Assembly: GCA_040753795.1 (NCBI GenBank)
Contig: JBFMDX010000009.1
Location: 62,001-126,000 of the forward strand
DNA: 64,000 bases
Origin: Thermodesulfobacteriota bacterium
GTDB lineage: Bacteria; Desulfobacterota; Desulfobacteria; Desulfobacterales; Desulfosudaceae
Direction of reading: 5' to 3'
Below are positions 1 to 64,000 of this stretch, in pieces. The notes under the pieces are model-generated. The model saw nothing but the letters and a program-made list of their open reading frames with translations, was not told the DNA's origin and searched no databases. The position numbers and the translations under genes are program-made. Numbering within the stretch: position 1 is the stretch's first letter; each line of letters begins with the position of its first letter.

Positions 1-1
1 G

Positions 2-952
2 TCCTCTCTTGCCGCCGGGCACGCGGTCCGGGCCCTGACCCTGGCCGGCGATCCGGGCGCCGAGGACCTGCGCCGGGCCGGGGTCGAGGTTTTTAGCGGA
101 GATATCCGCGACGGCGATGCCGTGGCCAGAAGCATGGCCGGGGCCGACATCGTCTATCACTGCGCCGCGGTGGTGACCGACTGGGCGCCGAAGAAACTGT
201 TTGCCGAGGTCACGGTGGGCGGCACTGAGAATGTGTGCCGGGCGGCCCTGGCCGCCGGGGTAAAACGGCTGGTGAAACTCAGCACCAACGACGTCTTCGG
301 CCTGGATGAATCGACGGTCCTGACCGAAGAAAGCCCGCTTTCGCCCTGGGGCGAACCCTACCCGGATTTTAAAATCCAGGCCGAGGAAGTCGCCTGGCGC
401 TATCATCGCGAGAAAGGCCTGCCGGTCACCATGGTCTACCCCTGCTGGGTCTTCGGCCCGGGAGACCGGACCTTCGTGCCCCTGCTGGCCGACGCCATTT
501 TAAACAACGAGATGGTCTTCTGGCGCAAAGACGTCCTGGTCTGGCCGGCCTACATCGACAACCTGGTGGACCTGCTGACGCGCATCGCCGTGGACGACCG
601 GGCCGTGGGCAACGGCTACCTGGTTCATGACGGGGAGTCGACCACCCTGCAGTCCTTCTGCGCCGCCATCGCCGAGGCCCTTGGCGCGCGGCCGCCGCGC
701 CGGCACATCCCGTACGCCGCCGCCTATGCCGCGGCCGCGGTCATGGAGGCCTTCTGGAAGCTGACCGGCCGGACTTCCCGGCCGCTGCTGACCACCTACA
801 CGGTCAAGAACCTGGGGTCCCGGCTGCGGTTTTCCATCGACAAGGCCGCCCGGGAGCTGGATTGGCGGCCGCCGGTGTCATACCCGGAAGGCCTGCGGCG
901 GACCCTGGACTGGCTGCTGACCCTGGATCGGAAAACCCTTAAAAGTAAATAG
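2..952 (+). CDS. NAD(P)-dependent epimerase/dehydratase-like SDR, 5' end outside window
   Basis: The reading frame is open from base 2, so the true start lies before the window; 316 residues are visible. The visible part begins inside the Rossmann fold (LAAGHAVRALTLAGD, then a GDIRD turn and ADIVYHCAA), as in extended SDR proteins of the dihydroflavonol reductase/3-beta-hydroxysteroid dehydrogenase type. The YxxxK pair is Tyr120/Lys124 of the visible part (YPDFK), followed by a VFGPGD segment. A GTG at 122 could be mistaken for the start but would remove the nucleotide-binding strands. The substrate is unknown. It lies 12 bp upstream of a 3-ketosphinganine reductase-like SDR and may share its pathway. 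Confidence 0.8.
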   Translation, partial: SSLAAGHAVRALTLAGDPGAEDLRRAGVEVFSGDIRDGDAVARSMAGADIVYHCAAVVTDWAPKKLFAEVTVGGTENVCRAALAAGVKRLVKLSTNDVFGLDESTVLTEESPLSPWGEPYPDFKIQAEEVAWRYHREKGLPVTMVYPCWVFGPGDRTFVPLLADAILNNEMVFWRKDVLVWPAYIDNLVDLLTRIAVDDRAVGNGYLVHDGESTTLQSFCAAIAEALGARPPRRHIPYAAAYAAAAVMEAFWKLTGRTSRPLLTTYTVKNLGSRLRFSIDKAARELDWRPPVSYPEGLRRTLDWLLTLDRKTLKSK

Positions 953-964
953 GGGACGTGTGAC

Positions 965-1798
965 ATGATAAAAAGTTCAGACCTGTTTGACGGCAAGAAC
1001 GTGTACATCACCGGCGGCTCCAGCGGCATCGGTTTGGCTATGGCCGAACAGGCGGCCGCGGCCGGCGCCCATGTGCTGATTTTCGCCCGGGACGAAGACC
1101 GCCTGCGCCAGGCGGCCGAAAAAATCCGGGCTGCCCGGCGGGACGAAAAGCAGAACGTTGCCTGGCATGCCCTGGATGTGACGAATGTGGCCGTGGTTTT
1201 GCCGACGTTCTGGAGAAACGTCGAGCAATTCGGCCCGCCCGACATCCTTATTAATAGCGCCGGCCAGGCCAGGCCGAATTATTTTGAAAAGATAAACGCC
1301 GAACAGTTCGACGCCACCATGAAACTCAATCTCTACGGCACGCGCCACGCCATTGCCGCGGCCCTGCCCCACATGAAACCGGGCGGCTATATCGTCAACG
1401 TCTCCTCGGTGGCCGGCCTGATCGGCGTGTTCGGCTACACCGACTACAGCGCCTCCAAGTTCGCCGTGATCGGTTTTTCCGAGGCCCTGCGGGCGGAGCT
1501 CAAGCCCAGGGGCATCACCGTGTCGGTGCTCTGCCCGCCGGACACGGACACCCCCGGCCTGGAAGCCGAGAACGTCACCAAGCCGGCCGAGACCCGGGCC
1601 ATTTCCGCCAACGCCCGCACCATTCCGGCCGAAACCGTGGCGCTGGCCCTGATGCGCGGCATGGCGAAAAAGCAGTTTCTGATCATCCCGGGCTTTGACG
1701 CCCGCCTGTCGGTGCTGGTCAAGCGGCTGGCCCCGGGCCTGGTGGAGTGGATCATGAACCGCACCATCGCCCGCATCCATCAATCATCCGCAAAATAA
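965..1798 (+). CDS. SDR oxidoreductase of the 3-ketodihydrosphingosine reductase type
   Basis: Classical SDR of 277 residues with the cofactor loop TGGSSGIG at residues 16-23, catalytic Ser147/Ser148 region, and Tyr161/Lys165 in YSASK. After the active site it carries PPDTDTPG followed by an ENVTKPAET stretch, which closely resembles eukaryotic 3-ketodihydrosphingosine reductase (KDSR), an NADPH enzyme of sphingoid-base synthesis. A membrane-associating C-terminal region is possible. The start ATG follows a GGGGACGTG sequence. The neighbours are an epimerase-type SDR upstream and a small membrane protein 12 bp downstream. No serine palmitoyltransferase is visible, so a role in sphingolipids is an inference; another lipid ketone substrate is possible. 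Confidence 0.75.
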   Translation: MIKSSDLFDGKNVYITGGSSGIGLAMAEQAAAAGAHVLIFARDEDRLRQAAEKIRAARRDEKQNVAWHALDVTNVAVVLPTFWRNVEQFGPPDILINSAGQARPNYFEKINAEQFDATMKLNLYGTRHAIAAALPHMKPGGYIVNVSSVAGLIGVFGYTDYSASKFAVIGFSEALRAELKPRGITVSVLCPPDTDTPGLEAENVTKPAETRAISANARTIPAETVALALMRGMAKKQFLIIPGFDARLSVLVKRLAPGLVEWIMNRTIARIHQSSAK

Positions 1799-1810
1799 GG
1801 AGACTTTCGC

Positions 1811-2197
1811 ATGCAACGATCCGCTGTCGTCATATCCTGGCTGATGATCCTGACCGGCGCCGGTATTATCCTGTTCTGGATCGCCTTTTTCTCCGTCAAC
1901 CTGGTCCCGGAAAACGCGCCGGCCTGCTACCTGGCCTTCGAGCGCTCCTTCCCGCCGCCGGACGCCCTGCTGGCCCTGGGCCTGATTGTTGCCGGCGTGC
2001 TGACCCTGCGCGGCCGCCCCGCGGGCCTGACCCTTTCCCGGATCTGCGCCGGCGGCCTGCTGTTTCTGGGCGTGATCGACATCTCCTTCAACCTCCAGAA
2101 CGGCATTTACGGCCTGGGCACCGACGAGTTGATCAGCATGGCGGCCATCAACCTCTGGTGCGTGGGGCTGGGGACGGTTTTGGCCATCCGGTCCTGA
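1811..2197 (+). CDS. small membrane protein with four predicted TM helices
   Basis: This 128-residue protein is almost entirely hydrophobic, with four segments of about 20 residues (roughly 7-29, 50-67, 75-93 and 105-126) separated by short polar loops containing Glu, Arg and Asp. I do not recognise the family. It starts 12 bp after the KDSR-like gene behind an AGGAGACTTTCGC leader (good Shine-Dalgarno), so it is probably co-transcribed with the two SDR genes. A membrane partner in lipid modification is a guess from context only. Confidence 0.7.
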   Translation: MQRSAVVISWLMILTGAGIILFWIAFFSVNLVPENAPACYLAFERSFPPPDALLALGLIVAGVLTLRGRPAGLTLSRICAGGLLFLGVIDISFNLQNGIYGLGTDELISMAAINLWCVGLGTVLAIRS

Positions 2198-2213
2198 TAC
2201 CAATTCCAAATCA

Positions 2214-2286
2214 AAGCGCTCGCGGTGTTGGCTGCGTCGTCGGCTCCTCGACGTATTACAATACGCCTGCGTCGCCTCCTCCTGAC
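2214..2286. repeat. dispersed palindromic repeat, copy 1
   Basis: Just after the membrane-protein gene lies a GC-rich element with a central inverted repeat CGTATT-AC-AATACG and semi-complementary flanks (gctgcgtcgtcgg against ctgcgtcgcctcc). Read on the minus strand it has the same general design as the element at 12149-12210 (GCGA-GC, a short AT palindrome, CGAG-CG, then ACACAGC-like bases). It looks like a REP-type extragenic repeat. The 2198-2564 intergenic region holds this element, a second hairpin repeat at 2293-2370 and about 190 bp in which I see no gene. Confidence 0.5.
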
Positions 2287-2292
2287 CCCCTT

Positions 2293-2370
2293 GTCATTTC
2301 GACCGAAGGGAGAAATCCCGTTTTTTCAAGAAGTTGTTTTTGCGAGATTTCTCGCTACGCTCGAAATGGC
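2293..2370. repeat. inverted-repeat (REP-like) element
   Basis: The left arm (catttcgaccgaagggagaaatc, split here as catttcgacc/gaagggagaaatc) and the right arm at 2345-2368 are imperfect reverse complements with a spacer of about 27 bp containing a T-rich run. Only about three positions differ between arms, so the RNA would fold into a long hairpin. This type of catttcga...gagaaatc repeat is typical of high-copy extragenic elements. It may also act as a terminator for the upstream gene set, but it was not scored as one because no clean T-tract follows the stem. Confidence 0.55.
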
Positions 2371-2564
2371 AAGGAAATGTGGCGTTTACGGTTGCATCAG
2401 GTAAAAACGTGATGGCAAAGCCATCCCGTTTGAATTCGTCAGGTTTATCTGGTAAGAATTTCAGAAGCATTATATACAGGGTATCGGTCCCGGCAATTCA
2501 ATTGAAATTCCGGCACGAATCGCGCCGTCATCGGGTCGGAAGGCAATTTTTATACGGAGGCAAA

Positions 2565-4004
2565 ATGAACGAACTGATCACCATGTCCGGACTCGCCATC
2601 GCAAACAAGATCCGGGAAAAAGAAATTTCTCCGGTGGAGGTCATGGACATTCACCTGGCCAGAATGGAAGAGGTGAATCCCAAAATCAACGCCGTGGTGG
2701 TACCTCTCTTTGAAGAGGCCCGGAAGGAAGCCAAAGCGGCCGAACAGACGCTGACCGAAGCAAAAAAGGAAGACCTGCCGCCTTATTTTGGCGTGCCCTG
2801 CACCATCAAGGACACCTATGCCATGGCCGGACTGCCCTGGGCCGGCGGCCTGTGGAAACGGCGGCACAAAATTCCGGATTTTGACGCCACCGTGGTGGAG
2901 CGGATCAGAAAATCCGGGGCCATCATCATGGGCAAGACCAACGTGCCGGAAGCGGCCATGTGGGTGGAAACATACAACTACGTTTATGGCCGGACCCGAA
3001 ACCCCTACGATCTTTCCCGGGGTGTGGGCGGTTCTTCCGGCGGGGAGGGGGCGATTGTCGGCTCCGGCGCCTCACCGTTCGGCATGGGCAGCGACGTGGG
3101 CGGCTCCATCCGCTACCCGGCTGCCTTCAACGGCGTTCCCGGCCACAAGCCCACCGGCGGCCGCGTGCCCGGCTACGGACACTGGCCGGAAGCCCACGGT
3201 CCCATCGCCTGGTACTGTACCTTCGGCCCCATGGCCCGGCGGGTGGCCGACCTGGCCCCCCTGATGAATCTGGTACAGGGGCCGGACGGCAAAGACACCA
3301 TCGTCGAGGACCACGGGCCGGTTTCGCCGGAAAGCGTTGACCGGAAAAAACTGCGGGTCTTCTATTTTGAATCCAACGGCATGGCCCGGGTCAACGCCGA
3401 TGTGCGGCGGGCGGTGGACATGTGCGCCGGCGCCCTTCACCACGAAGGACTGGCCGTGGAATACTGGCGGCCGGCCGGAGTAAACCGGTCCCTGGAGATC
3501 TGGCAGGCCGGCATGAGCCAGAACCCGCATCCCTTTGTCGAGATCATGGGCGACGGGGAAGCCATTTCCCTGATGAAGGAGACCCTCCTCTTCATTCTCC
3601 GCCAGGGGAAAATCACCCTGCCCGGCCTGGCCACTTCCCTGGTGGAGAAACCGGGGCAGCTTTTCGCCGGCCGCAACCGTAAAATGATCGCCCTGGGCGA
3701 TGACCTGCGCCGCCGCATCGAAGAGCGGCTGGGTGACAATGGCGTGCTCATCTGCCCGGTGTTTTCCACGCCGGCACCCAAGCACGGTTATGTCTGGGCG
3801 GATCTGCTCGGCATCGGGTACTCCGGCCTGTTCAACGTCATGGGGTTTCCGTCGACGGTGGTGCCGGTATATTATAATGAAGGCGGTCTGCCCGTGAGCG
3901 TTCAGATCGTGGCCGCCCGCTGGAACGACCATCTGACCCTGGCCGCCGCGGCCATGATTGAAGAAATTTTCGGCGGCTGGAAACCGCCGGCAAAAATCGG
4001 CTGA
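2565..4004 (+). CDS. amidase signature family hydrolase (FAAH2-like)
   Basis: An amidase of 479 residues from the ATG at 2565, which is preceded by a strong ACGGAGGC Shine-Dalgarno. The frame is open further upstream to 2334, but that part crosses repeat DNA and is not conserved-looking. The amidase-signature triad is visible: Lys in VPCTIKDTY, the cis-Ser in GSDVGGSIR and the nucleophile region GGSSGGEGA. The stretch from NVPEAAMW to FNGVPGHKP resembles fatty-acid amide hydrolase 2 more than GatA. It probably cleaves a small or acyl amide in the cytoplasm; the substrate cannot be told. surE follows 13 bp downstream. Confidence 0.85.
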   Translation: MNELITMSGLAIANKIREKEISPVEVMDIHLARMEEVNPKINAVVVPLFEEARKEAKAAEQTLTEAKKEDLPPYFGVPCTIKDTYAMAGLPWAGGLWKRRHKIPDFDATVVERIRKSGAIIMGKTNVPEAAMWVETYNYVYGRTRNPYDLSRGVGGSSGGEGAIVGSGASPFGMGSDVGGSIRYPAAFNGVPGHKPTGGRVPGYGHWPEAHGPIAWYCTFGPMARRVADLAPLMNLVQGPDGKDTIVEDHGPVSPESVDRKKLRVFYFESNGMARVNADVRRAVDMCAGALHHEGLAVEYWRPAGVNRSLEIWQAGMSQNPHPFVEIMGDGEAISLMKETLLFILRQGKITLPGLATSLVEKPGQLFAGRNRKMIALGDDLRRRIEERLGDNGVLICPVFSTPAPKHGYVWADLLGIGYSGLFNVMGFPSTVVPVYYNEGGLPVSVQIVAARWNDHLTLAAAAMIEEIFGGWKPPAKIG

Positions 4005-4017
4005 AGGCAACGCGACG

Positions 4018-4788
4018 ATGAATATTGTGCTGACCAATGATGACGGCGTTGATGCCCCGGGACTGGCGGCCCTCTACCGGGAATTGTCCCGGAAGCACGA
4101 GGTGAAGGTGGTAGCGCCCGCGTTCGAGCGCAGCGCCGCCGGGCACAGCATCTCCATTCACGAGCCACTGCGGGTGAGAAAGGTTCCCGGCGCCGACAAC
4201 AGCCGCTGGTACGCGGTGTTCGGCAAGCCGGCCGACTGCATGAAACTGGCCCTGCTCAAGCTGCTGGAAACCAAGCCGGACCTGGTGATCTCCGGCATCA
4301 ACGCCGGCGTGAACGACGGCGTCAATATCCACTATTCCGGCACCGTGGCCGCGGCCCGGGAGGCCTGCCTGAACGGGGTGCCGGCCATGGCCGTTTCCAC
4401 GGCCGGCCGGAGACCGGCCCATTTCCAGACCGCCGCCGTTGTCGCCGGGCATCTGGTGGATAAAATGGCGGCCTGGGGCGTTTCCCACAAAACCCTGCTG
4501 AACGTGAACGTACCGGACCTGCCCCTGGAGGATATCGCCGGCGTCCGGTTTACACGCCAGGACATGGCCATTCCCGGGGACTGGGTGGAGAAACGCCGGG
4601 ACCCCCGCGGCGGCGGCTATTACTGGTACGGCTACACCACCCCCCAGATCATGGAGAACAGCGGCACCGACCGGGAAGCCCTGAGCCGGAACTATGTGTC
4701 CATCACCCCCCTGGTATGCGACACCACCGACGAGGACATGCTCAAAAAGCTTAAAAAAATTGAACTGAACATCAAGAATATCCCCTGA
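4018..4788 (+). CDS. surE: 5'/3'-nucleotidase SurE
   Basis: Divalent-metal-dependent survival protein SurE, 256 residues from the ATG at 4018. This start gives the canonical N-terminus MNIVLTNDDGVDAPG with metal ligands Asp8/Asp9; an upstream in-frame Met at 3958 lies inside the amidase gene and is rejected. The conserved GINAGVN block (Asn95) and HYSGTVAAAREA are present. SurE dephosphorylates nucleoside monophosphates and short polyphosphate and is often linked to stationary-phase survival. It sits between the amidase (13 bp) and an HD-domain ribonuclease-like gene (13 bp) and is probably in one transcript with both. Confidence 0.95.
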   Translation: MNIVLTNDDGVDAPGLAALYRELSRKHEVKVVAPAFERSAAGHSISIHEPLRVRKVPGADNSRWYAVFGKPADCMKLALLKLLETKPDLVISGINAGVNDGVNIHYSGTVAAAREACLNGVPAMAVSTAGRRPAHFQTAAVVAGHLVDKMAAWGVSHKTLLNVNVPDLPLEDIAGVRFTRQDMAIPGDWVEKRRDPRGGGYYWYGYTTPQIMENSGTDREALSRNYVSITPLVCDTTDEDMLKKLKKIELNIKNIP

Positions 4789-4801
4789 TAACGGAAACAT
4801 C

Positions 4802-5773
4802 ATGCCGAAAACAAAGTTTGTGTCCGATCTGGCCAAAAACGAGAAAGTCGAGAAGGTGACCTTTGCCGTCTCGTCGATCGCCACGGCCAGGAAAAAAGAC
4901 GGTTCCGATTTTTTACGGCTGGTCCTGGCCGACCGGACCGGGACCATCAATGCCGTGGCCTGGGACAACGTGGATAAAATCGGCGCCGCGGCCCGGTCCG
5001 GCGTCTTTGTGGACGCCACCGGCGTGGTGGACGAATACCAGAGCTCCCGCCAGATGAAGATCGAGGATCTGGCCGCCGTTGATCAGGCCCAGATCGATCC
5101 GGCCGATTTCCTGCCGTCCCTGGACCGGGAAACCATCAATGCCAAGTTCAGCCGTCTGCGGCAGATCACCAACGATATGGCTTCCGGGGAGATCAAAACG
5201 CTGCTGGGCCACTTCTGGAACGACAGAAAATTCGTGGAGGAGCGGTTCAAGCGGGCGCCGGCGGCCAAGCACATGCACCATGCCTATCTGGGCGGATTGC
5301 TCGAACATACCCTGTCGGTGGTGGAGCTGGCCCTGGCCGTCTGCCGCCACTACGGCGACCGTCTGAACCGTGACCTGCTCGTGGCCGGCGCCATGCTCCA
5401 TGACATCGGCAAAACCCGGGAGTTCGTCTATGACTGGACCATCGATTATTCGGACGAAGGCCGGATGCTCAACCACATCGTCTGCGGCATCATGATGCTG
5501 GAGGACAAGCTCAAGGAGTTCGAGTTCGTCACCACCGAAACCGCGTTGCAGCTCAAGCACCTGATCGCCAGCCATCACGGCAGCCGGGAGTTCGGCTCGC
5601 CCGAGCCGCCCAAAACCCTGGAAGCCCTGATCTTAAACCATATCGATGAAATCGACGCCAAGCTCGCCGGCATTGGAAACTTCATCTCGGAGCAGGAACC
5701 CGGCCAGGTCTGGACTTCCTTTCATCGTCCCATGGAGCGGTTCTTCTATATCGGCAGGAAAAAAGAGGGATAG
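4802..5773 (+). CDS. OB-fold/HD-domain protein, YhaM-like 3'-5' exoribonuclease
   Basis: This 323-residue protein has an N-terminal OB-fold nucleic-acid-binding region (about residues 10-95, with FLRLVLADRTGTINAVAWD) and a C-terminal HD phosphohydrolase domain with HHAYLGGLLEHT and the His200-Asp201 pair in AMLHDIGKT, plus a late SHHGSREFGSPEPP loop. This order is that of YhaM/CBF1-type 3'-5' exoribonucleases that act on short RNA or DNA. The gene begins 13 bp after surE, another nucleotide-directed hydrolase, which suggests a common transcript. Confidence 0.85.
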   Translation: MPKTKFVSDLAKNEKVEKVTFAVSSIATARKKDGSDFLRLVLADRTGTINAVAWDNVDKIGAAARSGVFVDATGVVDEYQSSRQMKIEDLAAVDQAQIDPADFLPSLDRETINAKFSRLRQITNDMASGEIKTLLGHFWNDRKFVEERFKRAPAAKHMHHAYLGGLLEHTLSVVELALAVCRHYGDRLNRDLLVAGAMLHDIGKTREFVYDWTIDYSDEGRMLNHIVCGIMMLEDKLKEFEFVTTETALQLKHLIASHHGSREFGSPEPPKTLEALILNHIDEIDAKLAGIGNFISEQEPGQVWTSFHRPMERFFYIGRKKEG

Positions 5774-5802
5774 CGGCCTCTTCCCAGCCTGAAAGAGGAA
5801 AA

Positions 5803-6606
5803 ATGAAATACGATAATATTCTGTTCGAAATCAGCGAGGGCGTGGCCACCCTCACGCTCAATCGTCCGGAAAGCCGCAATGTCATCACCAGCGCCGAGAT
5901 GGTCGCTGAATTTGAAGATGCCCTGGCACGGGTGAACGCCGACATGTCCGTCATGGCCCTGATCATTACCGGCGCGGACCCGGCTTTTTCGGCCGGCGGC
6001 AATGTCAAGGAGATGGCCCGGAAAACCGGAATGTTTGCCGGGACGCCGGCCGAGATAGAAGAAAATTACAAGAAATATGTTCAACGAATCCCTCTGGCCG
6101 TCCAGCGGGTGGAAATCCCCACCATTGCGGCGGTCAACGGCCCGGCCATCGGCGCGGGATGCGATCTGGCCCTGATGTGTGATATGCGGGTGGCCTCTGA
6201 AAAGGCCCGCTTCGGTGAGACCTTTTTGAGCGTCGGGCTCATCCCGGGAGACGGGGGCGCCTGGTTTTTGCCCCGGGTCGTGGGCATGGCCCGGGCCTGT
6301 GAACTGACCTTTACCGCGGATGTGATTGACGGCCAGACCGCCCTGGAAATGGGAATGGTCAATTACCTGGTGCCCCACGATCAGCTTCTGGTAAAAGCCA
6401 ACCAGATCGCTGCCAAAATAGCGGCCAAACCGCCCGGGGCGCTGCGCCTGGCCAAGAAGTTGCTGTATATGGGCCAGCAGGTCTCGTTGCAGGAATTGCT
6501 GGATCAGTCGGCCGCTTTCCAGGCCCGCTGCCACCATACCGAGGATCACCTGGAGGCCCTGGCGGCCATGTTTGAAAAACGCCCGCCGAAATTTAAAGGC
6601 CGATAG
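5803..6606 (+). CDS. enoyl-CoA hydratase/isomerase (crotonase) family protein
   Basis: Crotonase-fold enzyme of 267 residues. The oxyanion-hole segments are PAFSAGGNVKEMA and NGPAIGAGCDLALMCD. The first catalytic glutamate is present in ARFGETFLSVGL, while the position of the second glutamate reads as Asp in IPGDGG, which may shift the activity from hydration to isomerisation. It has a good GAAAGAGGA Shine-Dalgarno. It lies 112 bp upstream of the methylcrotonyl-CoA-type carboxylase genes and may serve the same branched-chain pathway, but the substrate cannot be read from sequence. Confidence 0.85.
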   Translation: MKYDNILFEISEGVATLTLNRPESRNVITSAEMVAEFEDALARVNADMSVMALIITGADPAFSAGGNVKEMARKTGMFAGTPAEIEENYKKYVQRIPLAVQRVEIPTIAAVNGPAIGAGCDLALMCDMRVASEKARFGETFLSVGLIPGDGGAWFLPRVVGMARACELTFTADVIDGQTALEMGMVNYLVPHDQLLVKANQIAAKIAAKPPGALRLAKKLLYMGQQVSLQELLDQSAAFQARCHHTEDHLEALAAMFEKRPPKFKGR

Positions 6607-6718
6607 CCCGACAGTTCAGAATAATAATTATGTTGATATTTCTACAGCCTGATTTTATCATTTTATCATTGAATCAGATTCAAAATATGAACGAGATTTT
6701 TTAAAACAAGGCGGGCGG

Positions 6719-8326
6719 ATGGATAAAATCGTTTCTCAGGTCGATACATCTTCAAAGCGATATCTGGAAAACAGGGAATACAACCTGGCCCTGGCCGCGG
6801 AATTAAAAGAAAAGCTGGCCGTGGTGAAAAAAGGCGGCAGCGAAAAAATGGTCGCCAAGCACCGGGCGCGCAACAAGCTTCTGCCCCGGGAACGGATTGA
6901 CCGCATCGTTGACGGCGGCTCTGCCTTTGTGGAGCTGTCGGCCCTGGCCGCGCATGAAGTCTATAACACGGACGTGCCGGGCGCCGGCATCGTCACCGGC
7001 ATCGGCCGGGTGCACGGCGTCGAATGCATGTTCGTGGCCAATGACGCCACCATCAAGGGCGGCACCTATTTCCCCCTGACGGTCAAAAAGCATCTGCGGG
7101 CCCAGGAAGTCGCCCTGCAGAACCGGCTGCCCTGCATTTACCTGGTGGATTCGGGCGGGGCTTTTCTGCCCATGCAGGACGAGGTCTTCCCGGACAAGGA
7201 ACACTTCGGAAGAATCTTTTATAACCAGGCCGTCATGTCTTCCGAAGGCATTCCCCAGATCGCCGTGGTGCTCGGTTCCTGCACCGCCGGCGGGGCCTAT
7301 GTTCCGGCCATGTCCGACGAGACCGTCATTGTCAGGGGCAACGGAACGATTTTCCTGGGCGGGCCGCCCCTGGTCAAAGCCGCCACCGGCGAGGTGGTGA
7401 CGCCGGAGGATCTGGGCGGGGCCGAAGTGCATACCGCCCGGTCCGGGGTGGCCGATCATTATGCCGAGGATGAAGAAGAGGCCCTGATCATCACCCGGAA
7501 CATTATTGAAAACCTGAATTATCGATCCCGCCGGAACCCGCCGGTCAAAATCATGCCGCCGGCCTACGATATCGGAGAAATATACGGGATCCTGCCCAAG
7601 GACACGAGGACGCCCTATGACATCCGGGAAATCATCGCCCGGATCGTGGACGGGTCGGAGTTCCATGAGTTCAAGGAAAAATACGGCTCCACCCTGGTCT
7701 GCGGGTTTGCCCGGATCTACGGCTACACCGTCGGCATCATCGGCAACAACGGCATTCTTTTTTCCGAAAGCGCCATGAAGGGCGCCCATTTCGTGGAACT
7801 CTGCTGCCAGCGGAAAACGCCCCTGCTGTTCATGCAGAACATTACCGGCTTCATGGTCGGCAGAAAGTATGAAGCCGGCGGCATTGCCAAGGACGGCGCC
7901 AAGATGGTCACCGCGGTTTCCTGCGCCAAAGTGCCCAAGCACACCCTGGTGGTGGGCGGATCGTTCGGGGCCGGCAATTACGGCATGTGCGGCCGGGCCT
8001 ATAACCCCCGGTTCCTGTGGATGTGGCCCAACGCCAAGATATCGGTCATGGGCGGGGAGCAGGCGGCCGGCGTCCTGTCCACCGTTAAAAACGATCAGTT
8101 GATTGTCGAGGGCAAGGAGCCCCTGACCGAGGAGCAGATCCGAGAATTTCAGAAGCCGATCATCGACATGTACGACAAGAAGGGCAGCGCCTATTACAGC
8201 AGCGCGCGGCTCTGGGATGACGGCGTCATCGATCCGGTGCAGACCCGGGATGTCCTGGGGCTGACGATTGCCGCTTCTTTGAATCCGGGACTGTCGGAAA
8301 CCGACTTTGGCGTCTTCAGGATGTAG
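6719..8326 (+). CDS. mccB: acyl-CoA carboxylase carboxyltransferase subunit (methylcrotonyl-CoA carboxylase beta type)
   Basis: Carboxyltransferase of 535 residues with N- and C-terminal crotonase-like halves. Visible blocks are [26 protein letters not shown], the [14 protein letters not shown] acyl-CoA region, and the biotin-side block [20 protein letters not shown] with [13 protein letters not shown]. The length and the [15 protein letters not shown] block match 3-methylcrotonyl-CoA carboxylase beta, which transfers the carboxyl from biotin to 3-methylcrotonyl-CoA in leucine degradation. Geranyl-CoA or another branched substrate remains possible. Downstream genes supply hydratase, biotin carboxylase, biotin carrier and HMG-CoA lyase. 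Confidence 0.85.
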
Positions 8327-8331
8327 AAACA

Positions 8332-9123
8332 ATGAAGTATGTAAAAGAACACATCGACGAGCGCAACGTCGCCCGACTGGCCTTAAACCGGCCTGAAATC
8401 CATAATGCCTTCAATGATGAACTCATCCGGGAGCTCACCGGCCGGGTGGATGAGCTCAACCGGGATGAGCGCCTCCGGCTGATGGTCCTGACCGGCGAGG
8501 GCAAGTCCTTTTGCGCCGGCGCGGACCTGAACTGGATGAAGTCCATGAAGGATTATTCCCTGGACGAAAACATCCGGGACAGCGAAAAACTCGACGGCCT
8601 GTTTGCCGCCATCCGCCGGTCGCCGGTGCCGGTCATCGGGCTGATCAACGGCCCGGCCTTCGGCGGCGGGACCGGGCTTGTCTCGGTGTGCGATTATGCG
8701 GCGGCGGTTGAAAGCGCCCTGTTCGGCTTTACCGAGACCCGTCTGGGGCTGGTGCCGGCGGTGATATCGCCCTATGTCATGGAGAAGATCGGGGCGGCCA
8801 GCGCCCGGGCCTGGTTTCTGTCCGGGGAGCGGTTTGACGCGCGGACCGCCCGACAGATCAACCTGGTCGATGAAATTGTGCCGGAGGAAAAACTTAAACA
8901 ACGCGGCGAGGAGATCATCGCCGGGTTTTTAAAGGCCGCGCCCGAAGCCCAGCGGCACGCCAAAACCCTGATCCGCGAAGTGGAGCGGTTAAGAAAGAAC
9001 GGTGATGATGCCGCGGTGCGGAAATACACCACCGGCTTGATCGCAAAGCTTCGGGTCTCGGATGAAGGACAGGAGGGGATGGCGGCTTTACTGGAAAAAC
9101 GTAAACCATCCTGGCTGGAATAA
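8332..9123 (+). CDS. enoyl-CoA hydratase, probable methylglutaconyl-CoA hydratase
   Basis: Crotonase-family enzyme of 263 residues beginning 5 bp after the carboxyltransferase gene. GKSFCAGADLNWMKSM is the signature seen in AUH/LiuC methylglutaconyl-CoA hydratases, and NGPAFGGGTGLVSVCD forms the second oxyanion element. FGFTETRLGLVPAVISPYV carries the active-site Glu. In the pathway it would hydrate 3-methylglutaconyl-CoA to HMG-CoA between the carboxylase and the lyase encoded on either side. The assignment rests on both motif and gene order. Confidence 0.8.
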   Translation: MKYVKEHIDERNVARLALNRPEIHNAFNDELIRELTGRVDELNRDERLRLMVLTGEGKSFCAGADLNWMKSMKDYSLDENIRDSEKLDGLFAAIRRSPVPVIGLINGPAFGGGTGLVSVCDYAAAVESALFGFTETRLGLVPAVISPYVMEKIGAASARAWFLSGERFDARTARQINLVDEIVPEEKLKQRGEEIIAGFLKAAPEAQRHAKTLIREVERLRKNGDDAAVRKYTTGLIAKLRVSDEGQEGMAALLEKRKPSWLE

Positions 9124-9171
9124 CGGCTTTGCCGCAGCAAAATTGATTGTGCGCAAAGGGTTTTTATAAAG

Positions 9172-10659
9172 ATGATAAGAAAAATTTTAATCGCCAATCG
9201 TGGCGAAATAGCCGTACGGGTGATCAACACCTGCCGGGAAATGGGTATTACCAGCGTGACGCTCTACAGTGACGCCGATGCCGCCCTGCCGCACACCTTC
9301 ATGTCCGACGAGGCCTTTTGTCTGGGCGGCGGGTCCCTGGCTGACACCTATTTGCACCAGGACAGGATCCTGGCCATTGCCGGGCAATGCGGCGCCGACG
9401 CCATTCATCCCGGTTACGGGTTTCTGTCCGAAAATCCGGTTTTCTGTGAAAAGGTGACCGCCGCCGGTTTGATCTTTATCGGTCCCACGCCGGAAGCCAT
9501 GCGGCTCATGGGCGACAAAATCACCTCCAAGAAAAGAATGGCCGAGGCGGCCATACCGGTCATCCCCGGGTATAACGGCGACATTCAGGACGGCGCCTTC
9601 CTCATGGAACAGGCCGAAGCCATCGGCTTTCCGGTCCTGATCAAGGCCACCGCCGGCGGCGGCGGCAAAGGCATGCGGGTGGTCCACGGGCCCCTGGATT
9701 TTCCCGACGCCCTGGACGGCGCCAAGCGCGAGGCCCAGAACGCCTTTTCCAATGACCGCGTCCTGATCGAAAAGTTCATGCCCCGGTCGCGCCATATCGA
9801 GGTCCAAGTATTCGGCGACACCCACGGCAATTATCTCCACTTTTTTGAACGGGAGTGTTCCATCCAGCGGCGCCACCAGAAAATAATCGAGGAAACACCG
9901 TCAACCGCCCTGACCCCGGAAAAAAGAGCGGCCATTACCGGCAGCGCGGTGGAAGTGGCCAGGGTCATCAGGTATGTCGGCGCCGGCACCGTGGAGTTTA
10001 TCTATGACGACTCGGGTAATTTCTATTTTCTGGAAATGAACACCCGGCTTCAGGTCGAACATCCCATCACCGAAATGGTGACCGGGTTTGATCTCGTCCG
10101 CCTGCAGATCGAGGTGGCCGCCGGCCATCCCCTGCCGGTGCGGCAGGAGGATATCCGCCAGACCGGTCATGCCATCGAGGCCCGGATTTACGCCGAGGAC
10201 CCGGACAATGAGTTCCTGCCGACCACCGGCGTCATCTGCGAGATCGGGTCCTCCCGGATGAACGGCGTCCGCCTGGATTCGGGCTTTCGCGACGGCAACA
10301 GCGTCACCATCAAGTACGACCCCATGCTGGCCAAGCTCATCGCCCACGGCAGCACCCGGCAGGAAGCCAGGGACCGCCTCATCCTGGCGCTGGATGATAT
10401 CCTCTTCCAGGGCGTCAAAACCAACCGGGAATTTTTAAAACGGGTCCTGGCGTCCGCGCCGTTTGCCGACGGCAACACCTTTACGTCGTTTATTGCCGAA
10501 TTTGAACAGGCGCTGAAAAAGGCGGCCTATTCCAGTGACGAGATCGCATTAATCATCGCGGGTTTTCTTTTTGATGAAAGAGAAACGCCCCTGCCGGCAG
10601 TGGCGGCGGCAACCGCTCAGACCGCCTGGGACATGGTCCCGGGCTTCAGGAACGTGTAA
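9172..10659 (+). CDS. biotin carboxylase subunit of acyl-CoA carboxylase
   Basis: ATP-grasp biotin carboxylase of 495 residues. The N-terminal MIRKILIANRGEIAVRV, the ATP-binding glycine loop KATAGGGGKGMRVV, the ERECSIQRRHQKIIEE block and EMNTRLQVEHPITEMVTG are all intact. It carboxylates biotin using ATP and bicarbonate. In most 3-methylcrotonyl-CoA carboxylases the alpha subunit is about 650 residues with biotin attached at its end; here the protein stops after the carboxylase and the biotin carrier is encoded separately by the next gene, which starts at the adjoining base. Confidence 0.9.
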   Translation: MIRKILIANRGEIAVRVINTCREMGITSVTLYSDADAALPHTFMSDEAFCLGGGSLADTYLHQDRILAIAGQCGADAIHPGYGFLSENPVFCEKVTAAGLIFIGPTPEAMRLMGDKITSKKRMAEAAIPVIPGYNGDIQDGAFLMEQAEAIGFPVLIKATAGGGGKGMRVVHGPLDFPDALDGAKREAQNAFSNDRVLIEKFMPRSRHIEVQVFGDTHGNYLHFFERECSIQRRHQKIIEETPSTALTPEKRAAITGSAVEVARVIRYVGAGTVEFIYDDSGNFYFLEMNTRLQVEHPITEMVTGFDLVRLQIEVAAGHPLPVRQEDIRQTGHAIEARIYAEDPDNEFLPTTGVICEIGSSRMNGVRLDSGFRDGNSVTIKYDPMLAKLIAHGSTRQEARDRLILALDDILFQGVKTNREFLKRVLASAPFADGNTFTSFIAEFEQALKKAAYSSDEIALIIAGFLFDERETPLPAVAAATAQTAWDMVPGFRNV

Positions 10660-11211
10660 GTGAAACGCGAACTGATCATCAACGGGGACCGGTACCAGGT
10701 GGAGGCCGTTAAAACCGACGGCAACAGGCTTTCTTTTCATTTCGACGGCCGGGAATATCATTTTTCAAAACGACAGGGCCCGGCGGAACTGGTCATTACC
10801 GAAAACAACAGGAACCATGTCGTCCGGTGCAGCCGGTCTTCCCGGAACGTGCAGGTCAACATCGGGCCTCTGGAGGCGTTTATCGAGGTGCCCGAAGTCA
10901 GCCGCTCGAAAAAATCCGCTTCCGGCGGCGGATCATTGAAATCCCCGATGCCGGGAATCATCTTCAAGATTTTTGCCGAGGAAGGCAGCCTGGTCAAGGC
11001 CGGGGATAAGATCCTGATCCTGGAAGCCATGAAGATGGAGCATACCCTGCGGGCCAACCGGGACGGCCGCTTGACTAAAATATTCTTCAAGGAAGGCGAC
11101 CAGGTGGAAGGGGACGTGGAGCTGGCGGCCATCGCCTCCGAGGAAAAAAAAGTCCAGGTGGAAGGGGACCAGGAACTGGCGGCTATCACTTCCGGGGAGG
11201 AGACGGGTTAG
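10660..11211 (+). CDS. biotin carrier protein of acyl-CoA carboxylase
   Basis: A 183-residue protein starting with GTG at 10660, immediately after the stop of the biotin carboxylase gene. Residues 1-80 form a beta-rich region like the BT (inter-subunit) domain of carboxylase alpha subunits. The biotinyl domain follows, with the biotin Lys in LEAMKMEH. The gene therefore looks like the C-terminal part of a split alpha subunit. The C-terminus carries an in-frame 54-bp tandem duplication (11101-11208) that repeats VEGDxELAAI; the first copy completes the biotinyl fold, so the second is an added tail. Confidence 0.88.
   Translation: MKRELIINGDRYQVEAVKTDGNRLSFHFDGREYHFSKRQGPAELVITENNRNHVVRCSRSSRNVQVNIGPLEAFIEVPEVSRSKKSASGGGSLKSPMPGIIFKIFAEEGSLVKAGDKILILEAMKMEHTLRANRDGRLTKIFFKEGDQVEGDVELAAIASEEKKVQVEGDQELAAITSGEETG
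11101..11208 (+). repeat. 54-bp in-frame tandem duplication inside the biotin carrier gene
   Basis: The sequence beginning CAGGTGGAAGGGGAC recurs exactly 54 bp later (11101 and 11155) with several substitutions, so the last 18 codons of the biotinyl domain are copied once in frame. The divergence between copies shows the event is not brand new. Confidence 0.85.
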
Positions 11212-12102
11212 ATGCTGGCCGCGCTGCCCCGGAAGGTGAAGATCGTTGACGTTTCTTTGCGGGACGGCCTGCAGAACGTATCCGGGCCGGTCATTTCCAC
11301 GGCCGACAAGAAAAAGTTCTTTGACCTGCTCCTGGCCGCCGGTCTGACGGATTTTGAGGTGACCAGTTTTGTCAGTCCCGGCCGGATCCCCCAGCTGGGC
11401 GACGCCGAAGCATTCTACTCCCTGATTGCCGCTCATGAGGACCGGGGCATGCGTCTGGCGGCCCTGGTTCCCAATGAAAAGCAGCTGGCCCGGGCAATTC
11501 AATGCCAGGTAAAAACCATTGCCCTGTTCACCTCGCCCTCCGATACCTTCAACCGCAAAAACATCAACCGGGATGTCGCGTCCTCTTTAAAGGACATCGA
11601 AACCGTGGCCCGGGCCGCCGCCGCCCACGGCATGAATATCCGGGGGCTGATATCCATGGTTTTCGGGTGCCCGGACGAAGGAAAGATCGACGAATCGCTG
11701 CTGATGAAAATCATCGAACGGTTCCTTTCTTTAAACGCCTATGAAGTCGTTTTAAGCGACACGGTCGGCGTTGCAGGTCCCGGGCAGGTTCACGAGTTGA
11801 CGGGTAAGGTAAAAGAACGCTTCGGCCTGGATAAAATCGTCCTGCACTGCCACGATACCCGGGGGATCGCCGTAGCCAACGTGCTGGCGGCCCTGGACGC
11901 CGGCATCTCGATCTTTGACGCCTCGACCGGCGGGCTGGGCGGCTGTCCATTTGCCAGGGGCGCCCGCGGCAATGTCGCCACCGAGGACCTGGTTTACCTG
12001 TTCAATACCCTCGGGATCGATTGCGGGGTGGACCTGGAAGCCCTGGAAAAGGCGGCGGAGCTTATTTTAAGTAAGACCGGGAATCAGTGCCAGGCGGAAT
12101 AA
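11212..12102 (+). CDS. hydroxymethylglutaryl-CoA lyase
   Basis: TIM-barrel aldolase of 296 residues of the HMGL-like family. VSLRDGLQNV at the N-terminus carries the metal-binding Arg-Asp pair, LHCHDTRG carries the metal histidines, and GGLGGCPFARGARGNVATED matches the HMG-CoA lyase signature loop with its active-site Cys. It splits HMG-CoA to acetyl-CoA and acetoacetate, the last step of leucine catabolism. The ATG begins directly after the stop of the biotin carrier gene, so the two are translationally coupled. It closes the run of carboxylase, hydratase and lyase genes. Confidence 0.9.
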   Translation: MLAALPRKVKIVDVSLRDGLQNVSGPVISTADKKKFFDLLLAAGLTDFEVTSFVSPGRIPQLGDAEAFYSLIAAHEDRGMRLAALVPNEKQLARAIQCQVKTIALFTSPSDTFNRKNINRDVASSLKDIETVARAAAAHGMNIRGLISMVFGCPDEGKIDESLLMKIIERFLSLNAYEVVLSDTVGVAGPGQVHELTGKVKERFGLDKIVLHCHDTRGIAVANVLAALDAGISIFDASTGGLGGCPFARGARGNVATEDLVYLFNTLGIDCGVDLEALEKAAELILSKTGNQCQAE

Positions 12103-12148
12103 TCGCTAGCCCGGATAGGTTTGGCCCTTGGCCGCCTGGCCACACCCG

Positions 12149-12210
12149 CAAGGCGCAGGACGCGAAGCTGTAGTAAATCTACTGCGAGCGGCCGGCAACA
12201 CAGCGGATGC
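12149..12210. repeat. dispersed palindromic repeat, copy 2
   Basis: A GC-rich element with an internal GTAGTAAATCTAC palindrome flanked by GCGAAGCT and TGCGAGCGG, ending in ACACAGCGGATGC. It resembles the minus strand of the element at 2214-2286 in layout and partly in sequence. Together with the long hairpin at 12256-12437 it fills most of the 390-bp gap between the HMG-CoA lyase gene and the next ORF. Confidence 0.4.
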
Positions 12211-12255
12211 GGTCAAGAGGACTTACCCGGAGGGTAAAATATTCGGGATTGTGGT

Positions 12256-12437
12256 CTTGCGGGAAACACATTTCCCCTCGCGCCTTGATCCTTTTGGGGC
12301 CGGTTACAAGCGGCTGCTGCATTTCTCGAACTCGGGCTGACGCCCTCAAACAGCGAGAAATGCTTAACGCAGCCGTGTGTAACCGGCTGATTCCCAAAAG
12401 TCTCAAACAGCGCTCGGGAAAACGCGTTTCCCGCAAG
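12256..12437. repeat. 182-bp imperfect long inverted repeat
   Basis: The ends are a perfect 12-bp inverted repeat (CTTGCGGGAAAC at 12256-12267, its complement at 12426-12437). Inside are further matching arm segments: a CCGGTTACA/TGTAACCGG pair, a CGGCTG/CAGCCG pair and CATTTCTCG/CGAGAAATG around a small loop near 12340. The whole stretch can fold into one long hairpin. It has no coding potential that I trust. It could be a MITE-like element or another genome-specific repeat. Confidence 0.7.
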
Positions 12438-12492
12438 TTCATTCTTATTAGAAACGTGGTACTGATAATAATGTTAGAGCCATAGGAAAGAT

Positions 12493-12885
12493 ATGCGCAT
12501 CTTCTATTCGCAAGGTTCTGATCCACTGATTGCTGCATCACGTTCAGAAATGCGTGCGGTATCGTCTGCGTTGTCGGACTTTCTGATTTCGGAAAAGGAC
12601 GAACTCTATATTGCTGCTGATGCCAATGAATCAGCAGAGCCATATCAGGTATTGCTTAAAGGTTTAAGGCTTGTAAAGGACCGCGTCCCTATCTGCATTT
12701 CTATCGAGGCCGAAGGAGAGTTGAAGGTTGAAGGCGAGGTGTCGGAGTTAATGCTTTGGGTAAAAGCCTTTCATTTTCCAGAATCCGCCGCTGATGGTGA
12801 CCACCATCATCCCGAAAGTCGAGCGGACATTCGGGTCCAGCCAGGAAGCCTCAGTACTATCGTGGAAGTTTATGAGCCGGAGTAG
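12493..12885 (+). CDS. hypothetical protein, foreign-looking composition
   Basis: A 130-residue protein that I do not recognise. It begins MRIFYSQGSD, has a long amphipathic helix region (residues about 14-32), a beta-rich centre and a His/Asp-rich stretch (DGDHHHPESRAD, about residues 100-111), and ends in beta-type sequence. The layout is reminiscent of small immunity-type proteins, but this is a weak impression. The DNA is visibly richer in A/T than the genes on either side, and the gene lies directly after the long inverted repeat, which suggests acquisition. An AGGAAAGAT Shine-Dalgarno precedes the ATG. Confidence 0.55.
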   Translation: MRIFYSQGSDPLIAASRSEMRAVSSALSDFLISEKDELYIAADANESAEPYQVLLKGLRLVKDRVPICISIEAEGELKVEGEVSELMLWVKAFHFPESAADGDHHHPESRADIRVQPGSLSTIVEVYEPE

Positions 12886-13013
12886 GGCTCTATCAATTCG
12901 CTAAAGTTGCGACGACCCTGACGGGACGCGGACTAAGCCCAAACATTAACAGCAAAGGATGAAGCAGCAACAGGCAATATACAAAAAAAATTGATGAGGC
13001 CGTTCAAGTCTAA

Positions 13014-13052
13014 CCCCTTGAACCCTTGGCCCCTCGAACCCTTGAACCCTTG
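13014..13052. repeat. degenerate octamer repeat array A
   Basis: Five tandem units with an exact 8-bp period, in the CCCTTGAA orientation (ccccttga, acccttgg, cccctcga, acccttga, acccttg). It lies immediately upstream of the Shine-Dalgarno of the gene at 13070. The same unit recurs at 31460-31494, 31723-31758, 34141-34181 and 37435-37471. Confidence 0.8.
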
Positions 13053-13069
13053 TTTTTAGTGAGGTTATC

Positions 13070-14194
13070 ATGTCCGAACACGATTTATGGAAGATCTTCC
13101 CCCGCATGCCGAGAAAAGTTACGATCGGCGACATCACCATCAGAGACGGATTCCAGCACGAAGAGAAGTTTGTCTCCACGGCGGCGAAAATCCATTATGC
13201 CGAAGAACTGATTTTCGCCGGCTGCCGGAATATCGAGCTGACCAACCTGGGCAACCCCCATATCATGCCCCAGTTCAGGGACGCCGAAGAGGTGCTCAAA
13301 TACTTCCGCGGCGAGCGGTTTGCCAAGGGGTGTAAGGCAAGAGGCATCGATCCCGGCGATATCTGCTTTACCACGGTCACCATCCGGGAAGCGTCCGTGG
13401 ACCGGGCCATCCGCTTGAAAGAGGCGGGCGTGGGTCCGGACCGGTGCCTGATGATGGTTTCCACCGAAGAAGAGCATCATTACGCCAACTCCGGCATGAC
13501 CCTTCCCCAGTACTGGGCCGAAGCCGAGCGGGCCACGAAGAAATGCCGTGACGCGGGCATGAAGATGTGCGGCACGGTCAGCACCATCTGGGGCAGCCCC
13601 ATCGGCGGGGCCACGGACATGAAGGACGCGATCACCTTTACTAAAAGATGGCTGGATATCGGGGCCAGCGACGTCGAGCACGCCGACCATGACGGCAGCG
13701 CCTCGGCCGCCCAGGTGTACCGTTATTTTTCCATGGTGCTGGACGAGATCCCGGATGTGAGCAAGCACATCGCCCACTTTCATGAAACCAAGCGGGTGGC
13801 CTCCGCCTCTGTCCTGGCGTCCCTGCAGGCGGGCATCGCCCATTTTGAAGCCACCCTGGGCGGCCTGGGCGGTCAGCCGGCCAACTTCCTCGATGACTGT
13901 CCGGTCAAAGGGACCGGGGACTATTATTACGACGACCCGCGTTACGTCGGGTTGATCTGCCTGGAAGACCTGCTGGTCATGCTCGATGAAATGGGCATCG
14001 AACACGGATATAATATCGGGAAAATCCTGAAGCTGGGGAAAAACCTGGAAAAGACCATGGGCCGGCGGCTCCGGTCCGAGGCCATCATCAACGGCCCGAC
14101 GGTAAAAGAAGGTCACATGGAATACGCCCGGCCCGGTTTAAAGGAGCTCAAGGCCAGGGCCGGCGAGAAACCCGGCCAGCGTTTTCCCGAGTAG
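13070..14194 (+). CDS. HMG-CoA-lyase-like (HMGL family) aldolase/carboxyltransferase
   Basis: A 374-residue TIM-barrel protein of the HMGL family with IGDITIRDGFQHEE at the N-terminus, metal-site candidates HADHDGS and AHFHETKR, and the LGGLGGQPANFL loop. The Cys-containing GLGGCP signature of true HMG-CoA lyase is replaced by GGQPAN, and the protein is about 80 residues longer, so the acyl substrate is probably different. It lies downstream of the leucine cluster in the same orientation but is separated by repeats. Start ATG 13070 follows GTGAGGTTATC. A homologous reaction (acyl-CoA retro-aldol cleavage) is likely; the exact one is unknown. Confidence 0.75.
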   Translation: MSEHDLWKIFPRMPRKVTIGDITIRDGFQHEEKFVSTAAKIHYAEELIFAGCRNIELTNLGNPHIMPQFRDAEEVLKYFRGERFAKGCKARGIDPGDICFTTVTIREASVDRAIRLKEAGVGPDRCLMMVSTEEEHHYANSGMTLPQYWAEAERATKKCRDAGMKMCGTVSTIWGSPIGGATDMKDAITFTKRWLDIGASDVEHADHDGSASAAQVYRYFSMVLDEIPDVSKHIAHFHETKRVASASVLASLQAGIAHFEATLGGLGGQPANFLDDCPVKGTGDYYYDDPRYVGLICLEDLLVMLDEMGIEHGYNIGKILKLGKNLEKTMGRRLRSEAIINGPTVKEGHMEYARPGLKELKARAGEKPGQRFPE

Positions 14195-14245
14195 AATAAG
14201 CGGATCAAAAAAGAACCTCCATTTAATGAAAGCACGGTCCGCCTG

Positions 14246-14929
14246 ATGACTATTCCCGCGAAAAAGACCGGTTTAAACCGCCGGACGGGATTCGGGTACA
14301 CCTGTCACCGCTGCCTGGCCTGTTGCCGTTTCAAGAAGATCCAAGTCAACCCTTACGAAATAGCGCGTCTGGCGAGGCGCCTGGACCTTTCTACCACCGA
14401 ATTTATCATCCGCCACACCACCTCCGGGGGAACGGTTTTGCGGTTTCGGGAGGACGGCACCTGCGCCTTCCTGACCGATCGGGGATGCGGCGTACACCCC
14501 GACCGGCCCCTGGTCTGCCGGCTCTACCCCTTGAGACGGCATGTCCGTTTTCCAGAGGAGGAATCTTTTGACCGGCTGGAATGCGAACCGGAATGCCGGG
14601 GCGTTTTTAACAAAAACGGCACCATTGAAGAGTATCTGGAAGAACAGGGCGCCGGGCCGTTCCTGCACGCGGCGGATCTATACCTGGATTTGCTCTGGCG
14701 GCTGCTGCAAACCCTCCAGGATCAGCGGCAGGATTTCGATCAGGCGGAAACCCTGCTTCAAACCGTTCGAAGCGTCAGCGGCGATCCGGCGGGCGGACAT
14801 GACCTGTCCTGGATTGACATGGACCGGGCCGTATCATATTATTGTGAACAATCCGGGACGCCTGTTCCAGCGGATGTGGAGGCGCAAATGGTTCTGCACA
14901 TCAAGGCCGTCCGGGAATGGTCGGCTTAA
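14246..14929 (+). CDS. YkgJ-type cysteine-cluster protein
   Basis: A 227-residue protein with the zinc/iron-chelating cluster pattern: Cys20, Cys23, Cys26 and Cys27 (YTCHRCLACC), then TCAFLTDRGCGVHPDRPLVCRLYPLRRH and a late ECEPEC. This is the YkgJ family (formerly UPF0153), whose members bind a metal or an Fe-S cluster; their function is largely unknown. The C-terminal 90 residues are helical and polar. It lies 51 bp after the lyase-like gene and 20 bp before a small exported protein. Confidence 0.85.
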   Translation: MTIPAKKTGLNRRTGFGYTCHRCLACCRFKKIQVNPYEIARLARRLDLSTTEFIIRHTTSGGTVLRFREDGTCAFLTDRGCGVHPDRPLVCRLYPLRRHVRFPEEESFDRLECEPECRGVFNKNGTIEEYLEEQGAGPFLHAADLYLDLLWRLLQTLQDQRQDFDQAETLLQTVRSVSGDPAGGHDLSWIDMDRAVSYYCEQSGTPVPADVEAQMVLHIKAVREWSA

Positions 14930-14949
14930 ATTACCATCAGGAGGTGACC

Positions 14950-15311
14950 ATGACATCCAAATCGAAAAAAAGAACCTGAAGAAGCATCTGGCGATCGCCA
15001 CCATGGCGGCATCCCTGGGCGTGTCCCTGGGCGTACCGGTGGGAGATGTGCTGGCGGAAGAAACGACAACCAACACCCCCCCGGTCTACTCCAGCCCCTA
15101 CAACACGTCAGACCAGGGGAAAATAGAAGCCGTCCAGGGAAAATTCAAATCCACCCAGGGAAAGCTGCAATCAAGCCAGGGCAAAATCGAATCCGTCCAG
15201 GGCAAGGTCACCTCGACTCAGGGGAAAATCGAGTCCGTCCAGGGCAAGCATCTCGACAGCCCGGAAAGCATGGATCCGTCACTCACGGGAACGGAGACCG
15301 CCCCGAGATAG
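14950..15311 (+). CDS. small exported heptad-repeat protein; start codon lies behind a poly-A frameshift
   Basis: The mature frame encodes a signal peptide (KKHLAIATMAASLGVSLGVP...VLA) and then six consecutive 7-residue units of the type QGKIESV (QGKIEAV, QGKFKST, QGKLQSS, QGKIESV, QGKVTST, QGKIESV) and a short tail. Ile/Val at positions 4 and 7 of each unit give an a/d-like spacing, although each unit also holds Gly. The only start with a good Shine-Dalgarno (GGAGGTGACC, ATG 14950) is in another frame: it enters a run of seven A at 14965-14971 and stops at TGA. Slipping back one base there gives MTSKSKKKNLKKHL, an ideal Lys-rich n-region. Either a base is missing or translation slips; alternatively ATG 15001 is used without an n-region. 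No recognised family. Confidence 0.65.
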
Positions 15312-15382
15312 GCCGATTGCCCGGGAGCCCTTCCGGCCGGCTTCCCGTTATCCCTGATCCCGCACCGGCCGTTCGGCGCCGC

Positions 15383-17188
<1,806 letters not shown>

Positions 17189-17221
17189 GGCTTTCTCCTT
17201 GCGATTCCGTTTTCAGCATCT

Positions 17222-17989
17222 TCACGCCGCGCCGCCGCGGGGGCTGAGCAACTGGCTGATGCACAGGGACTGGTTGCGGTCTTCCAGGCGGATGGCGCTT
17301 TCCAGGCTGACCGGCCCGGCGTTGACGTCCAGGGCCTCCTTGGTGAGCTTGAGGCCGAGGGGCGACTTGCCGGCCATGTTGCGGGCCAGGTTCATGGCCT
17401 CGTCCATGAGACGGTCCGGCTCCACCAGGGACTGGACCAGGCCGATGCGCAAGGCTTCCTGGGCGTCGAACAGGTCGCCGGTATACAGGTAACGGGCCGC
17501 GTTGCCCAGGCCGACGATCCGGGGGAAAAGCCAGGAAGAACCCATGTCCGCGCCGCCCACGCCGATGTTGATGTAGGCGGCTGAAAATCTGGCTTTGGGG
17601 GCGGCCAGGCGGATGTCGCAGGCCAGGGCGATGGAGAAGCCGGCGCCGGCGGCGGCCCCGTTGATGGCGCCGATGATGGGCTGGGGGCAGCGGCGCATGG
17701 CCAGGATGAAATCCGAGTATGTCCGCTGGGCGGTATAGGCCTGTTCCGGGGTATAGCCCCCGGCGGGCGCCGTGATGGCCGGGTCGCTCATGTCCAGCCC
17801 CGCGCAGAACCCCCTGCCCGCGCCCGTAACCACGATGACCCGCGTCTCCCGGTCCGTGAGACGCTCAGCGAAAAAGCGCGTCAGGTCGTCCCGCATGGCA
17901 AAATTGATGGCATTGAGGCAGGCCGGCCGGTTGAGCGTCAGGATGCCGATTGGCCCGTCCTGGCGGTATTCGATGGTTTCGTATGCCAT
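17222..17989 (-). CDS. enoyl-CoA hydratase/isomerase family protein
   Basis: Crotonase of 255 residues. The oxyanion loops are GRGFCAGLDMSDPA and NGAAAGAGFSIALACDIRL. In the region of the catalytic acids it reads ARFSAAYINIGVGGADMGSSWLFPRIVG, so the usual first glutamate is replaced (FSAAYI), while an Asp lies in GGADMG. This pattern is common in crotonases that act as isomerases or hydrolases rather than hydratases. It is transcribed first in a two-gene minus-strand unit with the acyl-CoA dehydrogenase, and is divergent from the glycyl radical enzyme gene. Confidence 0.82.
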   Translation of the reverse strand: MAYETIEYRQDGPIGILTLNRPACLNAINFAMRDDLTRFFAERLTDRETRVIVVTGAGRGFCAGLDMSDPAITAPAGGYTPEQAYTAQRTYSDFILAMRRCPQPIIGAINGAAAGAGFSIALACDIRLAAPKARFSAAYINIGVGGADMGSSWLFPRIVGLGNAARYLYTGDLFDAQEALRIGLVQSLVEPDRLMDEAMNLARNMAGKSPLGLKLTKEALDVNAGPVSLESAIRLEDRNQSLCISQLLSPRGGAA

Positions 17990-18146
17990 GGTCTTCCCTC
18001 CCGGTTGCGAACTTTTACGTTATTAAGAAAAGTATGTGAAAGAATAAATTGTTTGCGGGGCATTGTTGCTCAGGCTGCCCTTTAATTTTTAGCAGGGCCG
18101 CCCCGGTCCGTCAATCTATTCCTTACCGCGGCCTGTTTGGAGAAAA

Positions 18147-18175
18147 TGGACAATATTTCCAATATCTGGTAGAAT
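18147..18175 (+). promoter_or_regulatory. candidate sigma70 promoter of the glycyl radical enzyme gene
   Basis: TGGACA (18147-18152), a 17-bp spacer and TAGAAT (18170-18175). Transcription would start near 18182, only a few bases before the ATG at 18185, which would make the transcript almost leaderless. No Shine-Dalgarno is visible before that ATG. Confidence 0.4.
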
Positions 18176-18184
18176 AAAACGATT

Positions 18185-21178
18185 ATGAAATCCGCTCATC
18201 CCGTCAAATCCCGGCTGGCGACAACCACGGGCGTAATGTTGTTCCTCGGGTCGCTGAAAGTCTTTGCCGCCGCCTTTACCTTCAGCAAACGGTTAAACCG
18301 GGAAATCCGGAACCCGGACACCGGGGACGTTTTCAATGCCGGCATCCGGTTTGAAACGCGGGACGGTTCATTTAAGGCCGGCGTTGTTTTTGATAACGGC
18401 CGGGTCCGGGCCGGCCGGGGCCCGATCCCGGATGCCGACGTTACGGTGTTCTACAAGGACCGGGAAACCCTGGCGCGCATTTTCGCCAAAAGCCCGGAAG
18501 AAGCCCTCGACCACCTCCTGACCAACGAGATGGCCTACACCGGCAACATGGCCGTGCTGACGCGCTTTTCCTACCTGACCACCCTGCTTTCCCCCGCGAA
18601 AAAGAAACGCCTCCCGGCCCCGGCCCTGTTTTCGGCGGAGACAGGCCCGAAACGACAACAACTGAAGAACGAAATCCTGGGCAAAAAAACGGACCAGGTC
18701 CGGTTTTTAACGGATGCCTATCTGGGCGCCTACGCCATCGGGGATTTTCCCCGCATTCAGTATTTAAGGGACAGACGATTTTCGCTGATGCCGGCGGTGT
18801 GCGCCGAGCGGGCCGCGCTTCTGACCCGGTTCCACCGGGAAAACGGGTTCGAGACCGACACCGGCGGCCGAGCCTGGGACCCGGAACTGCGCCAGGCCGA
18901 GGCCATGCGATATGTCATGACCCGCAAAAAGCCCCTCATCTGGGACCGTCACCTGCTGCCCGGATCGACCACCGCCAAAGAAGTCGGCGTGCCGGTTTAC
19001 CCGGAATTCATCGGCACCACCATCTGGCCGGAGCTTTCCTCCATCGAAACCCGCGCCCTCAATCCCAACCGCCTTTCCGAAGACGAGGCGAACGTCCTGA
19101 ACGCGTACGTGTTTCCTTACTGGATTCACCGCAACGTCCGGGAATATTGCCGGACGACCTTCGGAAACCCGCTGTCCCAGCGCCTGGAAGAACGGTTTGT
19201 CCTCTATTTCATGATGAAGAACAACGCCGTTTCCCATACCATCCCGGACTTTGACGCGGTCCTGAACCAGGGGATCAAGGCCATGCAGGACAAAGCGGCC
19301 GGAAAGGAAAGCCGGGCGGAAACCGAAGATCAGGTCAATTTTTACCGGGCCCTGCAAATCGCCCTGGACGGCGTCCTGGCCTACGCGGAAAATCTGGGCC
19401 GGGAGGCGGAACGCCAAGCCCGGGACCAGGACGGCGAGCGCCGGCGGGAGTTGCTGGAAATGGCCCGCGTCTGCCGCAAGGTCCCGGCCGCGCCGGCGGA
19501 AACCCTGTACGAGGCCATCGTGTCCCTGTGGATATCCTTCGTGTGCCTGCACGTGGAAAACGCCAACTCGGCCCTTTCCATCGGCCGCCTGGACCGGCTG
19601 CTGCAGCCGTTTTTCGTCCGGGACATGGAGGCCGCGAAAACGGACGAGGAGCGGGAGCAGGTTGTGCGCCGGGCCATCGAGCTGGTGGCCAGCCTGTTTG
19701 TCAAGCTCAACGACCATGACCCCCTGATACCCAGCGTGGGCAACAAACTGTTCGGCGGCAGCTCCTCGGACGACACCGTGACCGTGGGCGGCGTTGACGA
19801 AAACGGCCAGACGGCGGTCTGCGACATGACCTACATTATTTTAAAAGCCGCGGAGATGCTGGGCTTCCAGGACCCGAACCTGAACGCCCGCTACTTTCCG
19901 GGCGTCAATTCCGGGGAATATCTCCGGCGCCTGTGCGAAGTCAACGTCAACATGTGCGCCTCGCCGATTATCCACAATGACCGGCTCATGATCGAGTCCC
20001 TGGAAAACCAGGGCTTCGGAAAAGACGCCTGGAACTGGGGGGCCACGGGCTGCGTGGAGCCGACCCTCTGCGGCCGGCACTACGGTCACACCAACTGCAT
20101 GCTCGTCAACATGGTGGCCCCCCTGGAAATGGCCTTAAACAACGGGGTTCACCCGGTCATGGACGAACGCATCGGACCGGCGACCGGCGACGTCCGCTCT
20201 GATTTTCCGTCCTTTGAGGATTTTCTCTCGGCCTACCGGACCCAGTTCCTTTTTCTGGCGGAGCTTTCCGTCGAGATCAATGACATGCTGGGCAGGGCCC
20301 ACCAGTATGTGCACCCGACGCCGCTGCTCTCGGCCATGTTCCGCGGCCCCCTGGACAAGGGCCTTGATCTTGTCCGGGGCGGAGCTGAATACAATTCCTC
20401 GGGCGTGGCCCTGGTCTCCATCACCGACGTGGTCGACAGCCTGCTGGTGATCAAAAAGCTGATCTATGAAACCGGGGCACTGGATTTTGCCCGGCTCATG
20501 GAAGCCCTGGCAAACGATTTCAACGGCCCGGACGATCAGCAGCTCCTGGCCCACATCCGGCGCGTGCCCAAATTCGGATCCGGAGACCCCGATGCCATCG
20601 CCCTGGCCCGGGACCTGATGGACATGGTCTATGAATTTTACCAGCCGAAGAAAAACTACCGGGGAGGACGGTATTTGCCGGGATACTGGTCCATCTCCTA
20701 CCACGTGGGGTTCGGCATGCTCTCGGGCGCGCTGCCTTCCGGCCGCCGCAAGGGCCAGGCCTTCACGCCGGGCCTGACGCCCGCGCCCGGCGCCTCAAAG
20801 GACATCCTGGCCAACTGCCGGTCCGTGGCGGCCCTGGATCATCTGAAGATGCCCAACAACCTGGCCTACAACGTCAAGATGGTCCCCGGTCCCGATGACC
20901 CGCCCGCCAGGACCCTGGATCTGTTTGCGGCATACGTGGAAGGCTATTTCGCGTCAGGCGGCATGCAGTGGCAGTTCAACGTGGTGTCAACGGACGTCAT
21001 GCGCCGGGCCATGGAGCGGCCCGAGGATTTCGGCTGGCTCCTGGTCCGCATTTCCGGGTACAACGCCTATTTCGTCAAACTCAACCGCAACATGCAGGAA
21101 GAGCTCATCAACCGCACCGAGTTTTGTCCGGGTCACCGGGCCGTATCCGATTCGACCAAAGATAGCGTGCTTTTGTAA
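18185..21178 (+). CDS. glycyl radical enzyme (GCVEP subgroup) with N-terminal SCP2-like domain
   Basis: A 997-residue protein. Residues about 35-140 (ADVTVFYKDRETLARIF ... GNMAVLTRF) resemble an SCP2 sterol/lipid-carrier domain; a hydrophobic stretch at 14-32 precedes it. From about residue 190 to the end it is a pyruvate formate-lyase-type barrel. The thiyl-radical Cys623 and general base Glu625 lie in TGCVEPTLCGRHYG, the pattern of the dehydratase/C-N lyase branch (glycerol, propanediol, hydroxyproline dehydratases, choline lyase). The glycyl radical is Gly958 in RISGYNAYFV, 40 residues from the end. It needs a radical SAM activase, and none is encoded in this window. The fused domain suggests a hydrophobic substrate (inference). 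An alternative start is Met18. Its 3' end overlaps the convergent gene at 21133-21450. Confidence 0.85.
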   Translation: MKSAHPVKSRLATTTGVMLFLGSLKVFAAAFTFSKRLNREIRNPDTGDVFNAGIRFETRDGSFKAGVVFDNGRVRAGRGPIPDADVTVFYKDRETLARIFAKSPEEALDHLLTNEMAYTGNMAVLTRFSYLTTLLSPAKKKRLPAPALFSAETGPKRQQLKNEILGKKTDQVRFLTDAYLGAYAIGDFPRIQYLRDRRFSLMPAVCAERAALLTRFHRENGFETDTGGRAWDPELRQAEAMRYVMTRKKPLIWDRHLLPGSTTAKEVGVPVYPEFIGTTIWPELSSIETRALNPNRLSEDEANVLNAYVFPYWIHRNVREYCRTTFGNPLSQRLEERFVLYFMMKNNAVSHTIPDFDAVLNQGIKAMQDKAAGKESRAETEDQVNFYRALQIALDGVLAYAENLGREAERQARDQDGERRRELLEMARVCRKVPAAPAETLYEAIVSLWISFVCLHVENANSALSIGRLDRLLQPFFVRDMEAAKTDEEREQVVRRAIELVASLFVKLNDHDPLIPSVGNKLFGGSSSDDTVTVGGVDENGQTAVCDMTYIILKAAEMLGFQDPNLNARYFPGVNSGEYLRRLCEVNVNMCASPIIHNDRLMIESLENQGFGKDAWNWGATGCVEPTLCGRHYGHTNCMLVNMVAPLEMALNNGVHPVMDERIGPATGDVRSDFPSFEDFLSAYRTQFLFLAELSVEINDMLGRAHQYVHPTPLLSAMFRGPLDKGLDLVRGGAEYNSSGVALVSITDVVDSLLVIKKLIYETGALDFARLMEALANDFNGPDDQQLLAHIRRVPKFGSGDPDAIALARDLMDMVYEFYQPKKNYRGGRYLPGYWSISYHVGFGMLSGALPSGRRKGQAFTPGLTPAPGASKDILANCRSVAALDHLKMPNNLAYNVKMVPGPDDPPARTLDLFAAYVEGYFASGGMQWQFNVVSTDVMRRAMERPEDFGWLLVRISGYNAYFVKLNRNMQEELINRTEFCPGHRAVSDSTKDSVLL

Positions 21179-21450
21179 TAGATTCTTCTGAGTATGGGAT
21201 ATTCTTCTCCGCTCTGATATTGCAATAATTCGACATAATCCGGGGTGACCTCAACCACCGTCCAGCCCTTAATCTCATCGCCTTTTCCGACCACCCATTT
21301 TTCTCCCGTGTCTTGATCCACCAGCGTGGCGGTTTCAGAGCCTTTTATTTGAGGGTCATGCTGAAAACCATTGGCGACAAAATCCTGGCCATAGACGGCC
21401 GGACATATCAGCGCAACAATCAGAAGACAATATAGAAAAGCTTTATACAT
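21133..21450 (-). CDS. small exported protein with PilP/GspC-HR-like domain
   Basis: A 105-residue protein using the ATG complementary to 21448-21450, which follows a GGGGGCGGTGAC leader; the frame is open further upstream, but those residues lack signal-peptide character. The N-terminal MYKAFLYCLLIVALICPAVYG is a signal peptide. The rest (ATLVDQDTGEKWVVGKGDEI, GWTVVEVTPDYVELL) looks like the beta-barrel HR domain of PilP/GspC-type periplasmic proteins. It is the last of five close minus-strand genes for exported proteins, and its last 46 bases overlap the 3' end of the convergent glycyl radical enzyme gene. Confidence 0.6.
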   Translation of the reverse strand: MYKAFLYCLLIVALICPAVYGQDFVANGFQHDPQIKGSETATLVDQDTGEKWVVGKGDEIKGWTVVEVTPDYVELLQYQSGEEYPILRRIYYKSTLSLVESDTAR

Positions 21451-21505
21451 GTCACCGCCCCCCGTTGATGGTAAATGATCTTTCATCTTCAACTCCCTCT
21501 GACGT

Positions 21506-23983
21506 TTAGTCGGCATAATCGCATCCATTATTGTCGGATTGATATGGAGAATTTATAAATATTACGCCTCTTGATGAAGCAAGGCCCCGGTATGATGTCG
21601 TGAACGGGGTTGTTCTCCTGGCCAGACATGGGACGGAACAATAATTTCCATATACCATCTGGTTCACAACCCCCGGCATATAGCTGGATTTGTTGTACGC
21701 CGTTGAATGGTTAAAGCCATCATCAATGTCAATTTTTGACAGAGAATATGTCTCCCAGACGTATGGCTGATTGCCATACTCTCCGAGAAAGAACACCCTG
21801 GAAAATCCCCCCGGCGGAACAGAGGCGATATCGTAATGCCAGGTGCTGTTTCTGGCAAAGCGGACCGATAAATTTTTTATTCCGTGCGAGTAGACATCCC
21901 ATTCCCAGGGATTGGCAATGCCGTCCAGATCCGTGTCCACAATCTCAATGGCGTCAGTCGATCCGGCATCATGTAAGACATTCTTCATGCATATCTTGTC
22001 CATCACATTAATGAAATCAAGCGGCGTTGGTTCAGAAATGTCCTTATATCCCAGACCGAGGGCATTTGTCTCCGTGCCCCTCGTCCCATTATAAACCAGA
22101 AACAGATGCACATCCGTGGCCCACAGGGGCAATTCCGCGGGCAGGTTGAACTCCAACCGGGTTGGCCCCTGGCTGGAGATAATTTCTCCCTGGGCTGTTG
22201 GAATCTGATTTTCCGCGACAATCTGATAAAAAGTCGAATATGTCGTTGCGCCCGGTGTTGCCGCGAACTGATCTTCAAGCCCCCGGCGGTATTTGACCTG
22301 GAGAGAGACCGTTCCTTTGGTTAAATCATCTGTTTTAGAAACCGCGTTGACAACAATCTTGTTAAATCCCTGTCCCGCAGGATTATTCATATACTTATCC
22401 GGATATCGGGGATCAGATGGATCGTAATAGGGGTGCGTGTCTGTAAAGGCATAGTAACCCTCTTCCGGCAGCGATATCTCTATCAAGGGGATGGTAATTT
22501 TTGAGGCGGCCACGGCATTGATTGTTTCCTGCCCCATGCGGCCTTTCATCACCAGCATAAATTCTCCGGGCGTCTTGGCATCCTGAGGAATGGCGAACAA
22601 TTCCAGGGGATCGCTCTGTCCTCCGGCCGCGACGCACATATAGGCGGCTGTCATATTGAGGATATCTTCTTCAGAAGGGTTAACGGCATCCTGCCAGGGA
22701 TAGTTGTCCACATTGTTGACGGGAACCCGTTCATCATTGACGTTGTCGTAATAGAGTTCAAACCGTCCCTGAATCTCTTCATTCATGGGGTTGACAATGT
22801 AACAACCCTCGCCGTCGGCCGCCAGCTCCATCTTCCCCCGGAAGAAAAACTCCAATAACGCGGCGGCGTAGCCCACGGCCCGGGGAATGAGCTTTTCAGC
22901 GTAATCTTGAAACACATAACTATCCATCGGAGGTATGGTCTTTGTCTCGGAGGTAGGGAAATCCGAGCCATAGTACGTTTCCATGTAAAAAGACAAATAA
23001 TCAACGCCGGCCAGACGATAACCCGAATCACCGTTGGCAATTTTTATATAATAAGGTCTTTTAACCGTATCCCCGGGTGAAAAGGGATTCGGGTAATCCA
23101 GTTCCTTGACCTCCACGCTGGTTTCCCTGGAAGGATAGAGAAACTGGCGTGAGAAAAGTGTATCCCATGAGACAAAATTGGCGTTGGTATATTCGGAAAG
23201 GCCGATATCCGACCGAAGAGTTATCTCTGGATTGGTCCCGGAATATTGGTTGCTGTCAAACAGATTGGCAACAGGTACAGACGCTTCCGGGAACACGCTG
23301 GTCTGACGCAAGACAGCCTTATCGACCATAAAAGGCGTTATAGAAGCAATGTCTACATTAGAGTCGCCATTAGTGGTGCCATTAGCCCATACCTCATAAG
23401 CCGATGAAATATGGCCGTCATCTCTGGCATGTTCGGGCACCGTCAGATCTTCAACAAGATGCATCAGCTGACCCAGCCCCCGAAATGTTTTTACAAACTC
23501 CTTGTCCTTTGTTTCTTTGTTAGGGGCTGTAAGCGCCAAGTAAAATTTATCCCTGACATCATCCCACGAATAATGCCCACCAGGGCTCTGCTCGCCCGAT
23601 TCTCTTTGAGACCATAAAACAGAAGACTCTCCGGAAAAGCATAGCGAGATGTCCAGGCACCCGGAGAAACCAGCCTCATGAATATCCGCCTCTAATGGGT
23701 TGTGAAAATGGTTGGCTCCACGACTAATCGGTACATCTTCTTCTTCACCGCCTCTTCCAAACCATTTATAAGCCTGTTTTGAAAATAATATTTCATCTTT
23801 ACCATCAGGAAAGCCTACTTGATTTCTCAAATATGAATCTAGGGAAAACTCATTGATAGTGTTTTCTCCAATAAACTCATTGATGTTTTTATGCGTCTCC
23901 TTTTTAAGGGCAAATACCTGCGGAACCGGTTGCAGGCATATCGTCAACAAAACCACCCATATAATAATTTTCAGATTTCTCAT
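21506..23983 (-). CDS. exported zinc-dependent phospholipase C/P1-nuclease-like protein
   Basis: An 825-residue protein with a signal peptide (residues 1-25). The first 200 residues hold a His-rich pattern as in zinc-dependent phospholipase C/S1-P1 nuclease folds: His31 shortly after the signal, NHFHNP (His92, His94), His137, then QLMHLVEDLTVPEHARDDGH (His175, Asp179, His185, His191). The following 600 residues are beta-rich, without a domain I can name, and end DNNGCDYAD. It probably acts outside the cell on phosphoester or lipid substrates, though activity is not proven. It lies 4 bp downstream of the gene at 23988-24647 in the same exported-protein operon. Confidence 0.65.
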   Translation of the reverse strand: MRNLKIIIWVVLLTICLQPVPQVFALKKETHKNINEFIGENTINEFSLDSYLRNQVGFPDGKDEILFSKQAYKWFGRGGEEEDVPISRGANHFHNPLEADIHEAGFSGCLDISLCFSGESSVLWSQRESGEQSPGGHYSWDDVRDKFYLALTAPNKETKDKEFVKTFRGLGQLMHLVEDLTVPEHARDDGHISSAYEVWANGTTNGDSNVDIASITPFMVDKAVLRQTSVFPEASVPVANLFDSNQYSGTNPEITLRSDIGLSEYTNANFVSWDTLFSRQFLYPSRETSVEVKELDYPNPFSPGDTVKRPYYIKIANGDSGYRLAGVDYLSFYMETYYGSDFPTSETKTIPPMDSYVFQDYAEKLIPRAVGYAAALLEFFFRGKMELAADGEGCYIVNPMNEEIQGRFELYYDNVNDERVPVNNVDNYPWQDAVNPSEEDILNMTAAYMCVAAGGQSDPLELFAIPQDAKTPGEFMLVMKGRMGQETINAVAASKITIPLIEISLPEEGYYAFTDTHPYYDPSDPRYPDKYMNNPAGQGFNKIVVNAVSKTDDLTKGTVSLQVKYRRGLEDQFAATPGATTYSTFYQIVAENQIPTAQGEIISSQGPTRLEFNLPAELPLWATDVHLFLVYNGTRGTETNALGLGYKDISEPTPLDFINVMDKICMKNVLHDAGSTDAIEIVDTDLDGIANPWEWDVYSHGIKNLSVRFARNSTWHYDIASVPPGGFSRVFFLGEYGNQPYVWETYSLSKIDIDDGFNHSTAYNKSSYMPGVVNQMVYGNYCSVPCLARRTTPFTTSYRGLASSRGVIFINSPYQSDNNGCDYAD

Positions 23984-23987
23984 TGAT

Positions 23988-24647
23988 TTATTGTCTCCTC
24001 CAGCCTTGATTTTGTTTTAACCATTCATGTTCTTTCTGAACCATTTGGTATAATATTGGCGGGTTAAAATCACCGGTTCCAGGGACTGAATGCGCTTTGT
24101 CTCTTTCCTCCCACGTATTTAATTTCGGTAGTTCTACTATCCCAAATGTAATCGTAATTTTTTCCGGTAAAACGGTTAGAATACCGTTTTTATAAATTTT
24201 TTTATTAATTTCAGTTGTTGCTCCTGTTTTTCCAATAAACAGCCAAGACGGCCCGCAGTGCTGAAAAGGGATAATCTTTATTCGTTGTTCGGGATAACTC
24301 GCGTAACCGGGTTTATAAATAATAAATTGCGTCTCTGCGGCCTTCGAATTAAGGCCGACCAATCTCGTACAGGGCGGAATACGGAAGAAACCATCCTTAT
24401 CGGTCAACACTTCTTGTGCGTGTATATCTTTTCCCCACCCACCGCCAGGGTAACCAAAAATGGATTCAATCTGATAAACCGCTACGACCACCACTCCCTC
24501 AAGCGGCTCTTTTGTCTCCATGTCGATTATCTTGCCCTGATATGCCGGCTTATGAAAAATCAGCACCGCCTCGCATTCCGTCACGGACAGGACTCCTACT
24601 GACAGGAACAAGAACAGCAATAAAATATTTTTCAGATTTTTCATCAT
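23988..24647 (-). CDS. exported protein with carboxypeptidase-regulatory-like domain, paralog B
   Basis: A 219-residue protein read from the ATG complementary to 24645-24647, which has a GGAGGAGATAGAA Shine-Dalgarno; longer in-frame starts overlap the upstream gene. A signal peptide ends near VTECEA. Then comes a beta-sandwich domain of the carboxypeptidase-regulatory type (GKIIDMETKEPLEGVVVV ... LTDKDGFFRIPP ... IYKPGYASYP). The C-terminus is helical and ends NQGWRRQ. It is a tandem paralog of the next gene (24650-25360): the two match along their whole mature length. Such domains usually hold or present other proteins at the surface; the function here is unknown. Confidence 0.7.
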   Translation of the reverse strand: MMKNLKNILLLFLFLSVGVLSVTECEAVLIFHKPAYQGKIIDMETKEPLEGVVVVAVYQIESIFGYPGGGWGKDIHAQEVLTDKDGFFRIPPCTRLVGLNSKAAETQFIIYKPGYASYPEQRIKIIPFQHCGPSWLFIGKTGATTEINKKIYKNGILTVLPEKITITFGIVELPKLNTWEERDKAHSVPGTGDFNPPILYQMVQKEHEWLKQNQGWRRQ

Positions 24648-24649
24648 TT

Positions 24650-25360
24650 CTATCTCCTCCACCCTTGATTTCGCATTAGCCAATCATGTTCATCTTTAAG
24701 CATTTGATCTAATAGAGGCACTTTAAAATCAGGGGACGAAATTGAGCTGCCTATTCTTCTTTCTTCCCATGTATTCAACTTCGGCAGTTCCACTAGACCA
24801 AAGGTTACGGTGATTTTCTCCGGCAATTCGCGACCTATACCGTTGTTATAGTCTTTTTTATTAATTTCAGTCGTTGTTCCTATCTTTCCGGCAAACAACC
24901 ATTCCGGCCCGCAGTGTTGGAAGGGTGTTATTTTCAACTGCTGCCAGGGATAACTCGCGTATCCGGGCTTGAAGATAATAAATTTTGTCCATGACGCCCT
25001 TGAATTCAGCCCGATCAGGGTGGTGTACGCTGGGATATGAAACACCCCGTCCTTATCAGTCAGCGTCTCTTTGGCGTGAATATCCTTACTCCACCCGCCT
25101 GCCGGGCCGCCGATAATGGCGTCGATCTGATAAACCGTCACCACGACAACTCCCTCCAGGGGCTCCCTGGTCTCCATATCGATTATCCTGCCGGTATACG
25201 CGGGCTTATGAAATATCAGCACTGCCTCGCATTCCGTCACGACGAACACCCCTGCTGAAACCATCAGGATTAATGCCATCAGGCAGACCCGAAGCCCCTG
25301 CCTGTAACCGAACAAAGTGGTGGTGAAGTTTAATGCTGTCATATGATTCATTGCCTGCAT
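24650..25360 (-). CDS. exported protein with carboxypeptidase-regulatory-like domain, paralog A
   Basis: A 236-residue protein whose ATG (complement of 25358-25360) follows GAGAGGAAA. After a signal peptide ending VTECEA it carries the same domain as paralog B (GRIIDMETREPLEGVVVV, LTDKDGVFHIPA, FKPGYASYP, FQHCGPEWLFAGK), and it ends RNQGWRR. Only 2 bp separate the stop from the start of paralog B. Because the two copies sit head to tail and are similar but not identical, they arose from an older tandem duplication. Cys is not preceded by a Gly/Ala/Ser, so it is probably not a lipoprotein. Confidence 0.7.
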   Translation of the reverse strand: MQAMNHMTALNFTTTLFGYRQGLRVCLMALILMVSAGVFVVTECEAVLIFHKPAYTGRIIDMETREPLEGVVVVTVYQIDAIIGGPAGGWSKDIHAKETLTDKDGVFHIPAYTTLIGLNSRASWTKFIIFKPGYASYPWQQLKITPFQHCGPEWLFAGKIGTTTEINKKDYNNGIGRELPEKITVTFGLVELPKLNTWEERRIGSSISSPDFKVPLLDQMLKDEHDWLMRNQGWRR

Positions 25361-25381
25361 TTTCCTCTCAAATGGAAGGCT

Positions 25382-27073
25382 TTAAAAACTCCCGATTCGC
25401 CATATCCCGTCCGTATCCAGGATAAAAAGAACCTGAAAAGAATAAGTTGTCCCGTTGATGACGGTTCCCATGTCATATACCGCCCGTTCCCCCTGGAATT
25501 CCGCAAGCCGGATACCGCCCATGCCTCCCGCGATTCCTGGCAGAAAAGAGGACAACGCGGTAAATCGCTGATCAAAACTTTCCCGTGAGCTTCCAGCAAA
25601 GAATGCAACGGCCCTGTTCACATCTCCGGCCGTCAGGGCGGCTTTCATCCCTTCCCATTTTGTCCGCAGCGAGGCATCTATCGCCGCTTCTTCTACTACC
25701 TGCACGGCCACGGAATTCGTGTGCGCATAACCCAGGTCATCCGTTACGGTGGCCGTAAGGACATAAACGCCTTGCATGTCCATGGCAAGCCGGTATTCAT
25801 CATAGCTGCTTTCCAGAAAGGTGACGGTGCCGGGTCCTGTGTAAGAAATATCAGAAGCAGTAAAATAAAATGATCCGGTAATCCGCAGATTAGTCTCAAA
25901 AGGCAGGATACCCCGAACCGGATCGGCGGTCAGGCAGATATAATCACCCGAGGTGTCGGCATGAACGGGGACCGAAGAACTGATCATATGGCCATCAACA
26001 TCCGTGGCCGTGATGGTGAGGAGATTTTCGCCATCAGTCAAAGGGACATGATCCGCTCTGAACTGACCGTCGCTGATGATGGCGGGGATTCCGTTCACCG
26101 CCACGCCGGTTTCCTTGTTTCCGGCATGGCTAACGGCGCCTTTGACGGAAATGGTGCCGCCGGATACTTGGGCGCCATCCAGGGGTGATGTAATTTGAAG
26201 GGTCAGCGGGTTATGAACCGTTATAGTGACGGAAGCGGTTCTTGTCCCGCCGGCGCCGCTGGCCGTCATCGTATACGTTGTGTTTTGCGCTGGCAAAACC
26301 GTCCGCGTTCCGTTCAACTCAACCGGACCGATCCCCGGCTCAATGTTCACGGAATCGGCATGAGTGGTGGTCCAGGAAAGCGTGGCTGTGTCTCCGACGT
26401 TTATCTCGGACGGTGCGGCGTTAAAAGTCACGGTGGGCGGATAAAGCACATTGACGGCAGCGGCGGTCGTAGCAGTTCCGCCCGGGCCGGAGACGGTGAT
26501 TTTATAAAGGGTTGTTTCTCCGGGCGTTACCGTCAGTGAGCCGCTTGCATCCACGTTGCCCACGCCCGGCTCAATGATCGCGGTATCCGCACCAGTGGAG
26601 GTCCAGGTCAGAGTCGACGACCCGCCGCCGGCAATTGTCTCCGGATCGGCGGATAAGGATACCGTCGGCGGGTTGGTCACACCGCCCTGCCTGATCTCGA
26701 TGACCAGATAGGTGCCGGGCTTGCCGCTGATTTCGATCTTGAGGTTATTGCTCTGGCTTAAGCTGAGCGGAAATTTTAAGACAAATTGGTTCTGCTTGAA
26801 ATCTTCAGGCGTAAAAACCGGGACGTCATTTAATAGAATTCGCGCGCTGGTAACACGATGGATGCTGCCTTCTTCGCAGTTGCGGATCATCAGTTCACCG
26901 GATCCTTCCGCGGCAGTAAAGCTGTCTTCATAAACATTTTGCGCGGCAGTGGTTCGCGAATACTGCTTCGGGCCGAACACGGCCTTATCGGCCATGGCTT
27001 TGCCGGCATTAAACCCGAAGATGCCGAATACGGCTGACAGGACAAGCAAGACAATGGTACGTTGTTTGAACAT
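25382..27073 (-). CDS. exported multi-domain Ig-like/PKD-type protein
   Basis: A 563-residue secreted or surface protein with signal peptide MFKQRTIVLLVLSAVFGIFG...AMA. A beta domain (residues about 30-130) precedes two tandem Ig-like repeats (PPTVSLSADPETIAGGGSSTLTW and PPTVTFNAAPSEINVGDTATLSW, each about 90 residues and each with an IEPG(V/I)G segment). These are followed by a third Ig-like domain (LTLQITSPLDGAQVSGG), a PKD-like domain, and a C-terminal 110-residue NTF2-like/lumenal domain ending WRIGSF. It is the first gene of the exported-protein unit running leftwards to 21133. Confidence 0.7.
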   Translation of the reverse strand: MFKQRTIVLLVLSAVFGIFGFNAGKAMADKAVFGPKQYSRTTAAQNVYEDSFTAAEGSGELMIRNCEEGSIHRVTSARILLNDVPVFTPEDFKQNQFVLKFPLSLSQSNNLKIEISGKPGTYLVIEIRQGGVTNPPTVSLSADPETIAGGGSSTLTWTSTGADTAIIEPGVGNVDASGSLTVTPGETTLYKITVSGPGGTATTAAAVNVLYPPTVTFNAAPSEINVGDTATLSWTTTHADSVNIEPGIGPVELNGTRTVLPAQNTTYTMTASGAGGTRTASVTITVHNPLTLQITSPLDGAQVSGGTISVKGAVSHAGNKETGVAVNGIPAIISDGQFRADHVPLTDGENLLTITATDVDGHMISSSVPVHADTSGDYICLTADPVRGILPFETNLRITGSFYFTASDISYTGPGTVTFLESSYDEYRLAMDMQGVYVLTATVTDDLGYAHTNSVAVQVVEEAAIDASLRTKWEGMKAALTAGDVNRAVAFFAGSSRESFDQRFTALSSFLPGIAGGMGGIRLAEFQGERAVYDMGTVINGTTYSFQVLFILDTDGIWRIGSF

Positions 27074-27252
27074 TATCCCCCTCCCGTTAAAATTGGATGT
27101 GTTGATTTTAAACTTTAGTCTATTTTAAATGTAAAAAACAACACTTTTTATCCATGCACACAGCAAAAAAATATCCGGGTTAAGGGCGATCGGAAGCAAA
27201 GAAGGCACGGGGTGTTACGAACAACGATATCGGCGGGTATAGGACTTTTCCG

Positions 27253-27909
27253 TCACTTTTTTTCGAGCTGAAAAATGCCGTAGGTGGCCAGGAGGTTGGG
27301 CCAGAAGCGGACAATGGCGCCGGTGTCCGAGGTCCGGCCCGGAGATGTGGCCACCTCCCGGACAAGGCGCATCTTCATCTGACCGGCGAAAATGCGGAAA
27401 TCCCGGATGCTCAGGACGCGGATGTTGGGCGTGTCGTACCACTGATAGGGAAGCTGCTCGGTGACCGGGGCCCGGCCGCCGAAGAGGAGCTGGGTCCGGA
27501 TGCGCCAGTGGCCGAAGTTGGGAAAGCTGACAATGGCCTTCTGGCCGATGCGGAGCATGGCGGCGATGAGCCGGGGCGGATCAAAGACCTGCTGCAGGGT
27601 CTGGCTTAAAATCACGTAATCAAAAGCGTTGTCCGGATAGTCTTCCACCTCGCGATTGATGTCGCCCTGGAGCACGCACAACCCCTTTTCAATGCACCGG
27701 GCCACCCGGGACTCCATGATCTCGATGCCCGTCTCCCGGACCTTTTTATGCGTCTTGAGGAAATGGAGCAGTTCCCCTTCGCCGCACCCCAGGCCCAGAA
27801 CCCGGGAACCCGGCTCGATCCAGGAGGCGATGATGGCTAAATCAAACCGCATATCCCGATTCGATTTGAAATCGGTCTGATATTTATTATTGTTATCCGG
27901 CGGATACAC
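27253..27909 (-). CDS. metW: methionine biosynthesis protein MetW
   Basis: A 218-residue class I methyltransferase-fold protein with glycine-rich motif [26 protein letters not shown] and the family block [38 protein letters not shown] and [16 protein letters not shown]. MetW partners with MetX and is needed for full homoserine acetylation activity in many proteobacteria. It overlaps the 3' end of metX by 17 bp, which fits coupled translation. It is the last gene of the regulator-metY-metX-metW operon. Confidence 0.92.
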
Positions 27910-29056
27910 TGTCCAGAAATCCTTTGATGAGCGCGCTCAAGCGCGGGTTGGGAATCAGAAAGGCGTCATGGCCCCAGTCGGCCTCGATTTCACAGAAGCT
28001 CACGTCCAGCCCGTTTTTCTTCATGGCGGTGACCATGGCCCGGGACTGGTAGGTGGGGTAGAGCCAGTCCGAGGTAAACGAGACCACCAGGAAGCGGGCC
28101 CGGGTTTTTCCGAAAGCCTCCACCGCCGAGCCATGACCGTGCTGGGCTTCCAGGTCGAAGTAGTCGGCGGCCTTGGTGATATAGAGAAAGGAATTGGCGT
28201 CGAACCGTTCCACGAACCTGGCGCCCTGGTAGCGCAGGTAACTCTCCACCTGGAAGTCGGCGCCAAAATCAAAGGAAAAAGTCTCCTTGTCCTGAAGACG
28301 TCGTCCGAACTTGCGGCGCATGGCTTCGTCGGAAAGGTAGGTGATATGGCCGATCATCCGGGCCACGGCCAGGCCCGTGTCCGGTTTGGCAGCGCCGTAG
28401 TAATCCCCGTTGTTCCAGTTGGGGTCGCTCATGATGGCCTGGCGGGCCACCTCGTTAAAAGCGATGGCCAGGGCCGAGTGGCGCGTGGTGGTGGCCAGGG
28501 GAATGGCCGAGGCCACCATTTCCGGATAGCGGACGGCCCACTCCAGCACCTGCATGCCGCCCATGGAGCCGCCCACCACGGTCAGCAACCGGCCGACGCC
28601 CAGATGATCCAGCAGGGCCTTCTGGGCCCGGACCATGTCGCCGATGGTAATGACCGGAAATCCGGCGCCATATGGCTTTCCCGTGGCCGGGTTGATTGAC
28701 GACGGCCCGGTGGAGCCCATGCATCCGCCGATGACGTTGGCGCAGACCACAAAATACCGGTCGGTGTCGATGCCCTTGCCCGGGCCGATCATGATGTCCC
28801 ACCAGCCCGGTTTGGGGTCGTCTTCGCTGTAGCACCCGGCGGCGTGGGCATCGCCGGTCAGGGCGTGGGCCACCAGCACGACATTGCTCTTGTCGGCGTT
28901 GAGCCGGCCGTACGTTTCAAAGGCCAGGGTCACCGGTCCCAGGCGGGCGCCGCTTTCCAGGGTCATTTCATCCGGCGGCCCGGCAAAGGTGAAGGTCTGT
29001 TTTTTAACCAGGCCCACCGAAGCCCCGCGCTGATCATGTTCGATGTATTCGCTCAT
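27893..29056 (-). CDS. metX: homoserine O-acetyltransferase MetX
   Basis: An alpha/beta-hydrolase-fold acyltransferase of 387 residues. The ATG complementary to 29054-29056 forms an ATGA overlap with the stop of metY, which decides the start over an upstream in-frame option. The nucleophile Ser lies in [10 protein letters not shown], the oxyanion and substrate block is [14 protein letters not shown], and the C-terminal Asp/His pair is in FTSDWLYP and WGHDAF. It acylates homoserine for direct sulfhydrylation. The acyl donor (acetyl or succinyl) cannot be decided by eye. Confidence 0.93.
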
Positions 29057-30312
29057 CCGGTCTGCTCCAGGGCCTGACCCAGGTCGGCGCAAATATCGTC
29101 GGCGTCTTCGATGCCCACGGAAAGCCGCAGCATCTCCGGCCCGATGCGCAAGCGCTGCCGGACGGCGTCATCAAAGGAAACATACTGGGTGGAAAAAGGA
29201 TGGATGATCAGGGTCCGGCAGTCACCCAGGTTGGCCAGATGGACAACCAGCTTCAGCCGGTTGATAAAGGCAAAGCAGGCGGCCTGGTCTTTCAACCCGA
29301 AGGTCAGCAGGCCCCCGCAGCCTTTGCCGCCGAACTGGGCCGCGGCCACGGCCTGGCAGGGATGGTCTTCAATGCCCGGATAGTTGACCCAGGCCACCTC
29401 CGGCCGGCCCTTTAAAAACCGGGCCACGGTCAGGGCGTTGGCGCAAATGCGCTCCATGCGCAGGGCCAGGGTGTCGATGCCGATCAGTGTCAGGTAACTG
29501 TGCAGGGGCGCCTGGGTGGCGCCGAAATTGATGTGCTGCTCGCGCCAGATTTTGTCCAGCAGGGCCGTCCGCCCTTTCCGTTCCACAAAAGGCCCGAAAT
29601 CGGGGAACCGGTCCCGGTTCCAGTCAAATACGCCGCCGTCGATGACGGCGCCGCCCACGGCCGCGCCGTGGCCGCACAGGTACTTGGTGGTGGAGTGGAT
29701 GACCGCGTCGGCCCCCAGTTCCAGGGGCCGGCACAGAAACGGCGTGGCCAGGGTGTTGTCCACCACCAGGGGCAGGCCGAGGCCGTGGGCCGTGTCGGCC
29801 ATGATCCGGATATCGGGAACGTCCATGGCCGGATTGCCGATGGTCTCCAGGTAGACAAAGCGGGTCCGCCCGGTGACGGCGGCCCGGACCGCGGCCGGAT
29901 CGGTCGGATCCGCCGGCACGGCCGTGATGCCGTATTTCTTAAACACGCTGGCAAAAAGCTGATAGGTGGACATGAACAGAGAGGTGCCGGCCACGAACTC
30001 GTCCCCGGCCCGCAGCAGGGCCAGGCAGGTATTGGCAATGGCGGCCATGCCCGAGGCCATGACAATGGCCCCGGCCCCGCCTTCAAGATCGGTCAGAACC
30101 TTTTCCAGGGCCTGGTTGGTGGGGTTGGACAGCCGGCTGTAGATCATATCCCCGGTTTTACCGGCAAAGGTCTGGTTCAGGTTTTCGGCGGTGTCGTGGG
30201 CAAAGGCCGCGTTCTGAAAAATGGGCGGCAGGGTGGCACCCTGCCAGCGGCTGTCGGGCCGGGTGTGATGAACCACCCGGGTGGAAAAGGCTTGCCGGGG
30301 TGTTTTCTTCAT
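29053..30312 (-). CDS. metY: O-acetylhomoserine sulfhydrylase MetY
   Basis: A PLP-dependent Cys/Met-metabolism enzyme of 419 residues. The cofactor Lys lies in [13 protein letters not shown], the phosphate-binding turn is ASGMAAI, and [14 protein letters not shown] and the terminal block [16 protein letters not shown] are typical. It makes homocysteine directly from O-acylhomoserine and sulfide, which suits a sulfide-producing anaerobe. The start overlaps the stop of the upstream HTH/two-CW regulator by an ATGA, so regulator and enzymes are translated from one transcript. Confidence 0.93.
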
Positions 30313-30773
30313 TTTTCCTTCTCCTTTGAAGAAGGGTTCTGGTCCGGCGCTTCGTCCAGCAGGGACGTCAGGACCGGGCAGGACCGGCAGACCCGGATCT
30401 TTTCCTTCCAGGTTTTATGGATCGTGCCGTGGCAGATGGTGCCGTTGATCAGCCAACACAGGGTGCCCCGGTTGAATTCCCAGGCCGGGCACTGGCGCCG
30501 GATTTGGGCCGGGCACTTGTTGACCACCCAGCACTCCCTCTGCCGGACCCCGCGGCCGTGACCGCTGACGGCCAGCAACAGCAACTGCTTTTCCACGTGA
30601 TCGGGCACCGAGCGCCAGCCCTGTTCATAGCTGTGCACCGCCTTGATGGAAACGCCCAGCAACTGAGCCATCTGCTTCTGCGTCTTGCCGAATCGCTTGC
30701 GCAGGTCTGAAAAATCCTGTCCGGTCACGGTTTTCTCCAGAAAATTCTTGAGGTTTTCCTTTGTCGGTGTCAT
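30309..30773 (-). CDS. XRE-type HTH regulator with C-terminal two-CW cysteine domain
   Basis: A 154-residue protein. Residues 20-70 form an XRE-like helix-turn-helix (KRFGKTQKQMAQLLGVSIKAVHSYEQGWR). Residues 81-133 hold seven cysteines (81, 87, 95, 106, 114, 129, 132) with Cys-Trp at 81-82 and 106-107, the pattern called two-CW, likely to bind Zn or an Fe-S cluster. As first gene of the metYXW operon, joined by an ATGA overlap, it is probably the operon's own regulator, sensing metal, redox or sulfide (inference). A perfect 19-bp palindrome lies 20 bp upstream of its start codon. Confidence 0.8.
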   Translation of the reverse strand: MTPTKENLKNFLEKTVTGQDFSDLRKRFGKTQKQMAQLLGVSIKAVHSYEQGWRSVPDHVEKQLLLLAVSGHGRGVRQRECWVVNKCPAQIRRQCPAWEFNRGTLCWLINGTICHGTIHKTWKEKIRVCRSCPVLTSLLDEAPDQNPSSKEKEK

Positions 30774-30792
30774 AAATAGACAACATCTTATT

Positions 30793-30811
30793 CATACCAC
30801 AATGTGGTATG
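30793..30811. promoter_or_regulatory. perfect 19-bp palindrome, likely operator for the HTH/two-CW regulator
   Basis: CATACCACA (30793-30801), a single central A, and TGTGGTATG (30803-30811). It lies in the 64-bp divergent gap between the regulator start (30773, minus strand) and tmk (30838, plus strand). Its position fits autorepression of the met operon, and possibly control of tmk. Confidence 0.65.
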
Positions 30812-30837
30812 TTTTTGTCAATAAAAAAGAATGCGCC

Positions 30838-31497
30838 ATGTTCATTACCCTGGAAGGAACCGAGGGGGCGGGAAAAACCACCCAGCTGCCCCACCTGGTC
30901 CGGTTTCTGGAAGACCGCGGCCACGACTGCGTCGTTACCCGGGAGCCGGGCGGAACGCCGACCGGGCTGAAGATCCGGGGGATCCTGCTGGACCCCGCCA
31001 ACCATGGCATGACGCCTGAGGCCGAGCTTTTTCTGTACGCGGCCGACCGGGCCCAGCACGTGGGCACCGTCATCCGGCCGGCCCTGGACGCAGGCAAAAC
31101 CGTGATCTGCGACCGGTTTATTGATGCCACCGAAGCCTACCAGGGCGCGGCCCGGGGCCTTGACCGGGAACTGATCAGCCTGCTCAACCGGGTGGCCACC
31201 GGCGGCCTGAAGCCGGATTTGACGATCCTGTTTGACCTGCCTCCGGAAACCGGCCTGGAACGCGCCTGGGAGCGGATCAACCGCAACGGTAACGGCGCCG
31301 CCGACCACCGCTTTGAAACAGAAGACATCAATTTTCACAACCGGGTCCGGGACGGGTACCTGGCCATCGCCGCCCGGGAGCCGGAACGGTTTGTGATCAT
31401 CAACGCCGACGGCAGCGAGGAGGATGTGCGGAAGGCGTTACTGGCGGGGGTGGGGAAAAGGGGTCGAGGGGTCGAGGGGTCGAGGGGTCAAGGGTGA
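30838..31497 (+). CDS. tmk: thymidylate kinase with repeat-derived C-terminal tail
   Basis: A 219-residue dTMP kinase from the ATG at 30838, which gives the canonical MFITLEGTEGAGKTTQ P-loop start; upstream in-frame Met codons lie in the promoter region. TREPGGTPTGLKIR, the DR motif in VICDRFIDATEAYQG and GLDRELI are intact. It phosphorylates dTMP to dTDP. The last 12-14 residues (GKRGRGVEGSRGQG) come from octamer repeat array B and are not part of the family fold. The gene is divergent from the met-operon regulator. Confidence 0.92.
   Translation: MFITLEGTEGAGKTTQLPHLVRFLEDRGHDCVVTREPGGTPTGLKIRGILLDPANHGMTPEAELFLYAADRAQHVGTVIRPALDAGKTVICDRFIDATEAYQGAARGLDRELISLLNRVATGGLKPDLTILFDLPPETGLERAWERINRNGNGAADHRFETEDINFHNRVRDGYLAIAAREPERFVIINADGSEEDVRKALLAGVGKRGRGVEGSRGQG
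31460..31494. repeat. degenerate octamer repeat array B, inside the tmk 3' end
   Basis: Four and a half units of exact 8-bp period (ggggtcga three times, ggggtcaa, ggg). The array lies inside the tmk reading frame and encodes its last residues; the stop codon follows at once. The orientation is opposite to that of array C 230 bp downstream. The 318-bp gap 31498-31815 holds array C, a perfect palindrome at 31606-31628 and otherwise no gene that I can see. Confidence 0.85.
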
Positions 31498-31605
31498 GAA
31501 AGAAGGGGAACATATCCCTTATGGCAATATGGATGACGAACGTTTTAAGGTATCATCTGCAAAAAGGGTTAGCTTTCAAATAAGGGATAAAGGCATTTTA
31601 TCTGG

Positions 31606-31628
31606 ATCACCCGGTTAAACCGGGTGAT
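31606..31628. repeat. perfect 23-bp palindrome downstream of tmk
   Basis: ATCACCCGGTT, one central A, and AACCGGGTGAT. The RNA could form a stem, but no T-tract follows on either strand, so it is not a standard terminator. It could be a protein-binding site or a remnant of a repeat element. Confidence 0.55.
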
Positions 31629-31722
31629 GACGAATTTCAAAAATGACTGGTAGAATAATAGTTGAATAATAAGTGATGGTGAAAAGAGCCATAATGAAAC
31701 CTGTGGGATATGGACGCCCGGT

Positions 31723-31758
31723 CCCCTTGAACCCTGGACCCCTCGGCCCCTTGACCCC
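31723..31758. repeat. degenerate octamer repeat array C
   Basis: Units ccccttga, accctgga, cccctcgg, ccccttga, cccc with an exact 8-bp period, in the opposite orientation to array B. It lies 60 bp upstream of the cysteine synthase/CysRS-like fusion gene. Confidence 0.8.
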
Positions 31759-31815
31759 TATAGTGCTATGGGGCTCTGCCTTAAGGCCAATTGATATAGA
31801 ACCAAGGAACCCCCT

Positions 31816-34125
31816 ATGACCACTCTCCTGGACTTCATCGGCAACACCCCCCTGGTGGAAATACGGCGGATCTGCCCCCGGCCCGGGGTCCGCATCCTGG
31901 CCAAGCTGGAATACATGAACCCGGGCGGGTCCATCAAGGACAGGGCCGCGCTTTACATGATCGAGGAAGGGGAAAAGTCCGGCCTGCTGACCAAAGACAA
32001 AATCGTCATCGAAGCCACCAGCGGCAATACCGGCATCGGCCTGGCCATGGTCTGCGCCATCAAGGGCTACCGGCTCTGCCTGGCCATGTCGGAAAACGCC
32101 AGCGAGGAGCGCAAACGCATTCTCAAGGGTCGCGGCGCCGAAATCCTGCTGACCCCGGGACACCTGGGAACCGACGGCGCCATCGAGGAGGTCTACCGGC
32201 TGGTGCGGGAAAATCCCGACAAATACTACATGACCGATCAGTTCAACAACGAGGCCAACTGGAAGGCCCACTACTACGGCACCGCCGAGGAGATCTGGCG
32301 CCAGACCGAGGGCCGAATAGACACCATGGTGGCCACGCTCGGGACCAGCGGCACGGCCATGGGCCTGGCCCGGCGGCTGAAGGAGCTCAAACCCGATATC
32401 CGCATGGTCGGGGTGGAGCCCTTCCTGGGGCACAAGATCCAGGGCCTGAAAAACATGAAGGAGTCCTATCAGCCTGAAATCTATTCCCGAAAGTGGCTCG
32501 ACGACAAGCCCAACATAGACGACGAAGAAGCCTTTGCCATGGCCCGGCGCCTGGCCGCCGAGGAGGGGCTGTTCGTGGGCATGAGCAGCGGCGCGGCCAT
32601 GGCCGTGGCCTGCGCCGAAGCCATGCGGCTGGAAAAGGGCACGGTGGTGACCATTTTCCCGGACAGCGGCGAGCGCTATTTAAGCACCACCCTTTTTGCC
32701 GTGCGGGAGACCGTCGATATCCGGCTTTACAACACCGCCACCCGGCAGAAGGAGAACTTTGTGCCGCTCTCGCCGGGCCGGGTCTCCATGTATTCCTGCG
32801 GCCCTACGGCCAACGCCCGCATGAGCCTGGGCCACTGCCGCCGCATGGTCTTCGCCGACGTGCTGTCCCGCTACCTGATCTACCGGGGATATGCCGTCCG
32901 GCATATCGTCAACATCACCGATTTTGACGACAACACCATCGAAGGCGCGGAAAAGGCCGGTAAAAGCCTGACCGAATTCACCCGCGGGTATATCGATCAT
33001 ATCAAGCAGGACCTGGCCGCCCTGGGCGTCAAGCCGGCCGAGAAATACCCCCTGCCCAGCGAGGAGTTCCCGGAAATGGTGGATATGGCGGAGAAGCTGG
33101 TCGCCAGGGGCGTGGCCTATGAAAAGCTGCGGTCCGTCTATTTTGACATTTCCAGCCTGGGGGATTACGGCGACCTTTCCCGGGTCGACGCCGACAAGAT
33201 CCGGCTGGGCGCCACCGTTGACCTGGACGAATACGAAAAGGACAATCCCCGCGACTTTACCCTGCTCAAGCGGGCCCGGCTGGGGGAATTAAAGAAAGGT
33301 CTTTACGTCCAGACCAAGTGGGGCAATGTCCGGCCGTCGTTGCACCTGCAGTGCGCGGCCATGTCCCGTAAATATCTGGGCGATCAGTTTGATATTCATA
33401 CCGGCAGCTTTAACCTGGTCTTCCCGCACCATGAAAACGAACAGGCCATATCCCGGGCCCTGACCGGCAAAACGCCGGCCCGGTTCTGGATTCATTGCGA
33501 AACGGTTTTGTCGGAAGAGAGCGGCGCCTGGAAACCCGCCGTCATGACCATTGAAGAGGCCCTGGCCGCCGGCCTGACCGGCCGCCAGCTGCGCTACTGG
33601 TTTGTTTCGGTCCATTACCGCAAGCCCCTGACCTTTTCGCGGGAAAGCGTGGACATGGCCGCCCGCTCCCTGGCCCGCCTGGACAACTGTGTCAGGGCCC
33701 TGGCCGCCATTGCCGGAAAACCGTCCGGGGACAAACCGGAAAAGGAGCGCGCCACCCGGCAGGAGATCGACCAGATCATTTATAATATCCGCCAGGGCGT
33801 GGTCGACGCCATGGACGATGACCTGAATGTCTCCGAGGCCCTGGCCAGCATTTTCAAAAACATCAAGCAGATCAACACCTTTCTGGCGGACGGCGCCCTG
33901 GATGGCGCTGACGCGCAAAAAATCATGGACGCTTTTGCGCAGATCGACCAGGTATTGAACCTTTTTGATTTTTCAGAACCGGCCGCGGATACCTCGGCCC
34001 GGGTTCAGGCGTTGATGCGGCAGCGGGACCAGGCCCGGAAGGAAAAAAACTGGGCCCTGGCCGATGAACTGCGTAAGACCCTGCAGGAAATGGGGGTTGC
34101 GGTGGTAGATACCAAGCGCGATTAG
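31816..34125 (+). CDS. cysteine synthase fused to a degenerate cysteinyl-tRNA synthetase-like domain
   Basis: A 769-residue fusion. Residues 1 to about 305 are a PLP-dependent cysteine synthase: Lys41 in NPGGSIKDR, the TSGNTGIGLAM loop and the GTSGTAMG phosphate loop. Residues about 312-769 align along their full length with cysteinyl-tRNA synthetase: Cys328 in MYSCGPT, NITDFDDNTI, LHLQCAAMSRKYLG, FPHHENE and HYRKPLTFS. Two class I signatures are damaged: HIGH reads SLGH (337-340), and at the KMSKS position (about 566-576) the sequence is SEESGAWKPAV. The Trp of the usual WHIECSAM is Leu. The synthase half looks active; the second half may have lost tRNA charging or may use cysteine for another product. 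It is possibly transcribed alone between repeat arrays C and D. Confidence 0.9.
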   Translation: MTTLLDFIGNTPLVEIRRICPRPGVRILAKLEYMNPGGSIKDRAALYMIEEGEKSGLLTKDKIVIEATSGNTGIGLAMVCAIKGYRLCLAMSENASEERKRILKGRGAEILLTPGHLGTDGAIEEVYRLVRENPDKYYMTDQFNNEANWKAHYYGTAEEIWRQTEGRIDTMVATLGTSGTAMGLARRLKELKPDIRMVGVEPFLGHKIQGLKNMKESYQPEIYSRKWLDDKPNIDDEEAFAMARRLAAEEGLFVGMSSGAAMAVACAEAMRLEKGTVVTIFPDSGERYLSTTLFAVRETVDIRLYNTATRQKENFVPLSPGRVSMYSCGPTANARMSLGHCRRMVFADVLSRYLIYRGYAVRHIVNITDFDDNTIEGAEKAGKSLTEFTRGYIDHIKQDLAALGVKPAEKYPLPSEEFPEMVDMAEKLVARGVAYEKLRSVYFDISSLGDYGDLSRVDADKIRLGATVDLDEYEKDNPRDFTLLKRARLGELKKGLYVQTKWGNVRPSLHLQCAAMSRKYLGDQFDIHTGSFNLVFPHHENEQAISRALTGKTPARFWIHCETVLSEESGAWKPAVMTIEEALAAGLTGRQLRYWFVSVHYRKPLTFSRESVDMAARSLARLDNCVRALAAIAGKPSGDKPEKERATRQEIDQIIYNIRQGVVDAMDDDLNVSEALASIFKNIKQINTFLADGALDGADAQKIMDAFAQIDQVLNLFDFSEPAADTSARVQALMRQRDQARKEKNWALADELRKTLQEMGVAVVDTKRD

Positions 34126-34140
34126 AACTTATTTAGCACC

Positions 34141-34181
34141 AAGGGCTCAAGGGGTCCTTGAACCCTGAACCTTAAACCCTT
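34141..34181. repeat. degenerate octamer repeat array D (both orientations, hairpin)
   Basis: aagggctcaagggg followed at once by tccttgaaccctgaaccttaaaccctt: the two orientations of the repeat unit meet, so the RNA would fold into a hairpin. It lies 16 bp after the stop of the CysK/CysRS fusion gene and could help end its transcript. Confidence 0.7.
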
Positions 34182-34200
34182 ATATTGGTCGAAACCTGTC

Positions 34201-35181
34201 ATGCTCGAACCCGTTCTTTTCCCTTTTACCTGCCTGGATGAAAAAACCGCCGGGATGCTGCTGGCCTGCTTCGATCGCATCCGGGTGTATCTGCCCACGG
34301 ATTCCGCAGCCGGCGATATGGACCCGGACGTGCTGAAAACCGGCCTGGTCACGGCGGTCAACCCCCTGGCCGACAGCGGTCTTCAGGCGGACCGGATATT
34401 TCAGGAATACCGCCAGTGGCGCCAGGCCAACCGGGGCACGGATATTTCCTTTTTCAAGATGTCGGGCAGCACCATCCCCTTTTTCGACGAATCAACCATT
34501 TCCTTTTTAAAACAGGACATCGTCCATGCCTCTTCCCGCACGGAAAAAGAACCGGACCTGCTCCTGGCCGCGCGCGTCTTCCTGCGCATGACCGGCAACT
34601 ATGACCGCGCCCAGGCGGACATCGCCGAAGATCTCCTGCTGCAAAGCGAAAAGGAACTGACCATGCTGGCGGCCCTGCATGGGGATGACGATGATGATGA
34701 TCAGGAGGATCTGACCGTTCCGGCGGCGCAAAGCCTGACCGCCGATACCGGTGAACTGATGACCCGGGAACGGCTGACTGCCTGGTCCATGCTGACGTCG
34801 GAAAACGACGCCCTCCCTTCATTATTTGTCACGCCCAGCCGGGCGGTCTTTGCCGCCGTTATGGATCATTTTGAAAGTCATACCGCGACATGGGAGAACA
34901 TCCCCGCTCCCGGGGATTTGCCGCACCGGGATGATCCGGTCTTGTCTTTGTGGCGGCAGGACCTGTCGGCTTTTTTCAACGGCCTGCTGAAGGGTGACGC
35001 CGGCGCTCCGCCCCCCTGTCCGTTAAAAAAGCCCGGCGCCTTTTTAACGGTGATCCGGTTGGCTGAGATATCCCCTCGTGATTTTTTGAAAAAGCTTCAA
35101 ACCCCGTCCCCGGAAAGACTAAAACACCAGGAAAAACAATCGGTTGAATCAACCATTGTGGCGGCTGTTTTCCCGGCATAA
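34201..35181 (+). CDS. hypothetical protein with acidic linker
   Basis: A 326-residue cytoplasmic protein without signal peptide or TM segment that I do not recognise. The N-terminal part (MLEPVLFPFTCLDEKTAGMLLACF...) is mixed alpha/beta. A run of six Asp with flanking acidic residues (HGDDDDDDQED, about residues 160-170) links it to a second helical part, and the C-terminus ends in ESTIVAAVFPA. It follows the CysK/CysRS fusion after repeat array D and precedes ferredoxin. Nothing in the sequence points to a function. Confidence 0.7.
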   Translation: MLEPVLFPFTCLDEKTAGMLLACFDRIRVYLPTDSAAGDMDPDVLKTGLVTAVNPLADSGLQADRIFQEYRQWRQANRGTDISFFKMSGSTIPFFDESTISFLKQDIVHASSRTEKEPDLLLAARVFLRMTGNYDRAQADIAEDLLLQSEKELTMLAALHGDDDDDDQEDLTVPAAQSLTADTGELMTRERLTAWSMLTSENDALPSLFVTPSRAVFAAVMDHFESHTATWENIPAPGDLPHRDDPVLSLWRQDLSAFFNGLLKGDAGAPPPCPLKKPGAFLTVIRLAEISPRDFLKKLQTPSPERLKHQEKQSVESTIVAAVFPA

Positions 35182-35222
35182 AGAGTATCTCTGAAATTTT
35201 ACAGGGGAACGGTTTTAATCTC

Positions 35223-35250
35223 TTGACTTTGGTTTTTAGGGTGGTATAGA
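35223..35250 (+). promoter_or_regulatory. candidate sigma70 promoter for the ferredoxin gene
   Basis: TTGACT (35223-35228), a 16-bp spacer and TATAGA (35245-35250), giving a leader of about 90 nt before the ATG at 35350, which has a strong AAAAGGAGG Shine-Dalgarno. Confidence 0.55.
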
Positions 35251-35349
35251 GGATTTTCTATGATTTATCAGGACCTTTTCAAAGAACGACAATTCAATGT
35301 CAAGGCTGACGATCAGATAAAACATTCAACTTAAAAGGAGGCTGGCAAA

Positions 35350-35538
35350 ATGGGTTATAACGTAACGGTTGACGAGAGCAAATGCACCGGTTGTGAAGAC
35401 TGCGTTGACAACTGCCCGGTTGAGGTGTTCGAGCTTCAGGATGAAAAATCCGTGCCCGTGAACATGGACGAATGCCTTGGTTGCGAAACCTGCGTCGAAG
35501 TCTGCGAGCAGGGCGCCATAACCGTCGAAGAAATTTAG
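35350..35538 (+). CDS. 2[4Fe-4S] ferredoxin
   Basis: A 62-residue ferredoxin with two complete cluster motifs: Cys12, Cys15, Cys18, Cys22-Pro and Cys42, Cys45, Cys48, Cys52. It is very acidic, as expected for a low-potential electron carrier in the cytoplasm. With its own promoter upstream and an intrinsic terminator 42 bp downstream, it is a single-gene unit. Plausible partners here are the aldehyde:ferredoxin oxidoreductase (54082) and radical activases, but no direct link is visible. Confidence 0.95.
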   Translation: MGYNVTVDESKCTGCEDCVDNCPVEVFELQDEKSVPVNMDECLGCETCVEVCEQGAITVEEI

Positions 35539-35580
35539 TCGACCCGCGCTGGTTTGATTACAACTGGCAGAATCTTTGAT

Positions 35581-35620
35581 CCCGGCTTTTACCTTTATGA
35601 TAAAAGCCGGGTTTTTTTTG
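35581..35620 (+). terminator. intrinsic terminator of the ferredoxin gene
   Basis: An 11-bp stem (cccggcttttA/TaaaagccgggG type) with a short AT loop followed by eight T. It lies between the ferredoxin stop and the next ATG at 35632. Confidence 0.92.
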
Positions 35621-35631
35621 GTTTATAGCCT

Positions 35632-36900
35632 ATGAGCCCTATCAAGTTCCCGCAAATGGTCCGGGTCAGGCAGCGGCTTTACGCCAGTCCGCTGACGGAC
35701 GTTAAAGGCGCCGTGGCCGCCGCCCTGGGGTCCTGCCCGGAAATCCGTAAAGCGGGGAAAGGGGCCCGGATCGCCCTGGCCGTGGGCAGCCGGGGAATCG
35801 ACGCCATCGACCGGATCACCGCCGCCTGCGCGGCGTTTTTTAAACGTATCGGCTGTTCACCCTTTATTGTTCCGGCCATGGGCAGCCACGGGGGCGCCAC
35901 CCCGGAAGGTCAGGAAAAAATTCTGGCCGGCCTGGGAATTACCGCGGCCGCCATAGGCGTGCCCGTCCGGTCCGACATGGCCACGGCTGCCGTCGGCCGG
36001 CTTTCCTGCGGCATGAACATCTTTGTCGCCAGGGAGGCCCTGGACGCGGACTTAATTTTCCCCGTCAACCGAATCAAGCCCCACACCAAGTATATCGGGG
36101 ACATCGAGAGCGGCCTGGCCAAAATGCTGGCGGTGGGTCTGGGCAAGGCAGACGGCGCCAGGGAAATTCACCGATTTGCCGTCGTCACCCGGACCTTTGA
36201 CGTCATCCGCCAGGCCGCCGAACAGATTATCGCCACCGGCCGCGTCCTGGGCGGACTGGCCATCCTGGAAGACGGCCGCGGCCGGATCTCCCGCGTGGAA
36301 GCCTTACCTGCCGCCGGCCTGATAGAAGAGGAGAAAAAGCTGCTGGCCGAAGCCTACCGGAACATGGCCCGCATTCCCTTTGACAACGTGGACCTCCTGG
36401 TGGTTGATCGGATCGGCAAGGACATCAGCGGCATCGGCATGGACTCCAATGTCACCGGCCGGCACCGGGACATCACCGGCGATTTCTTCACGGCACCTCA
36501 CGCCAGGCGGATATTCGTCAGGGACCTTTCCCCGGCCAGCGACGGCAACGCCAACGGCATCGGCCTGGCGGACTTCACCACCACCCGGCTGGTCAATGCC
36601 ATCGACCGGAAGAAGACCCTGGTCAACGCCCTGGCCGCCATCTCGCCGGAAAAAGCGGCCATCCCCGTGGCCTTTGATTCCGACCGGGAAGCCATCGTCG
36701 CCGCGGCGCAAAGCTGCGGCCTTGTTTCTCCGGAATCCGCCCGCATTATCCGTATTCAGGATACCCGGCATCTGGAGACCCTGGCGGTTTCCCGGGTCTT
36801 TGAGAAGGAAATTTTGGAAATCGAGGGCCTATCGCTGGACGGAACGTGGGCGGAGATGGCTTTTGACGAGCAGGGAAACTTAATCAACGGATGTGAATGA
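35632..36900 (+). CDS. LarA-N-like (lactate racemase-type, DUF2088) protein
   Basis: A 422-residue protein resembling the N-terminal domain of nickel-pincer lactate racemase LarA: AVGSRGIDAID, VPAMGSHGGATPEGQ and NRIKPHTKYIGDIESGLAKMLAVGLGK with candidate substrate/cofactor residues His and Lys. A second half (residues about 230-422) has VDRIGKDISGIGMDSNVTGR. LarA proper is similar in length, but no larB, larC or larE is nearby, so a nickel cofactor is uncertain. Its stop overlaps the start of the methyltransferase gene by an ATGA. Confidence 0.7.
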   Translation: MSPIKFPQMVRVRQRLYASPLTDVKGAVAAALGSCPEIRKAGKGARIALAVGSRGIDAIDRITAACAAFFKRIGCSPFIVPAMGSHGGATPEGQEKILAGLGITAAAIGVPVRSDMATAAVGRLSCGMNIFVAREALDADLIFPVNRIKPHTKYIGDIESGLAKMLAVGLGKADGAREIHRFAVVTRTFDVIRQAAEQIIATGRVLGGLAILEDGRGRISRVEALPAAGLIEEEKKLLAEAYRNMARIPFDNVDLLVVDRIGKDISGIGMDSNVTGRHRDITGDFFTAPHARRIFVRDLSPASDGNANGIGLADFTTTRLVNAIDRKKTLVNALAAISPEKAAIPVAFDSDREAIVAAAQSCGLVSPESARIIRIQDTRHLETLAVSRVFEKEILEIEGLSLDGTWAEMAFDEQGNLINGCE

Positions 36901-37475
36901 TGCGCGGCGTCAGGACCGGAACCGGAAGGCAATCAACGGATCGAACATTATACCGCTTATGGGTTGAAACGGCCTGGGGCCGGTGTTGCCTGACTTATGC
37001 CGGCGAGCCTTTTCTTCTTTTTGGCATCACCCTCCCGGGCAGCATAAACAAAGCCGGACCGGATTCAAAACTGGAAACCGGGGCGGTCCATCCATCGGCC
37101 ATCCTGGTCGGGCAAGCCCTGGCGGATTATTTTGACGGCTGCGGACCGGCCGTGATCCCCGGAAAATGGCTGGCCCTGGAACAGCTGACCGCCAACGAGC
37201 GGCTTGTTTTGAAAGCCGTCCGCCAAATCCCCTATGGCGCCACCCGCACCTACGCTGAGGTGGCCGGCATGGCCGGTTTTCCCCGCGGCGCCCGGTTTGC
37301 CGGCAACACCCTGCACAAGAACCCCTTTCCGGTCATCATTCCCTGCCACCGGGTGGTGCGGTCGGACGGCAGCATCGGCGGTTTCGCGTCGGGTTGCGAA
37401 ATGAAAGAGAAAATGATAGCGCTGGAAAGACAAAAGGGTTCAAGGGGTCAAGGATTCAAGGGATCGAGGGGATAG
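36897..37475 (+). CDS. ogt: methylated-DNA-protein-cysteine methyltransferase with repeat-derived tail
   Basis: An O6-alkylguanine-DNA alkyltransferase of 192 residues with the acceptor Cys150 in IIPCHRVVRSDGSIGGFASG, the DNA-binding PYGATRTYAEVA helix and the GNTLHKNPFP segment. It is a suicide repair protein that takes the alkyl group from O6-alkylguanine. The last 12-13 residues (QKGSRGQGFKGSRG) are encoded by octamer repeat array E and lie outside the family fold. It overlaps the LarA-like gene (ATGA) and lies 1 bp before the PHP-helicase gene, another DNA-metabolism gene. Confidence 0.92.
   Translation: MMRGVRTGTGRQSTDRTLYRLWVETAWGRCCLTYAGEPFLLFGITLPGSINKAGPDSKLETGAVHPSAILVGQALADYFDGCGPAVIPGKWLALEQLTANERLVLKAVRQIPYGATRTYAEVAGMAGFPRGARFAGNTLHKNPFPVIIPCHRVVRSDGSIGGFASGCEMKEKMIALERQKGSRGQGFKGSRG
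37435..37471. repeat. degenerate octamer repeat array E, inside the ogt 3' end
   Basis: Units gggttcaa, ggggtcaa, ggattcaa, gggatcga, gggg with an 8-bp period. The array encodes the C-terminal tail of Ogt; the stop follows at 37473. Confidence 0.85.
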
Positions 37476-37476
37476 C

Positions 37477-40400
37477 ATGCGGTATATCGCCGATCTCCAT
37501 GTTCATTCCAGATTTTCCCGGGCAACGGCCCGGGATCTGGACCTGGAGCATCTTCATATTTTTTCCCAGTTAAAAGGAATCACCGTAGTCGCCACCGGCG
37601 ATTTCACCCATCCGGAGTGGTTCGCCGAACTGCGGGAAAAACTGGAGCCGGCGGAGGACGGTCTGTTCCGGTTGAAAAAGGAGATCGCCGAGGCCTGCGA
37701 CCAGCGGGTTCCCCCTTCCTGCCGGCGGCCGGTGCGGTTTATCCTGTCCACCGAAATCAGCAACATCTACAAAAAAAACGACCGGACCCGGAAAAACCAT
37801 CATCTGGTCTTCATGCCGGACCTGGATACGGCGGCGCGATTCAATACCCGGCTGGAGGCCATCGGCAATATCCGCTCGGACGGACGGCCGATCCTGGGCC
37901 TTGACGCCAGAAACCTGCTGGAGATCGTCCTGGAAACCTCCGCCGACGCCTTTCTCATCCCGGCCCATATCTGGACGCCCTGGTTTTCCCTGTTCGGGTC
38001 CAAATCCGGGTTTGACGCCATCGGCGACTGCTTTGAGGACCTGACGCCCCACATCTTTGCCGTGGAAACCGGCCTGTCCTCCGACCCGGCCATGAACTGG
38101 CGGGTATCCGGCATCGACGGCCTGACCCTGGTGTCCAATTCCGATGCCCACTCCCCGTCAAAACTGGGCCGGGAAGCCTGCATCCTGGATACGGCGCTAT
38201 CCTATCCCGACCTGCGCCGGGCCATCAAAACCGGTGATCCGGCGCAGTTTCTGGGAACCTATGAATTCTTTCCCGAGGAAGGGAAATATCATTTTGACGG
38301 CCACCGCGCCTGCGGGGTCTGCTTTTCTCCCGACATCACCCGGCAGTACCACGGCCTCTGCCCGGCCTGCGGCAAGCCCCTGACCCTCGGTGTTTTATAC
38401 CGGGTGGAGGAACTGGCCGACCGGGAACCGGGGAAAAAACCGGGCCGCCACCATCCTTATTACAGCCTGGTTCCCCTGGAGGAGATCCTGTCGGAAATCG
38501 CGGGGGTGGGGTCAAAATCAAAAAAAGTCGCCGCCGCCTATGACGGGGTCCTGGAAAAACTGGGGCCGGAGTTCGACGTGCTGTACACCCTGCCGGCCGA
38601 GGAGATCAGAAAAAGCGGGGTGGCCCTGCTGGATGTGGCCGTCGGACGCGTCCGGGACGGCCATGTCCATCTGACCCCCGGTTATGACGGAGAGTACGGC
38701 CGGGTCCGGGTGTTTACGGAAGACGAGAAAGAAGCCCTCCAGGGGCAGCAGCACCTTTTCCCCGATGATACCGGCAAGACGGACGCGGGCGGCCGGCGGA
38801 CCCTTGCCTTGCGGGTAACCGTTGCCGCCAGAAAACCCGATGTCCAGCCCTCCCTGCCCGGCATCGCCGCCGGCGGCGAACCGGCTGCCGATCAGCCGGC
38901 GGATCCCTTCAAGGGCCTCAACAGCCGGCAGATGGAAGCCGTCAGCCACGGCGACGGCCCGCTGATGATCGTCGCCGGTCCGGGTTCCGGGAAAACCCAT
39001 ACCCTCACCTGCCGCATCGCCCGTCTGATCCGGGAAAACAGGGTTGCCGCCGAAAACATCCTGGCCATTACCTTTACCAACCGGGCCGCGGCTGAAATGG
39101 CCCGGCGGATTGAGCAAATGGTCGATAAAGCATCCGGCCGGCCGCAGGTGTCCACCTTTCACGCCTTCTGCTTTTCGCTTTTAAAGGAAGGACCGGAAAC
39201 GGTCCCGGTGATCCTGGACGAAACCGATCAGCGGCAGATGATGGCCGATGCCGTCGAGAGCGCGGCCATGGCCGAAACGGTCGGAAAACTGTCTCCCGGC
39301 CGTTTCGCGGAAGTCATCGCCCGGGCCAAACAACGACTGCTCTCGTCCGCGGATGACCTTTCCGCCATTGCCGGCGGCCTGCCGCCGGAGATCCTGTCCA
39401 CGGTATATCAAAGCTACCAGCGCCTGATGTCGTCCGCCGGTCTTATGGACTTTGAAGATCTGATCGCTGCCGTCGTCCATCGCCTGGAACAGGACGACGC
39501 CTTTCGCGAAGACTGCCGGCGGCGGTTTCCTTACGTGTTCGTCGATGAGTATCAGGATATCAACTACGCCCAGTACCGGCTGATCCGGGCGCTGGTGCCG
39601 CCGGACGGCAACATCTGCGTCATCGGCGATCCGGATCAGGCGATTTACGGTTTCCGGGGATCGGATGCCGCTTTCTTCCAGACGTTTGACCGGGATTTTC
39701 CGAACGCCGCGACCGTCTGCCTGGACCGGAGCTACCGCTCCACCGAAACGATCCTTTCGGCCTCCTATCACGTCATCAGCCGGCAGCCGGACAATGACCG
39801 CCGGGTCAGGGTCTATTCGGGGATCACGGGATTGCCGGTCATCACCGTGGCCGGCCTGGCCACGGACCGGGCCGAAGCCACCTTTGTCGGCAAAACCATC
39901 GAATCTCTGGTCGGCGGGCTGGGTTTTTTTTCCGTGGATTCCGGCCAGGCCGGCTACGAGGATGACCGCAACGCCTATGGGTTTGCGGACATCGCCGTTC
40001 TTTTCCGGACCCGGGCCCAGGGAAATATCTTCGCCGATGTGCTGGGCGCCGCCGGCATTCCCTTTCATCTGGTCAGCCGGGAAAACATGTATGCCGCCAA
40101 AGGCATGGCGGAACTGATTTCCCTGTGGCGGCTGTGCAATGACGGCGGCACCATGATGGATTTTGAGCGGGTGCTGGCCGCCGGCGGGGGCAAAATAACG
40201 CCTCAAGCCAGAGAAGCGCTGGCCGCCTGGAAACGGAAACACGGCTTTTCGGTAGAGAGAATGATGCGGGCGCTGATCCGCTTTCCCGTTGACGGCATCG
40301 GCAGCGCCGTCCAGAACCGGCTGGCCGCTCTGGCGGGCAGCCTGCTGACCATGCGGGATGAGATGCGGCCGTTGGACGCGGAGGAGCAGCTCCTGTATCT

Positions 40401-40902
40401 TCTGGTCAGGCGATCGGACATCAGGGCGGTCATCGACAGCCGTCAGAAGACCCGGGATGCCTGCGACGCGCTGGTGCGGGAAGCGGCGGCGGGCGGGCTC
40501 GATCCCGGAGCCTTTCTGGCGGCGGTGAATCTGTCCTCGGACGCGGACGCCCAGTTGCCCGAGGCGGACCGGGTGCGCCTGATGACCATCCACGCGGCCA
40601 AGGGGCTCGAATTTCCGGTTGTGTTTGTGGCCGGCTGCGAGGACGGGTACCTCCCCTTGAAGCGCGGCGAGGATGAAGCGGTAGACGAGGCGGAGGAGCG
40701 CCGGCTGCTTTATGTGGCCATGACCCGCGCCCGGGATCAGCTTTTTTTTACTTATGCCAAACAGCGTCAGATCTTCGGTAAGATGGAACAGAGACGGATT
40801 TCCCCCTTTGCCGAAGATATTGAAAGCCGATTAAAGGTAAGCGCCGGCCTGGGAAAGGGAAAAAAGCCCCGGGGCGGGCCGGTGCAGATGGAATTGTTCT
40901 GA
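37477..40902 (+). CDS. PHP-domain phosphoesterase fused to a UvrD/Rep-type helicase
   Basis: A 1141-residue fusion. Residues 1 to about 270 are a PHP metal-dependent phosphoesterase (DLHVHSRFS at 6-14, STEISNIYK, SNSDAHSPSK). A zinc-ribbon follows (Cys279, Cys282, Cys295, Cys298), then a helix-hairpin-like stretch (about 330-400). From about residue 485 it is an SF1A helicase: Walker A GPGSGKT at 501-507, Walker B VDEYQD at 689-694, GDPDQAIYGFRGSD, TIHAAKGLEFPVVFVAG and VAMTRARDQLFFTYA. It probably cleaves and unwinds DNA in repair. It begins 1 bp after the ogt stop, which supports a DNA-damage role. Confidence 0.92.
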   Translation: MRYIADLHVHSRFSRATARDLDLEHLHIFSQLKGITVVATGDFTHPEWFAELREKLEPAEDGLFRLKKEIAEACDQRVPPSCRRPVRFILSTEISNIYKKNDRTRKNHHLVFMPDLDTAARFNTRLEAIGNIRSDGRPILGLDARNLLEIVLETSADAFLIPAHIWTPWFSLFGSKSGFDAIGDCFEDLTPHIFAVETGLSSDPAMNWRVSGIDGLTLVSNSDAHSPSKLGREACILDTALSYPDLRRAIKTGDPAQFLGTYEFFPEEGKYHFDGHRACGVCFSPDITRQYHGLCPACGKPLTLGVLYRVEELADREPGKKPGRHHPYYSLVPLEEILSEIAGVGSKSKKVAAAYDGVLEKLGPEFDVLYTLPAEEIRKSGVALLDVAVGRVRDGHVHLTPGYDGEYGRVRVFTEDEKEALQGQQHLFPDDTGKTDAGGRRTLALRVTVAARKPDVQPSLPGIAAGGEPAADQPADPFKGLNSRQMEAVSHGDGPLMIVAGPGSGKTHTLTCRIARLIRENRVAAENILAITFTNRAAAEMARRIEQMVDKASGRPQVSTFHAFCFSLLKEGPETVPVILDETDQRQMMADAVESAAMAETVGKLSPGRFAEVIARAKQRLLSSADDLSAIAGGLPPEILSTVYQSYQRLMSSAGLMDFEDLIAAVVHRLEQDDAFREDCRRRFPYVFVDEYQDINYAQYRLIRALVPPDGNICVIGDPDQAIYGFRGSDAAFFQTFDRDFPNAATVCLDRSYRSTETILSASYHVISRQPDNDRRVRVYSGITGLPVITVAGLATDRAEATFVGKTIESLVGGLGFFSVDSGQAGYEDDRNAYGFADIAVLFRTRAQGNIFADVLGAAGIPFHLVSRENMYAAKGMAELISLWRLCNDGGTMMDFERVLAAGGGKITPQAREALAAWKRKHGFSVERMMRALIRFPVDGIGSAVQNRLAALAGSLLTMRDEMRPLDAEEQLLYLLVRRSDIRAVIDSRQKTRDACDALVREAAAGGLDPGAFLAAVNLSSDADAQLPEADRVRLMTIHAAKGLEFPVVFVAGCEDGYLPLKRGEDEAVDEAEERRLLYVAMTRARDQLFFTYAKQRQIFGKMEQRRISPFAEDIESRLKVSAGLGKGKKPRGGPVQMELF

Positions 40903-40941
40903 CCCGGATATTTCATAAAAAATTTTCATGAAATATCCGGG
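40903..40941. terminator. hairpin after the PHP-helicase gene
   Basis: A 14-bp perfect stem, CCCGGATATTTCAT and its complement (40928-40941), around an A/T-rich loop of 11 nt. No T-tract follows the stem, so it may be a weak or bidirectional terminator or an RNA-stability element. Confidence 0.55.
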
Positions 40942-40991
40942 CTAATGGGTTTGATATTACCCGTATTTATTGATAAAGGGTTTCGGGAAGC

Positions 40992-41402
40992 ATGGAACAG
41001 CAACCGCTCACCGAAGAAGCGTTCGACAACGGTGTTACCCTGCGTCTTTACGATGCCTCGCGGAAACTGGCCGGAGACCGCTGGCTGGTGGCTCTGGCGG
41101 CCAGGGCCATGGTGCCGGTAAGAGAGCCCCAGTCACCGGACGCCACCCCGGAAGATTTTTCAACCTTCCGACAGGCGACAGGGGATGAGGTCGTGTTTGA
41201 GCAGAAGCGCGAACGGTATTTTATCGACGCATCGCGGAAAGCCGCGGTTTTTGAAGAGATGCTGGAAAGTTTCCGGTCGATGACCCGCACCTACGTGGCC
41301 CATCCCCAATTCCCGGCGCGTTTTGTCGCCAAGGCTTTCCGGGAATTTCTGGCCCGCAACAAGCTGAACGATCAGATGCGCGGAGGATTCGATTCCGAAT
41401 GA
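40992..41402 (+). CDS. conserved-looking hypothetical protein upstream of PBP1A
   Basis: A 136-residue soluble, charged protein of unknown family, with alpha/beta sequence such as LRLYDASRKLAGDRWLVALAARAMVPV and a C-terminal helix (FPARFVAKAFREFLARNKLNDQM). The stop overlaps the start of the PBP1A gene by an ATGA, so the two are coupled. A link to envelope or cell-wall synthesis is only suggested by this coupling. Confidence 0.75.
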   Translation: MEQQPLTEEAFDNGVTLRLYDASRKLAGDRWLVALAARAMVPVREPQSPDATPEDFSTFRQATGDEVVFEQKRERYFIDASRKAAVFEEMLESFRSMTRTYVAHPQFPARFVAKAFREFLARNKLNDQMRGGFDSE

Positions 41403-43822
41403 TCATGAAAGTCTTCAAGTGGGCCCTCATTCTCGGGCTGGTCCTGATTGTTCTGGCCCTGGGCGCCGGAGCGGCCTTCTTTTACCATGTCAGCCGGGAC
41501 CTGCCGGAAATTTCCTCGCTCCGGGATTACCGGCCGCCGACCATTACCACGGTTCACGCGGACAACGGCCGGAAAATCGCCGAGTTCTATAATTGCCGGA
41601 GAATCGTCCTGCCCCTGCCGGAAATTCCGGAGCAGCTGATCAACGCCTTTGTGGATGCCGAAGACGCCCGGTTCTTTCAGCATACCGGCGTCGATCTGGT
41701 CAGTATTGTCCGCGCCGTTATCAAGAACATGACCGCCGGCGAGATTGTCCAGGGCGGCAGCACCATCACCCAGCAGGTGGCCAAGTCCTTTTTCCTCTCG
41801 TCGGAAAAAACCTTTGCCCGCAAAGCCAGGGAGGCGATTCTTTCCTACCGCATTGAAAAGCGGTTCTCCAAGGAAGATATTCTCTTTCTGTATCTCAACC
41901 AGATCTACCTTGGGCACGGCGCCTACGGGGTAGAGGCGGCCGCCGAAAACTATTTTGGAAAAGCCGTGGGGGAACTGAATCTGGCTGAATGCGCCATGCT
42001 GGCGGGTCTGCCCCAGGCACCCAGCCGCTACTCACCCTTCCGGTATCCGGCCCAGGCCAGAAAGCGGCAGTTGTATGTCATGAATCAGATGATGGAAAGC
42101 GGCCATATCACCGGGCAGGAAGCCGCCGCGGCACGGGAAATGGAAGTGGCTGTCCAATCGAAGAAAAGCTGGTTCCAGGAAACGACGCCCTGGTATTCGG
42201 AGTATGTCCGGCAGTACGTGGAAGAAAAGTACGGAAAGGATATGCTCTACAATCAGGGGCTTCAAATTTATGCCGCCGTCAACGTGGACATGCAGGAGGC
42301 CGCCCGGCGGGAGATTGACCGGGGATTGCGCGCCCTGGATAAGCGCCAGGGATACCGGGGTCCGATCGATCATCTGGACATCCAGGAGATCGAACCGTTT
42401 CTGGCCGAATTGACATCAACGTCCGAAAACGGGGACGCGGCGGCGGCGGACACCGCTGAAAACGGACGGACGGTTACCGCCGTGGTGGTCGAGGTGGACG
42501 ACGACGAGGGAACCGTGCTGGTCCGGTTCCCCGGCGGCAGGGGCCGAATTTCCTTGGCGGATATGGCCTGGGCCAGGAAACCCAATCCCAGAGTTCCCTG
42601 GCATTTACCTTCAGCCAGAATCAGCCGGCCGTCCCAGGCTCTGTCCGTGGGGGACGTCATCCTCGTGACCATCCCCCCGGCGACGGATGCCATGGCCACT
42701 GCCGATAGCATGCCGCCGCAGACGGCCATGGCCGCGCCGGCCGGCGGATCGGATGATGTTCCGGTTTTTCTGGAACAGACGCCGACGGTGGAGTCGGCCC
42801 TGATCTGCATGGAAACGGGAACCGGACGGGTCAAAGCCATGGTCGGCGGCCGGAATTTTTCCAAGAATCAGTTCAATCGGGCCATTCAATCCAGACGCCA
42901 GCCGGGCTCGGCCTTCAAGCCGATCATCTACGCCGCCGCCCTGGACAAAGGCTATACAGCGGCCAGCATGATCGTCGATTCAGCCATTGTCTATGAAGAC
43001 CGGGAGCGCAATTTTGTCTGGAAACCCCACAACTACGAAGAAAAATTTTTCGGACCGACCCTGTTTCGCCTGGCCCTGGTCAAATCCCACAACATTCCGA
43101 CCATTAAAATCCTCAAGGACATCGGCGTGGATTATGCGATCGCGTACGCCGAGAAAATGGGCATCACCGCGCCGCTGAGCCAGGACCTCTCAATCGCCCT
43201 GGGGTCGTCGGGAATACCGCCGATCGAATTGATCATCGCCTATTCCGTCTTCGCCAATTTGGGGGAACGGATAACCCCCCTTTTCATTGAGCGGATCATC
43301 GACCGTGACGGGCGGGTCCTGGAAGAAAACAAGGCCGGTTCGGTCCAAGTGATGGATAAAACCACGGCCTACATCATGACCAGCCTGCTGCAGGGGGTGG
43401 TGGAAGAGGGTACCGGCCAGAGAGTGCAGGCCCTTAACCGGCCGGTGGCGGGAAAGACGGGGACCACCGACAACCTTTATGATGCCTGGTTTGTGGGCTA
43501 CACACCGGATTATGTGACGGCGGTCTGGGTCGGTTTTGACAAGGCCCGGTCCCTGGGCGCCGGAGAAACCGGCGCCAATGCCGCCAGTCCCATCTGGCTG
43601 GGGTTCATGCAGGATATCCTGCGGGATAAACCGGTTCAGTCCTTTACCGTGCCGGAGGGGGTGGCCTTCGCCCGGATCGACGCTGAAACCGGTCTGCTGC
43701 CCATTGCCGAATCCCGGGAAACCTTTTTTGAGTGCTTCAAGGAAGGAACCGTGCCCACCGAACACACGCCCCGGCCGGGAACGGTTGTCAGGGATGAGCA
43801 GTTTTTCAAACAGGGAATGTAA
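41399..43822 (+). CDS. penicillin-binding protein 1A (bifunctional transglycosylase/transpeptidase)
   Basis: An 807-residue class A PBP. One N-terminal TM helix (residues about 6-30) is followed by the glycosyltransferase (EDARFFQHTGVD with catalytic Glu, GGSTITQQVAKSF, KAREAILSYRIEKRFSKEDIL), an OB-like insert with an acidic strand, and the transpeptidase with SxxK in RQPGSAFKPI, SxN as KSHN and KTG in AGKTGTTDNLYDAWF. It polymerises and crosslinks peptidoglycan on the periplasmic side. The insert between the domains is Ala/Pro-rich in one part (about 425-450), so it may be a flexible linker. Confidence 0.93.
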   Translation: MIMKVFKWALILGLVLIVLALGAGAAFFYHVSRDLPEISSLRDYRPPTITTVHADNGRKIAEFYNCRRIVLPLPEIPEQLINAFVDAEDARFFQHTGVDLVSIVRAVIKNMTAGEIVQGGSTITQQVAKSFFLSSEKTFARKAREAILSYRIEKRFSKEDILFLYLNQIYLGHGAYGVEAAAENYFGKAVGELNLAECAMLAGLPQAPSRYSPFRYPAQARKRQLYVMNQMMESGHITGQEAAAAREMEVAVQSKKSWFQETTPWYSEYVRQYVEEKYGKDMLYNQGLQIYAAVNVDMQEAARREIDRGLRALDKRQGYRGPIDHLDIQEIEPFLAELTSTSENGDAAAADTAENGRTVTAVVVEVDDDEGTVLVRFPGGRGRISLADMAWARKPNPRVPWHLPSARISRPSQALSVGDVILVTIPPATDAMATADSMPPQTAMAAPAGGSDDVPVFLEQTPTVESALICMETGTGRVKAMVGGRNFSKNQFNRAIQSRRQPGSAFKPIIYAAALDKGYTAASMIVDSAIVYEDRERNFVWKPHNYEEKFFGPTLFRLALVKSHNIPTIKILKDIGVDYAIAYAEKMGITAPLSQDLSIALGSSGIPPIELIIAYSVFANLGERITPLFIERIIDRDGRVLEENKAGSVQVMDKTTAYIMTSLLQGVVEEGTGQRVQALNRPVAGKTGTTDNLYDAWFVGYTPDYVTAVWVGFDKARSLGAGETGANAASPIWLGFMQDILRDKPVQSFTVPEGVAFARIDAETGLLPIAESRETFFECFKEGTVPTEHTPRPGTVVRDEQFFKQGM

Positions 43823-43834
43823 TAGCCCGGTCGG

Positions 43835-44707
43835 CTATTGAGCGCTCTTTTTGCGGGCGTTAAACTCCCGGATCAGTTCCGAAAGTTGAATGGCTTTCTG
43901 GTCATACCGGTATTTGTTCTCCCTGGCCCGCTGTTTTTCTTCCGGTGTGACGGCAGCGGCCAGTTCCTCCTTGACCTGCGCCGCCTCCTCATTGATTCGC
44001 CTGGTTTCCTCCTCCAGTTGCCCGCGGGCGGTTTCCGGATCGTCCAGGTTGATATGGCTGTAATACTGTTCCTCGGGGACGGCGATCGGCTCTTCCGGAT
44101 CATTGGCCAGGGTTTCGCTCTGGCTCTCGGTCGCCACTTCCTCGTTGCTTATGGGAGCACGTTCCCGGGACCTTTCCGGCCTTGTGACGGGCGGCTGGCT
44201 CCGGTCGCTCACAGACTGTTCCTCCGCCGGCGGCGGTGTAGATGAGGGGGGCTCTGAGGGCGCCGGCTTAAGGGTGTAAAAAACGACCCCGCCGACAATG
44301 AGCAGGGCGAAAACGGCCAGGCTGACGTCCACCAGCCTGGGTCGCGATTTTTTTTCGGATTCCTGCGGAACGGGAGCTGCCGATTCGGTTTTAACGGGTT
44401 CGCCTTTCATCTTTTCGAACACAATGCCGCATTTCGTGCACTCTCTGTCCTTGGGAGAAATTTTTCCTCCGCAGACGGGGCAGGCGATCCGCATGTCCGG
44501 GGGAAGGTCATTGAAGGAACAGGGCGTCCCCTCCTTCCAGACCGTACTCCAGTCGGCCGCGACAAAATCTTCCCAGCCGCCGCCCTGATCTTCCCAGATG
44601 ACGCTGCCGTGATAACACAGGCCGACACGGCCGTCTTCGAATTTGATGGCGGTTGTCTCGAAATTATGGTTGGGGAGCTGAAGTTTTTTTGCCTGCCATT
44701 TGGCCAT
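43835..44707 (-). CDS. zinc-ribbon single-TM protein with C-terminal coiled coil
   Basis: A 290-residue protein. The N-terminal 65 residues are an unrecognised beta-rich domain. A zinc ribbon comes next (Cys76, Cys79, Cys90, Cys93), then a TM helix at about 127-146, a long Pro/Ser/Glu-rich linker (148-220) and a charged helix that probably forms a coiled coil (about 235-285). It runs towards the PBP1A gene, and the two stops are 12 bp apart. The topology suggests a cytoplasmic metal-binding head and an exported coiled-coil tail, or the reverse. Function unknown. Confidence 0.75.
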   Translation of the reverse strand: MAKWQAKKLQLPNHNFETTAIKFEDGRVGLCYHGSVIWEDQGGGWEDFVAADWSTVWKEGTPCSFNDLPPDMRIACPVCGGKISPKDRECTKCGIVFEKMKGEPVKTESAAPVPQESEKKSRPRLVDVSLAVFALLIVGGVVFYTLKPAPSEPPSSTPPPAEEQSVSDRSQPPVTRPERSRERAPISNEEVATESQSETLANDPEEPIAVPEEQYYSHINLDDPETARGQLEEETRRINEEAAQVKEELAAAVTPEEKQRARENKYRYDQKAIQLSELIREFNARKKSAQ

Positions 44708-44904
44708 GATGAACCTCCTGACATGAAAATCGTCCGGTCAAAAAAGATAAACCGTAAACAGAATAAAACAATATTTTGATTATAGCATATGCTTTGCCCA
44801 GTTACAACGTCTCTGCTTTGTTCGTGCCCGGTCGGATTTTTCCATATTGTCGCGGGGCGGACATTCCGGGTAAAAGGGAGAACAGAAATAATCGCTCAAA
44901 AAGC

Positions 44905-44938
44905 AAAAAGGGGTTTGCGGTAAATCCCCGCAAACCCC
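44905..44938 (-). terminator. displaced terminator of the original tRNA-Gln gene
   Basis: On the minus strand, GGGGTTTGCGG, a 7-nt loop and CCGCAAACCCC are followed by a T-rich tract. It lies 10 bp beyond the left copy of the tRNA 3' half, so it was most likely the terminator of tRNA-Gln before the element inserted. The rest of the 494-bp gap 44708-45201 holds the left attachment site, arm-type repeats and otherwise nothing that I recognise. Confidence 0.75.
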
Positions 44939-44947
44939 CGTCATTAT

Positions 44948-44996
44948 CTGGCTGAGGGATAAGGATTCGAACCTTAATAAACGGGGCCAGAACCCG
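44948..44996. repeat. left attachment site (partial tRNA-Gln copy)
   Basis: These 49 bp are identical to 52376-52424 and run from the anticodon stem to the CCA end of tRNA-Gln on the minus strand. The copy lacks the 5' half of the tRNA, so it is not a functional gene. Confidence 0.95.
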
Positions 44997-45121
44997 AAAA
45001 TATACATTTTCACGACTTTTCACGGTTTATCTTTTTGGTTCACAAATATCTTGAAATTATATACTTTCTTTTATTTTAATATTCACTTGACTGCACGATA
45101 AAACACGCTAAAATGAAATTA

Positions 45122-45146
45122 TGTGTGGGGTAGAGTGTGGGGTAAA
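45122..45146. repeat. putative integrase arm-type site, left
   Basis: Twenty-five bp with two tandem GTGTGGGGTA units 11 bp apart. The same 25 bp recur at 52307-52331 near the right end, and a third single unit lies at 45181-45190 just before the integrase start. Confidence 0.75.
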
Positions 45147-45201
45147 AAGTGTTTTCGGGTTTTAAACCGGGTTTAACCATGGTGTGGGGTAAGGTGAAAT
45201 T

Positions 45202-46350
45202 ATGCCAAAATTTCAGACACGGGAAAAAACGACATATCCGGGGATTTATTCCATGGAGGCCCTGGGCGCGGATGGTAAGCCAGACCGGGTTTATATGTTG
45301 CGTTACCGGAAAGACGGTAAGCTAATAGAAGAAAAGGCGGGGTATGCCAGGCAGGGAATGACGGCGGCAAAAGCAAACCATATCCGGGCGTCCCGCATAA
45401 ACGGTCAAATGACAAACGCGGAACGGCGGACGGCCCTGGAAGCCCAGAAAGCGGCGGAAGCTGGCCGCTGGACGTTCAATAAACTTTGGAACCAGTATCA
45501 GGAAACCCGGCCTATCAAGGGCATACAGACCGACCGGAACCGCTATGAAAACCACATAAAACCATTGTTTGGAAATAAGGAACCAAAGGACGTTTCACCT
45601 CTTGACGTTGACCGGCTACGCCTGAAAATGCTGAAAACCCATTCCCCGGCCACGGTTTATAACACCCTGGAACTGTTCAGGCGGATTTCCAATTATGGCA
45701 TTAAGAAAAGGCTATGCCCCGGCCTTCCATTCATTGTTGAAATGCCTGAAAAAGACAACGAAAAAACAGAAACATTAAGCCCGAAACAATTAACAAGACT
45801 CATTGAAGTTTTAAACGAACACGGAACCGAACCGGCGGCCCTGATTATGAAGCTGGCCCTGTTTACTGGAATGAGGCGCGGGGAAATTCTCAAATTGCAA
45901 TGGCAGGATGTAGACTTGCAAAAGGGGTTTATTTTCCTGGCCGACCCAAAGGGCGGGCAAAGCCAGAAACTGCCATTGAGCCCGGCGGCGGTTGAAGTTT
46001 TAAAACAATGCCCACGGCACAAAACAAGCCTTTACGTTTTCCCTGGGAGGCATGGCGGAAAACGGGCTACCACGAAACGGTTGATTGATAAACTGAAAAA
46101 TGAGGCTGGCCTTCCCGACGACTTCCGGCCCCTGCACGGACTGAGGCACGTTTACGCTTCAACGCTGGTAGAAAGCGGGGTTGATTTATACCGGGTTCAG
46201 AAATTGTTAACCCACAAAAGCACGGCCATGACGCAAAGATACAGCCACTTAAAGGATGAAACATTGCGAAGCGCGGCGGTTACGGCTGCGGCGGCCATAC
46301 TGGGCGGCCCGGAAAGCAAGGCCGAAAAGACGGGCACCGAAACAAAATAA
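45202..46350 (+). CDS. tyrosine recombinase (integrase) of the tRNA-Gln island
   Basis: A 382-residue phage-type integrase. The N-terminal part has a DNA-arm-binding domain (residues 1-60) and a SAM-like core-binding domain (about 90-180). The catalytic residues are Arg225 in GMRRGEIL, His312 and Arg315 in LHGLRH, His316 region and nucleophile Tyr347 in QRYSHL. It inserts and excises the island at the tRNA-Gln 3' half; the attachment site lies about 200 bp upstream. The element's Xis candidate is the AlpA-like gene at 48773. Confidence 0.95.
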   Translation: MPKFQTREKTTYPGIYSMEALGADGKPDRVYMLRYRKDGKLIEEKAGYARQGMTAAKANHIRASRINGQMTNAERRTALEAQKAAEAGRWTFNKLWNQYQETRPIKGIQTDRNRYENHIKPLFGNKEPKDVSPLDVDRLRLKMLKTHSPATVYNTLELFRRISNYGIKKRLCPGLPFIVEMPEKDNEKTETLSPKQLTRLIEVLNEHGTEPAALIMKLALFTGMRRGEILKLQWQDVDLQKGFIFLADPKGGQSQKLPLSPAAVEVLKQCPRHKTSLYVFPGRHGGKRATTKRLIDKLKNEAGLPDDFRPLHGLRHVYASTLVESGVDLYRVQKLLTHKSTAMTQRYSHLKDETLRSAAVTAAAAILGGPESKAEKTGTETK

Positions 46351-46356
46351 AGAATG

Positions 46357-46384
46357 TTGACAAATTATCATCAGATGATAACCT
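46357..46384 (+). promoter_or_regulatory. toxin-antitoxin promoter with internal 17-bp palindromic operator
   Basis: TTGACA (46357-46362) and TAACCT (46379-46384) are separated by 16 bp. Within this spacer and running into the -10 box lies a perfect palindrome, TTATCATC-A-GATGATAA (46365-46381). A repressor bound there would block RNA polymerase, which fits autoregulation by the antitoxin. Confidence 0.65.
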
Positions 46385-46399
46385 ATTGCGCAGGTAAAC

Positions 46400-46753
46400 A
46401 TGACCGCTGAAAAAGATGGTTCCCTTGACACGCTGCTGGACTTGGACGGTGAAATCTTTCCCATGGATAGCGGTTTCTGGGTAAAATTCGAAATCAAGCC
46501 CATACCGCCAAGCAAAACCGCGCCCCATGGGATAAAGTATTCCCTGACGCTGCATGACCGGAACAATAACCGGGTTGTCGGTTTTGATAATGCCCATGCG
46601 GTCAAGCCACGGAAGCAGAAAGGCTTTTCCGGAAGAAAAGTTGCCTGGGATCATGCGCACCGTTTGGATAAGGTGCAACCGTATCATTTTCAATCCGCCG
46701 GCCAGTTGCTTGAAGATTTCTGGAAGGCGGTTGATCAATACTTGAAGGGATAA
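46400..46753 (+). CDS. TumE-family (DUF6516) toxin
   Basis: A 117-residue protein resembling the toxin TumE family (DUF6516): GIKYSLTLHDRNNNRVVGFDNAH, a basic stretch with His (KPRKQKGFSGRKVAWDHAH) and the C-terminal block PYHFQSAGQLLEDFW. It is followed 5 bp later by an HTH gene of the type normally paired with TumE. The target of the toxin cannot be read from the sequence. It is the first cargo gene after the integrase and has its own promoter. Confidence 0.75.
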   Translation: MTAEKDGSLDTLLDLDGEIFPMDSGFWVKFEIKPIPPSKTAPHGIKYSLTLHDRNNNRVVGFDNAHAVKPRKQKGFSGRKVAWDHAHRLDKVQPYHFQSAGQLLEDFWKAVDQYLKG

Positions 46754-46758
46754 ATATC

Positions 46759-47118
46759 ATGGCCGAAAAAGTAATGAAAATTGGGATCATGTCAAAGGAA
46801 GATTACCGGCGTCGGACGATTGCCATTGCCAAAGGTGAATATAAACCCGGTAAGAGTGAGCCAAAAATCTGGTTTGAATCCATGGAATCCCTGGGGCAGA
46901 TTTTGAGCGGCCAGAATCAAAAGCTGTTGCGGTTAATCAAGGAAAAGCATCCGGCATCCCTGGCCGAACTGGAAACCATATCCGGCCGGAAGAAATCGAA
47001 TTTATCAAGAACCCTTAAAACCCTTTCCAATTACGGCATTGTTGATCTGGTGCGCACAAAAGGGATGGTGCGGCCGGTTGTAAACGCCACGGATTTCAAG
47101 GTTGAATTGAGCATATAA
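46759..47118 (+). CDS. HTH antitoxin (TumA/HVO_A0114-like DNA-binding protein)
   Basis: A 119-residue protein with an N-terminal linker that may wrap the toxin (DYRRRTIAIAKGEYKPGKSEPKIWFESMESLGQIL) and a winged helix-turn-helix of MarR type (LIKEKHPASLAELETISGRKKSNLSRTLKTLSNYGIVDLV). Its position 5 bp after the TumE-like gene and its domain order fit the antitoxin and transcriptional repressor of that pair. The palindrome at 46365-46381 is the likely operator. A 112-bp non-coding gap with small hairpins follows. Confidence 0.75.
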   Translation: MAEKVMKIGIMSKEDYRRRTIAIAKGEYKPGKSEPKIWFESMESLGQILSGQNQKLLRLIKEKHPASLAELETISGRKKSNLSRTLKTLSNYGIVDLVRTKGMVRPVVNATDFKVELSI

Positions 47119-47230
47119 AACCATACTTCCGGCAGGGATAGGGGCGGGCTGATCACCTGCCCCGAACGGCGGAAACCTGGACCGCCTTCCCTGATCTTCA
47201 CTATCAGGGCCGGAACCAGGCAACGGGATA

Positions 47231-47815
47231 ATGACACGAAAACACAAAGACCCCACAGCCTTTGAGCGCCTTTTAGCGGCTATTGATCCTTGCTATAAGC
47301 CCACCGAGTTTGAAAATAAGGTTGAGCGGCTAATGGTCATAAGCGAAGCACAAGAACGCCTAAAAAACATACAAGCGCAAGATGGGGAGGCGGGAAATAA
47401 CTCTGACCAATTAAGAAACGAAATTTTGGATTTTCTGCAAAGTTTTTTAAACGCGGCCTACGAATACCACGAAACTACGGGGATACGGTCTGACCTAAAA
47501 GCGGCATTGTTTTTGAAAAAATTAGGTGTATCAACCGGGAAAAATAAAAAGACCCGCAGCGGGCATTTGATTGTTGATTATGTTTGGTTGATAAATCCTG
47601 GCCCTGATTATTATCCGGCTGATCCCACGTCGGCGCTTGAAAGCCTGGCGGCTATGCATGGCCTGGAAAGTCCTGAAGCGGCCCTTCAACAGTTACGGAC
47701 GCACATTCGGAAAATGGGAAAAAGGGCGGAAGCAAAGGGCGAAGTTGAAGGTTTTAAAAAATTTGTCGAGGGGTTACACCTTCCCGGGAACCCCCCTTGG
47801 CCCTATAAAAAATAA
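47231..47815 (+). CDS. hypothetical island protein, paralog 1
   Basis: A 194-residue protein, not recognised. It is helical and charged, with a central block ALFLKKLGVSTGKNKKTRSGHLIVDYVW and a C-terminal FVEGLHLPGNPPWPYKK. The same design appears in the next gene (FFRTMGITKIGVTGRGKPPKK ... FKGFIPGNPS), so the two seem to be distant paralogs. The conserved PGNP near the C-terminus is the clearest shared mark. No signal peptide. It may act in replication, packaging interference or defence, but nothing in the sequence decides this. Confidence 0.65.
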   Translation: MTRKHKDPTAFERLLAAIDPCYKPTEFENKVERLMVISEAQERLKNIQAQDGEAGNNSDQLRNEILDFLQSFLNAAYEYHETTGIRSDLKAALFLKKLGVSTGKNKKTRSGHLIVDYVWLINPGPDYYPADPTSALESLAAMHGLESPEAALQQLRTHIRKMGKRAEAKGEVEGFKKFVEGLHLPGNPPWPYKK

Positions 47816-47859
47816 GTATCCTCTATTTTTTTATTCATCGGAAACCAGGAACCGGAAAT

Positions 47860-48570
47860 ATGAAAAAGAAAACACTATCAGAAATAGCCGAAGCCGTTTC
47901 TAAAGAAATTGAAATTTTGAGGGAAAAAACAGGCTGGCCGCCGTTTTTATTGAAACAGCTTTGTAGTATATGGAATTATCCGATTAGCCCTAAAGCCCGT
48001 AAAAAGGCCATAGCTGCTGCATCTTGGCGTTTAAAAAAAATTGATCTGAACACGGAACAAATGGAAACCGTTAAACAGGCTATACAAAAAGAGCTTCTTA
48101 AGAGCGTTGCCTTTAAAAAAAGAAAGTGGCCCGACGAGGCGTTAATCCCTATAGAAACAATAGAAAACGCACAAGACGCAAACGATTCACTGAAAGAGCA
48201 TATTATTTTTTTTGAATGCTATAACCAGGCTGTTAAAGCATACCGGGAAAGTAAAGAACCGCGAACGGAAAAAAGGCAGGCGTCATTTTTCCGAACCATG
48301 GGAATTACAAAAATAGGCGTTACAGGGAGAGGTAAACCGCCAAAGAAAGTTAATGAAGAAATGCTATTTAGGGAATACTTACAATGTGTCCACACAGGCC
48401 TGGACCAATGGGCAGCCCTGGACGTCATACAAAAGGAAAATAACCTTCCAAGCGTAGATGACACCTTGAAACATATTCAACTTTATGTAACCGAACTAAA
48501 AAAAGCCCTTAAAGCTGAAGGGTTAAATCCTGATGTTTTTAAAGGTTTCATACCTGGAAACCCTTCCTAA
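47860..48570 (+). CDS. hypothetical island protein, paralog 2
   Basis: A 236-residue helical protein without signal peptide, not recognised. It is related to the upstream gene by the basic FF/L-x-x-x-G-(I/V) block in the middle, by the spacing to a helix ending in Ala/Gly-rich sequence, and by the C-terminal PGNP. The N-terminal 45 residues (EIAEAVSKEIEILREKTGWPPFLLKQLC) are extra. The codon and base content is clearly A/T-rich compared with the chromosome. Confidence 0.65.
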   Translation: MKKKTLSEIAEAVSKEIEILREKTGWPPFLLKQLCSIWNYPISPKARKKAIAAASWRLKKIDLNTEQMETVKQAIQKELLKSVAFKKRKWPDEALIPIETIENAQDANDSLKEHIIFFECYNQAVKAYRESKEPRTEKRQASFFRTMGITKIGVTGRGKPPKKVNEEMLFREYLQCVHTGLDQWAALDVIQKENNLPSVDDTLKHIQLYVTELKKALKAEGLNPDVFKGFIPGNPS

Positions 48571-48646
48571 TATTCCGGCAAACCACGCTTAAAAATCTCC
48601 CTTAGCGTTCAAGTACGCAGACGTAACACCCTCCCTGTTTTTCAAT

Positions 48647-48678
48647 TTAGGAAAAACAATACGTATTATTTTTCCTAA
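48647..48678. promoter_or_regulatory. 32-bp near-perfect palindrome upstream of the AlpA-like gene
   Basis: Fifteen of sixteen base pairs match between TTAGGAAAAACAATAC and its partner half; the single mismatch is C48657 against A48668. It ends 8 bp before the -35 box of the promoter at 48687-48716, so it may be an operator, an Xis-type binding site or part of an origin. The rest of the 202-bp gap is A/T-rich and holds no gene. Confidence 0.65.
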
Positions 48679-48686
48679 TAAAATCA

Positions 48687-48716
48687 TTGACTTATCACGC
48701 ACTTTGGGGCCATAAT
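48687..48716 (+). promoter_or_regulatory. candidate sigma70 promoter of the AlpA-replication genes
   Basis: TTGACT (48687-48692), an 18-bp spacer and CATAAT (48711-48716). It would drive the run from 48773 to 51182. Confidence 0.5.
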
Positions 48717-48772
48717 AAACCCAGATTAAAACAGTTAAAACATTTAACAACTTTTAACAGGCAGGTGAAAAC

Positions 48773-48976
48773 ATGGAAGCCCAAAAACTACTAAATACCA
48801 AGGAAGCGGCGGCCCTGATAGGCTCGAACCCTCGAACGTTGGACAACTGGCGCGGTTTAGGGCGCGGTCCGGTTTACGTAAAATTGAATAAACGCAACGT
48901 GCGTTATGCCTTGGATGACTTGCTGGAATATATCGCACGTCACCGGGTTACACCGGCAGGAGGCGGCTATGAATAA
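48773..48976 (+). CDS. AlpA/excisionase-type small HTH protein
   Basis: A 67-residue MerR-like winged-helix protein (LLNTKEAAALIGSNPRTLDNWRGLGRGPVYVKLNKRNVRYALDDLLEYI), the usual form of island regulators and recombination-directionality factors such as AlpA and Xis. An AGGCAGGTG Shine-Dalgarno precedes it. It likely promotes excision of the island or activates its replication genes. Its 3' end overlaps the next gene by 8 bp. Confidence 0.85.
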   Translation: MEAQKLLNTKEAAALIGSNPRTLDNWRGLGRGPVYVKLNKRNVRYALDDLLEYIARHRVTPAGGGYE

Positions 48977-49343
48977 AAAACCCCTAACACCTGGCCGGGC
49001 TGTAAGGCGTTTTTGCCTTGAATGTTGCGGCGGTGCGGCGGACGTGAAAAATTGCGGCGGGGATGCCCTGCTAACCGGCGAACCCTGCCCACTTTTCCAT
49101 TATCGTGCTGGGCGCGGAAGGCCTTCCGTCAAAGTTATTCGGAGGGAATGCCTTCATTGCATGTGCGGAAGCCGAAATATGGTCGAGAATTGCGGGAACG
49201 CCAATTGTTTTTTGTTCCTTTTCAGGATGGGCATAAATCCGAACCATCAAATATCGAAAAATCAGGCTCAAAAAAGGCAGTTTAACGGGCAGTTTTGCTC
49301 GCAGAAGGAACGAATCACTTCAGGCAATGGTGTTATGGCCTGA
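48969..49343 (+). CDS. duplicated Cys-motif (prophage CxxCxG-type) protein
   Basis: A 124-residue protein from the ATG at 48969. It holds two copies of a Cys motif common in small prophage proteins: RFCLECCGGAADVKNCG ... PCPLFHYRAG and RECLHCMCGSRNMVENC ... CFLFLFRMGINPNH. Each would bind one zinc. Typical phage homologs carry one copy (CLxCSGG ... CPLxPFRxG), so this appears to be an internal duplication. The function of the family is not known to me. It overlaps the AlpA-like gene by 8 bp. Confidence 0.75.
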   Translation: MNKKPLTPGRAVRRFCLECCGGAADVKNCGGDALLTGEPCPLFHYRAGRGRPSVKVIRRECLHCMCGSRNMVENCGNANCFLFLFRMGINPNHQISKNQAQKRQFNGQFCSQKERITSGNGVMA

Positions 49344-49398
49344 AAAGCAAAAGGCCGTTCCTGGCAGGGAAAACGGCCTTTAAGAAAGGAATTACCTA

Positions 49399-50895
49399 AT
49401 GAGGAATAGTAACAATTTGTACGGTGAAAGTCAAACAGAATCAGAATCGAGATCGGAACTAGGGCAATGGCAGACGGCAAGAGAACTTATCCCCCGCTGC
49501 CCTTATCCCTGGAGCGTTCTTCCGGCAGTAATAGAAGATAGTTTTAAAAGACTGGCTAGATCATGCGCTTCGACACCTGACCCGTTACCAGGGTTCGCTT
49601 GTGCGATGATTGGGGCAACTGTAGGTCGTTATGTTTCGATAGAGATGAAAGACGGTTGGCAAGAACCACTAATTTTCTGGGTTATCGATATAAATGAAAG
49701 TGGCGGAGGAAAAACGGCGAAAATGCAAAGTCTGGCAAGCGTATTCAGGGAATTACAGCGCAATGAACAGGAACGGGCAAGGTTAGAAACAATTGAATGG
49801 GAAACAATGGCTCCGCAAGACCGTGGACGGCCAGCAGACAGATCCCGTGCCTATTATTGCACAGATTTAACTCTAGAAGGCTTGCGGGCTGACTTGGACG
49901 GCCATAGCACCGGCGGCATTCTTGCCATATTAGCCGAGGCCAGTAGCCTGATCAGTGGGCAGAATGAATATAAAAACGGGAAGGGAACGGACCGAGAATC
50001 ATGGTTACGACTTTATGACGGGCATGATGTTCGAATCAGCCGTGCTTCAAGAAGTATGTTAATCACCGGCGCGCGCGTATCTGTTATAGGTGGGATTCAA
50101 CCGTTAATTTTCCAGCAAGTGTTTGGCAAAGGAGATAAGCAATTCCTGAAAGATGGAACAATCTACCGGGGGCTCTTTACATATGCCCCGTCAGATCACC
50201 ACACATTGACGCCCGAAACTTGGGCAGATGCCGACCAGCAGGTTTGGGAAGACGTATTAAAGCGGGCCTTCGCTTGGGTAGACGGTCAAGAGCTTCTCCA
50301 CCGCATTCATTTGAATGAAGAAGGGCAATCTTTATTTTTAACCTGGCGAAACGACTTAGACCGGCAGAAATTCGACTTGCCCCCTGAGATTCGAGGTTTC
50401 TTGCCAAAGGCGTATGGGACGGCGTTACGGTTAGCCGCAGCCATTGATTTGATTCATTGCTTCCATAAGGACCAGTCACCACGGAAGCAGATGGGTGAGG
50501 AAGGGGTGCAAAGGGGTATTGATGCGGCTATGTTCTACCTAGGACAGGCTGTGGACGCCACCCGCCTGATTCTCGGAGTGGCATTGAAAATAAACCCTAT
50601 GAAAAAGAAAATTCGGCAGGCTATCCGAGACCGGGGAACGATGACCGCCACCGAAATCAACGAAGATGTTTTTAAAAGAAATATCCCGGCGGAAAAAATA
50701 CAGGCGGCACTCAATGAAATGGTAATGAATAGCCAGTTAAGTATGACCATCGAATCAACTGACGGGCGGCCAAGAACAATATACGTACTGCACGAAAAAA
50801 ACGAATTAACGAAAAAAGCGGCAAGAGCCGACCAAACACACAACCATTATTCGTTTAATTCGTTTAATTCGTTGCCGGATGAAATTGAAATATGA
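49399..50895 (+). CDS. DUF3987-type helicase/primase-associated ATPase
   Basis: A 498-residue P-loop protein of the DUF3987 family with Walker A ESGGGKTA (residues 100-107), an acidic strand GILAILAEASSLI as Walker B candidate, and the later SRSMLITGARVSVIGGIQPLIFQQVFG block. The C-terminus has a winged-helix-like part (about 410-460). Proteins of this family replace or assist primase-helicases in phages, plasmids and satellites, so it is the likely replication protein of the island. It overlaps the next gene by an ATGA. Confidence 0.85.
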   Translation: MRNSNNLYGESQTESESRSELGQWQTARELIPRCPYPWSVLPAVIEDSFKRLARSCASTPDPLPGFACAMIGATVGRYVSIEMKDGWQEPLIFWVIDINESGGGKTAKMQSLASVFRELQRNEQERARLETIEWETMAPQDRGRPADRSRAYYCTDLTLEGLRADLDGHSTGGILAILAEASSLISGQNEYKNGKGTDRESWLRLYDGHDVRISRASRSMLITGARVSVIGGIQPLIFQQVFGKGDKQFLKDGTIYRGLFTYAPSDHHTLTPETWADADQQVWEDVLKRAFAWVDGQELLHRIHLNEEGQSLFLTWRNDLDRQKFDLPPEIRGFLPKAYGTALRLAAAIDLIHCFHKDQSPRKQMGEEGVQRGIDAAMFYLGQAVDATRLILGVALKINPMKKKIRQAIRDRGTMTATEINEDVFKRNIPAEKIQAALNEMVMNSQLSMTIESTDGRPRTIYVLHEKNELTKKAARADQTHNHYSFNSFNSLPDEIEI

Positions 50896-51182
50896 CCCCC
50901 ATTGAATATTTAAAGACTTTCAGAATAACCGCAATAATCGAGTCCACGGGTAAGATCACCTTGAAGGGATTAAGTGGTCTGCCAGAAGAACTTTGGGGGG
51001 AAGTTGTCTCCTGGGCAAAAGAACACCGGGCCGAAATAGAAGACGACCTTAACAGGCATGGTGGCTGTTTAGCACGTTGCAAACAATCCGGTTTATGTTA
51101 CGGCACCGCTTATTTTGATGGCAAGCCAGGGCGGGGCACAATCTGTGACCTAACCCGGTGCGCTTGGAATAAAAAAGGTTAG
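50892..51182 (+). CDS. TubC-N-like small protein with Cys tail
   Basis: A 96-residue protein. The first 60 residues (YLKTFRITAIIESTGKITLKGL ... EELWGEVVSWAKEHRAEIEDDL) resemble the TubC N-terminal docking-type domain often found next to replication genes in mobile elements. The tail holds four or five Cys (CLARCKQSGLC ... CDLTRCAW) that may bind zinc. It overlaps the DUF3987 gene (ATGA), so the two proteins are probably made together and may form a complex. Confidence 0.7.
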   Translation: MTPIEYLKTFRITAIIESTGKITLKGLSGLPEELWGEVVSWAKEHRAEIEDDLNRHGGCLARCKQSGLCYGTAYFDGKPGRGTICDLTRCAWNKKG

Positions 51183-51855
51183 CTTGAATTTATTTCGAAA
51201 ATTAAGGTGAGGCTCTCCAAGCTGGCAAGTTAGGTTCACGACCACAGGACAAGTTAGCTTTTGTTTGGGTAATTATTTGAGTCCATAAAAAAGGGCAATC
51301 AGTCATGATAGCTTTCAGAGCAAATAACCGAAACTATAAAAAAGGCAAGTGTTGCATGATAAATGACCGACACTATAAAAAAAGCAAACACCAAAAGAAA
51401 CACCACTACGCGCGGAAAGCTGGTCGTGTGTTAGACGCCTTGGATGCCTAAAAGATGACAACATGTTATTTAGGCGGCAAGTTGTAAAAAACTCTTTTAT
51501 GGCACTCCTAAAATTCCGGCCTACATAATTATCTATAACCAATCGTTTATACTTAATTAATTATTGTTTTTCACGAAAAAAGTGGGTAGTTTACGCAGTA
51601 AAAAGCGGATTTCTTTGTCAGGTTTCAAGAGCGAATAAATCCCGGCGCAGCTCATGAAGCATGATATGGGGGGTATGTCTTTCTTGCCAGTTTTCAAGTC
51701 TTTAACCACCGGGGATAGGAACGCGCGCAAAATAACGGAAAATCGGAATACTCTGCTGTTGGTTTTTATCTTGATTTATATTAAAATAATTATATTTTAT
51801 AAATAGAGAAGTATAGCTTAAACAATCATTGCCATGCTCTTGGGGGAGTAAGAGA
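51183..51855. other. A/T-rich non-coding stretch of the island
   Basis: I find no credible gene in these 673 bp. There is an imperfect direct repeat with a 39-bp offset (51322-51350 and 51361-51389, each around CCGA(A/C)ACTATAAAAAA(G/A)GCAA). The stretch could contain the origin of replication, a small RNA or regulatory sites for the lipoprotein gene downstream. Confidence 0.5.
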
Positions 51856-52224
51856 ATGAACCGCATTGTGAAATTAGTTGTCTTGGCTGTTTCGCTGTCG
51901 CTTATGTTCGGATGTGCCACGTACTACCTTCAGTCCAACCTTAACGGCCTCTCGGTCGGTATTTCCAAATCGGCGTTTCTCTATACATTTCCCGACACCC
52001 GCACGACTCAAGGCCCGATTCTTAGAGCGGCACAAAAGGGCAAAGACGGTCTCATTGAAGTCTTCACCATGGAAATGACTGGCGGGCAATTGGGGCAGCA
52101 GCCTGTTCCATTCTGGTTCCTGTTCGAGAATGGCAGCTTGACGCAGTGGGGTCGACCGGAGGACTGGCGAAATGTCTCCGCAAGTTACGAGATCAACTTC
52201 AATCCAGCGCATGGCGTGCGCTAG
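51856..52224 (+). CDS. putative lipoprotein, island cargo
   Basis: A 122-residue protein from the ATG at 51856, which has a GGGGGAGTAAGAGA Shine-Dalgarno. It begins with a lipoprotein signal peptide, MNRIVKLVVLAVSLSLMFGC, whose lipobox is LMFGC. The mature part starts CATYYLQSNLNGLSVGISKS, resembling the start of small SmpA/BamE-like proteins, then LRAAQKGKDGLIEVFTMEMTGG and WFLFENGSL. It is followed by an intrinsic terminator and then the right end of the island. A role in surface exclusion or phage resistance would be plausible but is unproven. Confidence 0.75.
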   Translation: MNRIVKLVVLAVSLSLMFGCATYYLQSNLNGLSVGISKSAFLYTFPDTRTTQGPILRAAQKGKDGLIEVFTMEMTGGQLGQQPVPFWFLFENGSLTQWGRPEDWRNVSASYEINFNPAHGVR

Positions 52225-52265
52225 AGGTAACGCAAAAGGTTTTCCATAACGAGCAAGGTTTTTTG

Positions 52266-52302
52266 AAGGGCTGGGCGGTTTGGTTTGCCTAGCCCTTTTT
52301 TT
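52266..52302 (+). terminator. intrinsic terminator of the lipoprotein gene
   Basis: An 11-bp stem (AAGGGCTGGGC with GCCTAGCCCTT, one G-T pair) followed by eight T. Confidence 0.9.
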
Positions 52303-52306
52303 GCTC

Positions 52307-52331
52307 TGTGTGGGGTAGAGTGTGGGGTAAA
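52307..52331. repeat. putative integrase arm-type site, right
   Basis: Exact copy of the 25 bp at 45122-45146, in the same orientation, 45 bp inside the right attachment site. Confidence 0.75.
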
Positions 52332-52336
52332 GAAAT

Positions 52337-52367
52337 AAAAAAGGGCTTAGCTTTTGGCTAAACCCTT
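52337..52367 (-). terminator. element-borne terminator for tRNA-Gln
   Basis: Read on the minus strand, AAGGGTTTAGCC and GCTAAGCCCTT form a stem followed by six T. It lies inside the island just beyond the tRNA 3' end, replacing the host terminator now left at 44905-44938. Confidence 0.8.
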
Positions 52368-52375
52368 GTGGTTGG

Positions 52376-52424
52376 CTGGCTGAGGGATAAGGATTCGAAC
52401 CTTAATAAACGGGGCCAGAACCCG
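52376..52424. repeat. right attachment site (inside the intact tRNA-Gln gene)
   Basis: These 49 bp are identical to 44948-44996. They start one base outside the encoded CCA and end in the 5' strand of the anticodon stem. Confidence 0.95.
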
Positions 52425-52450
52425 TTGTCCTGCCGTTGGACGATCCCTCA
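52377..52450 (-). tRNA. tRNA-Gln (anticodon CTG)
   Basis: A complete cloverleaf on the minus strand: acceptor TGAGGGA/TCCCTCA, D-arm GTCC/GGAC, anticodon stem ACGGG/CCCGT around loop TTCTGGC (anticodon CTG, bases 52416-52418), T-stem TAAGG/CCTTA, discriminator G and encoded CCA (52377-52379). It lies 50 bp downstream of gltX on the same strand and may be cotranscribed. In bacteria without glutaminyl-tRNA synthetase, GltX first charges this tRNA with Glu. The island at 44948-52424 is inserted in its 3' half and keeps the gene functional. Confidence 0.95.
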
Positions 52451-52500
52451 AAAAACGAAGTCACCATAACAAACCCGTCCGGTTAAGGTCAAGAAAAAAC

Positions 52501-53901
52501 TCATGGGTTTTTAATGCGGGCGATTGCCGCGGCCAGCCTCCGGGTTACCGCCGGCCGGCCCAGGGCCACCATGGTTTCAAAAATACCGGGGCTTTCGGTC
52601 CGACCGGTGATGGCCACCCGCAGGGGCTGGGCAATTTTTCCGAATTTTACACCGGTCCTGTCCAGGATCAGTTGAAAGGCTTTTTCCAGGTTTTCCTGGG
52701 TATAGTCAGTCAGGCCGTCGACCGCCTCGGCGCTCATCTCAAGCAGGTTCAGGTTGTCCGGCACCAGAAATTTCTGCGCCGCCTTCTCATCATAGGAAAG
52801 CGGCTCTTCAAAATAAAAGGCGGCCTTGTCCGCCATTTCCCGCAGGGTCTTGCTCCGTAACGTCAGGGTTGAGATGACGCCGGCAAGGTAGCGGTCATCG
52901 TCAGCGGCGTATCCCTTTCCCTTCAGGAACGGTTTGAGGTGGGTCGTCAGGGCCTCCGGCGGGGTGTTCTTGATGTGTTCGGCATTGATGGCCAGCAGCT
53001 TGTCGGGATTGAACACTCCGGCCGATTTGCCGATATGATCCAGGGTAAACTTTTCTTTCAACTCCGCCATGGTGAAATATTCCTGGTCGCCGTGGGACCA
53101 GCCCAGGCGGACCAGATAGTTCAGCAGCCCGGAAGGCAGAAAGCCCATGTCCCGGTACTCCAGGACGGACATGGCGCCGTGCCGCTTGCTCAACCGTGAC
53201 CGGTCGCTGCCCAGAACCATGGGCACATGGGCAAAAAGCGGCAGGGGGTGATCCAGGGCAAGGTAGAGCATGATCTGGCGGGGCGTGTTGGCCACGTGAT
53301 CGTCCCCCCGGATAATGGTGTTGACACCCATGGTGATGTCGTCCACCACCACGGCAAAATTATAGGTGGGCGTGCCGTCGCTCCTGAAAATGACAAAATC
53401 ACCGGTTTCGGCGTTGTCAAAGGCGATGGTGCCCTTGACGGCATCATCCAGAATGGTTTTTCCGGCATCCGGCGTCCGGAAGCGGACCACGGTTTTATCC
53501 GACGGGGCCAGCCCCTTTTCCCGGCAGGTACCGTCATAAGCCGGGTTGCCGCCCACAGCCAGGGCTTTTTTCCTTTTTTCCTCCAGCAACTCGGGCGTAC
53601 AATCACAGTAATAGGCCCGGCCGGCCGCCACCAGCCGGTCGGCGTACTGGCGATAAATATCAAACCGTTCCGACTGAAAATAAGGCCCTTCATCCCAGTC
53701 GATGCCCAGCCACTGCAACGATTCGATGATGCCGTCGGCCGAGGCCTGGGTGGAGCGCTGCGTGTCGGTATCCTCGATGCGCAGTATAAATCGGCCGCCG
53801 GTGTGCCGGGCGTAAAGCCAGTTAAACAGGGCCGTCCTGGCGCCGCCGATATGCAGATGACCGGTGGGGCTCGGCGGAAAGCGGGTCACAATGGTTTCCA
53901 T
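52501..53901 (-). CDS. gltX: glutamyl-tRNA synthetase
   Basis: A class I aminoacyl-tRNA synthetase of 466 residues. The HIGH motif is HLHIGG in PSPTGHLHIGGART, the KMSKS-type motif is LSKRHG, and the zinc-like Cys segment DCTPELLEEKRK is near residues 100-115. The ATG complementary to 53899-53901 lies 6 nt after AGGAG and is chosen over one two codons upstream that directly abuts the AGGAG. It charges tRNA-Glu, and probably also tRNA-Gln in the indirect pathway; the tRNA-Gln gene is the next one downstream. No gatCAB genes are in the window. Confidence 0.95.
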   Translation of the reverse strand: METIVTRFPPSPTGHLHIGGARTALFNWLYARHTGGRFILRIEDTDTQRSTQASADGIIESLQWLGIDWDEGPYFQSERFDIYRQYADRLVAAGRAYYCDCTPELLEEKRKKALAVGGNPAYDGTCREKGLAPSDKTVVRFRTPDAGKTILDDAVKGTIAFDNAETGDFVIFRSDGTPTYNFAVVVDDITMGVNTIIRGDDHVANTPRQIMLYLALDHPLPLFAHVPMVLGSDRSRLSKRHGAMSVLEYRDMGFLPSGLLNYLVRLGWSHGDQEYFTMAELKEKFTLDHIGKSAGVFNPDKLLAINAEHIKNTPPEALTTHLKPFLKGKGYAADDDRYLAGVISTLTLRSKTLREMADKAAFYFEEPLSYDEKAAQKFLVPDNLNLLEMSAEAVDGLTDYTQENLEKAFQLILDRTGVKFGKIAQPLRVAITGRTESPGIFETMVALGRPAVTRRLAAAIARIKNP

Positions 53902-54081
53902 TTTCATCTCCTGAAATTTTCGTTAGGCTGCTTATAACACCGGTAAAAACGATTTGGCAAATTAATACCGGCCCGGGTCGGGAGACGAGATTTCTTGACA
54001 AACCGGTCCGGAATTGATTTCGTTGCATGTAACCACTACATAAAATTCCGTTATCAACCTGTCCCAGGGTAAGGAGGAGCA

Positions 54082-55998
54082 ATGGCATCCCGATACAAGG
54101 GGTATACCGGCCGGGTGGCGGATATCGACCTTTCTTCCGGAACGATTTCCGATTATCCGGTCACGGACGAAGACCGGGAAAAATTTCTGGGCGGACGATA
54201 TCTGTCCACCAAAATCCTCTGGGATACATTGAAACCGGGGGTAGACCCGCTTTCCTCGGACAACCTGCTGATCGTCATGACCTCGCCGCTGACCGCAACC
54301 GGCGCGCCCTCGTCCAGCCGCTATGATATTTCCGCCAAAAGTCCGCTGACCGGCGGCATCGGGCATTCCAACAGCGGCGGCAATTTCGGTATTCACCTCA
54401 AGCGCGCCGGTTTTGACGGCGTGATCGTGCGGGGTAAGGCAGCCCAGCCGGTATATATCGAAATGAATGACGGTCAGATTGCAATCAGACCGGCCGGAGA
54501 CATCTGGGGCACGGATACCCAGAAGGCCCAGGAGATGATGCTGGCCGGCAACAAGGGCGGTACCATGGCCATCGGCCCGGCCGGAGAAAACCTGGTGCGC
54601 TTTGCCTCGGTGGTCTCCCAGGAAAGAAGTCATGGCCGGGCCGGCATGGGAGCGGTCATGGGCTCGAAAAACCTGAAAGGCATGGCCGCTTTCGGCAAAC
54701 AGAAGATCGACATCGCCGCGCCCGAGGCATTCAAGCAGACCGTCAGAAAATGGGTTCAGCTGCTGCAGTCTCACCCCGCTACCGGCGATATTGTTCCCAA
54801 ATACGGAACGGCCGTGTTTGTCAATATCCTTTCCCGCAACAACGCCCTGCCCACCCGGAATTTTACCGAAGGCACCTTTGAAAAGGCCGATGATATCAGC
54901 GGCGAACGGCTGGCGGAAAAATACCTTGTCAAAAACTTCGGGTGCGTGACCTGCCCCATCCGCTGCGGCCGGGTGGTGGAATATAACGGGAAGGAGATCA
55001 AGGGACCTGAGTATGAAATTCTCTGCCTCATGGGAGCCAATCTCGGCGTCAGCGACATGGATTCGATTATCCGTTGGAACTACGAGCTGGATCTTCTCGG
55101 CATGGACACCATCAGCATCGGCAACGTGCTGGGGTTTGCCACGGAATTGAACCGCAAAGGGCTGTGGAAAAACGACCTTGATTTCGGCCGGACCGACAAC
55201 ATCTCCGCGATCATTGCCGACATCGCCTATCGCCGGGGGATTGGCAGCGACCTGGCCGAAGGCGTCAAACGCCTGTCGGAAAAATACGGCGGAGCCGAGT
55301 TCGCGGCTCATTCCAAAGGGCTGGAAATGGCGGCCTATGAACCCCGGTCGGCGGTGGGACACGGCCTGGGATACGCCACCGCCAACCGGGGCGCCTGCCA
55401 CCTGGACGGCGGGTATATGATTTATTTTGAGGTTTCCGGTCCGGCCACGCTCAAACCGCTTCATGCCCGTTCCAAACCGGGCTGGGTTATTCTGGACCAG
55501 AACCTGCTTTCCGCCATCAGCGCCGGCGGAAACTGCCTGTTTACCTCCTGGACCTTTGTGCCGGCCCAGGCTTTCAAGCTTCCAAGCCATCCCGTGGCTT
55601 CCGCCGTCGTCAGTTTTCTGCTGACCTGGACCTGGCCGCTGATCGACGGCATGCTAAGGCTGCCGCCCTGGATGCAAAAAATCCACCTGCCCATGCTGCC
55701 CCATTCCAAAGCCATCAAACTGGCCACGGGCATGCCCATGGATTTCGGCCGGTTCGTGGCGGTCGGCAATCGGGGTTTTACCCTGGAGCGGATGTTTAAT
55801 TTACGTGAAGGAATCGACAAAAAACAGGACTGGCTTCCCCGACGGTTTACCCATGAACCCCTGTCCGGAGATCTCAAAAGGGTGGTTCCCCTGGATAAAA
55901 TGCTGCCAAAATACTATCAATTGCGGGGCTGGGATTCAAACGGGAACCCAACGGATAACACTTTGAAAAAACTCGGTCTTTGGTTTACCCGCGGCTGA
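54082..55998 (+). CDS. aldehyde:ferredoxin oxidoreductase (tungsten/molybdopterin type)
   Basis: A 638-residue AOR family protein. N-terminal domain: GRVADIDLSSGTI, FLGGRYLSTKILWD, GAPSSSRYDISAKSPLTGGIGHSNSGGNFG (pterin-binding). The [4Fe-4S] ligands are CVTCPIRC with a later Cys in a GGNCLF segment. RAGMGAVMGSKNLK and EYEILCLMGANLGV are typical. It oxidises an aldehyde to the acid using ferredoxin, or runs in reverse to reduce acids, in the cytoplasm. A strong Shine-Dalgarno, AAGGAGG, precedes the ATG. It stands alone; gltX is divergent. Confidence 0.92.
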   Translation: MASRYKGYTGRVADIDLSSGTISDYPVTDEDREKFLGGRYLSTKILWDTLKPGVDPLSSDNLLIVMTSPLTATGAPSSSRYDISAKSPLTGGIGHSNSGGNFGIHLKRAGFDGVIVRGKAAQPVYIEMNDGQIAIRPAGDIWGTDTQKAQEMMLAGNKGGTMAIGPAGENLVRFASVVSQERSHGRAGMGAVMGSKNLKGMAAFGKQKIDIAAPEAFKQTVRKWVQLLQSHPATGDIVPKYGTAVFVNILSRNNALPTRNFTEGTFEKADDISGERLAEKYLVKNFGCVTCPIRCGRVVEYNGKEIKGPEYEILCLMGANLGVSDMDSIIRWNYELDLLGMDTISIGNVLGFATELNRKGLWKNDLDFGRTDNISAIIADIAYRRGIGSDLAEGVKRLSEKYGGAEFAAHSKGLEMAAYEPRSAVGHGLGYATANRGACHLDGGYMIYFEVSGPATLKPLHARSKPGWVILDQNLLSAISAGGNCLFTSWTFVPAQAFKLPSHPVASAVVSFLLTWTWPLIDGMLRLPPWMQKIHLPMLPHSKAIKLATGMPMDFGRFVAVGNRGFTLERMFNLREGIDKKQDWLPRRFTHEPLSGDLKRVVPLDKMLPKYYQLRGWDSNGNPTDNTLKKLGLWFTRG

Positions 55999-56122
55999 TT
56001 TTTTTACTGTCCGGTTCAGGCCTTCCAACCGCGGATAATGTCTTTTCCCTCCTCTTTCCGCCTCCGGACAGGCTTTCTTTCTGATTTCATACCGTTTTCA
56101 TATCGTTACCGGAATAAAATCC

Positions 56123-56151
56123 TTGACAATAATTGCCGTTTTCTTTATTCC
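56123..56151 (+). promoter_or_regulatory. candidate promoter of the rpmF operon
   Basis: A consensus TTGACA (56123-56128), a 17-bp spacer and TATTCC (56146-56151). A hairpin with T6 at 56182-56207 lies between this promoter and rpmF. Confidence 0.5.
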
Positions 56152-56181
56152 TATCCAGATTGTACGGCTTATAAATATAAG

Positions 56182-56207
56182 CGCCGGCCGATTTTCCGGC
56201 GTTTTTT
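56182..56207 (+). terminator. hairpin with T6 upstream of rpmF (terminator or attenuator)
   Basis: CGCCGG, an 8-nt loop and CCGGCG, followed by six T. It is 184 bp after the AOR stop, so it may terminate that gene, but it also lies downstream of the candidate rpmF promoter and could act as a leader attenuator. Confidence 0.6.
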
Positions 56208-56257
56208 GGCGATTGATTTTAATTGTTAATAATTAAAACGGATAAGGAGAATATAAG

Positions 56258-56437
56258 ATGGCAGTTCCAAAGCACAAGAAATCCAAATCAAAACGGGATA
56301 TGCGGCACGCCCACTACAAGGCATCCCCGGTAGATGTCATTTCCTGCCCGCAATGCGGGGAAGCCAAGCAACCTCACCGGGCCTGCCCTTCCTGCGGCAC
56401 TTACAAAGGCCGGACGGCCTTCGAAGTCAAGGAATAG
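56258..56437 (+). CDS. rpmF: 50S ribosomal protein L32
   Basis: A 59-residue ribosomal protein read directly from the sequence: MAVPKHKKSKSKRDMRHAHY at the N-terminus and a zinc site of Cys30, Cys33, Cys43 and Cys46 (CPQCG, CPSCG). A TAAGGAGAATATAAG Shine-Dalgarno precedes the ATG. In many bacteria rpmF leads a fatty-acid synthesis operon; here it is followed directly by fabG and acpP, but plsX, fabH, fabD and fabF are missing from the group. Confidence 0.97.
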   Translation: MAVPKHKKSKSKRDMRHAHYKASPVDVISCPQCGEAKQPHRACPSCGTYKGRTAFEVKE

Positions 56438-56484
56438 GTCGGTCATTCGCCCGAATGAACGGGGTTGATCAGGAGCAGACGCCC

Positions 56485-57237
56485 ATGGGTCTTGACCAGA
56501 ACCAGCGGGTAGTCGTGGTAACGGGGGGAGCCCGCGGCATCGGCCGGGCGGTATGCCTGGCCCTGGCCGTAAGGGGTACTCATGTTTATTTTAATTATTC
56601 CAGATCGTTATCGGCGGCCCAGGAAACAGAGGTGTTGATCAGAAAACAGGGCGGCCAGGCAACGGCTGTCGCTGCCGATGTCTCTAAAGAAAATGAGGTC
56701 AAAGATTTTTTTGGCGCCATTGTCGATGAGTCCGGCCGCCTGGATGTTCTGGTCAACAACGCCGGCATCACCCGGGACGGCTTGATCCCCCGCATGAGCG
56801 AGCAGGATTGGGACGATGTTCTGGCCGTGAATCTCAAGGGCGCTTTTCTGTGCATGAAAGCGGCCTCCCGGCAGATGCTCCGGCAGCGGTCGGGCCGGAT
56901 CATCAATATCAGTTCCGTGGTAGGGCTGACCGGCAATCCCGGCCAGGCCAACTACGCGGCCTCCAAAGCGGGGTTGATCGGGCTGACCCGATCGGTGGCG
57001 GCGGAATTCGCCTCCCGGAACATCACCGTGAACGCCGTGGCGGCCGGTCTGATCCATACGGATATGACGGCGGTTCTCTCCGCCGAGGAAAAAAAGGGCA
57101 TCACCGAAAAAATTCCCCTGGGACGGATAGGAGAACCCGAGGACGTGGCAGGGGTGGTGGCGTTTCTGGCATCTGACCAGGCCGCGTATATCACCGGCCA
57201 GGTGATTCACGTCAACGGCGGATTATACATGGGATAG
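56485..57237 (+). CDS. fabG: 3-oxoacyl-[acyl-carrier-protein] reductase
   Basis: An SDR of 250 residues from the ATG at 56485, chosen because AGGAG lies 9 nt upstream; another ATG at 56455 would add ten residues without fold. Cofactor loop TGGARGIGRA, NNAGITRDGL, the catalytic NISSVVGLTGNPGQANYAASKAG split here as ISSVVG, YAASK, and the C-terminal ITGQVIHVNGGLYMG are FabG-typical. It reduces 3-oxoacyl-ACP with NADPH. It lies between rpmF and acpP. Confidence 0.93.
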   Translation: MGLDQNQRVVVVTGGARGIGRAVCLALAVRGTHVYFNYSRSLSAAQETEVLIRKQGGQATAVAADVSKENEVKDFFGAIVDESGRLDVLVNNAGITRDGLIPRMSEQDWDDVLAVNLKGAFLCMKAASRQMLRQRSGRIINISSVVGLTGNPGQANYAASKAGLIGLTRSVAAEFASRNITVNAVAAGLIHTDMTAVLSAEEKKGITEKIPLGRIGEPEDVAGVVAFLASDQAAYITGQVIHVNGGLYMG

Positions 57238-57264
57238 AAAAAGGATAATATAAGGAGAAACAAC

Positions 57265-57495
57265 ATGTCGGTTGAAGATAAGGTCAAACGGATTATCGCA
57301 GACAGACTGGAGATCGCCGCAGAGGACATCAGCCTTGAATCCGAATTCATCAGTGACCTGGGCGCGGATTCCCTGGATATTGTGGAGTTGCTGATGTCTC
57401 TGGAGGACGAATTCGATCTGGAAATTTCGGATGACGAAGCGGAAAAGATCAAAACCGTGCAGGACGCCGTCAGTTACATTAATGAACGGCTTTAG
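57265..57495 (+). CDS. acpP: acyl carrier protein
   Basis: A 76-residue acidic ACP with the phosphopantetheine Ser36 in [12 protein letters not shown], typical four-helix pattern, and a strong TAAGGAGAAAC Shine-Dalgarno. It carries growing acyl chains for FabG and the other FAS II enzymes encoded elsewhere. Confidence 0.97.
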
Positions 57496-57528
57496 ACAAA
57501 ATATCATTATTGGATCGGAGAAGTAGCG

Positions 57529-58770
57529 TTGAGCTTGGAGTTGCTGGAAAAGAGTGATCCTGAAGTTGCCCGGGCGATTCGCCTGGAGCTGGAGCGGCAA
57601 CAGAACAACCTGGAGCTGATCGCCTCGGAGAACGTCGCCAGCCCGGCGGTTATGGCCGCCCAGGGCAGCGTCATGACGAACAAATACGCCGAGGGATATC
57701 CCTCCAAGCGCTATTACGGCGGTTGCGAGTTCGTCGATGTGGCCGAGCAGCTGGCCATTGACCGGGCCAAGCGGCTGTTTCAGGCGGCCTATGCCAATGT
57801 ACAGCCCCACTCCGGATCTCAAGCCAATATGGGGGTTTATTTCGCGTTGCTCAAGCCCGGAGACACCATCCTGGGAATGGACCTGTCCCACGGCGGGCAC
57901 TTGACTCATGGCAGTCCGGCCAACTTTTCCGGTCAGTTGTTTAACTTCAAACATTACGGGGTGCGCCCGGATACCGGCCGCATCGACTACGACCAGCTCG
58001 CGGACCTGGCCAGAACCCATCGCCCGAAAATGATCGTGGCCGGCGCCAGTGCTTACCCGCGCCGGCTGGAGTTTGAAAAATTCCGGGAGATCGCCCGGTC
58101 CGTCAACGCCCTGCTGGTAGTAGACATGGCCCACATCGCCGGGCTGGTGGCGGCGGACCAGCATCCGTCGCCCCTGCCCTTTGCCGACGTGGTCACCTCT
58201 ACGACCCACAAGACCCTGCGGGGACCCCGGGGAGGACTGATTCTTTCCAACCAGGATTACAGCAAAATACTCAACAAGGAAATATTCCCCGGTATTCAGG
58301 GCGGACCGCTGATGCATGTCATTGCGGCCAAGGCGGTAGCGTTCGGGGAGGCCCTGACCGAAGGCTTCCGAACCTATCAGGCGGCCGTGGTGGAAAACGC
58401 CGGAATTCTGGCCCGGTCGCTGATGGACCGGGGCGTTGACCTGGTTTCCGGAGGAACGGACAATCATCTCATGCTGGCGGATCTGCGGAGTCTCGGGGTT
58501 ACCGGCAAGGAAGCCGAAACAATTCTGGAGCGGGCCGGCTTAACGGTAAACAAAAACACCATTCCCAACGATCCGCAGGGGCCCCTGGTTACCAGCGGCG
58601 TCCGGATCGGGACGCCCGTATTGACGTCCCGGGGGATGACCGGAAAAGAAATGGAGATCGTGGCCGATCTGATGGTTACCGTTCTAAAAAATCGAGCCGA
58701 TGAAGCCGTTATTCAGCGGTCAAAGGCGGCGGTCAAAGACCTCTGCCGGCAGTTTCCGCTCTATGCCTGA
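57529..58770 (+). CDS. glyA: serine hydroxymethyltransferase
   Basis: A PLP enzyme of 413 residues. The start appears to be TTG at 57529 with GGAG 8 nt upstream; no ATG or GTG in frame fits as well. [15 protein letters not shown], the cofactor Lys in [16 protein letters not shown], and the [19 protein letters not shown] block are intact. It converts serine and tetrahydrofolate to glycine and methylene-THF, which feeds thymidylate synthesis. It leads the glyA-deaminase-nrdR-rib run seen in many Deltaproteobacteria. Confidence 0.95.
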
Positions 58771-58881
58771 ACGCCATCCGTTATGGCCGGACGGCGCCTG
58801 AACGATAGCTCCGGTCAATTTCCGGCCAGGACATAAAAAGGCGGGCCGGACGGCACATCCGAAGAATTCGGGAGACAACAT

Positions 58882-59367
58882 ATGGACGGTTCAACCGGAA
58901 AAAACTGGAAACGACCGGAATGGCATACCTACTTCATGCAGATCGCCGAACTGGTCGCCAGCCGTTCCACCTGTCTGCGGCGATCCGTCGGGGCCGTAAT
59001 CGTTAAAAACAAGCGGATTCTGGCCACCGGATATAACGGGGCTCCGTCGGGTGTCGCCCATTGCTCCGAAACCGGCTGTCTCCGGGCCCAGCTTCAGGTG
59101 CCGTCGGGTGAGCGGCATGAATTGTGCCGGGGCATTCATGCCGAACAGAACGCCATCATCCAGGCCGCTTCCCACGGGGTCACCATCAGCGGAGCCGACC
59201 TTTACTGCACCAATCATCCCTGTTCGATATGCGCCAAGATGATCATCAACGCCGGGTTAAAAACCATCTATTACAAGGATGGGTATGCCGACGCCTTGTC
59301 AGCTAAAATGTTGAGCGAAGCGGACATTAAGCTGATCCAGACGGGCGGCCAGACCGAAAGGGGATAA
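58882..59367 (+). CDS. dCMP/cytidine deaminase family protein (ComEB type)
   Basis: A 161-residue zinc deaminase with ligands His86-Ala-Glu88 and PCSIC (Cys114, Cys117), and the N-terminal [20 protein letters not shown]. The length and the [13 protein letters not shown] and [10 protein letters not shown] blocks match dCMP deaminase, which makes dUMP for thymidylate synthesis. It lies between glyA and nrdR, both linked to deoxynucleotide supply, with only 3 bp to nrdR. Confidence 0.9.
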
Positions 59368-59370
59368 AGC

Positions 59371-59823
59371 ATGAAATGCCCGTTTTGCGGAGGACTCGAG
59401 AACAAAGTTATCGATTCCCGACTTAGCCGGGAAGACACGGAAACCCGCCGCCGCCGGGAATGCCTCGCCTGTCAGCGCCGTTTTACCACCTACGAGCATG
59501 TGGAAAAGGTGCCCATCATGATCGTCAAGAAGGACGGCCGCCGGGAGCCCTTTCTCAAAGAAAAGGTCCGGGTCGGTATTCACAGCGCCTGCCAGAAGCG
59601 CCCGATCAGCACCAACGCCATCGAGGCGTTTATCGATGAACTGGAGCGGGACCTGATGGAAACCGGCGAGAACGAGATCCCTTCGAGCATCATCGGCGAG
59701 AAGGTCATGAAAAAACTGCATGCCCTGGACGACGTGGCCTACGTCCGGTTTGCCTCGGTATACAGAGAATTCAAAGACGTGCATGATTTTTATTCCGAGC
59801 TGAAAAGTTTGTTAAAACGATAG
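59371..59823 (+). CDS. nrdR: transcriptional repressor NrdR
   Basis: A 150-residue protein with the zinc ribbon Cys3, Cys6, Cys31 and Cys34 (MKCPFCG ... RECLACQ), the RRRRECLACQRRFTTYE junction and the ATP-cone domain (VKKDGRREPFLKEKVRVGI). NrdR represses ribonucleotide reductase genes when dATP/ATP is bound. Three bp separate it from the deaminase gene and 27 bp from ribD. Confidence 0.97.
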   Translation: MKCPFCGGLENKVIDSRLSREDTETRRRRECLACQRRFTTYEHVEKVPIMIVKKDGRREPFLKEKVRVGIHSACQKRPISTNAIEAFIDELERDLMETGENEIPSSIIGEKVMKKLHALDDVAYVRFASVYREFKDVHDFYSELKSLLKR

Positions 59824-59850
59824 CGGCGATCGGCGCGGTGTGCGGGCAAC

Positions 59851-60948
59851 ATGGATGATATCCGTTTTATGGAAGAAGCGATCCGGCTGGCGGAAAAGGC
59901 CGAGGGGTTTACCTCCCCCAACCCGACCGTCGGCGCGGTGGTTGTAAAGAACGGCCGGATCGTGGGCCGGGGCTGGCATGAAGCCGCCGGCAGACCTCAC
60001 GCCGAGGTGGTGGCCCTCGATGAGGCCGGTTCCCTGGGCGAAAAGGCCGACCTGTACGTGACGCTGGAGCCCTGCAATCATACCGGCCGGACGCCGCCCT
60101 GCACGGAAAAGATCATCCGCGCCGGGATCGCCCGGGTGGTTTTTGCCGTGCGGGATCCGAATCCGAATGTCACCGGCGGCGGCCGTGATTTTCTTAAAAG
60201 CCGCGGCATCGAAGTGGTTGAAGGCGTATGCCGGGAAGCGGCTGAAAAACAGATCGAATGGTTTCTCAAGTTTGTCCGGACAAAAAAACCGTTCGTGACG
60301 TTGAAATGCGCCATGACCCTGGACGGCCGGGTCGCCACCCGGACCGGGGACTCCCGCTGGGTGACCGGAGAGGCGGCCAGGCGTTATGTCCACCGGCTCC
60401 GGCATGCCGCCGACGCCATCATGGTCGGGGCGGGAACGGTGAAGGCCGACAACCCCCGGCTGACCGCGCGCCTTGGCGACCGGCCGGCGAAGGATCCCCT
60501 GCGCGTCATTCTGGATTCCCGGCTGACGGTGGACGAGAACGCGGCCGTGTTTAACGTCGAATCCACGGCCGCGACCCTGGTAGTCACCGGGCCGGCGGTC
60601 GACGGCGACAAAAAGGAGCGGCTGGAGTACAAAGGCGTGCGGGTGATCCCGGAAACGCTTGACGGGGACGGTCGCATCCGCCTGCCGGACCTGATGGCGC
60701 GGCTGGGCGCCTTGAACATCACCAGTCTGCTGATCGAAGGCGGCGGGCGGGTCAGCGGGGCGGCCCTTAAGGCGGGCATCGTCGATAAGATTTGTTTTTT
60801 TTACGCCCCCAAGATCCTGGGCGGCGATGACGGGGTTCCGGCCTGCTCCGGAACCGGTCCGGAATGGATGAAAGACGTGCTCAAAGTGAGCAACATGACG
60901 GTGAGCCAGATAGGCGATGATATTATGGTAGAAGGTTATCTGAACTGA
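59851..60948 (+). CDS. ribD: bifunctional deaminase/reductase RibD
   Basis: A 365-residue riboflavin biosynthesis protein. The N-terminal deaminase has His50-Ala-Glu52, Cys75 and Cys84 (PHAEVVAL, LEPCNHTGRTPPC). The C-terminal reductase begins near residue 148 (VTLKCAMTLDGRVAT, GDSRWVTG, LLIEGGGRVSGAAL). It turns the first pyrimidine of riboflavin synthesis into the ribitylamino form. It overlaps ribE by one base. No FMN riboswitch is visible upstream. Confidence 0.96.
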   Translation: MDDIRFMEEAIRLAEKAEGFTSPNPTVGAVVVKNGRIVGRGWHEAAGRPHAEVVALDEAGSLGEKADLYVTLEPCNHTGRTPPCTEKIIRAGIARVVFAVRDPNPNVTGGGRDFLKSRGIEVVEGVCREAAEKQIEWFLKFVRTKKPFVTLKCAMTLDGRVATRTGDSRWVTGEAARRYVHRLRHAADAIMVGAGTVKADNPRLTARLGDRPAKDPLRVILDSRLTVDENAAVFNVESTAATLVVTGPAVDGDKKERLEYKGVRVIPETLDGDGRIRLPDLMARLGALNITSLLIEGGGRVSGAALKAGIVDKICFFYAPKILGGDDGVPACSGTGPEWMKDVLKVSNMTVSQIGDDIMVEGYLN

Positions 60949-61610
60949 TGTTTACCGGTATTATCGAGGGGCTGGGTGTCATTCGCGACACCCGGGCGGT
61001 CAGCGGCGGCCGGCGAATCAGCATTGACGCCGGATTCAACCTGGGCGACACCGCCGTAGGCGACAGCATCGCGGTGAACGGCGTCTGCCTGACGGCAGTG
61101 ACGGTGACCGGGACTCGTTTTGAGGCCGATGCCTCGCCGGAGACCCTGGCCCGGACCACCCTGGGAGAACTGAAGGGCGGCAGCCGGGTGAACCTGGAGC
61201 GGGCCCTGCGGTTTACCGACCGCCTGGGCGGTCACCTGGTCACGGGGCATATTGACGGGACCGCCGTCATGAGGGATAAAAAAAGAGCCGGCAACGCCGA
61301 AATCATTACCGTCGGGGTCGGTCCGGAGTTGTCCGGCTATATGGTGGCCAAAGGGTCGGTGGCCGTGGACGGCATCAGCCTGACCATTAACCGCTGCGGC
61401 CGGGATTTTTTTGAGGTGAGTATCATACCGCATACCGCGGCCATGACCACCATCGGCTTCCGGCAGCCGGATGAACGGGTCAATATTGAAACCGATATCA
61501 TCGGAAAGTACGTCAAACATTTTCTGACCGCCGGCCTGACTGATGAGACGCATCAATCCGCCGGCGGCCCGATAACACGGGAAACCCTGCTGAAAGCGGG
61601 GTTTGTATAA
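60948..61610 (+). CDS. ribE: riboflavin synthase alpha subunit
   Basis: A 220-residue lumazine-binding protein with two related barrels: MFTGIIEGLGVI ... GVCLTAV and FTDRLGGHLVTGHIDG ... VDGISLTIN. It dismutates two 6,7-dimethyl-8-ribityllumazine molecules into riboflavin. The ATG overlaps the stop of ribD (ATGA-like, TGATG), so the two are coupled. Confidence 0.96.
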   Translation: MFTGIIEGLGVIRDTRAVSGGRRISIDAGFNLGDTAVGDSIAVNGVCLTAVTVTGTRFEADASPETLARTTLGELKGGSRVNLERALRFTDRLGGHLVTGHIDGTAVMRDKKRAGNAEIITVGVGPELSGYMVAKGSVAVDGISLTINRCGRDFFEVSIIPHTAAMTTIGFRQPDERVNIETDIIGKYVKHFLTAGLTDETHQSAGGPITRETLLKAGFV

Positions 61611-61625
61611 CAGAGGAGAAGTATC

Positions 61626-62840
61626 ATGGGAGTAATGAGCATTGAAGACGCGATCCAGGACATTCGCGCCGGGAAAATGATCATCCTGGTGGATGACGAA
61701 GATCGCGAAAACGAAGGCGACCTGATGATCGCCGCCGAAAAAGTAACCCCGGAAGTGATCAACTTTATGGCCATGTACGGCCGGGGCCTGATCTGCCTGG
61801 CCCTGGACGCCCGCATCGTGGAGGCCCTGGACCTGCCCCTGATGGTGGATCGGAACACCTCGCAGTATAAAACGGGCTTCACGGTGTCCGTTGAAGCCGC
61901 CCGGGGGGTCACCACCGGCATTTCGGCCGCCGACAGGGCCACCACCATCCTGACGGCCGTGGCCGACGACGCCACGCCGGAGGACCTGGTGCGGCCGGGC
62001 CATGTGTTTCCGCTTCGGGCGCGGCGCGGCGGGGTGATCGTCCGGGCCGGCCAGACCGAAGGCTCGGTCGACTTGGCCCGTCTGGCCGGGCTGAAACCGG
62101 CCGGGGTCATCTGTGAAATCATGAACGACGACGGCACCATGGCCAGAATGCCGTCCCTGGAAAAATTCGGCGAAAAGCACGGTATCGGCATCTGCACCAT
62201 CGCCGACCTGATCGAGTACCGCATGCGGACCGAATCCTTTGTCAAAAAAGTGGTGGAGGCCAAAATTCATTCCGAGTTCGGCGGCGAGTTCAAGGTGGCC
62301 GTGTACGAAAACGACATGGATGATTTCCAGCACATTGCCCTGATCAAGGGAGACATTAAAGAAGACGAACCGGTGCTGGTCCGTGTTCATTCCGAATGCC
62401 TGACCGGGGACATTTTCGGCTCCCTGCGCTGCGATTGCGGCAACCAGCTGCGCAAATCCATGATCATGATGGCCGAGGCGGGGGCCGGTATCCTGCTGTA
62501 CGTCCGCCAGGAAGGCCGGGGTATCGGCCTGGTCAACAAGCTCAAGGCCTACAACCTCCAGGACCACGGGCTGGACACGGTGGAGGCCAACGAGAAACTG
62601 GGCTTCCGGCCGGACCTGCGGGATTACGGCATCGGCGCCCAGGTGCTGGCCGATCTGGGCGTAAAAAAGATGCGCCTGATCACCAACAACCCCAAGAAAA
62701 TCGTCGGACTGGAAGGCTACGGATTGTCGGTGGTGGAGCAGGTTCCCATTGAAATTCAGCCCAATGCTTACAACAAAAATTATCTGGAATGCAAAAAACT
62801 GAAAATGGGTCATACCCTGAACCTGGACTGCGTGCCATAA
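61626..62840 (+). CDS. ribBA: bifunctional DHBP synthase/GTP cyclohydrolase II
   Basis: A 404-residue fusion. The N-terminal RibB part has the acidic metal loop [11 protein letters not shown] and [14 protein letters not shown]. The C-terminal RibA part has [20 protein letters not shown] with the zinc Cys triad, [21 protein letters not shown] and LITNNPKK. It makes both starting compounds of riboflavin, from ribulose-5-phosphate and GTP. It lies between ribE and ribH. Confidence 0.96.
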
Positions 62841-62903
62841 CCCGGGATAACCAGTCACTGAAAATACGGAATGGGAAAAAACCAAATTACGGGAGGAGGA
62901 CAT

Positions 62904-63371
62904 ATGCCAAAACTGATTGAAGCCGGGCTTTCCGCGCAGGGCAAGCGGTTTGCGCTGATCGCCAGCCGGTTTAACGATTTTATCACCGAGCGGCTGGTCG
63001 CCGGCGCGGTGGACGCGCTGATCAGAAACGGCGCCGCCGACAAGGACATCGCTCTGGTCAAGGTGCCGGGCTGTTTCGAGATTCCGCTGGCAGCCAAAAA
63101 ACTGGCGGCCGCCGGCACCTATGACGCGGTCATCTGCCTGGGCGCGGTCATTCGCGGCGCGACACCTCATTTTGAATACATCAGCGCCGAGGTGTCCAAG
63201 GGAATCGCCCAGGTCGGCCTGGAATCGTCCGTGCCGGTGATTTTCGGCGTGATTACCACCGACACGATTGAGCAGGCGATTGAGCGCGCCGGGACCAAAG
63301 CCGGCAACAAGGGCTGGGACGCGGCCATGGCCGCCGTGGAAATGGCCAATCTGATGAAAAAGATCGCTTAA
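62904..63371 (+). CDS. ribH: 6,7-dimethyl-8-ribityllumazine synthase
   Basis: A 155-residue lumazine synthase from the ATG at 62904, chosen for the GGGAGGAGGACAT Shine-Dalgarno; an ATG at 62871 without such a signal is rejected. [31 protein letters not shown] with the catalytic His, and [16 protein letters not shown] are intact. It condenses the RibBA and RibD products. It is followed by nusB after 12 bp, a classic pairing. Confidence 0.96.
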
Positions 63372-63383
63372 AGGAAATCCGTC

Positions 63384-63821
63384 ATGGCGGGAAGACGCAG
63401 AGCACGGATTTACGCGTTGCAGTTTCTCTTTGCCGGGGACCTGAACGCGTGGAGCAATTTCGAAGAGGAGCTGGAAACCTTCCGCACCCGCTTCGAGCTG
63501 ACCCCGGAAACCGTTCCCCATTTTTTCACCCTCGTCCGCGGGGTCAGGGAAAAACGGCAGCAAATCGATACCCTGCTGGTGGAACACTCCCAGAACTGGA
63601 AGATCAGCCGCATGTCCGGCGTGGACCGGAATATCATGAAAATCGCGGTCTATGAAATGATGTACTGCGAGGATGTGCCATTCAAGGTGGCCATCAACGA
63701 AGCCATTGAGATCGGCAAGCAGTTCAGCACCGAAGACTCCGGAGCCTTTATCAACGGGGTGCTGGACAGCATCCGGAAAAAAATCGAACCCCAGACAAAA
63801 AAAGACCAGACACCTTCTTAA
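63384..63821 (+). CDS. nusB: transcription antitermination factor NusB
   Basis: A 145-residue all-helical RNA-binding protein with MAGRRRARIYALQFLFAGD, WKISRMSGVDRNIMKIAVYEMM and PFKVAINEAIEIGKQFSTEDSGAFINGVLD. It binds boxA RNA with NusE (S10) for rRNA antitermination. It completes the glyA-to-nusB run, with the ATG 12 bp after ribH. Confidence 0.97.
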   Translation: MAGRRRARIYALQFLFAGDLNAWSNFEEELETFRTRFELTPETVPHFFTLVRGVREKRQQIDTLLVEHSQNWKISRMSGVDRNIMKIAVYEMMYCEDVPFKVAINEAIEIGKQFSTEDSGAFINGVLDSIRKKIEPQTKKDQTPS

Positions 63822-63847
63822 CCCATCATCAACTAAGGAGAATACCG

Positions 63848-64000
63848 GTGAGCAACAAAAAGGTTTTATTAGCCGAAGAGGACATGCCCCGTCAGTGGTA
63901 CAATATTCTGGCGGATATTAAAATGAATCCCCCCCTGGGACCTGACGGAAAACCGATCAGTCCGGATATGCTGGCGCCGGTTTTCCCCATGAACCTGATC
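63848..64000 (+). CDS. TrpB2-type tryptophan synthase beta chain, 3' end outside window
   Basis: A GTG start at 63848 behind AAGGAGAATACC opens a frame that runs off the window; 51 residues are visible. RQWYNILADIKM and PPLGPDGKPISPDMLAPVFPMNLI match the N-terminus of the TrpB2 subfamily, which makes tryptophan from indole and serine with PLP. The catalytic region is outside the window, so this call rests on the first 51 residues. Confidence 0.8.
   Translation, partial: MSNKKVLLAEEDMPRQWYNILADIKMNPPLGPDGKPISPDMLAPVFPMNLI

Follow-up and report, generated by a model that had tools for sequence, protein, structure and literature searches.

The window, the whole 64,000-nucleotide stretch that we analyzed, comes from a Thermodesulfobacteriota bacterium of the family Desulfosudaceae (order Desulfobacterales). 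It carries a gene for a protein in which a cysteine synthase is followed by a cysteinyl-tRNA synthetase (CysRS)-like half (Table 1). Profile matches bear out the 769-residue fusion claimed by the original prediction, since each half scores above the cut-off of its own model: residues 6 to 294 match the cysteine synthase model TIGR01136 (354.4 bits, cut-off 344.15), and residues 303 to 767 match the CysRS model TIGR00435 (349.8 bits, cut-off 340). PF00291 covers residues 6 to 283, and PF01406, DALR_2, and the CysS_C anticodon-binding domain are all matched in the CysRS half. A scan of the window with Rfam at gathering cut-offs returned just one tRNA and int-alpA, both away from the fusion gene.

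TABLE 1 Features of the fusion locus (positions are those of the window; residues are those of the fusion protein)
Feature	Position	Strand	Basis
Thymidylate kinase gene (tmk), usual upstream neighbor in the order	30685..31497	+	Shared cluster with a Pfam-identified relative (L260)
Shine-Dalgarno-like AAGGA, ATG 7 nt further on	31804..31808	+	Direct sequence reading
Fusion gene, cysteine synthase (CysK/CysM subfamily) plus CysRS-like half, 769 aa	31816..34125	+	ORF and profile matches
PLP cysteine synthase half, residues 1-295	31816..32700	+	Profile matches; Lys41 and SGNTG (69-73) kept
CysRS-like half, residues 300-769	32713..34122	+	Profile matches, AlphaFold2, structure alignment
SLGH (337-340) replacing HIGH, followed by the family-wide Arg342-Arg343 pair	32824..32835	+	Sequence, alignment
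LHLQCAAM (509-516) replacing WHIECSAM; presumed Zn ligand Cys513 kept	33340..33363	+	Sequence, alignment
FPHHENE (536-542); presumed Zn ligands His538 and Glu542 kept	33421..33441	+	Sequence, alignment
Site of the KMSKS loop (about 566-576), without the motif	33511..33543	+	Sequence, alignment
Putative anticodon-reading residues R737, R741, W746, D750, R753, D765	34024..34110	+	Alignment to E. coli CysRS, conservation
c5, conserved unknown protein, usual downstream neighbor	34201..35181	+	Neighborhood clustering

Within the order, the common gene arrangement is surE, an HD/OB-fold protein, tmk, the fusion, and c5. Of 25 order-type loci, 23 contain the tmk cluster and 22 have c5 immediately after the fusion; neighbors vary in the 20 loci from outside the order. 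Among 297 genomes of the phylum, 27 encode c5, and all 27 are also in the list of fusion genomes (hypergeometric p 1.6e-12, with relatedness ignored). The c5 protein has no Pfam match and no credible NCBIfam match; a hit to phosphatidylserine decarboxylase (16.8 bits against an NCBIfam cut-off of 371) was taken as chance, and the predicted structure of c5 (pLDDT 70) has no fold match in the PDB at E≤0.001.

The N-terminal half resembles CysM and CysK in its subfamily score, catalytic lysine, and SGNTG loop and differs from them by the fusion itself and by scores below both equivalog cut-offs (345.5 versus 394.2 bits for CysM and 314.6 versus 350.95 for CysK). The catalytic Lys41 recognized by the original prediction is confirmed, and both this PLP lysine and the substrate loop (SGNTG, S69 to G73) are kept in each of 113 fusion rows. 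The half aligns to cysteine synthase structures at Z scores of about 35 (e.g., 4aec_B; Z 36.5, rmsd 2.2 over 294 residues). Judged by its motifs, it is probably an active cysteine synthase. Mean pairwise identity within the order is 77% for the PLP half versus 62% for the CysRS half, a sequence comparison suggesting that the former is under tight constraint and that the latter evolves faster. Fourteen stand-alone relatives of the PLP half (L295 to L307 and L309) have no CysRS-like ORF in the fetched stretches, several of which are truncated by contig ends; on this sample, an origin of the fusion from adjacent genes was rejected.

Full-length homologs of the fusion, with 70% and 68% identity, occur in two further genomes of the window's family. 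Of 96 genomes in the order sample, 14 lack a match at E≤1e-100 (tallied by eye). Of the 147 in the class sample, all from that same order, 131 have such a match, a few as fragments. The phylum sample contains the fusion in at least 117 of 297 genomes, three of them with truncated matches (G194, G244, and G466). It was also found in MAGs labeled Desulfonema limicola, Desulforapulum autotrophicum, a Desulfobacterales bacterium, and a Proteobacteria bacterium. Given the full-length family homologs and the spread through the order, class, and phylum samples, the fusion is not a chance event or a sequencing error. A plasmid search with the CysRS half matched 624 records, every one at <60% identity.

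To place the CysRS halves, we built a quick maximum-likelihood tree from 114 CysRS-type rows, among them 78 of the 113 fusions and 19 of the phylum's 33 canonical rows; of eight actinobacterial rows fetched for comparison, one (L055) yielded no ORF. All 78 fusion halves group in a single clade (SH-aLRT 100); separate clades hold the 19 canonical phylum rows (99), 7 actinobacterial rows (100), and 6 MshC rows (100). The group nearest to the fusion clade is an alternative CysRS type with an H[IL]GN motif, at an SH-aLRT of 93, which is not strong. This tree of CysRS and MshC, a check named in the original prediction along with structure modeling, thus sets the fusion halves apart from both. The AlphaFold2 model of the fusion has a mean pLDDT of 87, with mostly ≥90 across the CysRS half. 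This half aligns to tRNA-bound Escherichia coli CysRS (1u0b_B; Z 48.7, rmsd 3.8 over 437 residues, model range 301 to 768) and to MshC (3c8z_A; Z 43.4, rmsd 2.0 over 369 residues, reaching residue 718).

The ATP-site signatures of this well-preserved fold are eroded in many lineages of the fusion. In the window protein, intact HIGH, GGGxD, and KMSKS are all missing and the Trp and Glu of WHIEC are changed; SLGH, LHLQCAAM, and the absence of KMSKS are as originally described. A joint alignment of 33 canonical CysRS rows of the phylum with 112 fusion halves (one truncated row of the 113, L168, was excluded) puts these changes in context. The first His of HIGH is kept in 63 of 113 fusion rows, the fourth in 10, and both in a single one. 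SLGH is the window genome's own; the corresponding residues are DLGQ and DLGK in the two other family members. Because the replacement differs among relatives, the altered signatures vary across the family and do not amount to a single new motif. Among the 50 order rows that lie outside the window's family, HIGH ends in Glu in 42, WHIEC has Gln for its Glu in every row, and GGGxD has Glu for its Asp in 40. Erosion within the order is most extreme in the window's family, where the first His has become Ser, Asp, and Asp and the Trp of WHIEC is Leu in all three rows. A KMSKS-like motif occurs in none of the 53 order rows and in 16 of 60 fusions outside the order, many of which retain WHIEC and HLGx; 41 of 47 non-order rows outside a clade described below still have the Glu of WHIEC. 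These remnants suggest that the ancestor of the fusion probably had more of the ATP site and that charging may survive in some fusions outside the order. Directly after the old HIGH motif, R342 and R343 are present in 112/112 fusion rows, and the position of R343 is Ser, Ala, or Cys in 33/33 canonical rows; judging from this alignment, R343 is a new invariant arginine of the fusions.

All four residues that we take to be the Zn/cysteine ligands (C328, C513, H538, and E542) are kept in the window protein, in agreement with the earlier statement that Cys328 and FPHHENE at 536 to 542 are retained. This protein may also have retained the ability to bind Zn and cysteine. Among the 112 fusions, a clade of 12 rows has lost three of the four presumed ligands: both Zn cysteines and the Glu are gone, and the His is kept. 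Outside this Zn-less clade, the first Zn cysteine is present in 43 of 47 non-order rows, 49 of 50 order rows, and 3 of 3 rows of the window's family, and the second is present in 46, 47, and 3 of these rows, respectively. The Glu ligand occurs in just 23 of the same 47 non-order rows.

The genome of the window has a separate cysS (contig C29) with HIGH, WHIECSAM, and KMSKS intact and a score of 562 bits against the CysS model, so that the second, intact cysS sought by the original prediction exists. It adjoins an ispF-like ORF, and a separate CysK-like gene of the same genome lies next to a cysE-like ORF (both neighbors were named by eye). Across the phylum, a cysS match at E≤1e-100 accompanies the fusion in 111 of the 117 listed genomes, and the 33 aligned canonical rows all contain both His residues of HIGH and KMSKS. 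Of the six fusion genomes without such a match, G012, G055, and G270 have the other CysRS type, with H[IL]GN and KMAKS; G308 has an MshC-like protein with no C-terminal domain; G203 has a fragment where a contig ends; and G384, which is 82% complete, gave no CysRS-type match besides the fusion. Since the alternative type carries Asn at the fourth position of HIGH, loss of that His alone is no proof of inactivity. Taken together, the motifs, the fold, and the separate intact cysS support the earlier view that ATP-site signatures were lost within a preserved fold and that the CysRS half has a role other than charging.

Near the C terminus, the fusion is far more conservative. In an ungapped C-terminal alignment, R737, R741, W746, D750, R753, and D765 correspond to E. 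coli CysRS residues 423, 427, 432, 436, 439, and 451; the last two, R753 and D765, are presumably also anticodon-reading positions and are kept in 111 of the 112 rows each. The anticodon base G34 is contacted in E. coli CysRS by Arg423, Arg427, Trp432, and Asp436, according to a passage of PMC12684709. At these positions, the 112 fusions have the Arg423 equivalent in 112, the Arg427 equivalent in 110, and the Asp436 equivalent in 111, and the Trp432 position is aromatic (Trp, Phe, or Tyr) in all 112. Such near-invariance suggests that tRNA is probably still involved in the role of the CysRS half, though charging is not, a point missed by the original prediction. These Arg and Asp residues might also have been kept for structural reasons.

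We contrasted the two regions by scoring columns that are invariant in ≥95% of 40 ordinary CysS sequences (64 catalytic and 10 anticodon-domain columns), using Fisher tests that take columns as independent and ignore relatedness. On this basis, the Zn-less clade (12 rows) keeps 14/64 catalytic versus 7/10 anticodon-domain columns (p 0.004), and the other non-order rows keep 26/64 versus 9/10 (p 0.005). The contrast is not significant in the window's order (37/64 versus 7/10, p 0.73) or in the window's family (38/64 versus 8/10, p 0.30). The canonical C-terminal GTxW tail has been lost in the order, where 42 of the 50 rows outside the window's family, and all three rows of that family, have a gap at W474. 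When the C-terminal domain of the genome's own CysS was searched against whole ORFs, it was found in 10/10 of the fusions tried, out of 113 (E 3.2e-6 or better). Six of these are Zn-less, with scores against the whole own CysS down to 70 to 190 bits. The same domain was found in 10/10 canonical sequences, out of 33, and in 6/6 actinobacterial CysS sequences (E 1.1e-4 or better). Rows in the tree and the joint alignment had been cut down to their matched parts, so the six MshC sequences were also searched as whole ORFs, and the domain was not found in any of them (best E 0.36).

The fusion can be compared with several known proteins. With ordinary CysS it shares the fold, the anticodon domain, an above-cut-off score, and, in the window protein, the presumed Zn ligands, and its CysRS half is 37% identical to the CysS of its own genome; it differs by the lost HIGH, GGGxD, and KMSKS, the changed WHIEC, the extra Arg, the N-terminal cysteine synthase, and a clade of its own. 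A table of duplicated synthetases in a 2022 review gives MshC and CysRS* as the CysRS paralogs (PMC9437257). CysRS* of Desulfobacterales, as described in parts of PMC9437257 and PMC7609411, has no anticodon domain, charges a tRNA, and adjoins selB*/selC*. The fusion is likewise a CysRS paralog in Desulfobacterales and differs by having a CysS_C domain and lacking the ATP motifs, and its usual neighbors in the order are tmk and c5; motifs, domain make-up, and the tree led us to reject identity with CysRS*. Among the titles and abstract openings listed by searches of open-license literature for the fusion or for CysRS paralogs, none names the fusion.

As a tentative explanation, plausible if still short of probable, we propose that the CysRS half is dead for charging, still binds tRNA-Cys, and gates or localizes the attached synthase. 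The protein would then be a cysteine synthase carrying a C-terminal CysRS paralog that no longer charges tRNA and that binds tRNA-Cys via its anticodon-binding domain; the tRNA, probably by its charged or uncharged state, would control or position the synthase. We infer the loss of charging, the tRNA binding, the gating, and the direction of gating from sequence. This tRNA-reading role would account for the persistence of the fusion in lineages that have lost the ATP site and, in one clade, even the Zn site. The proposed logic is like that of HisZ-HisG or of the HisRS-like domain of GCN2. HisZ is a HisRS paralog that regulates HisG; what the two systems would have in common is an adenylation-free synthetase paralog controlling the biosynthetic enzyme of its amino acid, and the missing ATP motifs of the fusion are consistent with this analogy. 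HisZ itself has a class II fold, is a separate polypeptide, and is not homologous to the CysRS half.

The original prediction had named a cysteine sensor among the possible roles. In such a sensor, the CysRS half would dispense with tRNA, bind free cysteine at the Zn site, and feed back on the synthase, and the precedent is the pairing of HisZ with HisG. HisZ mediates allosteric inhibition by His, as stated in a section of PMC9437257. The window protein, with its four presumed Zn ligands and no ATP site, would suit this role, as would the Zn cysteines in most rows outside the Zn-less clade. That clade, however, together with the patchy Glu ligand, is at odds with it, as the fusion and the anticodon residues are kept there regardless, and in the window's own family the Trp of WHIEC has become Leu. 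A sensor thus stays possible for the window protein and is hardly the family-wide role, because 12 of 112 rows have lost the Zn cysteines; as a general explanation we consider it unlikely. The CysRS half might instead be a scaffold or oligomerization domain without a ligand, kept by constructive neutral evolution. Its faster evolution fits this idea, but near-invariance of R737, R741, D750, R753, D765, and the RR pair over 112 rows would then be unexpected, which makes a mere scaffold decidedly unlikely.

Retained function in charging, with the fusion as a Cys-tRNA synthetase of unusual motifs that backs up cysS or couples synthesis to charging, draws on the KMSKS-like motif, WHIEC, and HLGx of fusions outside the order, and the alternative type in G012, G055, and G270 indicates that loss of the fourth His need not be fatal. 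We nevertheless regard it as very unlikely, as the window protein is altered at the first His, at the lysines of KMSKS, at two positions of WHIEC (Trp and Glu), and at the aspartate of GGGxD, and an intact cysS exists. Anticodon-reading residues and complete PLP motifs in one chain could also serve tRNA-dependent cysteine formation, with the CysRS half presenting tRNA-Cys loaded with a serine-type residue and the PLP half making Cys-tRNA, a one-protein counterpart of SepCysS. The SepRS/SepCysS pathway was rejected in the window's own genome, where no match to SepCysS or SepRS exceeded its cut-off (best 25.6 and 24 bits). With a normal cysS in that genome and no tRNA-Cys-misacylating enzyme known here, this route appears highly improbable. 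As for the MshC-like role offered by the original prediction, a ligase that makes a small thiol with cysteine from the fused synthase, MshC is indeed a CysRS paralog with a non-tRNA role (as noted in part of PMC9437257) and shares the catalytic fold (3c8z_A). The window protein, however, scores 156.1 against the MshC model TIGR03447 (cut-off 485.1), and 6/6 MshC rows, which form a separate clade, keep HLGH or HMGH and KMSKS and have no anticodon domain, the reverse of the fusion; adenylation, moreover, needs the ATP site that is eroded here. We therefore reject an MshC-type ligase, the chance of which seems extremely small.

Returning to the tRNA-reading explanation, a broader claim would follow from it, which we consider possible and hold with more reserve: that a metabolic enzyme is gated directly by its own tRNA, with anticodon-read tRNA-Cys switching or placing the fused synthase in much of the phylum. 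In a bolder form, the PLP half might act on the tRNA-borne residue itself. Beside the two paralogs of the 2022 review, the fusion represents a third kind of CysRS paralog, widespread in one phylum and joined to the enzyme that makes its amino acid, whose decay ran opposite to that of MshC in that it lost the ATP motifs and retained the anticodon residues. Confirmed binding of tRNA would make the fusion a direct physical connection between tRNA-Cys and cysteine synthesis. Cells of many sulfur bacteria may use tRNA-Cys to control cysteine production, and the finding may bear on how sulfide-rich cells restrain cysteine.

Longer open frames, of 819 to 862 aa, were found for the fusions of cysteine synthase to a CysRS-like half at three loci, L310, L311, and L312 (genomes G111, G107, and G037). 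At L310 and L311 the matches are interrupted near residue 275, suggesting that both fusions carry inserted sequence close to where the PLP half ends.

Three genomes that encode the fusion, G270, G055, and G012, lack a match to the ordinary CysRS gene, cysS, at E ≤ 1e-100, and each carries another CysRS type (L229, L230, and L231, respectively) with the motifs H[IL]GN and KMAKS. In the tree of matched stretches, proteins of this type are the closest relatives of the fusion halves (support 93, which is not strong). A cysS match at the same threshold was likewise not found in G308, a genome of the phylum whose 419-aa CysRS-like protein (L228) has the motifs THLGHA and KMSKS, lacks the C-terminal domain, and adjoins the root group, MshC, in the tree.

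Downstream of the fusion lies c5, which had no Pfam match and no credible NCBIfam or PDB fold match. This protein is fast-evolving; its identity to four relatives is 22 to 23%. It was found in 27 of the 297 phylum genomes, all 27 among those with the fusion (at least 117), and in some (G005, G063, G413, and G373) it lies away from the fusion, on a separate contig or at another site.

Elsewhere in the window, the int-alpA RNA and tRNA-Gln are perhaps traces of an integrated element, and two overlapping ORFs probably represent a tandem duplication. Past the thymidylate kinase gene, on the strand opposite to the fusion, the metW/metX-like run, as judged by eye, appears to form a second sulfur amino acid cluster close to the fusion. 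Among the neighbours shared by the other loci of the order, no comparable cluster was noticed.

Features of the window, in window coordinates
Feature	Position	Strand	Remark
ORFs of 231 and 236 aa	23988-25360	-	adjoining, overlapping; sequences alike by eye
Run of genes resembling metW, metX, and an O-acetylhomoserine sulfhydrylase gene	27253-30312	-	genes named by eye
c5, 326-aa protein	34201-35181	+	directly 3' of the fusion
int-alpA RNA	47131-47209	+	Rfam RF02996, 38.4 bits
tRNA-Gln	52377-52450	-
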